From positions 4,802 to 68,801 of the forward strand of contig SGPM01000063.1 of NCBI GenBank assembly GCA_004802725.1: a stretch of DNA of 64,000 nt. Reading direction: 5' to 3'. The position numbers were made by a program, and so were the translations under genes. Every line of letters starts with the position of its first letter. Position 1 is the stretch's first letter. The notes under the pieces are model-generated. The model was not told where the DNA came from. It made no database searches and was given only the letters and a program-made list of their open reading frames with translations. Of the stretch, positions 1 through 64,000 are shown piece after piece. The stretch is from Antrodiella citrinella (Eukaryota; Basidiomycota; Agaricomycetes; Polyporales; Steccherinaceae).

Positions 1-5493
<5,493 letters not shown>

Positions 5494-7848
5494 ATGGCGG
5501 AAACAGAAGACCATCCAACGCCTCCGGCTTACACGGAGCCTCATAACGAACACCTGGTCAACAACTCAGACCTGAGCGATGTCGACGATAGTCGACCGAC
5601 ATGGTACTTGACTGTGCCAGAGGTCAAGTTGCTAGGCATTGCAGGTGTACGTTCCCTCGTTCAATTGCGTAGTCCTTCGCTAAGTCTTCCTATAATAATC
5701 AACAGGTAGGGTTCTTCCTTGACGGTAAGCGCAGCGCCCAGTCTTGATATCTCATGCTCACTTCCCCTGACCACATGGAAGCATACGACCTGTTCGTCAT
5801 CAACGTATGTGCAATGTGTTATTCACTTTATAAAGAATTGCTGAAGACTATGACGACCCTTGTTAGCCCGTCGCAACCATGTTGCAATACCGTCTCTACA
5901 ACGGCGGCTCACTTCCGAGTGGCCTCGAGGGCTTTCTGAAAGCTGGCGCGAACATCGGTAGTGTGATCGGACAATTCGCTTTTGGTGAGTTATGTTCATC
6001 AGTCTGCACGTTGACAAGAGCCTAACACAGCGTGTCTTAAGGTTTTGCTGCGGATTACTTCGGCCGTAAGGCAGTTTGTGAGTTCTGCAGACCTATTCGT
6101 ATGAACCTTTGTTGACAAGATGATCGCACGGATACTTAGACGGCAAGGAGCTCATGTTGATTATTTTTGCCACCATCATGTGCATTTCGGACCCTACCGG
6201 TGACTATGAACTCTCGTCTTATACCAGCGCGATCAGTTCTCATTCCGCTCTACAGGTGATCTGTCTCCCCAGGGGTCTCTTATTTGGCTGGCGGTGTTCC
6301 GTATCATTCTCGGTATCGGCGTGGGTGGAGACTATCCCATGTCCGCTTCCGTTTCTACCGACAGAGCCCATCTGAGAAGACGTGGTACAATGCTTGCGTA
6401 CATCTTCTCAAATCAAGGATGGGGTTCTTTGATAGGCAGTCTGATGTTCATCATTGTACTTGCGTGTTATCACCATACCATGGACGTGGACGGAAAGACC
6501 AGCAAAGTGGATGGAGGTAAGAGCATTGGCTCCATGAGAGATGCTTATACCGATTACAATGACAGTGTGGCGTATCGTTGTCGGGATGTCCCTCATTCCT
6601 GCATTTGGTACACTGTACCAACGTCTCACACTTCCGGAAGCCAAACGTTTTGAAGAGTCTCAAGAAGGGAATGGCGCTTCTTCAGATCTGAAGAAGGAGA
6701 ATTCGGCAGACGTCGAAAAATCGTCACAACCGGAAAGCAGCACCGAGGGTAGACGTCATGCGCAAGCCATTGCTGCCAACAAGAAGTCGCACTTCGCCGG
6801 TAAGCATCGGTCTTTTTGCAAGCATGACCTGATTCTCGACGGTTTGTAGACTTTTTCAGGTACTTCAGCGAATGGCGACATGCTAAACATCTCATTGGGA
6901 CTTGCAGTTGCTGGTTCCTCCTTGATATTGCGTAAGTCCTGTAACAAGATCATGACATGCTTATATGCTGAAGATGAGCTCAGCTTCTACGGTATCAACT
7001 TGAACCAGAACGTTGTGCTTCAAGAAATCGGATTCGACGGCAGCTCTGGATCTCCGTGGACCAGACTCTTCAAAATCGGCATTGGTAACCTCATCATCAC
7101 CGCCCTCGGATTCGTGCCCGGGTACTATGCCACGATCTTCTCTATTGAGAAACTCGGCAGAAAGTGGATACAAATTCAAGGTTTCCTTATGGCCGCACTC
7201 TTCCGTAGGTTCCACCGTTCGTCGCCCCGAACCTGAGCTGACATTTGACACCGTTCTAGTCGGTATCCTCGCCGGAAAATTCCATTCATTGAGTAACGCT
7301 GCGTTCATTGTCAACTTTGCGTTGCTCCAATTCTTCTTCAACTTCGGCGCAAACGCGTAAGTTACCCCAGCTCATCACTTACGCTATGATGCTCATACTC
7401 TCTCCTATTCAGAACCACCTATGTATGTGATATCGTTCATATGGGTAATTTCGAATACTGACGTCTGAGCACAGTGTTATCCTGCTGAACTCTTCCCCAC
7501 TAAATTCCGTGCTACGGCACATGGTGTTTCTGCGGCCTTCGGGAAAGCCGGTGCAATCATTTCTGCCTTGGCATTCAACAGCTTGAGCCAAAAGATCGGC
7601 ACTCCTGCTGTTTTATGGAGTACGTCTCGCTGTCGCAGTTCGAAACATCGTCACCGACTAATCTGATTGCTCGTCTTAAAGTCTTCTTTGGCTGTTGTAT
7701 TGCTGGAGCAGGTATGTCTTGTCGGTCATTGCATGTGCTATCATTCTCATCCCATCATCCTCTAGTGTGCTCGCTGCTTCTGCCCGAAGTCCGTGGCCGC
7801 GATCCAGACGTTGTCTATGCTGCAGAGCTGAGAGAGCGAGGTACTTAG
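5494..7848 (+). CDS. High-affinity inorganic phosphate transporter (PHO84-type, MFS)
   Basis: Proton-coupled phosphate uptake at the plasma membrane, from the phosphate:H+ symporter branch of the major facilitator superfamily. The polar N-terminus [11 protein letters not shown] leads into the first membrane span ([14 protein letters not shown]). [10 protein letters not shown] is the MFS loop 2-3 motif. [11 protein letters not shown] (about 6310-6345) is the PHO84 family signature. A charged central loop rich in Ser, Glu and Lys (about 6650-6800) separates the two six-helix halves. [17 protein letters not shown] opens the second half, and [11 protein letters not shown] is also typical. The gene is split by many short introns, one of which leaves a very short exon near 5707-5722. 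The start at 5494 is the first in-frame ATG before the conserved region. All motifs look intact. Which phosphate transporter paralog it is cannot be told. Confidence 0.93.
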
Positions 7849-8166
7849 GATTGAATGACGAAACATGCGCGATGGCATCTTCCTTCGGACTGTCGTACTT
7901 TTATTGTTTGTATGTTCCGTTCCGTATTATTATTTACTCTACAGTGTGCAGCTCATTGTATATAATTGATTATCAGACCTTGGCTAGGATCTGAGAGTTA
8001 CAGCCGTTTGTTGGATGGGTAAGCCTCTAACGGTACGCAAAATCGGTGGGGGGAAATCATTCCTCGTAGGAAGAAAGCTAGTAATCTTAATAATGTCAGC
8101 CACGTCTTTGACCTGTCCAATCTTAAACTGGATGGCTCAGGAACCTGTTATTGACTTGACGAGATG
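7849..8166. other. Convergent 3' intergenic region
   Basis: 318 bp between the stops of the phosphate transporter and the orphan protein on the other strand. It is AT-rich around 7910-7970, as expected for 3' untranslated and polyadenylation regions. Nothing else seen. Confidence 0.4.
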
Positions 8167-8934
8167 CTAGTACCAGCCATAAGTCTCTTCAGTCGATTCG
8201 GGGAACGACTGTGAAAATAGAAGAGCTTACGTCGACAGACTGCCACTACGGTTCGCGCGTCCTCGAGCACACGTCTAACTGCACCCCGGGTCCCAGACAC
8301 CGCGTCGTTGATTGCCTCGACGAGGTCAGCGACGCCGGGAAGGAGAGTCTTCTCTCTGGACATGCCTTCCTTTGCAGTCATCTTAGCAATTTCCGTACAG
8401 GATCCACTGAGTCCGGGATCGGGATCCTCGTCGAATGATACGTGATATGTGTTGTATTGGGATAAAACCACCTCTATAGGTTTCCTGATCTTCTGCCATG
8501 CGATAGCATCGTCTTGAAGTTCGTTGTGCTTCTCATTCTCCCAATCTGTGAATACGAAACCGTAAATTAGGGCTACCCAGGTTTGTTTGACGGGCAATGG
8601 AATTCGCACCTTGGACCAAGATGAGGTCGTCGCTGTCGTTCACCTGAAGCTTCATCTGAAGCCCAAAGTACCCTCTGAATAAGACCTGAATGTCAGCGGA
8701 ACACTTGACAATGATCTCTACGTACGATACGACACCAGACGCACTTCTCAAAGCATTCAGGATCGGCTGTACGGCGTCGATCTCGAGCATGGACATGGGC
8801 ACTTTGTTCGTGCAAATGGCGAGGACTTCAATGGTACGCTGAGGCATGATCATGGTTGTTCAAAGTGAGTTGCAAAGTACTTGTGAGATGCGGTTGTTCA
8901 GGCGGGGCAAGAATGCTTCTCCATTTTCCGCCAT
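8167..8934 (-). CDS. Hypothetical protein, about 215 residues
   Basis: I do not recognise a family. The model starts MAENGEAFLPRL at 8934. An intron of about 43 nt (donor after NNRISQ, acceptor before RTIEVLA) joins it to the next exon, and three more introns follow before the end EETYGWY. All junctions keep frame with GT-AG borders. The protein is soluble with no signal peptide or membrane segment. It begins with an amphipathic helical stretch (VLAICTNKVPMSMLEIDAVQ), has an acidic middle (SFDEDPDPGLSG) and a helical C-terminal third (ADLVEAINDAVSGTRGAVRR). An alternative start at 8853 would omit the first exon. It shares a short divergent promoter (8935-9195) with the TAPT1-like gene. Confidence 0.6.
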
Positions 8935-9195
8935 CGTGCTTTATGCAGAGTGAAGGAAGAGAGGAATCCACGAACCGCGGTAGTATCTGAAATTCCTGAG
9001 TTAGAAATGACCGTGAAACGGATATGGATAGGGGAGACTCAGCGAGTGTGAAATACAATGTCGGGGTTTTAATTGGCTCGGCAGTCGCCGTAGTGCCACA
9101 CCGTCTGTTTCATAACATACGCACTTGCAGCCAAAACATAGAGATGCCTCCTCCATAACTATTGAACTTCAACTACGAAGACGCGTGCACGACTC

Positions 9196-11690
9196 ATGCC
9201 TCCATCCACCTCCCATTCTCCACGACGCAAACGCGTAAGGAGGCACTTCTCTGCTTCAGCAGCCTCAGGTCACAGATGGAAGGCTGCCCCATTCTCTACC
9301 ACCGGTACCTCCTCTTCCTCCAGGTCTCGCAGACGAGAATCTTCGCCGTCTCGTCGGAATGACACTTTCGACGAAGACAGTGAGGAATCCGAACCAGAAG
9401 AAGACGACCTGTCTCGTTTCTCTGCAGACGAAACACATCTCCCCCATTCTCATACATTTCCTGGTCTGTCTCAGCACGATCGTCCACCACTGACTTACGC
9501 TTCTTTGCCTCCTACTCCAATCTCATCTTCGCCACCGCCTGTGCCTTCCCCCTTTCCTGCTCAGCACAAACCTACACGTGCACCACCACGACAGCCAGAG
9601 CAGACACATGAGGAGCCTCCGTTCTCACTGTGGGACTATCTCCGTGAGGAGCTGTTGGCGACGGACTTTGACTCGCATCAGGAGCTGAAATGGGAGCGTG
9701 TCAGTAACTTTCTGAGCATGCCATATGCAATGGAGAAGGTGTGTGCTCAATATACGCCTACAAATCACCTGTCTTACACTGATCAATCGTTCTAGATTTT
9801 CTTGTTCGGCTTCATCTTGTGCTTCGACTCCTTCCTCTATACGTTCACAATTCTCCCTATCCGATTTGTCCTTGCTACGTACCGTCTCTTGACGAACATG
9901 ATCTTCCTACGCAAAACACACCTTCCCCCTTCTCAAAAAGCGGATATTCTACGGACGTTATTGCTAGTTGTGTCTATTGTTATCCTGAGCCCACTCACAG
10001 ATGCTAGTCAAATCTACCACTTCATACGCGGACAAGACACGATCAAGCTGTATGTTATCTTCAACGCACTGGAAGTACGTCTTGGTGCTGCTCTCGATTT
10101 ATATGATCTCTGACGGTCGTTCGGTCTAGATCGCAGACAGACTCTGCGCATCTATTGGTCAAGACATCATCGACTGCCTATTTTCGCGATCTACTCTGGA
10201 GGTCATCTCCCATAGAAAGGTCCCTACGTCGCACACATTGCGACCAGTCTTATACTTCGTGCTAGCATTGATCTATACTGGTGCGTTTCTTTCGAAAGTT
10301 TTCGCATAATGCTTTGCTGAGTGAAAGTTGGACCTCTAGTATCACATACGCTTGTCATGGTCTACCAGATGATCTCCCTCAACGTCGCGGTCAACTCATA
10401 CGACCACGCACTTCTAACGCTCCTCGTATCCAATCAATTCGTGGAAATCAAAGGCAGCGTGTTCAAGAAGTTCGAGAAGGACAACCTCTTCCAGATCACA
10501 TGTGCAGGTGAGCAGGCTCCTTTGTAAACCTTGACGTATTCTCATCGTAGCGTAGACATTGTTGAAAGATTCACTCTGTTCTTAATGCTTGTGATCGTGG
10601 CCTTCCGGAATCTCATAGAGCTGAACGGTGCTGCATTCAACTGGAGTGAGGGGTTCACACTTCCGAAGAGTTTTGGCTGGTTTAGAGGGGACAACGTATG
10701 GTGGACTATCTCCTACGTGAGTTTCACACCTGGACCTACCGTGACAATTTCTTGTCTGATGACGTCACCTCGCAGCCTGTGTTAACCGTGATGGTGTCCG
10801 AGATGCTGGTCGACTGGCTGAAGCATGCGTTCATCGCAAAGTTCAATCACATACGGCCCTCCGTGTATGAACGATACACCGACGTGCTGTGTCGTGACTT
10901 AGCAAGCGGGAGCGCTGCTGGTCGACGCGGCGCGCGCAAGGTCAGTCTAACCTCCCCAACCCATATTATCGCACACACTCACACTCGCATAGCACACGTA
11001 CGTCGACCAATCCCCTCTAGTCGCGCGCCGACTAGGTTTTGCATCGTTACCGCTAGCGGTGCTCGCCATCCTCATCGGCGCGCAATCCATCAACATGCTC
11101 ATCGCGATGCACACGGACGACTGGTCGGCGTGGACGTGGACGTGGACGCTGCACGAGTCGACGAACGAGGACTGGATCAACATCGCGAAGTGGGTCGCCA
11201 TGGGTGGGATGTTCTGGGTTTCGTGAGTTCATCATTGTTGCACGAACGAAACGAGGGCTGTGGGCTGATGTTGTGTGTGTAGAACGGTGGTGATCAAGAT
11301 CATCATGGGCGTGCGCCTGCTCAGTTATGCGACGCGCCGTAGAGCGGGGATGGAGGCTCGTATCTCGGCGGATGCAGTGAACGATTTCGGGAGAGACCCA
11401 GTCGGGGAGGGTCAAGAAGAACGCGTCAGTCATAACCCCCACCCTCTTCGTCTCATCTTCTACTCGCTGACGTTCCCAATCCACAGACATACAACCGAGA
11501 CCTGAAAACTCTCTTGGACAACAAACGCGACGACGCCGTGCCCGTCGCCGACATCGGCGAGCGCAAGCCTGATCAGCAGAACGGCGGTTCTGGAAAGTCA
11601 GGGGGCGGCGGCGGCGGCGGCGGGGAGAAGAGGAAGAGGCTAGAGTTGGAAGATATCACGCGGTTCACGATGGTCAAGCGTATTTGGTAG
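9196..11690 (+). CDS. TAPT1/EMP65 family membrane protein (DUF747)
   Basis: Multi-pass endomembrane protein of the TAPT1 family. Yeast Emp65 works with Slp1 in protecting soluble ER proteins; the vertebrate member is linked to cilia and skeletal development. The N-terminal ~150 residues are a disordered Ser/Pro/Arg-rich tail. The conserved core then begins with FSLWDYLREELLATDFDSHQELKWERVSNF and runs through FILCFDSFLYTFTILPIRF and LYVIFNALEIADRLCASIGQD. Further hydrophobic spans include SHTLVMVYQMISLNVAVNSY and TISYPVLTVMVSEMLVDWLKHAFIAKFNHI. The tail carries a run of nine glycines (about 11605-11630) before RKRLELEDITRFTMVKRIW. About 700 residues in ten or so exons. The core is intact. The biochemical role is unknown. 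Confidence 0.9.
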
Positions 11691-12404
11691 ACGGTGCTGT
11701 ATTCACGATTATTGAGAGTTCTATCATATCATTGGAATTGATTTAGTCAGGAGGATATTCTACTACAACTTCTACACGAGGGCTGGCTAAATGACAGTAT
11801 GCTGGTCTCTTCGGCGACCTTGACCCTTTGAATTTATGCTTCTAGAACGTACAACACGGATATGGAACGGCGAATCGCGACATAGCACAAAAATTATTTG
11901 TGGTTGAAAGTAGGATAAGATGGTGGTGAGATGGGTGAGATATGAGGATCGAGGAAGGTGCGGAGCGGAGGAGGAGGGTGCTGAGAGAGGATGAAGAGCA
12001 AGAAACGAAGGAGTGTGAGGGCCGCCAGGTATCGCTGGGCAGGGGATACAAAAGAATAACAATACAACATGAACGAGAGTGGGTAGCTTGGTTCGGAAGC
12101 AGGCAAGCAAGGAGTGATAGAAAGACAACAGAGGGTAGTAGAGAGCGTGAGCAGTTTATCTCGAAACACTGGAAGAGAGATGGATGGCTTGAAGGATCGT
12201 GATGGGCGTTGGCGCTATGGATACAATTGAAAATGTGTGGAATGATCAAACCGAGAAGTGGATGGCAAGGTTGCTTGCGGAGAGCGAGAGAGCTGGGACC
12301 TTCAAACAAAAACAAAAACAAAAGAACCGAGACAATAAGCCGGAACATTGAAAACCATGACGATCAAGAAGGACTGGAGGGTCCAAGAGGTTCTTTGAGA
12401 GCTT
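11691..12404. other. Convergent 3' intergenic region
   Basis: 714 bp between two facing stop codons. It is purine-rich on the plus strand (for example 11940-12020) and has an AAAAC-type repeat at 12306-12322. No coding sequence with plausible splice structure was found on either strand. Confidence 0.35.
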
Positions 12405-14485
12405 TTAATACCTCCTCTCCCTCTCCCTCCTCTCCTTCTCCACATACCCCTTCCGAGTCCCATCGCTCCTCTTCCTCGGAGCCGGTACCAGAACCGGAAA
12501 CGCCACACCCTCTGGCTCACTCAACGCCAAGTCCAACTCTTCCTCCGACGACAACCCGCCCTCGTACGCAGGGACACCGCGGACGACCTCCGCCTTGTAC
12601 GACCTGCGCTGGCCCATCCCGGACGCAGCGGAGACCTTCACGGCGTGCTTCGCAGGGGCCGGCTGCAGCGTGCGGCTCGCGCTTCTGCTACTACTAGCAG
12701 CATTGGCATGTGAGGATGTGGGTTGGGGTGTGCTTTTCTTGTGCGGGTTCAGAGGACGGATGGTGACTTGTGGGACCGGGTGGGCGACGCTCCGGAGCTT
12801 CGGGCTCTGGGAACGAGCCTGAGGAGGTGGGGTGGAGTGCATGACGGACCCTGGACGGCTGGAAGACGCGTATATGTTGTCGTAGTACCTATCCTGGTGC
12901 TCTCTCGCACGCGGGAGACCGCACTCACGGTCCGCGATGGCCCTCGCCACAGATTGGACTTGTGGCGAGATCGGGGTGTGCCTCAGGACGGTGGTGGGGA
13001 AAGGGATGCCTGCTTCGAGGGGACCCGCCATGAAATGAGCGTCGTGGGGGTAGTCTCCTCGAGCCGCAGTTTGAGGGCTGGGAGCCATGTGAACCTTGGT
13101 GTTCTTGGACCCAGCTGAGACGGGGGAGACCGGAGTCGGGATCGCGCGGAGGCTCGCGACAGCAGCTGCCTTGTGCGCGCGACTGAGCATGTCCTGGGCG
13201 TAGGTGTTCTTCCCGCCGTTGCCGGCACCAGGAGCGGCCTGAGAGGGCCTGGACGAGACAGGCTGGGACTGATTGACCAGGCTTCCGGAGGACCCGGTAC
13301 GTCTCATTGCGGGGTACCGACGCAGGGAGTTGCTCGACACGAAAGCGCGATCGCCGTCGTCTGCGCGACGTGCGGGGGCGGACGCGGGAGTCGGAGCTGG
13401 TTCTTGCATGACCCCGTGCTCGTCGACGCTTGGACGGCGCTTGTGCTCGTCGCCGCGATGCACCTTAGGTCTGCGGGCGTAGTGCAAGTTGCGCGGAGAC
13501 TCGTCCGTGAGGACGGATATGGAGTCCATGCTGATCTGGATCGAGTACGCAGAGTCTGAATCGTCGGAGAGATGGCCGTCGAAGACACGTGGGCGACTCG
13601 CAGGCTTGGCAGACAAAGCGGGGGAAGTGGCCTCGGAGCGGGTAGAAGCAGGAGCTGGGGAGGGAGCTGAATGCTGGGGTTGAGAGGGCCCCTTGTCAAT
13701 AGGCTTGAACATAGAGAATTGGGCGGTAGGCGGTCCGAGCCGCGTGTAGTCGACTTTGCGTTCTGGAGTCGTAGCAGTGACCGCGTCGTAGAGATGCGCG
13801 TTCTTGGATGAAAGCTGAACGCCAGGGACAGGCTTGGCTACCTCGCGACCTCTGGCCCGAGGTGCGGTGGCGGAGGCAGGAGCGGCCTTCAGGTTCACGG
13901 TAGCAGCGACCTTGGCGGGAGGCTCCTGAGGCGTCGCGCGGTTGTACCCGTGCGTGGTCGCGTAACGCGACTGCTGAGCCCCACCGGTACCGGGAGGAGA
14001 GGGAGGAAGAGGTTTGTCGCGACTCGCGAGCTTCTCGAGTCTGAGGTTCCTGAGAACGTCCTTTGCATACCTGATCTCCTTCTCAGTTTGCGGAGGGAGT
14101 AGGTCAAGGGTCGGCTCGCTGTTGAAGGTGTCGTAAGACGACGTGGATGGACGCGACTGAACTTGAAGGATGTCGACGTGATGAGTCGTCGGGATGAGGG
14201 GATAGACGATCTTGTCCTTCGGCACATGCTGGCCACCACGGTAGGAAGGCTTGTTGGTGCGAAGAGGGACAGACTTGACGTGTTTGAGCTGCGACGACTT
14301 GAAGTGGCGCAGCGTCCTGTCGTGGGCTCTATCCTGTCTGGAGACCTTGACGTCCAAGAAGTTGTCCGGCGTTGGAGCCTCGTCGGGCCTGGCAAGGGGA
14401 AAACCAGTCAGTGGCACTCAAAAACGCGTGTGGCCACCGCGACTTACTTTTTGAAAAGGTTGGAAATTTTCCGGATTCGCTGCAT
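12405..14485 (-). CDS. Large intrinsically disordered protein, hypothetical
   Basis: No recognised domain. A tiny first exon encodes MQRIRKISNLFKK. An intron of about 60 nt then ends just before PDEAPTPDNFLDV, and one uninterrupted exon of about 2 kb runs to a basic tail ending RRERERRY. The sequence is dominated by Ser, Pro, Ala and Arg, with short basic clusters such as RKRSDG near the end and repeated SRPS/SSRS patches. There is no signal peptide or membrane span. The short basic, amphipathic N-terminus could bind membrane or a partner, which is inference only. Initiation inside the large exon (14417) would lose it. A TATA-like ATTTATA at 14621-14627 reads TATAAAT on this strand, about 135 bp upstream of the start. 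Confidence 0.75.
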
Positions 14486-15235
14486 GTGGGGTAACTGTGT
14501 GTGAATTGGAGTGTGTGATTTCTAGTTTGAGTGAATTCTAAGATGTGGATGTAGGGTGCAAGAACATGTAGGGATGGTGAGGTGGAGAAGAGAACGAGGA
14601 GAAGTGCGGCTGTAGGAACAATTTATAGTGGCCACACTGAGAGCAAAGCTTGGCGGCAGAAGTGGGCCGGCGGGGAAGCGAGAGCGGATGGTGGCCACTT
14701 GAAGTGAGATATGATTATAGCTGTGATGATAAGAAGAGATCTTGCTATAAATGGGTAAGAGATGTGATTAGTAGTATTGTCGAGGGGAACAATGGACGAA
14801 TAGCCCATTGAAGGCACGAGGCGACCCTAGGGCCAAAGCCTCGTGCATTGAGGGCTAAAGCGGGATAGATTTACATGTGCCATTGTGCTATAGCAGCAGC
14901 TTCCAGTGATGACTCTTGGGCTGCGGAAGTCAAAAAACGAGCGTGAGTGAATCGACCGTTTGTGTGCCCGATGTCCTGTGTCATTCGAGATGGCCTACGA
15001 ACTTGGAGTGACTGTGACGTGTGACTGAGATCGTCATTGGTGTGTGCCTTGGTGCAACGCTCGTGTGCAGGCTCTCCTGACGTCACTCTAGTTCAGTATA
15101 AATGCCTCTTCGGGTTCAGCTCTACTTCTCACTCCCTCCTTCACTCTGCTCCCTTCATCTCTTAACCCCAGTACGTGCCCTCTAACATCCCTTCTTACCC
15201 AGCTGACATTCTTTGCTTCAGCTTCACAACTCACA
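14486..15235. promoter_or_regulatory. Divergent promoter region (disordered gene and SUR7-like gene)
   Basis: 750 bp between two divergent starts. It contains a TATAAAT on the minus strand (14621-14627) placed for the left gene. For the right gene there is a palindromic CRE (TGACGTCA, 15078-15085) followed 11 bp later by TATAAAT (15097-15103). A second plus-strand TATAAAT at 14746-14752 has no gene just downstream. Confidence 0.45.
15078..15103 (+). promoter_or_regulatory. CRE palindrome plus TATA box upstream of SUR7-like gene
   Basis: TGACGTCA at 15078-15085 is a perfect ATF/CREB site. TATAAAT at 15097-15103 lies about 133 bp before the ATG at 15236. The spacing is suitable for a stress-inducible core promoter bound by an Atf1/Sko1-type bZIP. 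The function is inferred from motif identity only. Confidence 0.5.
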
Positions 15236-15972
15236 ATGGCTGCCGGTGCTGCAGGTCCAGGTCTCTTCTTCACCTTCACCGCCATGCTCTTGCTCATCTT
15301 CGTACGTCTCTTTCATATCCATACCCTTCTCACTTACTTACGCGTCTTCAGGCTTCCGTATCCGCCCCTACATGGAACCCAGTGTCGTTCCTCAACACCA
15401 ATGTCGGAGGTCAACAACTGCATTTCGGAGTGTTTGGCTTCACTGGCTCACAGGTCCATGTCGGTTGGAGATTCCCTCCAAATATCTCGTAAGTTACTTC
15501 TCTCTTCTCTGCTTTCCAGCCCAATGCTTACCGCATACCAGCGACTCACGTCTCGGCGGTGATTTGTACCATGGCCTCACCTTCGCCCTCATTCTCATTC
15601 CCATCGGTACGTCGTTTATGGCATCCTCCTTACTCTCTATAGATGCTAACTCTACTATCCATCCCATCAGGTGCCGGCCTGTCTGGTCTCGCATTCCTCT
15701 TCGGCCTCTGCGGCTTCGCATACCACCGCGCCGGCACTGTCTTCATGACCCTCGTCTCCGGCGTCGCTCTCCTTGTTACTCTCGTCGCATGGGTCATCGA
15801 GATGGTCCTCTTTGGCGTTGCTCGTGACCATATCCGCAACCGTGGTGACGCGGCCAGCTTCGGCAACGCAAACTGGCTCGTCCTCGGTGCATTCATCGCA
15901 TTGCTCCTCGCATTCTTCGCCAGTGCTTGTGGTATCTGCGGATCCTACAGGGCGAAGCGCTCCGCCTATTAG
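15236..15972 (+). CDS. SUR7/PalI-like tetraspan membrane protein
   Basis: Four-span plasma membrane protein of the SUR7/PalI (Rim9) group, which act in eisosome-type domains or ambient-pH sensing. About 190 residues. First span GLFFTFTAMLLLIFASVSAP, followed by an extracellular loop with NVGGQQLHFGVFGFTG and GWRFPPNIS. Three more spans follow (FALILIPIGAGLSGLAFLFG, FMTLVSGVALLVTLVAWVI, WLVLGAFIALLLAFFASACG), and the basic tail is YRAKRSAY. Introns fall after LLLIF, after NIS (completed by the next exon) and in LIPIG. Placement in the superfamily rests on topology and loop character rather than a unique motif, so a claudin-like relative is possible. CRE and TATA elements lie upstream. Confidence 0.75.
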
Positions 15973-17373
15973 AATACTTACTAGTAACAGAGATGAAGTG
16001 GATGCTGCCTTTCGAGTATTCACGCCTTGTTTTGCTTATGATACCCCTGGACTCTTGTCGTTTCCCCGTTCACCGTTCCCTGCCCAAAACTGACTTGTCT
16101 TGGGACGACACTTTTCACGACTTTCCACCCCCCTTGCCATATCATACACCATTAGTATTCTATCATTTATCTAGTACCACACCTACCTTGCGTCCACCCA
16201 TTGTACTTTTAGAACGAGCTTGAACGAATAGACTCTGTTCTCACGATGGCCCATTTGCACGGTCCGTCTTCGTTTCACTGACTGATACCGAACTCGGCGA
16301 ATTTGTCAAGAAGCTTCATCTACTCCCGCCCTCCGCAGCAACATCTGTAGACCGCACTCTAGATCTGTTTTGAATCTTTGATTTGCTACCGTGCTTTTGA
16401 GCGATTTCTCAAGATCCTCGATCGCGAGATTATTTATGTAATATCGAGTTTGTCTCCGTCTTCATTGTGGCCCAAGCGTACGATAGCCTGAACGTCGGTG
16501 AATTATTCACCAATGGTGTTGTACGGCTACTACATTGCAGGGGCCTACTCTAAAATGTTTCCCTTCAAGCCCTGCAATCACGGCGCCTCGATCTTCACGT
16601 TGAATGTGATTATCTTCAACCGTGACGCATTCTTGCAACGAGTGAGTCGTGCGCTCTACATCTGTTTCGCAATTGAAATTCAGATCTACCTCCTCTCATG
16701 CCCCGGAGACAATCTCTCGTTCACTTGTGGTGCCACTTTGCATATTCAACTCGGCCTAATGTGTTTTTCCCCACACACGCCATTCACACGCATCAGCCTC
16801 CGCCTGAGCCTGTCCACTGTCGAAATCTGCCTGTTCAGTTCAGCTTTTCAAACCCTCTCGGAAAACATCTCTATCGAGGGTCGGCTGATCTGTACATTCC
16901 AGCATGCAGATGTCGTGCTTGGCAAGAATCTGCCAGTGAGCAGGAGCTAGGCGACTCGGACCAGGCTCAACGTCTCCGAATTTCGAAATATAGGGCGATC
17001 CGCTCGCAGCTGGCCCTTCTGTGTTCCGCAGTCACTGTCTATCGCTTATGTAGCGGGTCTCTAATCTTTTCCTCGCAGCTCCTTAAATACACGCCCGTGG
17101 GCACGAAGAAGCTGACGTGAGTCTCACACTGGTATGAATGCGATGTTTGCCTCGCGAGGCCCCCCCGCAGCAAAATTGCATATGGGAATGACCCGACCTG
17201 CTTCCGGTACGTCTTCTGTTTTGCACACGAGTCGAGACGCGAGACGGTGATATAAAGTGCAAACCAGCTTTCTGCTTAGTGCCCGGTCTGCTTAAAGACC
17301 GTTGGGCTGTCTCGCCTTTGCCCTGCCAAGCCTCTTTCCCCCCTCATCTGTGCAGACTTAGAGCAACCTGGTC
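15973..17373. other. Long intergenic stretch with no supported gene
   Basis: 1.4 kb between two plus-strand genes. Open frames exist at about 16498-16950 and 16698-17120, but they overlap in different frames, lack recognisable domains and have no convincing splice structure. A plus-strand ATATAAAG at 17249-17256, about 120 bp before the next start, is a plausible TATA element for the following membrane-protein gene. Confidence 0.4.
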
Positions 17374-18532
17374 ATGTCGTTCAAGTTCCCCGCCCCCATT
17401 GGTGGCACGCCGTTCACGTTTGATTTCGCACCTTCCGTCGTGTTCACGGTGGCGTGGGCCTTGCTCGTCCCGCTCGTCGCGTGGCGAATCATCTCGCCGA
17501 AGTCGCGGACATGCGTGTCGGCCAACCCGATGGCGTTGGTCCTCGAACGGTTTGTCATGTCCTCAACAGCGTGTACTCACTGTACTCATTACGCCTCAGT
17601 CTCATTATACTCAGCCTGCGATCGAGCGAAGCCCATATGAACACAGGGCACATCTCGCATAACCTCAACATCTTCATCCAAACCACCTACAGCCTCGGCT
17701 TCGTCAACCTAACCTCAGGTATCCTCGGCCTCCTCCGCAACCTCCTCGTCTCCGCCACGCTCTCCTCCGTCAGCGACAACGTCACCGCCGGACCCATCGC
17801 GAAAGACGACTCGGAGTCGACGATCGCGCCGGAGAGCACGAGCACGATCGAGGCGGGGATCGCAGAAAGGGCGGGGGAGCGGATGTGGTATCGGCGCATC
17901 ACAAACTCTCTCATCGTCGCGTTTTTGCTCCCGCTCTCGCTTGGGATCGCTGCTGGGGTCGTGTTCCCCAAGGCGGAGAGGAACGTACATATGGTGGATA
18001 CGGAAAGGTCGCTCAGGTGAGGGGGTTTTCCATTTCGTTGAGTGTGTGGAGGTGTATTAATATTGAGGTTGGACTGCGATTAGATATATTACTGGCGCGA
18101 TCTCGTACCTCCTTCTGCTCCTTGTACAAGGTCTTACTCTCTACGCCGCGGTCGCGGTCCGAGGCATCGCGCGTACACCCGTATGGACGCTCTTCATCCT
18201 CCTTTCCCTCCTCGTAAGCCCTCTCCCTCCCTTATTCTGATTCCACTCAACATGTATTCAACCTACTACAGAACATCGTAGCCATCTATCGCCTCGTCGT
18301 GATGCGCTCCATGACCGACTCCGCCACCTCCCTCGCCGCGGGCTCCCTGAACACCCGCACCTCCAAGATCCTCTTCTACGTCCTGCACCTCGTGCCAGAG
18401 TGGCTCGTCGCGGCCTTCCTGCTCGGTGTGAACGCGCGCGAGTTCTACCGGGCGGGTCTGTGGGGGGATCAGATCAAGCCGCTGGAGAAGGGGCTGGTTC
18501 CTGCTAAAACGGAGGCGGAGACGAGCCGATGA
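17374..18532 (+). CDS. Multi-pass membrane protein, hypothetical (RTA1-like topology)
   Basis: Integral membrane protein with about six or seven hydrophobic spans. These include VVFTVAWALLVPLVAWRI, LIILSLRS, a span around YSLGFVNLTSGILGLLRNLL, LIVAFLLPLSLGIAAGVVF, AISYLLLLLVQGLTLYAAV, LFILLSLLNIVAIYRLVV and LVPEWLVAAFLLGV. A polar, acidic loop (KDDSESTIAPESTSTIEAG) lies between the second and third main blocks. The N-terminus is MSFKFPAPIGGTPFTF, with no cleavable signal. Four introns all have consistent phase. The organisation recalls fungal RTA1-like proteins and other fungus-specific seven-span families, but I see no diagnostic motif, so the family is left open. About 310 residues. The tail is charged (EKGLVPAKTEAETSR). 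Confidence 0.75.
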
Positions 18533-19257
18533 TGTTGAGAGATAGACGAGATGTGGCTACATGATTTACTTCATTTTAAGGATGGGAATCTGGTGCGATG
18601 ATGAGTTTGTTACAGTATTGGGATCGCCCGTTTGACGTTCAATGTATCCATACACATAATACACCACTGCCAAGCCGTTAGAACTTATCGTGTGCTCTGT
18701 GTGTGTTCACAGGTCGAAGCAGGCTGTGTGCATGGCGTCGACTCCACGGAGCGCGTACCGCCCGTACAACGTTCAACGTTCAGGTATGTACCTAGAAACT
18801 GCCAAGATGTTGTTGTTGCTTATCATACGCCACGATAGACGCAGGTTGTGTACATGTCGACTCCACGGTGCCATGGTCGCTGCGACGGCAGCCGGCCGAT
18901 CCGCTCTTGTTGTACTCCCTGGTAGATGAGAGGTTTTTGACACACCTCTTCACATGGAGATAATCTTTTGTTGGACTTACGACATGCAATGCATATCAGT
19001 ATTCCAGTATTCATTGCGACCGTTCGGCAGAGGAGAAGCTTTCGTTATGATCGTCTCGGTTGAAGATCCCGAAATTGTCGAGGGAGAAGCAAGAGGTTCT
19101 CGACACAACTCGTCGCATTCCTGTATTTCTACGCTGACAACCACAAGAAGGTTCGACGCCTCTCGTGACCCAAGAATATCCCGACCTCGATGGGGATAAG
19201 GGTGGTACAACAAAAACTAATACGTGCAGCGGGTCACAGCGTTAGGAATGGAGGCTG
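18533..19257. other. Intergenic with a diverged tandem repeat
   Basis: 725 bp between the membrane-protein stop and the esterase stop. Apart from an imperfect duplication at 18625-18880, listed separately, nothing was identified. Confidence 0.4.
18625..18880. repeat. Imperfect tandem duplication, about 120-135 bp per unit
   Basis: Copy 1 (about 18625-18748) and copy 2 (about 18758-18880) share the same order of blocks: CGCCCG followed by ACGTTCAA, then CTGCCAAG, then GCAGGyTGTGTrCATG and TCGACTCCACGG. Differences inside the shared blocks are largely C/T and G/A transitions plus small indels. It is non-coding as far as can be seen. Confidence 0.5.
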
Positions 19258-20511
19258 TTACAGACATTGGGAGTGATAGGCGTTCGCTGCGACGCAGCTG
19301 AAGCCAGTCACGCACACTGTTGAAATTAATCAGCGTCAGCGTTATACACAGCCTCCCTTAAGACTGAATATTACCTGTCGGACCGGTGTAGTCAAGTCCA
19401 CCACATTGTCCCCAGACAGTTCCACCAGCGGGAGGGGACGGAGGGGAAGTGGGGACTCCAGTAGGGGCAGTTGTAGGACCAGAGGATGGGGCACCACCTC
19501 CCGGGGTGAGGTCGCTCAAACTGAACCAGGTGAGCACGTCATTCGCCTGCTCAGGGACAGTGTGGCCAACGCATTGTGCGAGGATGGCCTGGACGTTGGG
19601 GCCGAAGGAGGGCCGAGAGTATCCGGGGAGTCGTTGGTGGTGTTGGTGACGGGTGTCTGACTTACGCCGATGACGTTGGTCCACTGCTTGATGTCTTCCC
19701 AGAAGTTCTGAGGGTACAATGTAGTGTCGCTGCGGGACGTGATCTGAATTCTGATGATTAGCATTCTGTTCGGTGCACCTGATAGGCAACATCTAAATTT
19801 TTACTCACGCAGTACCGTGCCAGCACTGGAATTTTGGCCGCACCCCAGCGTATCTATCCACTGCGAACGACATCGCCCTGTAAAGTGACAGCGGTTAAAC
19901 CGTAAATCCATGCTATTTACAGCGATGAAATACTCACCCACTGTTGGGGTGTCATGATCAGCTCACCAAGGGCGCATTGGGTGTTCCAAGTATCCGGACC
20001 TTCGAAGCAACCGTACGGGACACCCGAGAAAGCGGAGCCTGGGGCGAAGACGTCTGGGTATGCACCCATGAGGACGTTCGTCATCATGGCACCGGAACTG
20101 GTTCCCGTGGCAAAGACACGGGTCGCGTCCACACCGTAGTTGGCGATCGCGTAGCGCACTTGTGAGACAATTCCCAAGGGAATCACCTCCAGCGTTGTGC
20201 GTGAGTGTGGCGTTGGTGTGGACATCCCAGCAGCCTCCCGCGGTGGGTGCGTTGGGATAGATGACGATGAAACCGTGGGTGTCAGCGAGGTTGGCGTGCT
20301 GGGTACCAGTGAAGTACGCTTGGGCAGTACCCGAGCAGTAGTGCATGGCGATGATGAGCGGCGACGGGTTGGCCGGCTGAGCTGGCTTGTAGACGAACAT
20401 GCCGACACCCGTCGGTTTGTCACCAAAGTTGGTGACCTGAACGAGCTGACCTGCTGCGGAGAACGCGCCGACGGCACTGGAGAGGACTGTGAGCAGAGAA
20501 TTGAAGAGCAT
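19258..20511 (-). CDS. Secreted CE1-type esterase (acetylxylan/feruloyl) with C-terminal CBM1; two frame breaks
   Basis: Carbohydrate esterase family 1 (PHB-depolymerase-like alpha/beta hydrolase), removing acyl side groups from xylan outside the cell. A signal peptide (MLFNSLLTVLSSAVGAFSA) is followed by LIIAMHYCSGTAQAY, the nucleophile elbow ATGTSSGAMM (Ser), and WHGTADTTLYPQNFWEDIK. A Thr/Pro/Gly-rich linker then leads to a CBM1 (WGQCGGLDYTGP, then CVTGFSCVAANAYHSQCL after an intron). Two breaks interrupt the conserved frame where no intron fits. One is an extra base near 20170 (GGDSLG to IVSQVRYAI). The other is a missing base near 19854-19857, where VVRSG runs into TAG before AGVRPKFQ. 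The locus is therefore either a recent pseudogene or carries sequencing errors. Without the breaks it would encode about 340 residues. Confidence 0.85.
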
Positions 20512-21192
20512 CTTCCTGAAGACAACGAACGATTGTTGTTTGAGTATAGAGGTGGCGACGTTGTCTTGTTTTGTACCGCAGAATGTAATACACCTCTGCC
20601 TCCAGTCAAATCTTGTAGATGGATCAACTGACCGCACATATGTCTTGCATGACCTGCAGACATGCTTCGTGCAATTCATGGGGCACAATCTCTGGGCCGG
20701 TGCGGCGCGAGATTGGCGAGGCGCGACGCCAAGGCTGTGCTAAGAATTGTCCGAAAAGTAGGGACAACATAGTGGATGCTTCTGGTCAATATTGGAGCTC
20801 GAACTTTCACCGAAGCCATCATGTGTATAGAGCAACGAGAGGGTTCGCAACAAGCTCGGGTGTGTCTGACTTGAGAAGACGGTAGCTGCGCTCTTCTGTA
20901 CTCAGAACTATCTAACTAGACTTAGAATAAGGCGTGAGCTGCCAGTGAAGAAGATGCAGATCAAAAACATACAGCACTTTGACCCGTAGATGAGCCGGAC
21001 ATGTCAGGATGATATAGTGGACAATGAGGACGAGTGAGGGTTTTGAAACTCAGGCTCGAGGAACGACGGCGACCCTGGGACCCCAACGGGTGCTTACGTG
21101 ATACATAAATTGAGACTCCGCATTTACTACCGAAAGAGGAACGACCCCTCGGAGGTGGTCCCTCGAGAGCAACCGTCGAGAGGGCAAGACCC
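20512..21192. promoter_or_regulatory. Divergent promoter region (esterase and RAP1-like gene)
   Basis: 681 bp between divergent starts. No clear TATA or other recognised regulatory box was found for either gene, and no coding sequence is supported. Confidence 0.35.
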
Positions 21193-21228
21193 ATGGCACC
21201 AGCTCGTACCTCTGCCCGCCGCGCTCAG

Positions 21229-21260
<32 letters not shown>

Positions 21261-23833
21261 GCACATTCCACAGCACCACGATAACAATGTACACATCCCC
21301 GTCACCGTCCCCAGCAACGACAACACTATCAGCAAAGATGAGATATTCCTCGAGCCCATGATGGGCACCGCGCAGGCCATCTACGTCGAAAAGGATGTAG
21401 AGGACAGAGACCAGATCGTTACGCTTATTACAGTATGTTTTGCTCACCCTTTTGCGCTGTGTTCCATTCGCATCCTCGAAAGACACGTCTACCGACGTTC
21501 CTGACGCGTGAATGGGTCGTTGTGGCCACTTCCGACATTGTTTACTCACATGTGCGCTTCAGAAGCATGGAGGCGTGGTCTCTCCGGGATACAGTGGGGT
21601 TCCATACATTCTTGGTGCGTTAGCCATTCCATAACGCAATTGCTCGTCTCATGTCGTATCAACAGTTGACCCGTACAAGGAATCTGGACAAAATTTGTAT
21701 CGGCAGTACGCAGGAAAGAAGGGAAAGATAGTGCTATCCGCACATTGGGTGTACGAGTGTGTGAAAGCTGGCGCGTTGCAGACATATGTCAACAACTGGG
21801 CGGGTTGCAAGGTCACTGGGCAGGAGAAGTAAGTCGCGCAGTCCTGTTACCCTCGCCACACTGACCTTTCTCAGAGTGGTCCAACCTGTTCTCAATAATG
21901 TACCCGCACCTGAGCAACCGTTGCCACACGCACCTCCCCCCAACATGCATATGGCCCCTGTCCTTGTGCAGAACGTCCAACCTGCCCAAATCATCCAACA
22001 GCAAGCACACGCCCATGGGCTCCCACCCCCGATCACTGCAGCCGCCACCGACCCTCTCACCCAACATCATGACACGACGTTCTACGCTTTCCCCCCGAAC
22101 ATGCATGCACCCCCCGGTCCACCACAGACATGGCAGACTGCGAGCGGGATCGTGCCACAGCAGACGCATGTGCAGCCTACGCATATGATGCACCGGCAAC
22201 CCCAGCCTCAACCCCATTATCGGGATGAGCAGGCTTGGAACGCTGCAGGGTATCATCAACATCCTCCGGGGACGGCGGACTCTATGGTCAGCGTTCCTGG
22301 GTACGACTATCGAGATTACAGAGAGGAACAACCAAACTGGGTAGCTAACGCTAGTGAATACTATCAACAACAGGTATGTTAGTTCCGCTACAGTTTTATG
22401 CATGGTCTGTACTTATAGTAAATTCTTCCAGTATGACCAGCCTTATGCGCCCGAACCGGAACCCTACATCGAAGCTGGTCCTTCGAACGCAGAACCAAGT
22501 TCCACAGATGCAGCTGGTGAACAAAGGGGACGAAAACGAGCGCGTATGCAGGTACGTTTTCCCTCGGCTTGTTTTGTGGGCAATGTCTCAACCGAATTGT
22601 TCAGCCTCAGCCCGCACCACCTGCAGTCACTCTGGTATCAAATAGGAAGAATCCTCCGGCAAGGTCACCTACGCCGCCTACTCGTGTGATCAAGAGTACC
22701 TATGGTGGCAATTTGTTCACCTCTGATGACGTGCTCTACTTGAAGAAGTACATCGACTATTGTCAAGAACAGGGGCTTGTGTTGAGGTATGTGGCCAGCA
22801 CTTTATGCAGCGGATCGCGAAGCTCACAATAGATCTGTAGTCTGCGAGAGATCTGTGAGCGGATTGCGATTAAGGTGTGTCAGTCTACTACGTACACTCC
22901 AGTGTTTGGCCTAATCTTGCTCTGTTAGGCACCACATCACACGTATGTATTCATTGTACGATTGCAAACAAACTGACCGAACTGACCGAACTGACTAGGT
23001 TCTACTCCTGGCGTCGATATTGCAATAAGCACCAAATCCGATTAGGCGGATACGCAATGGACGTCGGGGACGAGGGCGAGGACATACCTCCCGGAGACCC
23101 CGAGTTTCAGCAGCAACAGATGGAGTCATCGCCTCCAGCAGCGCAACCTGTCACGAATGGGGTTGGTCCCAGCACAATCGCTGTAGCGAAACGGGCTGTG
23201 ACAGGAGATACGCAAAGGACAAGGTCGCCAACCCCACCAAGGGCGTTGTTCAGGAGTACGACGGGCAAGGGTGTGGCGTTCACGGATGAGGATGTCACAT
23301 TCCTTGTCCGATTTTTGGCGTTCAGGACGAGAACTCAGGGAGGGAAGGTGGACATGGTGGCGTTCTGGAAAGATGTTGCTACCAAGGTCAGTTCGCGTAT
23401 TTCTGCGAAGCGGGTCATGATCACTGACGAGGTTGTGCACGTAGGCACCTCATCACTCTCGTGCTTCCTGGATGAAGTTCTACCGCCGACATAAACACGA
23501 ACTGAATCACGAAGATGGAGACGACCCTCTACCCAAACCTCCGGATAAGAAAATGCGATATAGCCGGGCAGATGACATCCTCCTCGCAAAGTTCTTCCAC
23601 GAGAAACCGGAAGGCACGTCGGATAAGGTGTTCCAGATGTTCGGTCGTCTGGTAAGTCTGTTCAACGTTGTCAGGTGGGTCTTCGCGTATTGATTTGGGG
23701 TGTAATTTTGTAGTATCCGCATCATCCGTGGAAAGGATGGCAGGAGCATCATAGGATACATAAGGCTAAGATCGACCATCTGGTTCAGAAACTGGGTAAT
23801 GGTGCGAGTATTGAGAGCGATGAGGACGCGTAG
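21193..23833 (+). CDS. RAP1-like telomere protein: BRCT domain plus three Rap1-type Myb repeats
   Basis: Likely nuclear, shelterin-type DNA-binding or bridging protein. MAPARTSARR leads into a polyglutamine run (CAG/CAA repeats, 21228-21262). A BRCT-like domain follows (about residues 45-125; KHGGVVSPGYSGVPYILV, then AHWVYECVKAGALQ). A long Pro/His/Gln-rich linker precedes three related Myb-type helix-turn-helix repeats. Repeat 1 is LFTSDDVLYLKKYI to APHHTFYSWRRYCNKH. Repeat 2 is AFTDEDVTFLVRFL to APHHSRASWMKFYRRH. Repeat 3 is RYSRADDILLAKFF to YPHHPWKGWQEHHRIH. Each ends in the same PHH...W signature. The protein stops about 20 residues after repeat 3 (ESDEDA), so there is no visible room for the C-terminal RCT domain of other Rap1 proteins. 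A BRCT-Myb protein with another role remains possible. Confidence 0.8.
21226..21263 (+). repeat. CAG/CAA trinucleotide repeat (polyglutamine)
   Basis: Mixed CAG and CAA codons give about twelve consecutive glutamines near the N-terminus of the RAP1-like protein. The interruption by CAA suggests a partly stabilised microsatellite. Confidence 0.85.
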
Positions 23834-24061
23834 TCTCTCGCAGTTTTTGGTTGTTATGATAGCGGTTCTCTGTACGCGTTATTTTTTTGCCCATCGTCTG
23901 TAGTTTTGTCGTCGTTTGGAATTGGAACTTGGCCGGATGACCTACAGATTAGCATGGTGACATCATGCTCATGATAAGAACCTCCGGCGCCTATATTGAC
24001 TACTACTACTATCGCCACCAACTTGAACTCCTCTCAGACTGAGAGTCGGACTTCGTATCAC

Positions 24062-24068
24062 TATATAA
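24062..24068 (+). promoter_or_regulatory. TATA box of the PhyH dioxygenase gene
   Basis: TATATAA lies 45-51 bp before the ATG at 24113, in the 279 bp between the RAP1-like stop and the dioxygenase start. The position suits a short 5' leader. Confidence 0.45.
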
Positions 24069-24112
24069 CACATCTATACAGCATACATATCACTCGGGCT
24101 TGACACTGAACA

Positions 24113-25567
24113 ATGACTGCGTTGAAGTATCTGACAGCAGCACAAGTAGAATCCGTACGCCCATGCAGTAGTTATCATACAGTGGCCGTGTCGATAACCG
24201 TTGCTTTCGACATTCACAGTTCTATCGGGATGGGTGAGCTGTTCTCGCTCGTATGCGTGGCTCATCTGAGCTCATCGCTGCTGATATACCAGATACCTTC
24301 GGATTCCAGGATTTCTGAGCCCAGACCAGACGGATTCGTTGCTCACGCGTGCGAGGCAGCTCCTGGATGAATTCAGCTTGGAGGATCACCCTTTGGTACC
24401 CAGCCGCACCTCATTGCTCACTTATGATGCAGACTTATGTATGGATGATAGACTAAATTTACGACGGGAGACGACAACCATGTTGGGGACGACTACTTCC
24501 TGACATCCGGCGATAAGATACGGTACTTCTTAGAGGAAAGCGCGGTCGTAGATGGGAAGTTGGTCAGGGAGAAGTCGAAAGCTGTTAACAAGATTGGACA
24601 TGGTGAGCAAGAACTGTGATCCGTAAACGTCAACATTGACTGAGGGTGGCTCGTTTGCTAGGACTGCATGAACTGGATCCTGTCTTCCATGAGGCTACAC
24701 TGGGTAATCCTGCTATCAAAGCTGTAGCGCAGGATTTGAAGTTCCATCACGACCCAGTTGGTGAGTAGACATGTACGACGGTCTGTCGGAACTATTCGTG
24801 ATGGTACATCAGCTCTTCAGTCGATGATTATCTGCAAGCAGAGTCAGATTGGCGGGGAAGGTAAGAGCTGTATTCGCTCTATCATAGTCATTGCTTCACC
24901 TGATTTGGCGACGTTGTTCCATAGTTCCTGAACACAACGACTCGTATGTACACGTTATCCTGCACATAACACGACGCTCACTCTACCGTCTATATGCGCT
25001 GTAGGACATTCCTAGTATGTGTCTATCTGACTATGATTTCACCCTCCATCTAATTTGCGACATCCGTATGCAGTACACTGACCCACCGACCGCACTCGGA
25101 TTCTGGATACCTCTGGAGAAGTGCACACCAGAGAACGGCGCACTGTCTTTCCTGCCTGGATCTCACCGCACCACTGCCATCACGAAACGATTCGTCCGTA
25201 TTCCCGAGGGCGGAACGGGGTTCGAGCAGCTTATCCCTACTGGGCAAGAACCCGCGCGGCATGAGGGGAAGTACATCCTCGAGGCGTGTTTCCCTGGTGA
25301 GCGAGCATATCATGCAAGGTAGTCTTGCCCCTCGAGCTGATGATCCTATCGGATGGTGCAGGCGATCTGGTGCTCATTCACGGCAGTGTCCTGCACAAGT
25401 CGGAGAAGAACACGAGCTCGCATACGCGTTTCGCGTATACGTTCCACATGATCGAATCGCCGCCGTACGCAGTGTATGACGAGAAGAACTGGCTTCAACC
25501 TACCCCGGAGCTGCCGTTCTCGAGGATATTGGACACACCGAACCTGGCTGTGTTGTCTCAAGCGTAA
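24113..25567 (+). CDS. Phytanoyl-CoA dioxygenase (PhyH/PHYHD1) family protein
   Basis: Predicted Fe(II)/2-oxoglutarate-dependent oxygenase; the substrate is unknown. The N-terminus is MTALKYLTAAQVESFYRDGYLRIPGFLSP. The iron ligands are the HxD in PEHNDSTFLYTDPPT and the distal His in DLVLIHGSVLHKS. A 2-oxoglutarate-binding Arg probably lies in the following HTRFAYTFHM. WIPLEKCTPENGALSFLPGSH is the typical family core. The region around the HxD is cut into very short exons: 19 nt (about 24925-24943, TTCCTGAACACAACGACTC) and 10 nt (25005-25014, GACATTCCTA). Reading frame holds only if both are spliced in. About 285 residues in roughly nine or ten exons. No signal peptide. It converges on THI6, with 126 bp between stops. 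Confidence 0.9.
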
Positions 25568-25693
25568 GATTCGGTCTGCGGATGCTTTCAAGTTCAAGCA
25601 TCGGATATAGGATGGACTGTACAGTGTATTATCTATCGGAGTTGAGTGTACGAATATCTCTGTGTAGTAATACACAGCGTTGTTTAAATCTTC

Positions 25694-27938
25694 CTATGAG
25701 ACGTGTACGATTTCAATCTTTGCATGGTCCCTCAGAGTCTCCGGTGCGAGTTTCCCTAGCTCATCAATAAGCGCAGGCAAAAATGTCCCCGTGCCCTTCA
25801 CATCTGCCCGCACACCCGCGAACTCGGACGCAATCGTCACCGCCAGGACCCTACGCAAAATCCCAATTAATTCAGCACAAAAATACCACGCGCATTAGTC
25901 CAGGGTGACACGGCACGTACCCTCCGATTGCAGCCAAAAACATATCTCCCCTCGTCAGTCGTCCGTTCTCCGCACCCGAGTTCGACTTTGCCGACATGCT
26001 CACGCCGGCGCAGAAGGTGGCCACGCTGGTGCCGACCATGCACCCTGAGCCGGTGATCCCTGCGAGGTAGGGGTGCCCGTTCGAGAGCGCGACGACGGTG
26101 TGCCCGTCTGAGACGTAGTCAATTTTGCCGGTGAGGACGATCACGCAGCCTGTGGAGGTGGAGGGGGTGGTGTGAGATGAGACGTCCGCGGAGGTGAAGG
26201 GGGTGAGACGTACGTTCTGCACGAGCGAGGTCCCTGATGAACCGAGCTGGGTCGGAGAACCCTGCGCCGACGCTGTCTACACCTCTGGATTTAACCTACA
26301 AAGATTATGAGCGGACATGTTATTATCTCCGGACAACTAGCGCTGCGAGGGACCCTACCTCGGTTGAATTTGCTAGCGCTGCAAGTTCACCTGCATTTCC
26401 CTTGATGACACTGGCCTGCCATGTACTAAGCAGTTCTGGCTTACCGATCAACATACGGACCGAGTGAAGCAGATTAAGTTGAGTCTACATACCGTCTGCA
26501 GCAGCCCTCCGATATGCCGTCGCGCCTACACCAACAGGATCGAACACGATAGGGTTTCTATTGAGGTTCGCCTGCTTCCCTGATTCATTCAGTTCAACAA
26601 AGATGTTGTGTTAGGAACAAAGGGAGGAGGTCCCTTACCAGCAGCTAACATGCAGTCCAGATCTTTGATCGTGCCAAAGTTGACGAGCAGCCCGCCGATG
26701 ACTTTCCCGAGGTCCTCCATCTCCTCTGTAGATGTGGCCATGATCGGGGACGCACCGAGGGCTATGGTCGCATTGGCAGATTGATTCGTGACGACTGTGT
26801 TCGTGATCTAAGGTGACTATGTGTAAGTGTGCGACCCAACGCGTGATTGCGCTGACTTGGTTGGAGTATATGATGCACGCACCTGATGGACTAATGGAGA
26901 GAAAATCTGGACAGACTCAAAAACACTGCCCGCGAGTTCTTTCAACATGTCGACTGTATGCGGATTCTCCCACCAAGGACTGGTTACGGTGTATTTGTGC
27001 GCGGCAGGTGGCTCGTAGGCCTTGAACATCTTCACCGTGTCCGCGATCTTCCGTGCTGCTGCACGAGGGTTTGTAGAGCCCACGATATCGCTGACCACCG
27101 CGACTCCGTCTAACGCTCTGCCATTCTTTGTTACCGAGCCGTGCAAACAATGTAGGGTATTGGTGGATTTGATCCCGGCTGGAACGCAACGCGTCAGAAC
27201 GGATGGATGTTTCAAAAACCGAATGCACACACCGATAGCTACGGACTTGACATCCGTTCCCTCCAACCCTTCCAACATCTTTGCGACGCCCCTCGGACCC
27301 AACAGCGGGCTTGTGACGTTCTTCGTCTTGGTACCCCACACCGGACCCACACCGACGTAATCCACGCCATCCTCCGCAGCCTTGCGCACTTGCTCCGGCG
27401 TGTTGACACTCAGACCTATGATCGTGTCTGCAGGCAACAGGGATCGGGCGATGGAGATCGGCATGTCGGTCTGACCCAAGTGCACGCCGTCTGCGCCAAT
27501 GGCGAGCGCGATGTCGATGCGGTCATTGATGATTATAGGGACACCGTGTTTCTGGCATATGGCTTTGGACTGGCGGGCGATGGTGAGGAACTATGGTTTT
27601 TGAGTTTACGGGAGGAAGATCAGCGTCTGGAGACGGGATGATGATAATATTGGTGCTCTGACCTCTCCAGTGTCGGCTGATTTTTCGCGGATTTGGACGA
27701 CTGTGACGCCTCCGAGGATAGACTGGAGGGTTAGAACGAGAACAGTTGGTTGTCACGACGCATTTGATATCATGTAGACGATTGCTTACCTCTTCGAGGG
27801 ACTCGAAGTAATCCTACGAAATGATGTGATCAGGACATCGAAGTTTTGCAGCTGTGTTGATATAAAACATACCTTGCCCGGAGGCAGTAGGTCGCGACCT
27901 GTCACCAAGTACAACGAGTAATCTAACGTAGGCTTCAT
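25694..27938 (-). CDS. THI6: Bifunctional thiamine-phosphate synthase / hydroxyethylthiazole kinase
   Basis: Joins the pyrimidine and thiazole halves of thiamine and also phosphorylates salvaged hydroxyethylthiazole. The N-terminal half is a ThiE-like TIM barrel: [15 protein letters not shown] at the start, then the phosphate/pyrimidine-binding [19 protein letters not shown] and [13 protein letters not shown]. The C-terminal half is ThiM-like: [53 protein letters not shown] and the catalytic-Cys loop [11 protein letters not shown]. The fusion order matches fungal THI6. About 540 residues in around ten exons, ending KIEIVHVS. Frames are consistent across all introns that I followed. The start at 27938 ([11 protein letters not shown]) is favoured; an upstream in-frame start in a short extension is possible. 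No riboswitch is apparent. Confidence 0.95.
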
Positions 27939-28999
27939 GTCTGGACGTCGGGAGCAAGGAGCACTTGGAGTCATCTGATCGACTTGGGCCGATTATCTTC
28001 ATCTGTGATGTCATTTGCAATATTGCGAGTGCGGGAACGTCTTGGAAGGGTGCAAAACGGGTGCCAAGCTGTGCCAAGCGGATACATAACGTGCTGGTGG
28101 GTGTTGCGAAGGAGACAAATACTGAAAGTCTATCACGGTCGAGAATTCCCTCATAGGCGAAAATCCTACATGCCTTCGACTTCGTAGCAACTGTGCTCAT
28201 TTGTAGGTGCGCAAAGCATCTCTGAGTATCGCACCCCAGAAGGAAGAGAAAAACGGAAACAATGAGGAGGACACGCTGGGAAGAAACAGACTCACGCCTT
28301 CCCAATGCCCGGCTAAGCAAGCACTAGAATCGCCAGAAGGACGGACATAAGTCAAATGCGTCTGTGAATATGCGACGGTTGCTGGGAAGGTGCAGCGCCT
28401 AGGCAACGGCGCAGAATGCAGGAAGACTAGACGGCGATTTGGGAAGCCTGCTAGAGCCTCCGGTGTATACACCCACCCGTGCGTGTCTGAAGGTAAAGTC
28501 CTCATATGGCATGAATGGGATCGACGATGGAGGAGTTTGTTGTTCTCATTGTGGGTGTGCAGGGGAATACACGAAGCGCCTGAAACTCTAAACGTGGTGT
28601 CTCACGCGAGCCGTATTCACCGGTGAATGGACGTGCGCATGTTGAGATGCTGGTGGGACTGAAACTGGCGTATCAAAGATGGTATGGCAAGGTCGTTGAT
28701 GTGAAGTAGATGGAGACCTCATTATGACGGATCACTGAGGTCGGGGCTCGGGATGCGGTATGTAGATCAGGTTGAGAGAGGATGATCAGTGTACATGAGA
28801 GACTGAACGCGTGCGAAAAGTCTAAACACGGACCAAACACAGCCAAACAGGTCGGAGTTCCTGTCGGCTGTGCTAGACGCCCGGAAAGTGTTCGAAGCCC
28901 CCCGTATCCATGACTTGACCTCCTTCAAAGCCTCCATCCTTCCCTCCTCCTCCTCCTCCTCCTCATCGTCTCCCGCCCGACGCCCGTCCTCCGCCAGCC
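27939..28999. promoter_or_regulatory. Divergent promoter region (THI6 and CDC24)
   Basis: 1.06 kb between divergent starts. The right end (about 28943-28964) is a TCC trinucleotide run in the CDC24 leader. No coding sequence is supported; several short open frames overlap each other and show no domain. Confidence 0.4.
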
Positions 29000-31900
29000 A
29001 TGTCCTCCGCCGCTGGGCGCAAAAAGTCAATCATCTCCTCCAACGGCCCCATCGTAGACGGCATTCCCGTATCGAACAACACCCTCCTCAACAAGGCCGC
29101 CTCGCAATCCACCTCCCTCTACCAGCAATGTTCTGCCCTCCGCGCTCGTCTTATGCGCATCCACGACTTCCCAGATTACTTCGCCATGTCCTCCACCACA
29201 GAGCCCTCTTCAGCACGTCGCTCAACAGACCCCGTAACCCAACTATGGGATTGCTTCGCACTCGGCGTCCCTCTCTGTTTTCTCCTCAATCTCCTCCCTC
29301 CCCCCGTCCAGCCTGTATCCGTAGACACTGCCAACTTTGACCCCACCAACGACCGCGTACGGAAGCGTGCCATTGCCCAGTTCGCTATGGGTGTTCGTCA
29401 AGTCGACGGCTGTGGTACATTCACCGTAACCGATTTGTGGGATCGTACATCTACAGACGGCTTCGTAAAGGTACGTCCGAATATCGTCTCCTTGCATGTC
29501 TCCTTGCCCTTATGGCTCGCGCCCATCTCCAGGTCGTCAACATCGTCGCTGTCGTCGTAGACAACATACCAGAAGACGCATTTGCCGAGTCACCGCCCGG
29601 CTCGCCGCCCACTCAATTCGCTGCCAAGGCTTCCACCGACGCTCTCCCCGCAGAACAACTGTCCTCTGCAATGGGTGGCTCGGAACCTCATCCTGGTGCC
29701 AATGTCACCAAGGAGCTGCTGCATACTGAAAGAAAATACGTCCAAGATCTCGAAATGATGCAGGTACGCCCGTCTGTCAACTTGTAGTCTCGCGACCCTA
29801 ATTGACCTATTGTTTGACTCGGTCCTCAGCAATACTCCAATGCCCTGGCCCAGACTAACCTTATTGATCAAGACACCATTCATCTGCTCTTTCCCAACCT
29901 GAACAAGCTTCTAAACTTCCAGCGGAGACTCCTGATCAAAATGGAGAGCATTGCGGAATTCCCTTGGACAGAACGGCGCTGGGGGTCCGCCTTCACTGAA
30001 TTTGTGAGTGTGCCCAGCTCATCAGTTTATCGATCACTTGCCTGATCTAGTCTCGGTTCGTGCTCCTTGGATTCCATGCATCCCTTCCACTCGGACAATA
30101 GGAAGAGGAGTTCGCCGTGTATGAGTCCTATTGTGCCAACTACACTAACGCCAGTGATATTCTGCTCCAAGAGGAAGCGAATCTCGAGGCGTGCTCGCAA
30201 AAGCTGGTGTGTACACCCTATTTGTCATTCTCGTGAACATGCTGACCAAACGATAATTGTCAACGCTAGTCTATCGACAGCGTACTGAACGTCAAGTCCG
30301 AGCTGCCTGCGTTCCTCATCAAGCCTGTTCAGCGGGTTTGCAAATATCCGCTCCTGTTAGAGGTCAGCATTACTTTTTTTTCTTCCAGTCATATCAGTAC
30401 ACTAAAGTCTCGGCATATCCAGAGTTTGATCAAGGCGCTTACTCCCACTGATTATGCGTACCTCGATGAGCTTAAGGCTGGGCACGCTACCGCCAAGCGA
30501 ATCACCGACAAGGTCAACGAAGAGCAGCGACGGGCAGAGAACATGGCAACTGTCAAGAACTTGGAGGGTCGTGTTGAAGATTGGAAGGGTCATCACATCT
30601 CCAACTTTGGTACGCTTCTGCTCGATGATATCTTCGTCGTCACCAAGTCGGACATGGACCGTGAGTATCACGTCTTTTTGTTCGAGAAGATCATTCTTTG
30701 CTGCAAGGAGTATATGGTGGCTCCTGGTGGCAGCAAGAAGGTTGGCAAGAGCAATTCCATTCTCAAGAAGCAAGGTGTGCCAACGCCTCTCAATATCCCT
30801 GGCGGACCTGGCGGAAAGAAGAAGCACACACCGCTTCTGCTAAAGGGACGGATCTTCCTCAACAACGTGACAAGCGCGACACCAAAGAATACGGGAGGTA
30901 TGTATTCGCTTATTGATTTTCCTCGCCGGATTTTTTACTGAAGATACCACGCAGGACAATACTCTCTTGCCGTGTACTGGAAGGGAGACGACGACCTTGA
31001 GTACTTCACGCTCCGATGCCGGAACGAGGAGCAACTGAAACTCTGGGAACTAACGCTCAACCGCCTTATTCAAGATGTTGCTGCCCGGCGGACATCTGAC
31101 AGGACCATTCAATCGCGTTTGGCACAGGTTGCACAAATCGCAAACAGCACCAGCCCAGCGCCCGCTGCCCGACAGGCACCATTCAATTACACAAGTGGCC
31201 AGATTGGCGACCAGCGGACGATGTCCATGTTCTCGCAGACGACATCCTTCTCGTCATACACTCAGCCACATCCCTACAGCAGTCGCAACCGGTATACTGG
31301 TACAGCTGTCAGCGACGAGCAGGGCCCCTTGTCATCGATGTCGTCGAACGGGCCCCAAGGCTACCCTCCTTACAACGGCTTCGACGACGTTGATCCAGAG
31401 GACGACTTTGAGGAGTACCCTCCAGCCAGTATGCCTAGCTCTGGTCGAGGTACACCCGTTGGTTCTCGCAGGTCGGAACAGGGACCGTACCCACATATGC
31501 GAAGCAGTGGTGGCGCTTCGCCGCTGCCCCCAAGTGCACCTTCCAGTGCATTCTCACCGATGCAATCCGCTACTCGGCCGTCAATGACACGCGCGTCTAG
31601 CAGTCACGCGTCCGACGTGAGTAGCTTCGGACCTGGCGTTCCCCCACCTCGTGGATCTCTTCGAAGTCAGTTCAGCGCGACGAGGCTTAGGAGCCAGTAC
31701 GATAACCGCTCGAGTGGACCGAGTCCACAACCTAATGCCGCGTATCCTGCGTCGGTACGGTCGAGGAGCGCCAGTCAACCGAGTGCGTACGTAGCACGGA
31801 ATATTCCTCCTCCGCCTCCCCTGCCTACGTCAGCAGCAACATGGGTGGACAGGGGGGAAAGCAAGCGAGGCAGTGGCTCGAGTCAATCGACTCAACCGGA

Positions 31901-32294
31901 CAGCTCTGATGGATACTCTCCTCACACAAGCTCTCCGATCACGCCGTATGGGTCCAGCGAATCCTCGCTGGCGAACGGTGCACACGGGAGGTTCGATAAA
32001 GTCGTCACGCAGGCGTCGGAGCAGCTTCAAGAACCGACGAAGGTGAAAGTGAAGGTCCACTTCCACGAAGACATTTTCGTTATTGCGGTATCGCGACATG
32101 TTGAGTATGAGGATTTGTTGGATCGCGTCGGGAAGAAGATCCGCTTGTGTGGTCCTCGGAGGGATGACGGGCCACTGCGCGTGAAGTACAAGGATGAAGA
32201 CGGCGACTTGGTCTCCCTAGGCTCGACGGAGGACGTCCAAATGGCATTCGAGTCGATGCGACCAGGATCGCAAGTAACACTGTTCGTCCAGTAA
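29000..32294 (+). CDS. CDC24: Rho guanine-nucleotide exchange factor CDC24 (Cdc42/Rac GEF)
   Basis: Activates Cdc42/Rac at growth sites to set cell polarity and hyphal growth. Domains in order: a CDC24 calponin-like region (CSALRARLMRIHDFPDYF, then WDCFALGVPLCFLLNLLPP, about residues 45-170). The DH domain begins at TKELLHTERKYVQDLEMM and includes FLIKPVQRVCKYPLLL. The PH domain runs from about NFGTLLLDDIFVVTKS, with FLFEKIILCCKE, to EEQLKLWELTLNRLI. A long Ser/Pro-rich linker then leads to a C-terminal PB1 domain (KVKVHFHEDIFVIAVSRHVEYEDLLDRV, then KYKDEDGDLVSLGSTEDVQMAF), the docking site for Bem1-type scaffolds. About 900 residues. The start follows a TCC-rich leader. All domains are complete. 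Confidence 0.96.
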
Positions 32295-33443
32295 AGTCAC
32301 CGAACTTTGCTTCCATCCGCCCCTCGCCACTCATGCTTAATCCGGCTGCGCTTGTTTGCTTGCGTATTACTCACATTCGACTCATGGACACCCTCTCTCC
32401 ACCTGCTGATTGTTTTCCGCCTCTACCTCTTTCGATTTTATCCTTATACTGGGATTCTAGGACCGCTGCGTACCATCCACTGAACACGGCGCTTTTCACA
32501 CCTCTGTATCACGACCACCATTTTTATGACGACCACCCTCACTCTACCTACTGTTTCATAACTGGTTTCTCTCCATCTCATTCGTCATTACATTAAGTAT
32601 CATTGCAATTCATGCCCGTATGCATCACCACCTCCCACTCTGTTTCTATTTCGTTGCCCGAGGTTAATCCCTGGCGCACCTTTGCCTGGCTGGAACTCTC
32701 GTCGGCGACATCTCCCTCCCTCCAATTCTTCGACTTCGACCTTCGAGCAACATAACACACACACACTCCTTCACATATTCCCTCTTTCCTCCTTCTCGCA
32801 GAATGGCTGTGCGGATACGGGGCAAGATCAACTGTCGCTGTACCCGCATCTGGGCTAAGCCTAGGCCGCCAGGATGTGGGTGGTAGATGGTATTCACGCT
32901 CCCTCGTTTTCGGTTTCATCATTTTTCATTCTTCTCTTTGTCTGTGTCGTCTGACCGCTGTGAATGTACCATCTACTATAGAATCTACGCTGTTTGCTTC
33001 GGGCGGCTTAGTTTGCCATGACTGCGAATGCTAGCAGACTTTTGACTATGACTACCGGCTTGGTCGCACCTACGACGTGGACGTAGTCCATCCGGAGCAT
33101 GCGAGACAAAACTCGAAGGATTCGCGACGCACTAGCCAACTTGAAGTGGGACTGGCATTTATTATAATGCAATATGGACATAAGTACCAAAGCTACAGGG
33201 CTCGATGCAACGTACAAAACTTCACGGTGATCACAATGACCGACCGTGCCAAAAACACATCTCTGAAGTCATGGTATCTAACATGCCGGTGGGGAGATGT
33301 TCTCCGCATTCTGAATGGGGTCCTCCAACTCTCCCATATCCCTACATTGACAGGTAGGGAGAGTGGTGCATGGGAGCAAAGCAAGGACTTACTGTTTCAT
33401 TTCGCGGTTCTACTCCGAGATCTGCCTATCTGCCTGACTCTTG
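32295..33443. other. Intergenic region with no supported gene
   Basis: 1.15 kb between the CDC24 stop and the stop of the next minus-strand locus. A plus-strand open frame at 33077-33673 runs antisense across the end of that locus; it lacks any domain and looks like chance. Nothing else seen. Confidence 0.35.
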
Positions 33444-34809
33444 CTACGCGAACGCTTCTTTCAATGGTGCGCCCTCAGCTATCGCATCTTCGTCTTCAAC
33501 ATTGTAGTCACCTTCCTCCGAGTCGCTTTGCTCTACGTCAGCGAGACGTCTCCACCAGTAGCGTGTGGTTGACGCCCATCACGGACTCGGAAGGCGTCCG
33601 CGGACCGCAGAGAATCCCTGAATTGAGGTACCTTCAGATCGGCGTCGAGCTCCTTGCTAAGCCTTTCCGCTAAAGCGAGCAAGTACTCGCAACATTGGAT
33701 CAGCTCCAGCGGCCTCTTGAGATCCCACTGGTAGTCAAGGATTGGATGCACCACTCGGCAATTCACCCACTCCCCCACCAGAAGCTGCGTCGTAGACTGG
33801 ACATAAGTGGCGACATGTGCAAAGCGGTCGGGTAAACCCAACGCACGACGTTGGTTCAGCAAGGAGACGGTACGGTACATTGTTGCCTGTCGCAGTGCTT
33901 GACCCTGGTCATTGACCTTGTCCTCGAATGCAAAGACCGGAATGTAAATCAGATGGAATATGCGCGTGACTGCTTGGATAGACTGTAGTTCGACAACACT
34001 TTTTCGTGATGACAGACTGCAGGTCGTCAGGAAGTGAGCGCAGGGCAGCAGCATCTGCTATGGCTATTGTTGTCCCATCCCACATCCAGGGCAGTGCTAA
34101 CTCAACCTCCATCCTGATGATGATGATCTGTCAATGAAGTGTACATATTGAACAAGGGCGTATACACGTACTGCACGGAGGAAAAGGTTTTTTCTTCAGC
34201 AGAAACGCGTTGATGATCTTTAGGCGGGGGACATCGAAGTCGCGAACCAAATGTTAACTGCAGGAGGAGATTTGAAACGATGCGTCTCGTGGCTTCGTTG
34301 TTATGATATCTCTCGGCGGAGGTGCTTTCCACGATACCGAGCAGCAAGGCCAGTTCCTCAAGGTACTATTGCGATAACCTTGCATCAAGTTGTGTGGCAG
34401 CCGCCGCGCGACTGTCCGAGAAGGAGCGGACGTCGTCGCCGTCACGGTGGAGCGTCGTGTCGAACTCATCGTCTGCCTGGTCAACCTAGCATTGAAGTGT
34501 CGCGAGAAACGTCTTGTACCCACGAATATCGACCTCATGGTCCGCCTGGTCGACCTGGCGTTGAAGTGTCAGAATGAACTGCGAGTAGGGGAAAAATGTA
34601 TCAATGATACCTTCAGAGCCTTCAAGTCAATACATGGCACGTCTTCCTTCAGCAACATCTTCTCCTGCAAGTGACCTACCTCGCAGCGATGTTCTACATA
34701 AAGTAACATTTGCCAATTCCGCCCACATGGGCCATTTAGCGTAGTCCTTGGCCACTTTGGCCGGGATACAAAAATCGTTTGCTTCTTCGCGGCGCCGTTT
34801 GGGTGGCAT
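33444..34809 (-). pseudogene. Orphan gene, apparently decayed or heavily intron-split
   Basis: I do not recognise the family. The first exon gives MPPKRRREEANDFCIPAKVAKDYAKWPMWAELANV. Later segments look coding: VDQADDEFDTTLHRDGDD, LEELALLLGIVESTSAER, MEVELALPWMWDGTTIAIAD, and a long helical C-terminal block (FHLIYIPVFAFEDK to LEHIQCC-type residues near PLELIQCCEYLLALAERL). The acidic end is EGAPLKEAFA. In-frame TAG codons occur twice in the middle, and a run of five As near 34009-34013 puts ITK and SVVELQSIQ in different frames. Introns could remove the TAGs: a 69-nt GT-AG segment equals one unit of an internal duplication, and a 54-nt segment covers the second. I see no acceptable intron for the A-run break. 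The last intron (49 nt) and the acidic C-terminus look genuine. Confidence 0.45.
34450..34605 (-). repeat. Internal 69-nt tandem duplication in the orphan gene
   Basis: On the minus strand, ACACTTCAACGCCAGGTCGACCAG... recurs 69 nt later as ACACTTCAATGCTAGGTTGACCAG.... Each copy is anchored by an AG|GT junction. Differences between copies are mostly C/T or G/A transitions, one of which turns CAG into TAG. The coordinates bracket the two copies approximately. Confidence 0.65.
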
Positions 34810-35058
34810 GGTTATGATGTAGACTCAGTAATATTGTAGAGAGAGGACTCAGAAGAGTCGACCAGTCGTCGCGAACTGTTTGCGATCACGTGTGTGGGCG
34901 CCTGATCGTTTGATGGTGAAATGACGTAGAGTTTGTGTTGAGTGAGTTTCCTAGTCGGAACAAAACACGCCTTCCCCTCTCTCTTTCTCTCTCTTTCTCC
35001 CTCTTTCACGGTCTGGTTTCTTCCCTCAGTGACCTTTTCTTTCCTTTCTTTCCCCCAG
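34810..35058 (+). promoter_or_regulatory. GH63 gene leader with pyrimidine tract
   Basis: Short region between the divergent orphan and GH63 starts. From about 34971 to 35056 it is almost pure CT, ending in TTTCCCCCAG directly before the ATG. It may be a 5' leader, possibly with an intron acceptor. Confidence 0.45.
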
Positions 35059-38000
35059 ATGTCTCAAACGAAAAAGATTCAGAACAAACTCTTTAGAGCG
35101 GAGAGGGACAGGGACAGTGCTCGCGCCGCTGATGCCGCCCAGACAGACCCGCCTCGCTCGTCTTCAGATCCCGCCCTCACTATCGAGATCCCAAAAGTGA
35201 CCACGACCGCCACGCCGGGCGGGCCTGCGCCGCCCAAGATGCAAAAGAACACGAGCGAGCCCTCTCCCAAGCTGGAGAACCTCTCGACCCGCCCCACTAT
35301 GGCCTTCCGTCAGCGTCTAGCACAGCAGCTCGGTCGCCAGTACAACGGCGCGGAGCGGCATCGTCTCGTGCAAGACGGGACCAAGGAGCTGCATTGGAAG
35401 CGGTGGGGGCCGTACCTCAGTGACCGCCAGTGGGTGAGTGGAATCCTTGACAACTCTGTTCGCATCATTCTGATTGAAACGAACGCGATGTTCGATAGGC
35501 GACTGTCCGAGAGGACTACTCTGCGAATGGCGATGCGTGGTCCCACTTCCCCCATGAGCATGCGCGGTCGCGCGCGTATAGGTGGGGCGAGGATGGTATG
35601 GCGGGCATATCCGATAACCACCAGCGCGTGTGCTTGGGCTTGTCATTGTGGAACGGGAACGATCGTATCCTGAAGGAAAGGCTCTTTGGTGTCACTGGAC
35701 ACCAGGGAAACCATGGAGAGGACGTCAAGGAACTGTATTATTATCTCGATTCGACCCCGACGCACTCGTACATGAAATTCTTGTACAAATACCCGCAGAA
35801 GGCGTACCCGTACGAGGAGCTCGTGAGGGAAAACATGAACCGTGGACGCGATGTTTCGGAGTTTGAGATCCTCGACACAGATGCGTTCGACGAAGATCGT
35901 TACTGGGATGTATTCCTGGAGGTGAGTCAGCTCGATCGACGCGCATATACCCAGCTGATATCGCGATTTTCAGTACGCCAAGGACGAGCAGGATCCTGAT
36001 AGCATCTATGTGCGAATCACGTCTTACAATCGAGGCCCCGACCCCGCTACTCTGCATGTCCTTCCTCAGTTCTGGTTCCCGAACACTTGGTCCTGGAGCG
36101 AACGTCCGAAAAAGATGCCCATCATGACCGCGTCCAACGATAATGTAATCACCGCGAAGCACCCGGACATGGGCAAGCTTCACTTGTACTGTATGCCTTC
36201 GCCGCTTCCCGTTGGAGGTGACGGGGAACCTATCTCTCCGCAAGACGGCCAGGAAGAGTCCGTGGAACCAACCCTGCTGTTCACGGAGAATAATACCAAC
36301 TTCGCTCGGCTTTACGGAGGACAGAACGAGACTCCGTATGTCAAGGACGCGTTCCACGACCATATCATCCCTGGACATCGGCCACCAACCTCGGAAGACA
36401 AGGAGTCTTTCTTCCATACGAGAATCCACTCGAGCACATCTCCGCGCGGCACTCTTCCAAATGGAGCTGATTCTACTCCCCCCGATGAACAAGAGGAAGG
36501 TCCTCGCACGCCGTTCCCTCAGACCCCGGACTTTGTCAACCCAGAGCGCAAGGGTACCAAGTCCGCAGCGCACTACACCTTCAAGGATGTTCCCGGGCGT
36601 GGAGGATGTGCTGTCGTCCGTCTCAAATTGACACCCTTGTCTCCTGCTCAGGACCCTAGCATTGAGGACGAGGGTCTCTTTGACGACACTGTCGAGGAGC
36701 GCAGGATGGAGGCGGACGAGTTCTACAACAACTTGGTGCTTGGTCCGATCAGCGACGATCTCAAGCAGATCATGAGACAAGCTTTGGGTGGTATGATGTG
36801 GACGAAGCAGTTCTACAAGTTCATTCAGAAGCAGTGGTCGGAGGGTGACTCGGCTCAGCCTCCGCCTCCGCCTGAGCGGAAACACGTCCGAAACAAGGTG
36901 CGTCTTCTACCTTTTTGGTCATCTTATGAAAACGTTCTCATCGTACACTTTCTGGCAGGAATGGAGACATCTGTACATCGCTGATATCCTCTCTATGCCC
37001 GACAAGTATGTCCTTCATCATTGTTGAGTTAGTGTAATGCGTTTCTCATTCACGTCATAGATGGGAGTACCCCTTCTTCGCGGCGTGGGACACTGCGTTC
37101 CATTGTATCCCTCTCGCTATTGTCGACCCTGCCTTTGCCAAGAAGCAATTGGACTTGCTCACGCGCGAGTGGTACATGAAGCCCGATGGTCAGATTCCCG
37201 CCTATGAGTGGAACTTCAGCGATGTCAACCCGCCCGTCCACGCTTGGTGAGTACATTGACAACGCATACGTGCATATTATACGGTAGCTGATGGCCGTGG
37301 ACAGGGCGACGTTCCGAGTGTTCAAGTTGGAACGCAAGTTGTACGGCAATGAAGATTTCGCATTTCTCGAACGTGTGTTCCAGAAGCTGTTGCTCAACTT
37401 CACTTGGTAAGTAAAGATCTATCACTGCCTCAATTCTTGCTCATTCGATCATGCTAGGTGGGTCAACCGCAAGGATCAAGGAGGCAACAACGTATTCGAA
37501 GGTGGCTTCTTGGGCTTGGACAACATCGGTGTCTTCAACCGTTCCGAGCCTCTCCCAACGGGAGGAACCCTGCGTCAAGCGGATGGTACTGCGTGGATGG
37601 CATTCTATTGCCTGAATATGTGAGCCTTGTTCGCGTTCAGGACTGGACGGCTTAATTGATGCAACTCATCCGCAGGCTGAGCATCGCCCTTGAGTTGGCC
37701 AAACAGAACCCTGTATATGAAGATATTGCTTCCAAATTCTTTGAGGTTCGTCCTTCCTTGCGATTGCTCAGACAGTCGTTTAACGCTACGAATAGCACTT
37801 CATTCTCATCGCCGACGCGATGACGTACCGCGAAGGTGAAGACGAACTGAGCTTGTGGAACGAAGAGGACGGGATGTACTATGACGCCATTCAATTTGGC
37901 CCCGGAAACTCCATGCAGTTGCCCGTGCGCAGCTTGGTCGGTCTCATTCCGTTATATGGAACCTTGGTCTTGGAGCCTGCAATCATGAACCGGCTGCCTG

Positions 38001-39308
38001 GTTTCAAGAAGCGCGTCGAATGGTTCATCGACAACCGACCAGAGCTGTCAGGCAGGAACATGGCGAACATGAAGGGTAGGCGTATGTGTCAGTATCATTC
38101 CGGATAAATCGCTGATCTATGTTGTCTACTTTTGTAGTCAAGGGACGAGGAGAGCGAAGACTCCTTGCGTTGGCCAGTAAGGAAAGACTTGTCAGCATTT
38201 TGGAGAAGATGTTGGACGAGGACGAGTTCCTTAGTGACCATGGCATCCGATCGTACGTGATTATGATTGTGGCTGGAATGTTGGTCACTTACGGCCCTTA
38301 CAGTTTGTCGAAGCGACACAAAGATCATCCCTGGGGCATGGATGTTCACGGAGAGCGCTATGAGGTCAACTACTGGCCCGGCGATTCTAAGTCCGGCATG
38401 TTTGGTGGTAACTCGAACTGGAGAGGACCTATCTGTGAGTTCTGGGTGTAATCCATGCGCCCCAATGATCTCATCGTATGGCTATAATTTACAGGGCTCG
38501 CCGTCAACTTCTTGTTGATTGAAAGTCTGCAGCGCTTCTACCAGTACTACGGAGACGACGTGCAGGTGCGTTCAAATACGATTCATAACATATGCTCATT
38601 TTCTCACAAATGCTCACTAGGTCGAATGCCCTACCGGAAGCGGTGACTTCATGAACTTAGCTAATGTTGCGGAGGAGATTCAGCACCGAATCATCCATAT
38701 ATTTGGACGAGACCACGAGGGGAAACGTGCCGCTAACGGTGGTAACCCGAAGTTGGACTCAGATCCATACTTCCGTGATTATGTGTGGTTCTATGAGGTG
38801 CGAACTCAGTCCTTTTCCCCTTGGCTTGATGATTGGTTGACCTTTTTCATGCTGCAGTTTTTCCATGCTGATGATGGGAGAGGGCTCGGGGCGTCGCATC
38901 AAACCGGATGGTGAGCGGGACTTGCGTTCTCAAATGATACAGTAATGGTGATGCTGAGAGCTTTGATAGGTCTGGCCTTGTTGCATACCACATTCTACAG
39001 AGCGGTGCCAGCTGTCGTCTGCCGAAGACACCGAAGAGTACGTTTTGCGATCCTCATGCATAGTGAACATGAGACTGATCGCTTCTCATCTTTGAAGCTC
39101 CTCGCAGTGTGATGAACCACTACTTCGAGGTGAGTTTCATCCTGCCTTCGCTGTAGAAACAAACTAAGTTTTCCATCTGTAGGAAACGATCGACTCCCAC
39201 TCCGAATACGCGCAATCCGAATATGGGGACGACGCACCTTCATTGCGAAGCGCATACAGTCACGCCGATCTCAACACCTTGGGTGATATCTCCCCCGACG
39301 CATTGTAG
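35059..39308 (+). CDS. Glycoside hydrolase family 63 protein (glucosidase-type, predicted cytosolic)
   Basis: (alpha/alpha)6-barrel glycosidase related to family GH63. The N-terminus [17 protein letters not shown] and the disordered stretch after it show no signal peptide or membrane anchor, unlike ER glucosidase [20 protein letters not shown] may be where the folded part starts. Recognisable family blocks are [25 protein letters not shown] (about 35580-35660), [23 protein letters not shown] (about 37063-37130), [40 protein letters not shown] and [21 protein letters not shown] (38411-38525). [15 protein letters not shown] lies near the end. AWDT and the downstream acidic residues are candidate catalytic positions by analogy. 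About 1,000 residues in 15 or so exons. The tail repeats [14 protein letters not shown]. The substrate cannot be told from sequence. Confidence 0.88.
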
Positions 39309-40012
39309 ACCTGACACGATAGCGCATTCAAATCAAATCAAATCCCTCTTGTACCAGTATGCATGTATATGTCTATCCACACACGTTAGTAAACCTGCCG
39401 CCTTATCATACCTCCCCACGAAGGATACCTAGAAGTTTCAGACCTGTTGCCTGTTTCTTGTGACACAGATTATTTATTCCGAACCGGCACAGTAGATATT
39501 TCCGTTGCAATACAATATTAATACATGTGCACCCTCACGTTCTGTGCTGTCGATGGAATACGTACACTCAAGGATACTGCAAGTTGTCGATCTCATTTCA
39601 TGTCAGGCAGAAGAACGTAGATCGTGTTGTGACAACCCAAACAATCCAAACGACGATGTGGTCCGTGCAAATGACATTTGTATGCATGATAACATGACGC
39701 AATGTATGTAGGGTCAAGGCTTACGCAAAAAAGACTATGATGGTAGATGAAGGTTGATGGTAGAGAAGAGGAGAGAGCATTGAATGAACGACGAATAAAA
39801 AGATAGTAATTGGATCAGAGGTGCAACCAGCACGACGATCACCGTGAGTATAAAATAAACAATAGGAAAGCTGCATCGAAAATAGGAACACGTGTCAATC
39901 ACCGAGGAAAGTAGCGCACCGGTCGCCGACAAAGTAACAACCTTTTTACCCCTCCGAACCCAACAAGCAACCCTTCTGTCGCACGCCGCAAACTGCACGA
40001 TACTTGCACCCA
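39309..40012. other. Convergent 3' intergenic region
   Basis: 704 bp between the GH63 and RhoGAP stop codons. It is AT-rich with several AATAAA-like strings (for example around 39790-39860). No gene supported. Confidence 0.4.
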
Positions 40013-43000
40013 CTATGAGACCTTCGCGTCACTGCCCGCTGCCATCAAGACGCTCTGAGCCCAGTCTTCGTCCCCAAAGCCCATAGTGATGGAAGGCGTC
40101 AGGGAGAGCTGCGACGGCGACCGCGGCAGGTTCTTTGGATCTGTGGTAGCAGAGAGAGAGACGGCCGATGGAAGACGGAAGCGATTCGCAACCGGAGTCT
40201 CTTGTGGTGTGGAATACAGCGACGAGATGGTTGAGTCGGTCCGTACATGCACAAGGCGTATAGTGTCTTCAGGTGCGATCTTGCTTCCATCGACCTCCAC
40301 TTCAGCAGCAGCAGCAGCGGTACCAACCAGGAGATGGTCATCGAACCCGAGGTCCATAGGTGAGGACGAGATGGGTGTAGTGAGACTAGGAGCCACAAGA
40401 TCGGACGAGAAGGTTGTCGTAGATACAGGAGGTATTTGTGGATAGTCCGACGTCATAGGAGGCGCTGAGTTCGGACTGGAGCTTGGCCGTTGCAACGACG
40501 TTGCCTTGAGATTAGGAGAGGATTTCTTGGAAAACAGGAGATGCAGGGAGGGTCGTTTGGATCGGGTGCGGTTGCCCAATGAAGAGGTAGAAGAAACATG
40601 GGTACTCGCGGAGCTACTGTTGCCTTCTGCGGAACGTAAAGGAGGAAATGAGAGGAGGAACGACTTTCGGGAAGAAAGAGGTGTATGAGGAGCACTACCA
40701 TCTGAAGAGCAGGGGAAGGGTATGGGGTTACTGATTGCTGGCCGACGTGGTACGTTGGGTAACGCAAGATCAGCATTCAAAACGATCACTGGTTCGGCAG
40801 AAATAACCAGCTCGGGCTTGGTAGGCTCGACGGACGACGCCTGACTACTGAGCGACGGTGGTTGCGAAAATGACGAGGCCTCAGACATAGTTGAAGGTGT
40901 AGCCAAGGAATCAGTGGAGGATGACAATGGAGGAGGCATGCGAGGAGATCCAAGAGAAGGCGTAGACGGACGAGTGTCTGGCGATGTTGGACCTTCAAGA
41001 GCAGAAACATATGAACCAGAGTTGCTGGATGATCGTTGGTAGATGGATGCAATAGATTGGTCGTTTGGCACATACAGAGTGGCGAGGGGATCTCTGGTAG
41101 TACCACCGCCACGTCGTGGACGAGCTGCGGGAAGGTCTGACATCTCTTCGATGGGCTTGAGGTCTTGTTTGTCCGCATTCAGCGTGATGGATGGCACTTC
41201 AGTAGTGACTTCTGGCAGTTTGGGCGGCGGCGTCCAGATCTCCTTGGAATCGCAGAATACGCGCAAGAGGGAGGGGTTCATGTTCAGACTGGGGCAAAAT
41301 ACGACAAGCAGGTTTCCGATTGGCATCTTCGTCTCTTTGCTCCTTGCGGCCGTAGCTGTAATGAGTTCAGCGACAGTGAGGAGCAAGTCCCGATGCTCTT
41401 TCGGCAAACGTGCAATCAACGCTGTGATAGCGTCGAGACCAGCGGGTGATATCGTGCGCATACCAGCAAAGTTGGGCATAGCGAGCGTCGACAGAGAAGG
41501 TGGCTTGCGTAACGAGATTCCGACTCGAGGACCCGAAGGAAGTGTTGGACCTTTCGATCCGACACCTCTTGGTGTAGCACCACCAGGCCTTGCAAGAGCA
41601 GCTTCGGCTTCAGTGTTCTCCGCTACCATGATCGTCTCAAACTGAGACACAAGAGCAGACGTCAGCAAGGACTCTGGCACTGTAAATAGGTCAGCTGAGT
41701 AAGATGTGGAGACAATAAAACCACATACACTCGCGCAGATAGGCTTTGAAGATAGACGCCACCGCATGCGGGTCGAGGTCTCCAGGATCACTTTCGACGA
41801 GGTTGTAGTCGGCACCTGTGGAATAGATGCACCATTTATCAGAAACGACCTCGCAATGGGAAGAAGGATGCGTAACTGTCAAGACTTACCTGTATCGAAT
41901 TCGGACCGAAGCTTGGCGACATGCGCGGGCCGCCCGCTGACACTGTAATTAGGCATATTGGTGAGTACACCAGTGTTCGACACCTTATAAACCTCAAGAC
42001 AAGACTTCTCACCGGAAAAGCCCCTCCTCCTGAACACCCCACTGCAGCAAATGCTGAGCACAGCGAATCACCAACGCAGGCAGATCTCTCTCCTCCAATG
42101 GTCTGATACCAGAACCACCATCGTTCGACGAAACATCCGGTCTTCGGTCGATAGATGTTTGTTGCACGCATATATCCAGCTTTCTTCCAAACACGAGTCC
42201 ACCTGCGACAGCAGAACCGGACGCGTTGAGCATTGGACCACGTAATCTCGTACCCAGGTTTGGACCTGAAGGCATAGTCAAGGCCTCGCTCTCCGATGCT
42301 GACGACGCTGTGGACGAGGCGACACTCCACGTCCCCGAAGGTGCGTTCGGTGTTCCACGCTTTCCTCTCCATCCAGACTTCGCCGAGGGTTGGTTGATGA
42401 CCTGCGGGGCTGTCCGAGCACCGAGACCGTCTTCGGGTCTGCTCGTATGGCAGTGTTGAGAACCGTTGCTCATTTGATCAACGGAGGAGGTCGACGAGTA
42501 TGCCGACTGTGAGGAGGAACTAGAGCTGAATCCGCCCCACACACGGTGTACTCTCTTGCCAATGCCGATGGCGATGCCAGCGGCGGTTGGTGCGAGGCTA
42601 CCTGTCATACTGACAGCGGTTTGACGGAATGAAGGAGGGTGAGAGACGGAAGGATGATTGGCAGTCGCTACCCGGGGTTGTGGTGGTGGGGGAGTAGGTA
42701 GCGGACGCTCCGCGTTTACACGACCTGCCGATGACGGCGGCGGCGCAGTTGTCGCTGACCATGCTGCAAGTCGGCCCCGTATGTTGCTGCTTGTACTGTG
42801 TGCGGCTCCAGGCGTTGATGTGGGTGTAATGAAACCTTCCGCGGCTGCTCTGGTGAGGGTTGGAGTGTTTTTGGCAGACATGATGGGCGAGATCGGGGAG
42901 CTGGGGGAGCTGAATGAATGTGGTTCTGACGTGATGAGCGGTTCAGGAGAGCCAGACTTCATTCGAAGACCATAGCCAGGACTTAACGACATTGAACGCC

Positions 43001-44123
43001 GGTGTATAGCTTTGAGAGACGGCGTAGGTGATGGCCGACCTGTTCCTCGCATTCCCGTCTCCCCATCCAGATCACCCTCCTCCGGCATCGCGAAATCAGC
43101 ATCGGTAATCAATGCGCTGAGGCGTTTGTTCACTGCAACGACAGTGTGGCCTGAATGCGAGGACTCAGCCAGAGACACAGGTCGTGGCGAACGGTTGCCA
43201 AACGTGCCTGGACGAACAGTGATACGGCTAGCCACAGTCGAATCACTTTTGCGCCAATCTTGTTTGGTTTCCAAGTCAGCCTTGTCTTTCGCGGGGTTCG
43301 TTTCGCACTTGTTTACGTGATCAGTACTAGGCAGAGACGTGAGTGATGACTGCGAGAAGGTAGCCAGTCTAGCAGTCGATGGAGGAGTCGGTGTCGGGGT
43401 GAGTGGCAGCTTCTTGTCAACAAAGGCATCGGAGGCACTGGAGAGCGGCGTTTGCAATGGCGGTGATCCACTGAACTTCGGAGATTTGGGCGACTGGCTC
43501 TGTCTTCGATTCCCGCCAAACACGTTGAATGAAGAGGACAACTGGAGGGGAATGAAGTTCTTAGTGCCTTTCGTTTGTCGCGGAGGCAGTTGACTCTGCT
43601 GCACCTCTGCTTCGGCACCTTTCGACGCGAGCGGCGTCGTCGGTGATGGTGTTGAGAAGTCACGTTCCTTTCCCTTCCCATTTCCAGCGACGGGAGACTG
43701 CCCGCCTAATAGCACCGCAACATCTTCTGACTTCTTCCTCCGGCCTTGCCAGACGCGTTTGAACCTGTTACCACCTGAAATGCTCTCGTTGGAGGGGGTG
43801 AGCACGACGGGATCTGGCCGCGAGAGGGTCTGACCCATCTGTTGGGTCAAGGAGTGTGGAGCACGAGGAGCGGAGGATTTGGAGAGGGGGAAGAAACGGC
43901 TCTTAGAGGGGGCAGAAGAGGGGAGCGTCTGATCGGCGAAGGCGATATCGGACGAACTCGAGTTGGAAGCTGGAATGGGGCCTGGGGGGAGGTTGGACGA
44001 AGATGCATCAGAGGAGAAGGAGGAAAGAGAGGTCTGCGAATGGGAAGGGAGCACGACGGGCATGCTGCTAGGTTGTGGTTGGACGCTGATATCTTTGTTC
44101 CGACGATGCTGGCTGCGATGCAT
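40013..44123 (-). CDS. RhoGAP domain protein with long disordered flanks
   Basis: Predicted GTPase-activating protein switching off a Rho-family GTPase. A first exon of about 700 residues is Ser/Pro/Thr-rich and begins MHRSQHRRNKDISVQ. At its end comes the RhoGAP domain: PALVIRCAQHLLQWGVQEEGLFR, with the catalytic arginine finger in EEGLFRVSG completed after an intron. This continues through RPAHVAKLRSEFDTG, DLDPHAVASIFKAYLRELPESLLTS and LPKEHRDLLLTVAELI. KMPIGNLLVVFCPSLN is the conserved C-terminal helix. Three introns sit inside the domain with matched phases. A second disordered region of about 400 residues ends AAGSDAKVS. About 1,250 residues in total. No PH, SH3 or other partner domain was seen. 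The target GTPase is unknown; CDC24, about 8 kb away, acts on the same pathway class. Confidence 0.93.
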
Positions 44124-44796
44124 GATGCAAGGGGCGTGTGTGTGAGGAAAGCAAGAAACGATGAGGCGTGGAGATGCGGAAAGGGCAGGTGGCTAGATTG
44201 AAGAGAGTAGATAGCAGATGCTGAGCGCGCAAGACATGCGATTTCTTGGCCGTATCCGGTGAGAATCTGGTAATTGAGACGAAGAGCAGTCAATTGCGAG
44301 CACAGAAGATGGGCAGAAAAGGGGGAGAAACGCGGCAGCAAGGTGTTGTTGGAGAAAGTGTGATTGAAGCCAGTAACACGTACCGATGATGGTCGGAGCA
44401 CAGCTGCACGAACAACGACGATGACAACAAGAACTCGCGACAAGAAGCGAGAAGAAAATGGCGGGCACGACAAGAACAACGACGACGGTGACAGCGACGA
44501 CGACGACGACGAGCAGGGTGTCGGTCGGGTCGAGGGAGAGGAGAGTGTTTGAGGACGTACTAGACGCCCACTCTCCTTCCGTGATCCTAGAACAAATCAA
44601 ATATAGATGACTTTAGGCTGCTTACGCTACGGTGTCTATGTACAGATTCCTCTAAACTAACAAGGGTCATGTCCAACACCAAAGATGGAGTTTCAACAGA
44701 ATATATCAATCACAATCCCTCTCAACCATCTTTCGCGGACCAGCGGGGGCAAGATCCCCCACAAGAGCGCGATTCAGGGCATCCAAACGATCAGGG
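44124..44796. promoter_or_regulatory. RhoGAP upstream region with GAC repeat
   Basis: 673 bp between the RhoGAP start and the carrier stop. It holds an imperfect GAC trinucleotide array (about 44477-44513), probably in the RhoGAP leader or promoter. Minus-strand frames here give valine homopolymers from that repeat and are not real genes. Confidence 0.45.
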
Positions 44797-46405
44797 TCAA
44801 GTGGCACCCAAGAACTCCTTCACGAGCTCGTACGTGAAGAAACTCGTGGCGATACTCGGTGCTACTTTCACTGAACACCCCACAATCAGTCAGCCTAGAT
44901 CACTCGTACATGATAGAAGCCCAGACGTACGCAGATTGGGCCAGAGTCCCCGATAGAGTCCCTTCACACCTTCCGTTCGCACAATACTCTGAAGCGCATC
45001 GAGCGCACCGTTGTATTTCACTCCCAGCGAGTTCATCCCCGTCACCTGCATCTTGCGGCGAAGCACGTCAAAAGGATATGTGATCGTCTGTGATATTGAG
45101 CCTGGAAAAATCATCGTCAGGCATAGATACTGCCAAAGTAAGCCAGTGCAACTCACCAGCTAGCGCGCCGCAGCTCAGTTTGCGAGCAACACTGCTCTTG
45201 CCAGGAGGCGTGATGATTCCTCGCAGGGTTTCGTACGCGGCGAAGTTCAGGCCTATCAACACGACCGGGAATCAGCACATCGCTTCTGGTTACATACGAG
45301 CGCGTTGCAGTACTTACCCACATAAGGAGCGACTCCCATCGCAGTGGGAATCAAGCCCCGGTACAGTGCCCGGACACCACCTTCTTCGCGCATGACTTTC
45401 AACGTCATTCCCCACATGGTCAACTCTGCTTTGCTGAAAGTGGCTGCAACGGCAAGCTGTGCGTTCGGTACCGCCGCTGACGCTACAGACGATGAAGTGT
45501 GGTAAGCGGACACTAGCGAAGGTTTCGCTGAAGCAGTGGTAGGCGGCGGACTCGGATTAGATATGGGTATCGACGCAGTTGCGATGGATAATCGGGAGCG
45601 CACGAGGTCTAGCGGATATGTTGTACCTAAGAAAACGTGAGAACAAGGTGGTGACATCATCGTGAACTTCCAAATTTTCAATTGAATGGAGGAGCAAGGA
45701 CGACGTACAAACAGATGTGATACCCGCGAGGGCACCGCTGGAAAGACGTGTTGCAGTGTCAAGCGGTGTAGCACCATATCCAGTGAACCACTACGCAGCT
45801 CGAGTCAAGCCGTCAGCTATACATGAGTTCAATGCATTGCCTGCACATACCTTCTTCAGCTGTTCATAGGTTGTGAACTGAACCGCACTGTTCCAGGACG
45901 ATGAGGAACGTGTACAACGCGGTGTGAGGGCGGTTCGTACCTGTAAGGAATGATACGCAAGCAGTTGATTCCGTTCCCTCGCATGAAGCCTTTGAAGCCC
46001 TCCTCTCTCCACATTCTCGCTAAGCTCGACCAGACACCCCGGTACTGACGAGACGAACTTGTTGGTTGTACTTGTCTGTCGGATCATGAGCAACACCGGG
46101 GAGCGTGTTAGCGTCATATGACTGGCATGGAATCACAGGACATACTGGATGATTTTCAGCCTCTCCAACGGGCTCACCACCGTCCTGGATACGGCACCAG
46201 CGCATCCACCTGCAATGAAGTACGAGGCGATCTGCGGGTCAAGGGACTGGATGAAGGTTGGTTTCTTTGGTTTCTCTATAGCTTGCGGCGCAGGGACAGC
46301 CTGAATGACTTGAGATGGCGTGGGCACGCCGACTATGGCAGATGTCGTGGAAGCCACCATTGAGGACGACGATGAGGAAGAAGGGGGTACTATCGATGTG
46401 GTCAT
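44797..46405 (-). CDS. Mitochondrial carrier (SLC25) protein, YPR011C-like
   Basis: Inner-mitochondrial-membrane solute carrier with three repeats. The Px[DE]xx[KR] signatures are SPLERLKIIQ, YPLDLVRSRLSI and YPFDVLRRKMQV. Other family blocks are IASYFIAGGCAGAVSRTVV, GNGINCLRIIPYSAVQF, YRGLIPTAMGVAPYVGLNFAAYE and YRGLWPNLLKVAPSIATSFFTYELVKEFLG. A Ser/Ala-rich insertion of about 60 residues in the second repeat (SIPISNPSPPPTTASAKPS) is unusual. The residue pattern resembles the yeast YPR011C group (adenosine phosphosulfate/PAPS carriers) and the CoA-type carriers. The substrate assignment is inference. The start at 46405 (MTTSIVPPSSSS) is favoured; an in-frame upstream extension exists. About 380 residues, seven or so exons. 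Confidence 0.9.
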
Positions 46406-46893
46406 GACTGTAGGGAATGGATCATCTATGACTTTGTAGTAGAGTTGCTGGGTTGTATAGCCGAGGAACGTTCGAGGATCTACCAAGGTTCCTTCTGGGT
46501 CGACGAGACCAGCTAGTAAGAATAGAGTGGGAGGACAGAGAGTAGGATCTGTGCGATGCGATTGACGGTTAGTGTCAACGGCACACTTGGTTGACGAGGA
46601 AACGATGAACAGGAAGTAAACAGGTGAACAAGCAAGAAGCGCCTGTCGAAACAACACCACAGAGCCCGGCCCGCCACACCGGAGTTACTCACACACTCTT
46701 GGCACACACACAACACATGCATCGGTATCACAGTCACTCAAGATTTGTATGGATCAACAGACGCAAAGCAAAGCAACGCGCGAGTCAAGATAATATAGCA
46801 ACAAGTGTCCCCGACGCTAGTGAGGTCCTCACTGAAACAGTGTCCGCTCTCGTTTTGTCAAATGCTACAAAGTCAACGCTGCCCACATCTCTT
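46406..46893. promoter_or_regulatory. Carrier upstream region
   Basis: 488 bp between the carrier start and the caprin-like stop, both on the minus strand. It must hold the carrier promoter. No clear TATA or recognised box was found. Confidence 0.3.
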
Positions 46894-48974
46894 TCATTCT
46901 GCCGGTGGGGGGACAGCACCACGGCCCTCGCTGAATCCACCTAGCCCAGCGTTAGACAGACCTGCGTTCACTTGGAGAAGGGATAGACTGACCTCGTCCA
47001 CGTCCACGTCCACGGCCACGGTGCTCTCCATCATCACCACCCCTCCAGTCGCCGTTCGAGCGGCCACCACGGTAGCCTACGGATATTACACTCAGTAAAG
47101 CATGGTCGAACCCGACGTGAGCAGGTACGTACCACCGCGTTCACCACCACGGAAGCTGCCACGATCACCACCACGGAACTCACCACGATCACCACGGAAT
47201 TCACCACGATCGCCACGGGATTCACCACGCTCGCCGCCACGGTCCCCACCACGGAATACACCACGATCTCCACCCCGGTATGCACCACGGTCACCACGGA
47301 AGTTCCCTCTGAAGCCACCACGGTCTCCACCACGGAAGCCTCTCCGGCCTCGCGAGCCACGAGCACGCTGAGCTGATACGAAACCGTCGTCGTCGACAGT
47401 TGGACCGTTGTTCAGTTGTTCCATGTGGGGTTGAGGAGTCTGAGGAGCTGGTGTCGGCGGCGAAGGAGTCAGAGTCCCGTCTGGTGTACCGAACTTGGCT
47501 TGGAGACCTGCAATCGAAGGAAGACCACCATCCTCCTCGTCCGCCCAGTTGATGGCGCCTTCTTTAGAGTACTGCAAACAAAGGTGTCAGCTATTCCTTG
47601 CTCGTATATGATGGAAGTTACCGACCTCCGTCGTTGTTGTCACAGTGACAGTATCCTGGACCACGGTGTGTCCGTTCACTTCCACCTCAGCAATAGTTTC
47701 CGTGACCTCGACTTCTGGTAGTGCAGCGTCGCTCTCGATCTGTACCCACTCTTGCTGTTCAGTTGCACTTTGGCTCAACTCCGGGTTGGCCTCCAGCTCA
47801 TCTTCCTGCATGAAGTGGAAGCTGCCTGAGGTCGCCAGAGAAGGGGGCAAGCCACCGACAGTAATCTCTGGTGTCGGGGCACTTTCCTCTGACTGCTCGA
47901 TCGATTCCTCCACAGATTCTGGCGTTTCGGTCGCTGCAGGGTTGACATAGAGTTGGGTGATCTCGACGAGTCTGCTGTCTGTGAGAATGCATTAGCACAC
48001 TTCATAACGAATGGATTTTTGATGCACTCACAGGATACTCCCTGAATTTCTCCTTCGCCGGAGATGAAGGACCGCACGACCTCAGTCTTGCTGTCTGCAT
48101 CTTCGCCTAGAAGCGTCTCAGTGACGGAGTATACGGCAAGACCCTCGGATTCGCTCAGACCGAGGCCGGTGGCAGAAGGGTGTGCGGCAGTGAGGGCTGA
48201 GTGGAGCCGGAAGAAGGTGAGGAGGTCTCTGGTTTTAATATGGTGTGATTGCTATTGAGTGGAAGTCAACGACATAAACTGTTGGACTGAAACGCAATGC
48301 ATACCTCAGCAGCAGCGACAGCATCGTCGATGCGTTGTTGTTCTGCTTGTGCGGCTTGGGCCTCCTTCAACGCGATCTCCCGGTTGTCCTCAGCTTCGTG
48401 TTGCTGAAAAGAGGTAAATGAACTGTTAACAAAGGTGCTGGTGCACCAACCTCGATGGCCTTCTTGACCTCCTCCAACTCCTTGTAGATGCCTTCAAGGA
48501 CGGGGAGAGTTTTCAGAGTGCGCTTTTGATCATCGTTGAGCTTCTCCGGAGGGTTGGTAGAGTAACTCTGAATGCGCAACTGCAAGACATTCGAACTTGT
48601 GAGTTGGGTTTTATGTAAGGATTGCGGATAAAAACACATACAATTTTCTTGTTGGTGGCTTTCATACGTTTCGAGACCATCTCAGCCAACGGGCTGTTCT
48701 TATTGGCACCGTCCAGGATCGGGGTAGTTGCCTCAGGAATCTCCTCAGGCTGCGACAACAGCTGGTTTGCCACTGAACCAGCCTTGATATCCTCAGAGCT
48801 GGGAGCCATTTCGATTTGAGAAGCAGCCGGAGTATCGGGGACGTCGACGTGGTCGCCATCGGCAGACTTTGCGGGGGTCTTGCGCTTCTTTTTCTGAGAT
48901 TTAGAGGAGGGTGGCGGGGGAGGTGCGCCGGGAACGATACGATGCTGGACGACGGGGGATGATACGCTGGACAT
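46894..48974 (-). CDS. Caprin-like RNA-binding protein with RGG repeats
   Basis: Probably a cytoplasmic mRNA-binding protein. The N-terminus MSSVSSPVVQHRIVPGAPPPPP is followed by a basic KKKRK patch. A helical block then starts LAEMVSKRMKATNKKI and RIQSYSTNPPEKLNDDQKRTLKTLPVLEGIYKELEEVKKAIE. It resembles the homology region of caprins, with a second helical segment (TRDLLTFFRLHSALTAAHP). A long acidic middle (VEESIEQSEESAPTPEITVGG, then EWVQIESDAALPEVEVTETI) precedes INWADEEDGGLPSIAGLQAKFG. The C-terminus is a tandem GGDRG(x)FRG array (about 47115-47345) continued after two introns as RGRGRGRGRGGFSEG. About 560 residues. The RGG array is certain; the caprin relationship is a judgement from the pattern and could be replaced by another RGG family. 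Confidence 0.75.
47115..47350 (-). repeat. RGG/GDRG coding minisatellite
   Basis: About fifteen diverged copies of a 9-15 nt unit (CCACCACGG / CCACGATCA on the plus strand) encode alternating GGDRG, GEFRG and GGFRG. Such arrays change length readily and act as RNA-binding, arginine-methylated tails in known RGG proteins. Confidence 0.8.
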
Positions 48975-49465
48975 GGTGACGAGACGGGGCGGGTGACGAC
49001 GAGGAAAGGGCGGGATTGACAATGAGCTGGAGCGGAGGGTTGACGAGACGAACGACGACGCAAGCTCGCAAAAATCAAATACTTGGCCAACTCTATTTCC
49101 CTCTTCCCACGCTTTCACAGCGCGCTCCGTCTTTCTTTTGCTCTTCGACCACACCCACACCATCTTCCCGGTTTCCGACGAAACATACTCTTTGTTATTG
49201 GTAAACCTAAGACTCGTGTATTCTCAATCTGACGACCTGGATATGCCGACAGTCCAACGGTAGCACAACATACTGTGCACACGACCTCGACGGCCACTGA
49301 TCGGGTCCAAATGTCTGGGCCCTGCGGAGGAGGGGCAGTCTGAATCGCAATATTGGGCTTGCGTCTGGGGCTGGCAGAACCCACTGGATTCTACTATGCA
49401 GGTCATGACTAGGGATATGCCAACCGCCCTTCGTTTCTTGTTGTTCTCCATCTACTTCGTGCAGA
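48975..49465. promoter_or_regulatory. Divergent promoter (caprin-like and BTB genes)
   Basis: 491 bp between divergent starts. No TATA or recognised box stands out. Confidence 0.35.
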
Positions 49466-50646
49466 ATGACCGCTATGGATTGTGCAGAACTCAGCTCCAA
49501 CAGATTCCTCACCCCGGATGCTCGCTCTCCAGACGACCAGGTCATCCCGACGCGGCATCCTGACCTGTGTTTCAACGACGGAAACATCGTCGTACTCGCC
49601 AAGGACACCTGTTTCATCGTACATCAAGGCCCTCTCAGTCGACATTCTCCCGTTCTGAAGAAGTTGATCGATGAGCTGCCTTCCACCAATCCCCGTTTCA
49701 TAGAAGGCTTGCCTGCTCTCGTCGTCGAGTACAGCCCAGAGGAGGTGTCCTACTTTCTACGGACTCTGTACGGGTGAGTACTTCTGGACTTGCATTTCCG
49801 AAATATTCTTGACACCATCCCCAGATTCCCCGTTACCATGGTCGGACAGGACTTTCCCGTCACCCATGCGCTTCTCAAGCTTGCGACAGCGTATGAAGTC
49901 GATAATCTCCGCGAGGAAATCATCCATCGCCTCGGTCAGTCCTGGCCTACGACCTTAGGTCAGTGGGAGGTTAGAGAGAAGAGTGCTGTCAACGAGGAGG
50001 GTGTATATGCTCCTCGACCAAAATTGCCTCATCCCATGTGCGTCCGACGTTGCCCGTATAGTCTCATCGCATACTCACGCTACCTGTCTGTAGCTTGGTG
50101 ATATCTGCCGCTCAAGATGTGGGCGCGCTGGACCTCCTACCGTCCGCTTTCTACGATCTATCTCGTTACCTTCCGAGTCAAGTCTCCACTGGATACAAAG
50201 ATCCCATCACCTTGACTGTTCACCGACTCACACCGGACGATCTGTTCAGAGTCTTCCGAGGCAAGGAGCAAACAGCGCGCTTCTTCTCTACGTTCATCGT
50301 CAACGAGCTCGAAGGACGCATGCCTTCCAAGTTCTGCCAGTACAGGAGCGAGTCAGTCCCCTCTCGCAAACGCTGCTGCCAGGTCGCATTCGAAACCATT
50401 ACTTTGTCCATCTTGCGCGACTCGAACGGGATGATTCTGAACCACAACTCGGACCCCCTGTTTGCTATCGCCGACAGCCTTGCCATGCAGACGAAGGAAG
50501 ATGCTCCTGGCGCGGAGAACATTGCTACCTATAGAGCTTGCGAAGCTTGTCGTTTAGAGTATGGCGCCGTGGTGAAGGGCGTGAGGGAGGAGTTCTGGAG
50601 GCGACTTCCGGAATGGTTTGATCTTTCGGTATCTACTTGGGCCTAG
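49466..50646 (+). CDS. BTB/POZ domain protein
   Basis: Protein-interaction domain protein of the type very numerous in Agaricomycetes. The BTB fold is visible as HPDLCFNDGNIVVLAKDTCFIVHQGPLSRHSPVLKKLI. It continues through LPALVVEYSPEEVSYFLRTLYGF (split by an intron after LYG) and FPVTHALLKLATAYEVDNLREEIIHRL. The C-terminal half (ALDLLPSAFYDLSRYLP, then CRLEYGAVVKGVREEFWRRLPEWFDL) has the usual layout of this group, with two Cys pairs (ACEAC) that might bind metal. About 355 residues in three exons. No kelch or zinc-finger partner domain is seen. A cullin adaptor role is possible but not shown. Confidence 0.9.
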
Positions 50647-50842
50647 CTTCTGGTGATTATACTTTCTGTGGCGATATGCAGAGATGAATGGATGTATTAT
50701 GATGACCTCTTGAAATGCTCTTGTTCGACTCTGGCAGGTGGTGACTAAAGCGCGTCCCGTCACACGCACGTGATTCGTGACCGAGTACTGGTGACTCGGC
50801 CTTGCGAAAGCTTCAGCCAGGGAATCCTGCATATACGTCAAA

Positions 50843-52963
50843 ATGCAGGTCCTCGACTTTGATGATGACTCCGGATACTCTGATGATCTCTTTGTTGACT
50901 CCGACGAGACCTTGTTCGATTTCATAGGCACACCTGCAAAATGGAGCGTCGATCCTGTCAAGTTGGAGGAACTCTCTTCACCAATTTTAAGTGGTGAAGC
51001 CGACAAATTGATGATCTTTGGCGGCCGTGACGATGAAGACGAAGACGCGGGGGAGATAAACGATGAAATGAATGGTGACCAGATGGAAGAGGACGACCCA
51101 AAGTGAAGTTCATGTCAATTACCTACATTTCCGTACTGACGATGTCCTAGATCCATCGCAATGCAACATATAGAAGACATGACCTTGGACTTCTTGTCGC
51201 AGCTATCTGAAGCAATAGAATGCGCAGGTCCTGAATCCACGAAGAATGTCCAGAGTATATCGTTACGCCTTGCAGACAGGACCAAACTCACCGGACCAGA
51301 TGGGTAAGAGACATTTTCGTCTGATCACCGAAAGGTTTAGCATATACTCACCACAAGTCTCGCTTCCAGGTCATTTGGTACGCGAACGCTCACATATCCG
51401 AGAAAGGCTCAGAATAGCAGTAGCTGCAAGCCATTTGGTCTGTATATTCGGTGAAGGAATACCATACGTTGCACTCATTGTTCTCCTAGCTCAATTGTTC
51501 AGGGTGATGGATCTGATGCATGAAGCATTGTCTGACGACACGCCGACCACAAAACGGTATTGTCGTCGTCGTCCCGTCCCGTCACTGACTAACGAGTCGT
51601 CCTAGCGACATGTATTACAAGGATGTAGCTCTCTTCAAACAACAATCAGTGGTGGACAAGGTTAGTCTTCGACATCCGTATCCCTAGTTGTCTGATCCGG
51701 AGACTGTCCTGCAGCTTGTCGACGACATTGCTGCGAGTGCAGGAGTATGTCGCTCGGATCTGAATGTGGTACGTGACTGACCTCTCGCTTCAGAATTACT
51801 CCCTGACCGCATACACCCAACTTCTCCAGCGTGCGTCCGCCAAAGGACTTTTCTGTGGCTCAGCACTAGTGGTACACCTGCGCAGTGGGGGTACATTGTA
51901 CGGAGCCGATAGTGAAGTAGGACCCCCTCCATACAAAATGCCGCCGTTCTTACGTCTGTCCAGGGGACGTTGATACCTGCGTCCGATGAGATTGAACGCT
52001 TTGAGGTCAACGAAGAATTGCGGTGGGTGCTTGTGGTTGAGAAAGAAGTATGTGAAGAAATCGGTGCATCCAGTTGTCTAGGCATACTCATTCTTCCATC
52101 GCCAGGCGGTTTTCCAGACCCTTGCTCACATGCAAATTACCCGGTTTGGCGACTTTAACGGCCCAGGGATTGTCATCACGGTACGCTCGTGCTGTCTTGC
52201 ATGCGCTTAGCACGAGCTGAACATACAGCATTGAAGGGCAAAGGTTATCCTGACGTTGCGACTCGTCAGCTCGTCTGTACACTGGCAGAGAACCTACCGG
52301 ATAGGTGAGTAGACATCCACAGTTTGAACGACTTGGAACTGAGCACATTGTTCCTAGTGTTCCGATACTGGCATTAGTGGACGCGGATCCATACGGTATT
52401 GATATCCTGTCGGTGTATAAATATGGCAGCGTCGCCATGTCTCACGAGTATGAGAGTTTGGCTGCGCCAAGAATCAAATGGATAGGCGTCTTCAGCAGCG
52501 AACTTGCCAGGTAAGCCTTGGCATCATACAGCTCCTGGTAATGATACTCGCGCTGAAGCATAATTCGAAAAGCCTCTCAATCGACAAAGATGACATGATT
52601 CCAATCACTAAGCGAGACGAACAGAAGGTACGATGTGATCCCTGCATGTATATTTGTTTCGGTCTCTGACCATTGCTCAAGGCTTTGTCGATGCTCCGAC
52701 GAACACTGCCTAAGAAATGGAGGTACGATTCAAAGCCCCCGATTCCTATGTGATGTTGCTCACTGTCCTCCCTTGTTTCCAGGCGAGAACTGCAGCATAT
52801 GATCTTCACACGTCGTAAAGCAGAAATCGAGATATTGTCCCGTGCTATATACCAGAACGAAACTATGATACCAGTCGAGGATGGCAGCGCGCCTCAGACT
52901 TGCTCTGAGAATAGGCTCGTCAACTTTGTCCATAGAAAGATATGCGTGGCCAACAAGGCCTGA
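50843..52963 (+). CDS. SPO11: Meiotic double-strand-break transesterase SPO11
   Basis: TopoVI-A-like protein that cuts DNA to start meiotic recombination. The N-terminus is acidic (MQVLDFDDDSGYSDDLF). The winged-helix part carries LFRVMDLMHEALSDDTPTTKRDMYYKDVALFKQQ, where the second Tyr of MYY aligns with the DNA-linking tyrosine. The Toprim part has the metal-binding Glu in VVEKEAVFQTL and DxD in ALVDADPYGIDILSVYKYGS, with GKGYPDVATRQL between them. SLRLADRTK and FGTRTLTYPRKAQ precede the catalytic region. About ten short introns keep the frame throughout. About 430 residues, ending HRKICVANKA. All catalytic positions are present. The gap from the BTB gene is only 196 bp and contains a CACGTG E-box (50769-50774). 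Confidence 0.95.
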
Positions 52964-53163
52964 GATGTAAGACCGGAAGCGGTATATTATGTCTGTCACT
53001 TTCTATAACAAAATTGGTTGGGGATGTCCATCGCCAAAAGTGAATCAAAACCGCTACTTGCCAACAATGAGACACCATGTCCGACGCAGCACCACTATCA
53101 AGGACCCCGTTCATTTGCAACTACTGCAGAAGCACGATGATCCACTGAGTCTGGGTTTGGAGC

Positions 53164-54241
53164 CTATCCTCCAAGCCCACGACTCGCTTGCGTGTGATAA
53201 TCGTCCGTGGGTGAGTAGCTCGGAGGAGGATCGGAAGGGACACCCCTAGAGAAGGCTGCTGCAACGAGGTCTTCTGAATCCTTCCTGTGATGTGTTTCCA
53301 AGCGTTTCTGATAGAATGCCATCTCCGTCAAGAGGCCGGCTTCCTCAGAGGGTGCGGCATTTGACAAAGGACTGAACATGCTTGATACGCGAGAGTCTGA
53401 CGCATCGGACAACATCCCATTCGACAGCGTCGATGCCCTCCAAGTGGAGGGAGGTTGCGAGCTAGACTCTGGTTTCATCGTGCTGTTGCCACCAGCAGTA
53501 AGTGTCTGGATTCCGGTGTCTGGAGGAGGCGAAACGGGAGGTAGTGGCGGCAGCGATCGGTCAAGTGTTTGAGAGCCGTTGTGAGGATTGGGAAGCGTTG
53601 CATCTGAGAAAGATCTGGAGTGATGGAGAGCGGAAGAGCCCAGGTTGGCGTAGGTGACTGGCTGACGATGGCCTCCTGCTCCCGGTGCTTCAGCCATTGC
53701 GATCATCGGAGATACTTGATATGCACTAGCGGGTTGGATAGTGACTGGTTTGTCCGACGCAAGGTGCATATCTCCGGCTTTGCCATTCGCTTCCACGGCT
53801 CGCAGCGCAGCTTGCTGCCTCCGCCTCAACCAAACCCATAGGCCTCCTACCAGGAGTATAAGGGCAACTATTCGGACTATCAGCGACACAAAATCATGAT
53901 GGGTGCTTTAGAGCCAACGCACGAATCCCTATCACAATTCCCGCAATCGCAGCCTTGTTAAAGCCTGATGTATGTCCGCTTTCAGTACCATCACCGCCTT
54001 CGGGCGACTCGGAACCAACTTGGGACGGTTGGAGCGTCGGAGTGTTGCTGGATGATTGAGTACGGGACGGCCGAGAGTGATCACTGAAAGAAGAGGGACA
54101 AGTATCGCTGCCGCATGGGTCGGAGTCGTCGCCAGGATCTGCTCTAATATACATACTATGTCAGACCACACCACATACATCAAGCTTGGCTCTGCACTCA
54201 CCGCCGTTGGACTGCCCTCATGGATGGTCAACACAGCGTAA
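53164..54241 (-). CDS. Single-pass membrane protein with disordered tail, hypothetical; 5' end unresolved
   Basis: A type I-like membrane protein pattern common in Agaricomycetes. A short outer segment (TREPIFLTIEVRTEAPFYAVLTIHEGSPTA) is joined by an intron to a Ser/Pro stretch (DPGDDSDPCGSDTCPSSFSDHS). The membrane span AAIAGIVIGIVALILLVGGLWVWLRRRQQ is split by an intron after VIGI. It is followed by a cytoplasmic Ser/Pro tail ending PPPSYSPTDDYHTQASRGLGG. The PPPSY element matches a PY motif that could bind WW-domain ubiquitin ligases. I could not place the true start or signal peptide: upstream of about 54241 the frame meets a stop near 54335 unless another exon is used, so the left-end coordinate is safe and the right end is not. 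Confidence 0.65.
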
Positions 54242-54744
54242 AAGGGTGCCTCCGTCCTTACTTCTATGGTGAGAAATATTGGTTCACGGGTGGGAAGGGG
54301 GGCGAAGTCGAGGCTGGTGTTCTTAAATGCCGCAGCATGGCATTAAGCCACTGTCACTGCTGCCAAGAATATGCATTCCGTCGCTCATGGGGGAACGGAA
54401 GGCCACAGAGCACTGCCAACACGATGGCCGGTGGGATAGTTCGGCGCAACAGGGATGCCAGGAGGAGAAGAGGTGAGAGATCATGTCCACTTAAACGCCG
54501 CGCGCAGTAGGATGTACTTGGCAAAACGCGTTCTGCTAAGTCACGCGCTAAAACGCGATCGCGACGCGTCAGTCACGTGCGAGTGCGTCGAACGCGACGC
54601 GTTGACACAGCGGAGTGCGAAACCGTGCAATCTCCGCTCGGCGTTAAAGCTCGTCCCCAGTCTCTTCATCTTTTCTCCAGACCTCCCATCGTCGTCGACG
54701 TCGCCCACAGCGTCCAAGACACACACTCCTCATTGTTGGTCATC
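54242..54744. promoter_or_regulatory. Divergent promoter region with ACGCGT cluster (CDC6)
   Basis: About 500 bp between the membrane-protein gene and CDC6. It probably includes the unresolved first exon of the former. Three ACGCGT boxes and one CACGTG sit in a CpG-rich stretch, given separately. Confidence 0.5.
54526..54602 (+). promoter_or_regulatory. Three MluI cell-cycle boxes (MCB) upstream of CDC6
   Basis: ACGCGT occurs at 54526-54531, 54564-54569 and 54597-54602, with an E-box CACGTG at 54573-54578 between the last two. The cluster ends 143 bp before the CDC6 ATG. ACGCGT is the known binding site of MBF (Mbp1/Swi6-type), which drives G1/S genes in fungi. CDC6 is a classic target in yeasts. 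Confidence 0.65.
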
Positions 54745-56810
54745 ATGCAGACTCGTTCACATCGCGGCACCGTGCTGGGAAAGCGCGACGCTCCCAGCGA
54801 GTCGTCGTCGTCCACGACATGCGATTCTTATGACGACGGTGTACAGCTGATGACACCACAATCATCTCCAAATCCAAAGCGTATGAAGACTTCGTCCACG
54901 CTTTGTGAAGGTGACTGGAACAAAGAAAATATACCCCCATTCAAGATCGAGGTTCTCAACTCTTCACCTTCCACAAGGGCCACGAGGTCTTTGCGGAGAA
55001 CAAGTACCATATCAGACGCGCATTCGACGCCACGGGCTGGACAATGTGAGTCTCACCGTTCGTCATTAATGCCTTGCAAATTCTTAGTCTATCGTAGCTC
55101 TTCGCAGACATAACTCCATGTCAAGCTTGGACCCACGTACACCAGTCTCGGGTCCTCCACACATCTCCCTCGCTACGCCACCTTCTACTCCTCCATCTGC
55201 TCTTCTACCCATCAGTGCTAGAGCACGCGCTCTCCTTCGTGCCACTTGCAACAACGCCGGCGGCCTTGCTGGCCGCGCAGATGAAGTTGCCACTGTCCAG
55301 TGCTTTGTTCGGGCGCTCCTCCTCTCGCCGGCAAATGTTGATGGCCCCGAATATTCGGTCCTGTACATCTCGGGATCTCCGGGTACAGGTAAAACTGCTC
55401 TCGTGAACACAGTGCTCAATTCGATGCAGTCGGACCTGGCTGTCGCTGAGGTCGAGTCCATCGCTGTCAACTGCATGGCTCTGAACAGCGTCGAAGCTTT
55501 GTGGATCCGGCTCGTTGAGGCTCTAGGCGGCTCTTCTAAGACTAAGAAGGTCAAGGAGACGCCGTATAAAACTTTGAGCAGACTTCTGTCCGAGAGGCAG
55601 TCAAAATGGTAAGAGCATTCCTATTTCATCTCGAGAGATGTTGCTGAGTGTCTTCTCCAGCATTATACTTCTCGATGAATTGGATCACATCGCCTCGTCG
55701 GCTCAGTCTCTCACGACGCTCTTCACACTCTTCCATCAGCATTCCCTTTGCATCCGTCTCATTGGCATTGCCAATACCCATACCCTAACCTCATCATCGA
55801 ACTCTACCGTATCCGTGGAATCATTGCGCCACGTTCAAACTTGCCATTTCGCGCCCTATGCTCCTCCACAACTCCTTGACATCCTTCACAAAAGATTGTC
55901 TCCGCTTTCTGGTGACAGTTCTTTGGAGTCCGTGGACAAGTTCCTCCCTCGAGCCACTTTGATGCTTTTGACAAAGAAGATCGCTGCTCAGACGGGTGAT
56001 GTTCGTGCGTTGTTTGAGGTCCTCCGTGGCGCCATCGACATCGCCATGATCTCGGAGACATCGTCCAATCCCATGGCTGCACCTACGCCTGCAGTTACAC
56101 CTTCGCATGTTCTTGCTGCGCTGAAGGCATATACACCCGCTGGTACAGCATCCCGAGCCACCCCCTCTACGACTGCCTCGCTGAATAGCGAGTTGGTTGC
56201 CAAGGTTCATAACCTTGGACTGCAAGGTCGCCTTGTCCTCCTCTCGTTGATGCTTGGAAGCCGTCGTGTCGGTCTTGGACTTGCCCTTTCGGGCCCTACC
56301 AATCGCACTCCCTCTACTCCCACGAAAAGGCGGAACAACGCGACTGCCAAGGCGGACAACGCGGTGTGTAATGGTGTAGACATGAACCAGCTCCACGTCT
56401 ACTACACTACCATCCTCTCACGCTCTGACACTGAGGTATTTACACCTGTATCAAGGAGCGAATTCGGCGATCTCGTTGGCGTTCTGGAGACGGTCGGCCT
56501 AGTCTCCATCTCATCTTCTTCGGGTCTTCCTTCCACTCCCACCAAGTCTGGTCGTAAAGGCTTGCAACGAACAACCTCGTTCGGTCCTAGTTCCAACACG
56601 GGCGGTCAAGTGGTCCGGTTGGCTGAGGGCATTCGATTGGACGAAGTCACTCGAGGGCTTGGAATCGACGCTGACATTGTCGGCGGGGATGTTCGGTCCC
56701 AGGAGGTCAGAGCAATTGCTGACAAGGAGCGAGCGCGCATTGCGAAGGATGCCAGGGTTGTCCCCAGTGTTGCATATTTGACCGTGTTCGAAGGCGCCAT
56801 CGAGAATTAA
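54745..56810 (+). CDS. CDC6: Replication licensing ATPase CDC6 (ORC1/CDC6 family)
   Basis: AAA+ ATPase that loads the MCM helicase on ORC-bound origins. A disordered, basic N-terminus (MQTRSHRGTVLGKRD) carries several SP/TP sites (TPQSSP, TPRAG, RTPVSGP), likely CDK targets. The AAA+ core begins at LLRATCNNAGGLAGRADEV. Walker A is YISGSPGTGKTAL, Walker B is CIILLDELDHIAS, and sensor 1 is LIGIANTHTL. The sensor 2 region is KKIAAQTGDVRALFEVLRGAID. A winged-helix C-terminus follows (NQLHVYYTTI, then SEFGDLVGVLETVGLVSI). Three exons of 301, 511 and 1150 nt give 653 residues. The start at 54745 is the first ATG of the conserved-type N-terminus. All ATPase motifs are intact. Three MCB boxes lie upstream. 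Confidence 0.95.
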
Positions 56811-57118
56811 ACTCGTCATACCTCTCCATCCTCCTCATTGCTATATAAGTATGCTGTTCCTAGCTCATCGCATTCGTCTTCAATCATACCATGCATGTCC
56901 TCATTCACGTTGTAGTTTTGTATCGTTCCCACTAATGTTGGTTCTCGAGTTCGCTGTCATTTTTCTCGCCTGTTCTCCAGTGCTTCGCGTCATTCCCCTT
57001 GTCAACCCTCATGATTTGTAGGCCTCGTCGCATTATGTCAGTAGATTTGTAGTACACTCCATCGCAATATATCAGGATTTCATGGCTAAATGGTGGTGCC
57101 GCTGCCCAATCCTACATG
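56811..57118. other. Convergent 3' intergenic region
   Basis: 308 bp between the CDC6 stop and the MLKL-like stop. On the minus strand an open frame without a start (DWAAAPPFSHEILIYCDG...) runs through it and might be an extra last exon of the MLKL-like gene, but no splice phase fits well. Confidence 0.35.
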
Positions 57119-59406
57119 TTACTTGGAGCCTACGTACATACTGAGTTTCACGTATGGGTGTTTCATTGCGATACCCCGAATCTGTGCTAGTTCAACGGGA
57201 TGTGGTAAAGCAAGTATCTCTTGAATACACGATGGCAAAGCGTCTGGCTTGGGGGGCGTAGAGAGAAGTGCAGAAAGAAGAGCGATATGTTTACTCTGTT
57301 CCCTTAGCTCTGCGTCGTCTTCGGATCCTACAATAGAAATGAGTTTGGTAGGAGATACGACCACTGCTGCACGCACCTGTCACACGTGTATTATCATCCT
57401 CGTAGGAAGGTACATACTTGCTCAAGTCAGAGTTCCGATTGAATGGATGCATGAGGACGACTTACTTGCAAGATAACATTCCTGACCGAATCGGACAATG
57501 ACCATGACCGGACAGCGATAGTGTCATCCACATCTGAAGGCGGTAGACCAACGATTATTCTACCGGAAGGATCGACTCTGTAGCTAGTACTCTGTGAGAA
57601 ATGCATAATCAGATAATGCACATATGCCACCAAACCAGTTGCCACACAGACCTCCACGTAGTCTTGAAGTTTGGCATCAGATAATTGTAATTCAGTTCGC
57701 AGGTATGCAGTCACGTCCTAGAAGGGGCTCGTTTGACTGTTTGTATCATAAGTGCGCGAAGGATCTCTTACCATAACATCTGTGTACTGCATGTTATCTT
57801 AGCATCATTCGTAACTTGACGAAACCAAGTACTTACAAACCGAAGGATTTTCTGAATGCACGTCGCGATGCTCGAATCAACTAGCAGGTTCCTAATGTAG
57901 GCGCGAAGTGGGATCGTGTCCACTTTGAAAGGTCAAGAAAGATAAAATCTGCCAATATGCAACACTCACCGTCGCCCATGACAACGAAGGGAGTCGGCGT
58001 CCCAGGTGCAGATATGCCCAGTAAGTGAGGTAGATTTGTATGCCTGGAAGTTAACGCACGAGTGAGCTTACCTGCCGCATACAGCATAAAAACTCTGGCC
58101 GCCAAGACGTACTGTATATTGCGTAGGATTCCAACATCTCTCGTCCAACTCTGCATCGAGGTGTTCGAAAAGATGTCCATGAAATCAGATGGAGTGTCAG
58201 CTTACATTTTGTGCACTACCATCATTTGGAGATGCTTCGTATCTCTTCAATAATGCGGGTTGTGTTTTTGAAAGCTGAATTTCCACCGCCCCGGAGAGCC
58301 AACCGTCTTTGATGCGACTACGACCTTTCAGCGTAATGTCGGACTGGTGAAACACACGATACTGAACAAGATTGAGTATCAGGAGACAGTGCAGAGTACT
58401 TGGTACTTACTGCAGGTTTGTCGAGTAAGTCATATTCTGAGTTCTCGGCCGTAGGAGATGGTGACTGAGCGGATGGTACGGATTCAGTCTGCTTGGGTAC
58501 ATGAGTACGACCGAGAAAGATGGTATGCGTGAACGAACCTCGGACGAAGAATCATAGACCCAATCATTCTCTGGCTGTGTCACGATGGCGTGCGGCTGGG
58601 ATAGTACGGTATCATGATCAGTCACTATACTGATATCCTGCTCTTCCTGATTCAAAGAGGTATCTTCGAGTACGCTGAAAGAGGCCTCAGACACATCTTC
58701 CGGTTCGTCTGTGTACAACAAATTGGATGTCTGTAGCACCTGAGCGTCCGGAGTTCTCTCATCCAGCACCGATGAACCGGACGCTCGGCCGACAGTATAA
58801 TGTATGTTCAAAACAGTGAAAATCTAGAACAGTGAGGGTCAGCGACAAGGCCCGGGAGACAAGATGCTCCAGATAAATATCTACCTGAAAAGATCTTGCA
58901 GCGTCGTCTAATTCTGCGTTGTAGTCTGTCAACGCACCGGAAATGGCAGCCTTTCGGAGGATGCGAGAATGCCACTTGTTCTGGGTCTCTTCTATGAGAC
59001 TCTTATGAATCGAGTCCAATGTGCTAGCGAGGCTTAGATCGCACACACCAGTGCGAAGCCAATCTGAACTTACGATTCAAATTTTCGCAGATTCTTGACA
59101 AGTGAAGCTGGCGCCGTATCCCATTGATCGCCCATCTGAAGTTGGATTTCTGTCAGGAGGTCGAGGCATCGCTGGGCAAGACGATAACATTCTGCTTGGT
59201 TTGTCTTCATGCTCTATTAGTAATGAATGTAAGTATTGATTGTACTGTAATTTTCAAAAAGCTACCTGGATGGTTTCAAAAATGAGCAGCAATATCGAAG
59301 CAGCTGCACAAGCGGGCGGGCACGAGTCACTGATGTCTCTTGCGAGACGAGAGGCTGAAACTGTTGCCTTCAACAGATTCTGCGCAGTCGAGGTAGTTCG
59401 AGACAT
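57119..59406 (-). CDS. MLKL-like protein: N-terminal helical bundle plus kinase-like (pseudokinase) domain
   Basis: The first ~150 residues (MSRTTSTAQNLLKATV, AAASILLLIFETIQSMKTNQ, CLDLLTEIQLQMGD, TLDSIHKSLIEETQNKWHSRILR) form the helical pattern of the MLKL-type N-terminal domain of many mushroom proteins. An acidic Ser-rich linker follows (EPEDVSEASFSVLEDTS). The kinase-like region begins DITLKGRSRIKDGWLSGAVE and continues with a lysine in PALLKRYE where the ATP-binding lysine belongs. After it come WTRDVGILRNIQHTNLPHLLGIS and TPTPFVVMGDVD. Where HRD and DFG should be I see SYRVDPSGRIIVGLP, so catalysis is unlikely. A ~70-residue C-terminal helical piece ends near IAMKHPYVKLS; the last residues depend on whether a GT there is used as a donor. 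About 500 residues in a dozen exons. In animals and plants this architecture is a membrane-active cell-death effector; a fungal role is unproven. Confidence 0.7.
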
Positions 59407-59727
59407 GTTCAATAACGGTGGTCTGGGTACAAGGTCAGATAGAGGTTGTATGATCCTGGTTATATGTACGAAAGCCTGGTTAGATCGCCATTGGCATGAC
59501 TACCATGACGGCGTGAAAAAGGATATACCCGAGGTTTGAACAGACGTATGTCAACCAGCTGTTTGATGCGAATTCGAATTGTCTCGGAGGTTGTCCTTTG
59601 TTTGTACTTATTTGCATGAGGGGACGCCTGAACACCACACGCCCGGGGCTGGAACACGCGACAACTCGAAAAAGAACGAATACACACTGCATCAGGGACA
59701 GCTCATAACTCCATTTCTGACCTCTGT
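59407..59727. promoter_or_regulatory. MLKL-like gene upstream region
   Basis: 321 bp between the MLKL-like start and the stop of the gamma-tubulin complex gene, same strand. No clear TATA or other box. Confidence 0.3.
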
Positions 59728-62700
59728 TCATTCTGCGGATCTTTTTGATACACGACTTCTCCACCACTCCGCAACATCTATCCGAATCAAGAGATCAGCC
59801 AAACAATCGCTCACGCGCGATGCTTGTTTCGCGGTAGGTAATTGAGCCTTTGCAAAAGGGCGCCCTGCCATGGTACCTCGTTCCACGAGGGCAGAAAGCA
59901 CTTTGACCTACAGCAAGATGAACAAGTGTATGTGGAGAGACGACGAGTCAGGATGAACATACCAAAGTCGTGACTTTGAGGCGAAACTGTTTGAACAGCG
60001 TTTCGAGAGGAGATACGGCTTGATACTCCTTTGTTTCCCCAGTGGCCACATCACTCATGAGGAGGCCGAACTCGAGGATAACTTCCAAAACACCACGCAA
60101 CAGGTCTCCCACCGGCTTCTGGCCAGACCGCAAGAGGCACGCGCTCAGAATATCATCCATCACGTTGGAGTGGTAATCCGCGAGGGCAAACACGTCAGGA
60201 AATAAACACGCGTTCGTAGAGAAGCCCTCGGAAGGAGGCGAGAGCACGTCGAGGAAGGCATCGAAGTTGCTTCTGATCGCAGTGTCGTAGACATAGGAAC
60301 TGAGAGCAGTCACAAATGCGTGTGCGACGAAACGAAATTGGAGAAAGAGTCGGTGGGAAGGTGTAAATGTTGGAAAGAGTGGAGGGTTGCTCCTGCGAGT
60401 CATACGGAACAACGCTCGAACAACATTATCAACTGGGAAGTGAGATAAATGTCAGGATCATCCAGGTATCATGTATGGCTGACTTACCTCGCATCAACCG
60501 TAGATTGAAGGCGAAGATTCGATGGTACTTCGAGAGTATCGTGGGCGTAATCAGGGTAGCCAATGGTTCCGGTGGTTGATACTCCATATACAAGAAGTCT
60601 AACGCTCTGTATTTCGTATGTCAATAACAGGTAGATCGTAGGTTAAGAATGTGGCACTGACTCCATCGCTGAAACGCCAAGATGTCAGTGTATAGACAAT
60701 GCGGGACAGTCGCGACACTCACAGCGAGCTTTGAGCCATTTCGCATCACCGATGGTAGGAAGATCTCGGATAGCAAACCCTAGTCGCCATTCTGCTTCCT
60801 GTAGAATGCGAGCTCGACCGTCAACCTCAAGACCAGCATGATCTACTTCAACAATATGTGACAACCGATACTCCAGGTTGAGCGAGTCAATGATTACTGT
60901 CCGCAGAAAAAAACTCAGGCTTGCTCCCGCTGGTGGCCACGAGCCGTCCGGAGTAAGCTCTTGCGAGATGCCAATCGACCACGACGACTCAGCCGGTGAA
61001 GCTGTGACTTGATTGGAATGTGAACGGGCCCGCCTTGCACTAGCTGCATATGTGCCGACATGTTCGGCAGTACCAAAGGAGTCGGAGAATAGCGCTGTCT
61101 GCAGTGTCGACTTGAAAGCGTATGACGTGAGGAGTAGGTAGGATCGTAGCAGGCGTAGGTGCAACGGAAAGTATAGATAAGACGTCGGCGAAAGGAAAAG
61201 GTGTACCAGTGCACTAGAAAGTGTCTTGATGTGGTCGGTGAGAGGTCTGAGTACAACGTCTGTGAGGTCGTGTACAGTTGGCGTGAGTGAGGGGAGTGAT
61301 GCAGGGAATGAGTCGACGAATGGCTTGTACGCGGACTGGCTAGGCCGCGAGGTGACGGCAGAGGCTGGAGATCCGGGAAGGCCACCAGGCTCGAGATCAA
61401 ACACCTCAAATATCTGCATCTCATCTCGATATGATGAACTTGCTGAGGAGAATGACGAAAACGCGTCTCGTCGCATAGAAGCTACTGCAGGTAGAGGGGC
61501 TTGTTCATCGCAAAATGCAGCCTCGACTTCCTCGCTTGTCCAAAACCAAAATATGGAAGGAAGGAGGGAGGAATTGGTGAACAGGGGGTGATCTGGCTGA
61601 GCGGCACGGAGTAGCACCAAGGATTTCCGAGCACGATTCAGGGTTTGGCCTAGATCCCCAGTGAGGAAGGTGGGAAATGTCTTCTCGTCTCCGAAAAGAT
61701 CCAACGAGACGTCCTTAGTCACGTCCTCGTCCTGATCTCCAAGCAAGGTAGAAGAACGGTGATGAGACCGAGTACTCCCAGAATGTGTTAAGTACGAAGG
61801 GGTCAGCTTTGACGGATAACCGACCCAGGCGCAAATTTCTTCGAAGTACACCTTAGCCGTTACAGTGAAAATATATGCGATCTGTGCGGTGTTGTTGGTT
61901 GTGGACTGCTTCTCGATATGCGTATACAAGTGGTCGTATATGTGAGACAGTAAATCGGTGTCGGACTTCGGTAGTGACCGGAATTGATATGGGGAAAGAG
62001 TGGTCGCCTGACAAGGGATGGTAAGTGATGATCTTGCAGAGTGATACGTCAACACTGACAATACCGCAAAACTCTGCTAGATCGTTCAACCTGGCCTCGA
62101 GGTCAGAATAAGAAGTCCATGTTGCAGTCAGAGCATGAACCGAAGATGCCGCTTCATGTACATGATGCAACAAGCGCGATCCCGCCACGAATGTCATGTT
62201 GTACGCCAGTATGGATGATATTGAATGGACAAAAGCATGGTAAAGAGGGCTGAGATAGCTGATACCAGACATCAACAACATTGTCAATCATATAATTGCA
62301 ACCCGTGCTTACCCTGAACGCAGATCACTGACGAGAACGTCCAATCGTCGTACCAATGTACCAATCAAGAGAAATCTGCTGATCAGACTACCACGAGACG
62401 TTTGAGGCAGACTTAAGGTTGACCAGCAACATGTACGGACCTTTCACTGACGACTTCGTCGCTTCCAGTTACCACTATGACACCGCGTTGTTTGGGCAAC
62501 ATATCTCTGAGCACAAAAGTTTGCCCAACAGGGTCCCATATATGCAATGATGACGATACACCTAATATTGTCCAGCGCAGGGCTTCAAATAAGCCATCTG
62601 GGGTAACGTATTTGCGATATTCGAGAGGGCCTCTAAGTTGTGGGCGTGCACTATCATAAGCAGTCAATACACACGATCCGAAAGCAGAACATACGAAGGG

Positions 62701-63173
62701 AGTAGTGCTACTTACTAGAACATCCCGGCTGCCGCATCGTTTTCCGATTGCTCAGACAAAAACGCCGAGGCTTGAAAAGACCTCGCGTGCCGGGTGTCTG
62801 CAGCATCCCAAGACATGAGAGGAATCTTTTGGACTCATTATAAGACTGGACACGAACGAGGGTGCATGTTACTTACATGTGCAACTGGCCTTGAGAATGC
62901 CCTCCACCATAGATCAGAGAACTGGGGATCCCCAAGCTTCGATACATGGTCAACGTTGTCAGAGAACGTGGGCAATGTATCCTTGTTACTTTGCGACGAG
63001 ATATGAGTCTCTTTCTTCTTGTTCCCCTGCCAGAAGCGTAAGGTATCGAGAATGGGATTCTGAGGCTTGTCCAGGAGGCGCGGTATGAAGTACAAGGACT
63101 CTGTATCAATGGGGGAAATGAGATCCAATGACATATCCAGCACCTCAAGAGGAGGCAGCTGCAAGAATGCCAT
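59728..63173 (-). CDS. Gamma-tubulin complex component (Spc97/Spc98 family), probably GCP6-like
   Basis: Subunit of the microtubule-nucleating ring at the spindle pole body. The N-terminus is MAFLQLPPLEVLDMSLDLISP, followed by an opening segment with FSDLWWRAFSRP. The GCP N-terminal (GRIP1-like) part has GISYLSPLYHAFVHSISSIL and HEAASSVHALTATWTSYSDLEARL. The C-terminal (GRIP2, gamma-tubulin-binding) part has LDFLYMEYQPPEPLATLITPDTLEKYHRIFAFNLRLMRVDNVVRALFR and FVAHAFVTALSSYVYDTAIRSNFDAFLD. The middle contains a low-conservation insertion (DEDVTKDVSLDLFGDE), typical of the longer GCP4/5/6 members. About 980 residues. The family is clear; GCP6 rather than GCP5 is a guess from length and insertion. 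Two ACGCGT boxes lie 60-95 bp upstream. Confidence 0.85.
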
Positions 63174-63806
63174 GGCTGAGTATACGGCAATGGTAGTTGT
63201 TGGTGAATGGTCCTAAGGAAACCCGCGTCTTCAACGCGTCTTTCAATTTCCATCGTGAACGCGTCCACGTGACTCACATCTAATCGCACGTGATATACAC
63301 AGATTGACGTTTTGAGTGGGAATCTACCAGTGCGTAAAAAATCCAGACAATATGGGTGAAATGAAGAGACAAAATTCATAGTATCAGGTTATGTAGCTGA
63401 TAATAACGACAGAAGGACGCGTCGTGTGTCGATATGAAAGTGAAGTTGTGAAGTGCGCGTGGTGCGACGCGTTGTTTGGTCGTGTTGTTCTGACGCCGAC
63501 GCCAGGGAGTTCGTGTTCAACGTTCCCCAGACGCTGCTGCAAGTCGCCACAACCCTCCTGTCGTCGGTGGCATTCGCGCTCTCGACGACCCCATCGTCCA
63601 CCTCTTGCCTCTTCTTCTACTACTTGTATCAATTTCGGGTGCCCGTCTTCAGTATATACATACACCCAAGGAGGTCTTCTTGCATAGTCCTCACGATTGC
63701 TCCATCGGTTCGTCGTCCACTATGGCATGCTGGCGTGCTGCTACCTTCTCTGAATGTTCGGATTCTGACTAGAATCTACAGCATATATACATCATTGACT
63801 CCTGCA
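63174..63806. promoter_or_regulatory. Divergent region with four ACGCGT boxes
   Basis: ACGCGT at 63234-63239, 63259-63264, 63417-63422 and 63467-63472, and CACGTG at 63266-63271. The first two are 61-91 bp from the gamma-tubulin gene start. Further right there are TATA-like strings (TATATACA around 63653 and 63784) for a plus-strand gene. Open frames in 63384-63690 on both strands lack support, although one plus frame without a start codon is open from about 63440 into the partial gene. Confidence 0.5.
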
Positions 63807-64000
63807 ATGACCACCCTGCTACGAAGCCCGTTGACCGTGCGCTCTACCTCCCTCCAATATTCTCCCGTATTCTCGCCGACTGTGCTCAAGACATCCTCAA
63901 CCAAACGGGCCCGGTCACCGGAGCCAGCACACGACACCCATGTCCACAGTACCAAACGCGTCAAATCTACCGAAGTTCCAGTCACAGCCGCTCTAACCAA
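63807..64000 (+). CDS. 5' end of a gene cut by the window edge, hypothetical
   Basis: An ATG at 63807 opens a frame to the last base: MTTLLRSPLTVRSTSLQYSP, then VLKTSSTKRARSPEP and STKRVKSTEVPV. The KRARSPEP and KRVKS patches resemble nuclear localisation signals with proline-directed phosphorylation sites, and codon choice fits a coding exon better than the minus-strand frame. Only 64 residues are visible and no domain is identifiable. TATATAC at 63784-63790 is about 20 bp upstream. The frame is also open upstream of the ATG, so the true start could be earlier. Confidence 0.45.
   Translation, partial: MTTLLRSPLTVRSTSLQYSPVFSPTVLKTSSTKRARSPEPAHDTHVHSTKRVKSTEVPVTAALT

What the first reader, a model, noticed from the sequence alone, without database searches (positions are those of the whole stretch)
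57119..59406. Fungal MLKL-like protein: helical N-terminal domain joined to a degenerate kinase domain
Seen: an N-terminal helical bundle, an acidic linker, then a kinase-like fold with a retained beta3-type lysine (LLKRYE) and the N-lobe/hinge layout (ILRNIQHTNLPHLLGI, TPTPFVVMGD), but YRVDPSGRIIVGLP where HRD...DFG should be. Known: vertebrate MLKL and plant MLKLs pair a four-helix/HeLo-type bundle with a pseudokinase and kill cells by attacking membranes; fungal HeLo and HELL domains act in incompatibility death. Inference: this locus may be a stand-alone fungal necroptosis-like effector, or a regulator that kept the architecture. The N-terminal region also has a hydrophobic helix (AAASILLLIF) suited to membrane contact.
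Basis: partly seen in the sequence, partly recalled or inferred. Interest (0 to 1): 0.78.

Follow-up and report, generated by a model that had tools for sequence, protein, structure and literature searches.

The report
Short MLKL-like protein of a mushroom
A wood-decay fungus carries a gene that joins the kind of helical domain that breaks membranes in animal cell death to a degenerate kinase domain, the layout of the animal necroptosis protein MLKL; it belongs to a little-studied mushroom protein family, this copy is a shortened one, and whether it kills cells is untested.

The parts
57119..59406 (-). Whole coding region, 13 exons: 59406-59266, 59213-59074, 59023-58885, 58823-58539, 58491-58411, 58361-58206, 58150-58113, 58043-57970, 57922-57837, 57786-57772, 57717-57652, 57591-57466, 57376-57119; 534 aa
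   Evidence: Spliced translation, 12 GT-AG introns, 47-89 nt; 11 of 12 junction columns shared with the paralogue. Weakest: intron 58538-58492 (donor GTTCGT, junction not shared) and the last acceptor, 57377
58818..59286 (-). MLKL_N (PF22215) match, residues 41-142, across introns
   Evidence: Pfam 40 bits, cut-off 27, E 3.6e-10; human MLKL helical-domain chains are the five best of 177,635 PDB sequences for residues 1-152, though each only at E 0.3-0.36
59326..59385 (-). Extra N-terminal helix (residues 8-27) in front of the bundle
   Evidence: Helix 18-39 of the model of P0006 mapped to the window; such an extra helix is described for basidiomycete MLKL_NTD domains in PMC9815663
59211..59319 (-). 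Hydrophobic first bundle helix, residues 30-48 (PPACAAASILLLIFETIQS), across an intron
   Evidence: Model helix 42-60 of P0006; mean hydropathy 1.63 over 19 residues
58359..58787 (-). Acidic, Ser/Thr/Pro-rich linker, about residues 153-263, across introns
   Evidence: 24 D/E, 2 K/R, 35 S/T/P of 108 residues; low pLDDT at the same place in the homologue model
57164..58358 (-). Kinase-like (pseudokinase) domain, about residues 264-520, across introns
58245..58247 (-). beta3-type lysine, K301
58136..58138 (-). Asp319 in helix alphaC, at the place of the canonical Glu (D in 98 of 98 sequences with a letter)
   Evidence: placed opposite the Glu of plant receptor kinases from the alignment
57661..57666 (-). 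QD (403-404) in the helix that stands where HRD would be; whether this Asp takes the place of the HRD Asp is not settled
57541..57549 (-). GLP (422-424) where DFG would be
   Evidence: G, L and P in 98, 99 and 99 of 100 long-clade sequences with a letter
57514..57516 (-). Ala433, where 100 of 100 other sequences with a letter outside the short clade have Ser or Thr (56 S, 44 T) and the three other short relatives have S, T, S

Best explanation
The gene encodes a stand-alone MLKL-type protein: an N-terminal membrane-active helical bundle held by, or answering to, a kinase domain that has lost its catalytic motifs. Shown by computation: the domain identities, the lost motifs, the family, the paralogy and the missing C-terminal beta domain. 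Inferred: that the bundle inserts into or permeabilises membranes when freed, that the pseudokinase is the switch (as in MLKL, but with a flexible acidic linker where MLKL has its brace helices), and that the response is regulated cell death or membrane remodelling in defence or non-self recognition. In the long paralogue the switch may be thrown by a linked TKL kinase. The window copy, without the beta domain and without the conserved activation-loop Ser/Thr, is more likely triggered by binding or oligomerisation than by phosphorylation of that site.
Against: No function was tested. The structure was predicted for a homologue (P0006, 37% identical to the window protein), and the fold list covered only the kinase part. 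The N-terminal 150 residues have 16 basic and 16 acidic residues, so no excess of positive charge for membrane binding. No RHIM core. No NLR or kinase match was listed on the window's contig, though those searches are exon by exon and capped. Kinase homology by sequence alone is weak: Pfam E 0.015, below cut-off; hhalign probability 5% against a TKL kinase. An Asp (QD) remains near the catalytic loop, so 'dead' rests on motifs, not on an assay.
Confidence: 0.5

Rival explanations
1. A regulator that kept the architecture: the pseudokinase is a scaffold or decoy and the bundle an oligomerisation or membrane-tethering module, with no killing activity.
For: Widespread in Agaricomycetes, usually long enough for a third folded domain of unknown kind; no excess of basic residues in the first 150; neighbours in the window are ordinary genes (Cdc6/ORC lid, gamma-tubulin complex match below cut-off, SMC hinge, RhoGAP).
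Against: The helical domain belongs to the executioner type of animals, plants and fungi (PMC12881547 section 18; PMC9815663 passages).
Confidence: 0.3
2. A decaying paralogue: the short clade is losing the ancestral function. The beta domain is gone, the activation-loop Ser/Thr is gone in the window copy, and the branches are long.
For: Short-clade stems 0.37 and 0.64 and end branches 0.49-0.87, against a median end branch of 0.36; the four members end at different places, 534, 490, 528 and 685 residues; Ala433.
Against: The frame is open through 13 exons with GT-AG borders; the two nearest relatives are 51% and 49% identical; many invariant columns of bundle and kinase-like part are kept.
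Confidence: 0.15
3. An unrelated helical bundle with a chance MLKL_N score, joined to a degenerate kinase.
For: Single-sequence PDB matches are only E 0.3; some family members fall just under the Pfam cut-off (P0009 26.5 and P0097 26.9 bits against 27); the structural comparison did not test the bundle.
Against: Pfam E 3.6e-10; profile against an MLKL piece above all 100 shuffles and the reversed control, hhalign probability 79%; MLKL entries appear in searches with three overlapping queries.
Confidence: 0.04

Closest known systems
Vertebrate MLKL
   Same: Helical MLKL_N domain followed by a kinase fold without catalytic motifs in one chain
   Different: One extra helix in front; an acidic stretch of about 110 residues, disordered in the homologue model, where MLKL has brace helices (brace recalled; also named in the abstract of PMC8433767 seen in a search listing); other replacements at the catalytic sites; no RIPK3 known; not shown to kill
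Plant MLKLs (Mahdi et al. 2020, seen only as a citation in PMC12881547; wheat Pm13, PMC10951266, start of abstract in search listings)
   Same: HeLo/MLKL_NTD plus kinase-like domain in one protein
   Different: Plant proteins were not aligned here
Basidiomycete MLKL-type (BaMLKL) domains of NLRs, PMC9815663 (passages seen)
   Same: MLKL_NTD with an additional N-terminal helix
   Different: There the domain heads NLR receptors; here it heads a kinase-like domain, and no NACHT or NB-ARC match was listed on the contig
HET-S / HELLP of ascomycetes (PMC12881547, section 18 read; PMC10197012, passages)
   Same: Membrane-targeting bundle of the same superfamily
   Different: HET-S is set off by a C-terminal prion-forming domain; here the C-terminal part is kinase-like and has no RHIM core
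HELL domains with kinase/pseudokinase domains, one sentence in section 20 of PMC12881547 (passage)
   Same: Same general architecture, stated for fungi
   Different: No family, species, structure or catalytic-site description was in the passages seen

Membership tests
MLKL_N domain (PF22215) | Score above the curated cut-off | tested here: met
   40 bits against 27
MLKL_N domain (PF22215) | Four-helix bundle fold like MLKL 4HB | tested here: inconclusive
   Helices are predicted in the expected order in a homologue, but kinase chains filled the fold list, so the bundle was not compared
MLKL-type protein | Protein-kinase fold after the bundle | tested here: met
MLKL-type protein | Kinase domain without catalytic motifs | tested here: met
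   No GxGxxG, HRD, DFG or APE anywhere in the window protein; GLP at the DFG place family-wide. By motif only: no activity assay, and an Asp (QD) remains near the catalytic loop
MLKL-type protein | Two-helix brace between bundle and pseudokinase (recalled) | tested here: inconclusive
   In the homologue model one long helix, 130-164, is followed by a stretch mostly under pLDDT 50, 165-233; low confidence there cannot exclude a brace
Vertebrate MLKL | Activation-loop site phosphorylated by RIPK3 | not testable with these tools
   An invariant Ser/Thr stands in the equivalent loop of relatives; the window has Ala
Necroptosis executioner | Membrane permeabilisation and cell death | not testable with these tools
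   Needs an experiment
Basidiomycete BaMLKL | Additional N-terminal helix before the MLKL bundle | tested here: met
   Model helix 18-39 of P0006, window residues 8-27; the match to MLKL chains begins at window residue 41-42, chain position 15-26
HET-S/HELLP effector | C-terminal amyloid motif | tested here: inconclusive
   No RHIM core [IV]Q[IVLC]G in the window protein; HRAM and other fungal motifs were not scanned
Protein kinase families of Pfam (PK_Tyr_Ser-Thr) | Score above the Pfam cut-off | tested here: not met
   15 bits against 23.1

The most novel reading that the evidence does not exclude
Agaricomycetes have a kinase-MLKL module of their own: a TKL kinase with a C1 domain, genetically linked to the long bundle-pseudokinase protein since before the split of Mycena and Antrodiella, phosphorylates the invariant Ser/Thr of its degenerate activation loop and frees the bundle. 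The short paralogue in the window would be a derived executor freed from that control. This would place the RIPK3-MLKL style of switch in fungi.
Probability: 0.14. Interest if true: 0.85.

Novelty: new variant of a known kind. Interest (0 to 1): 0.52.

Why it matters
The architecture of the animal necroptosis executor is known in animals and plants; the fungal literature seen here dwells on HeLo/HELL domains in NLRs and on amyloid-triggered effectors. A widespread mushroom family of bundle-plus-pseudokinase proteins, with long and short forms and a TKL kinase near one of them, gives a concrete handle on whether the pseudokinase switch is older than animals or arose more than once. It also gives clear test pieces: the same bundle with and without a third domain, and with and without the would-be phosphosite.

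Tried and rejected
Rejected: that the gene is unique, that the beta3 lysine defines the family, and that the hydrophobic helix alone shows membrane insertion. Rejected: that the missing C-terminal domain lies just downstream. tblastn of four relatives' C-termini against the whole window, at E <= 1, gave only matches to exons already in the model, plus one chance-level match (E 0.40) near 1.5 kb, and the open frame of the next gene, on the other strand, ends 308 bases away.

Led nowhere: PF22215 over the own genome found only the window's own exon (E 0.056) and missed the C430 paralogue, so it cannot count MLKL_N genes. A search with profile A2 returned fewer relatives than the single sequence (9 against 11). 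The ACOT thioesterase part of P0059 gave no match in the own genome, and none of the ACOT parts matched C430:27-55 kb; with introns this does not prove absence. An LIR-like motif in linkers (strict pattern in 20 of 105 linkers against 4.5 expected from shuffles) may be shared descent only. The first structure job was sent by mistake without an alignment and was useless (pLDDT 35). No MLKL row was among the 50 fold matches shown, which shows nothing, since kinases filled the list. L035 was fetched and not analysed; the weak match that prompted it (E 0.075) lies inside a PK_Tyr_Ser-Thr match.

Told against the reading: string counts over whole proteins find D[FLWY]G in 84, [HY]RD in 40 and GxGxxG in 14 of the 104 relatives. 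These count any place in the protein; from the alignment I read them as strings outside the catalytic places (GDLG in the C-terminal domain, FYRD in helix alphaE), but did not check each one. Searches used my first model of 554 aa, with the extra 20 residues. The script stopped with an error after its mapping and tblastn output; its hydropathy part was redone.

Counts: A3 holds 104 of the 120 proteins found; I left out 16 fused, partial or poorly covering ones. The tree holds 49 of the 120, picked by me for spread, plus the window and C430 proteins; it is a 'quick' tree with midpoint root. The C430 model was built by me. It agrees with the public protein P0027 in residues 1-290 and P0027 301-680; P0027 skips exons between and ends differently, so for the middle exons the agreement of junctions is between two models of mine.

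Full report
The gene. On the minus strand, 59406 to 57119, twelve GT-AG introns of 47-89 nt join 13 exons into 534 residues. The last acceptor was chosen among ten candidates because only two of them give a C-terminus like that of the nearest relative. The species is very probably Antrodiella citrinella: the paralogue on contig C430 agrees with the public protein EUX98_g2807 (P0027), whose contig has the same length, 115,908 bases; its family is Steccherinaceae, order Polyporales.

The paralogue. Searching the own genome with the window protein and with a Trametes relative gave a second gene on C430, 39.0-42.2 kb. My model of it has 779 residues, is 36% identical to the window protein (183 of 509 aligned positions), and shares 11 of the 12 window junctions by alignment column; the odd one lies in the variable linker. 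It continues well past the point where the window protein stops: in P0006 numbering, the beta domain after residue 511.

The N-terminal half. Pfam MLKL_N matches residues 41-142 with 40 bits (cut-off 27), and 12 of 12 members of the first alignment, the window included, match it at E <= 1; of four relatives scanned singly, three pass the cut-off and P0009 is just under it, 26.5 bits. For residues 1-152 the five best PDB sequences of 177,635 are MLKL helical-domain chains, aligned 41/42-140 to chain positions 15-26 up to 114-125; each has E 0.3-0.36 and they are near copies of one another, so this counts as one weak hit. The family profile scores a 65-residue mouse MLKL piece at 32.5 (probability 79%), against at most 21.3 in 100 shuffles and 9.6 for the reversed piece; the piece was chosen because it had aligned before. 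The helix at residues 8-27 lies in front of the MLKL match, as reported for basidiomycete MLKL_NTD domains (PMC9815663, passages seen).

Catalytic sites. At the aligned places the Gly loop reads GWW in most sequences (G 96, W 96, W 97 of 103; window GWL). The beta3 lysine is K in 65 of 103, L in 27. AlphaC has Asp in 98 of 98. Outside the short clade, the catalytic loop is a helix with QD (Q in 97 and D in 98 of 99), and DFG is GLP (98, 99 and 99 of 100). So the window's lysine is kept but is not what the family is built on, and 'pseudokinase' rests on motifs, not on an assay. A Ser/Thr two residues before an invariant Arg, in what would be the activation loop, is found in 100 of 100 such sequences with a letter and in the three other short ones; the window has Ala433.

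The family. A search with P0006 gave 118 proteins at E <= 1e-5, the query included, with only the 7995 best candidates scored; 99 of the 118 rows carry PF22215 and 110 are 670 residues or longer, by my count of the listing. The named ones are Agaricomycetes as far as I recognise them (orders mostly recalled; five species looked up); eight or so come without a name. Several are auto-named 'Mixed lineage kinase domain-containing protein'. In a quick tree of 51 proteins, the window protein, Cristinia P0001, Steccherinum P0002 and Panus P0117 form one clade (SH-aLRT 100), apart from the 47 others; all four species also have a long copy (C430, P0012, P0066, P0006). Long branches could help that grouping. 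The short members have 534 (window), 490, 528 and 685 residues, the last keeping part of the C-terminal region. Cristinia is filed in Agaricales, but both its copies group with Steccherinaceae, which I cannot explain.

Neighbours. The window gene sits between a gene with a Cdc6/ORC lid and one with a sub-threshold gamma-tubulin-complex match. No NACHT, NB-ARC, Pkinase, fungal Pkinase or PK_Tyr_Ser-Thr match was listed on its contig; these searches go exon by exon and score only part of the candidates (122 of 453 and 136 of 358 for the two kinase families). The long paralogue is different. A Mycena indigotica protein (P0097) is a long MLKL-like protein run into a TKL kinase with a C1 match just under its cut-off; this may be two neighbouring genes read as one. 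The one close relative of that kinase found in the own genome (68% over 298 residues; the next by E-value 32-36%) lies on C430 at 46.4-48.0 kb, about 4 kb from the paralogue, on the same strand. A PIH1-like frame lies between. I tested two neighbours suggested by fused proteins, and one of the two was linked; conserved gene order could explain it without any shared function.

Mechanism. Shown: domain identity, lost motifs, family, paralogy. Inferred: the bundle acts on membranes and the pseudokinase restrains or triggers it. No brace is seen in the model; an acidic linker, disordered by prediction, stands there. The first 150 residues are balanced in charge (16 basic, 16 acidic). A regulatory, non-lethal role stays open.

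What is in print. The searched library has no paper with the phrase 'fungal MLKL'. MLKL_NTD as a string is in three papers, one of them on fungi. [quoted passage not shown] passages and section 18 seen). A survey of early-diverging fungi reports MLKL-family homologues only in Glomeromycotina within its set, with Sel1 repeats (PMC8778642, passages). So the architecture is known in outline; I did not find this Agaricomycete family, its third domain, its short clade or the kinase linkage in the listings. Subscription papers and preprints are mostly not held.

Noticed in passing
G000 contig C430: 46.4-48.0 kb and 39.0-42.2 kb (L037, L038): The close relative of a TKL kinase with a C1-like domain lies about 4 kb from the long MLKL-like paralogue; the same kinase is joined to the homologue in a Mycena indigotica protein (P0097), perhaps by a read-through gene model.
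   Followed up: partly
P0059, P0100, P0119, P0120: Four homologues carry a hotdog thioesterase domain (PF03061) as well; in the two whose sequence I looked at (P0059, P0119) it stands in front. A possible second conserved neighbour in other Agaricomycetes.
   Followed up: partly
P0006 residues about 511-770 and relatives; absent from the window gene: C-terminal beta-rich domain, pLDDT above 90 for most of its length, no Pfam match in the members scanned; fold not identified.
   Followed up: no
Linker between bundle and kinase part; window about 58787-58359: Acidic residue plus aromatic-x-x-aliphatic motif (LIR-like, for example DEFVLV) in 20 of 105 linkers (strict pattern) against 4.5 expected from shuffles.
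   Followed up: partly
P0001, P0012 (Cristinia sonorae): Filed in Agaricales by NCBI, yet both copies group with Steccherinaceae (Polyporales): possible mislabelled genome or wrong placement.
   Followed up: no
window 2209-3078 +, 26820-27590 -, 30942-32291 +, 40016-41878 -, 55578-56807 +, 60688-62076 -: Ordinary genes: SMC hinge, thiamine monophosphate synthase, PB1/PH protein, RhoGAP, Cdc6/ORC-like lid, probable gamma-tubulin complex component (below cut-off).
   Followed up: partly
P0027 (EUX98_g2807): The public gene model skips exons in the kinase-like domain and runs past my last splice site, compared with the C430 DNA.
   Followed up: partly
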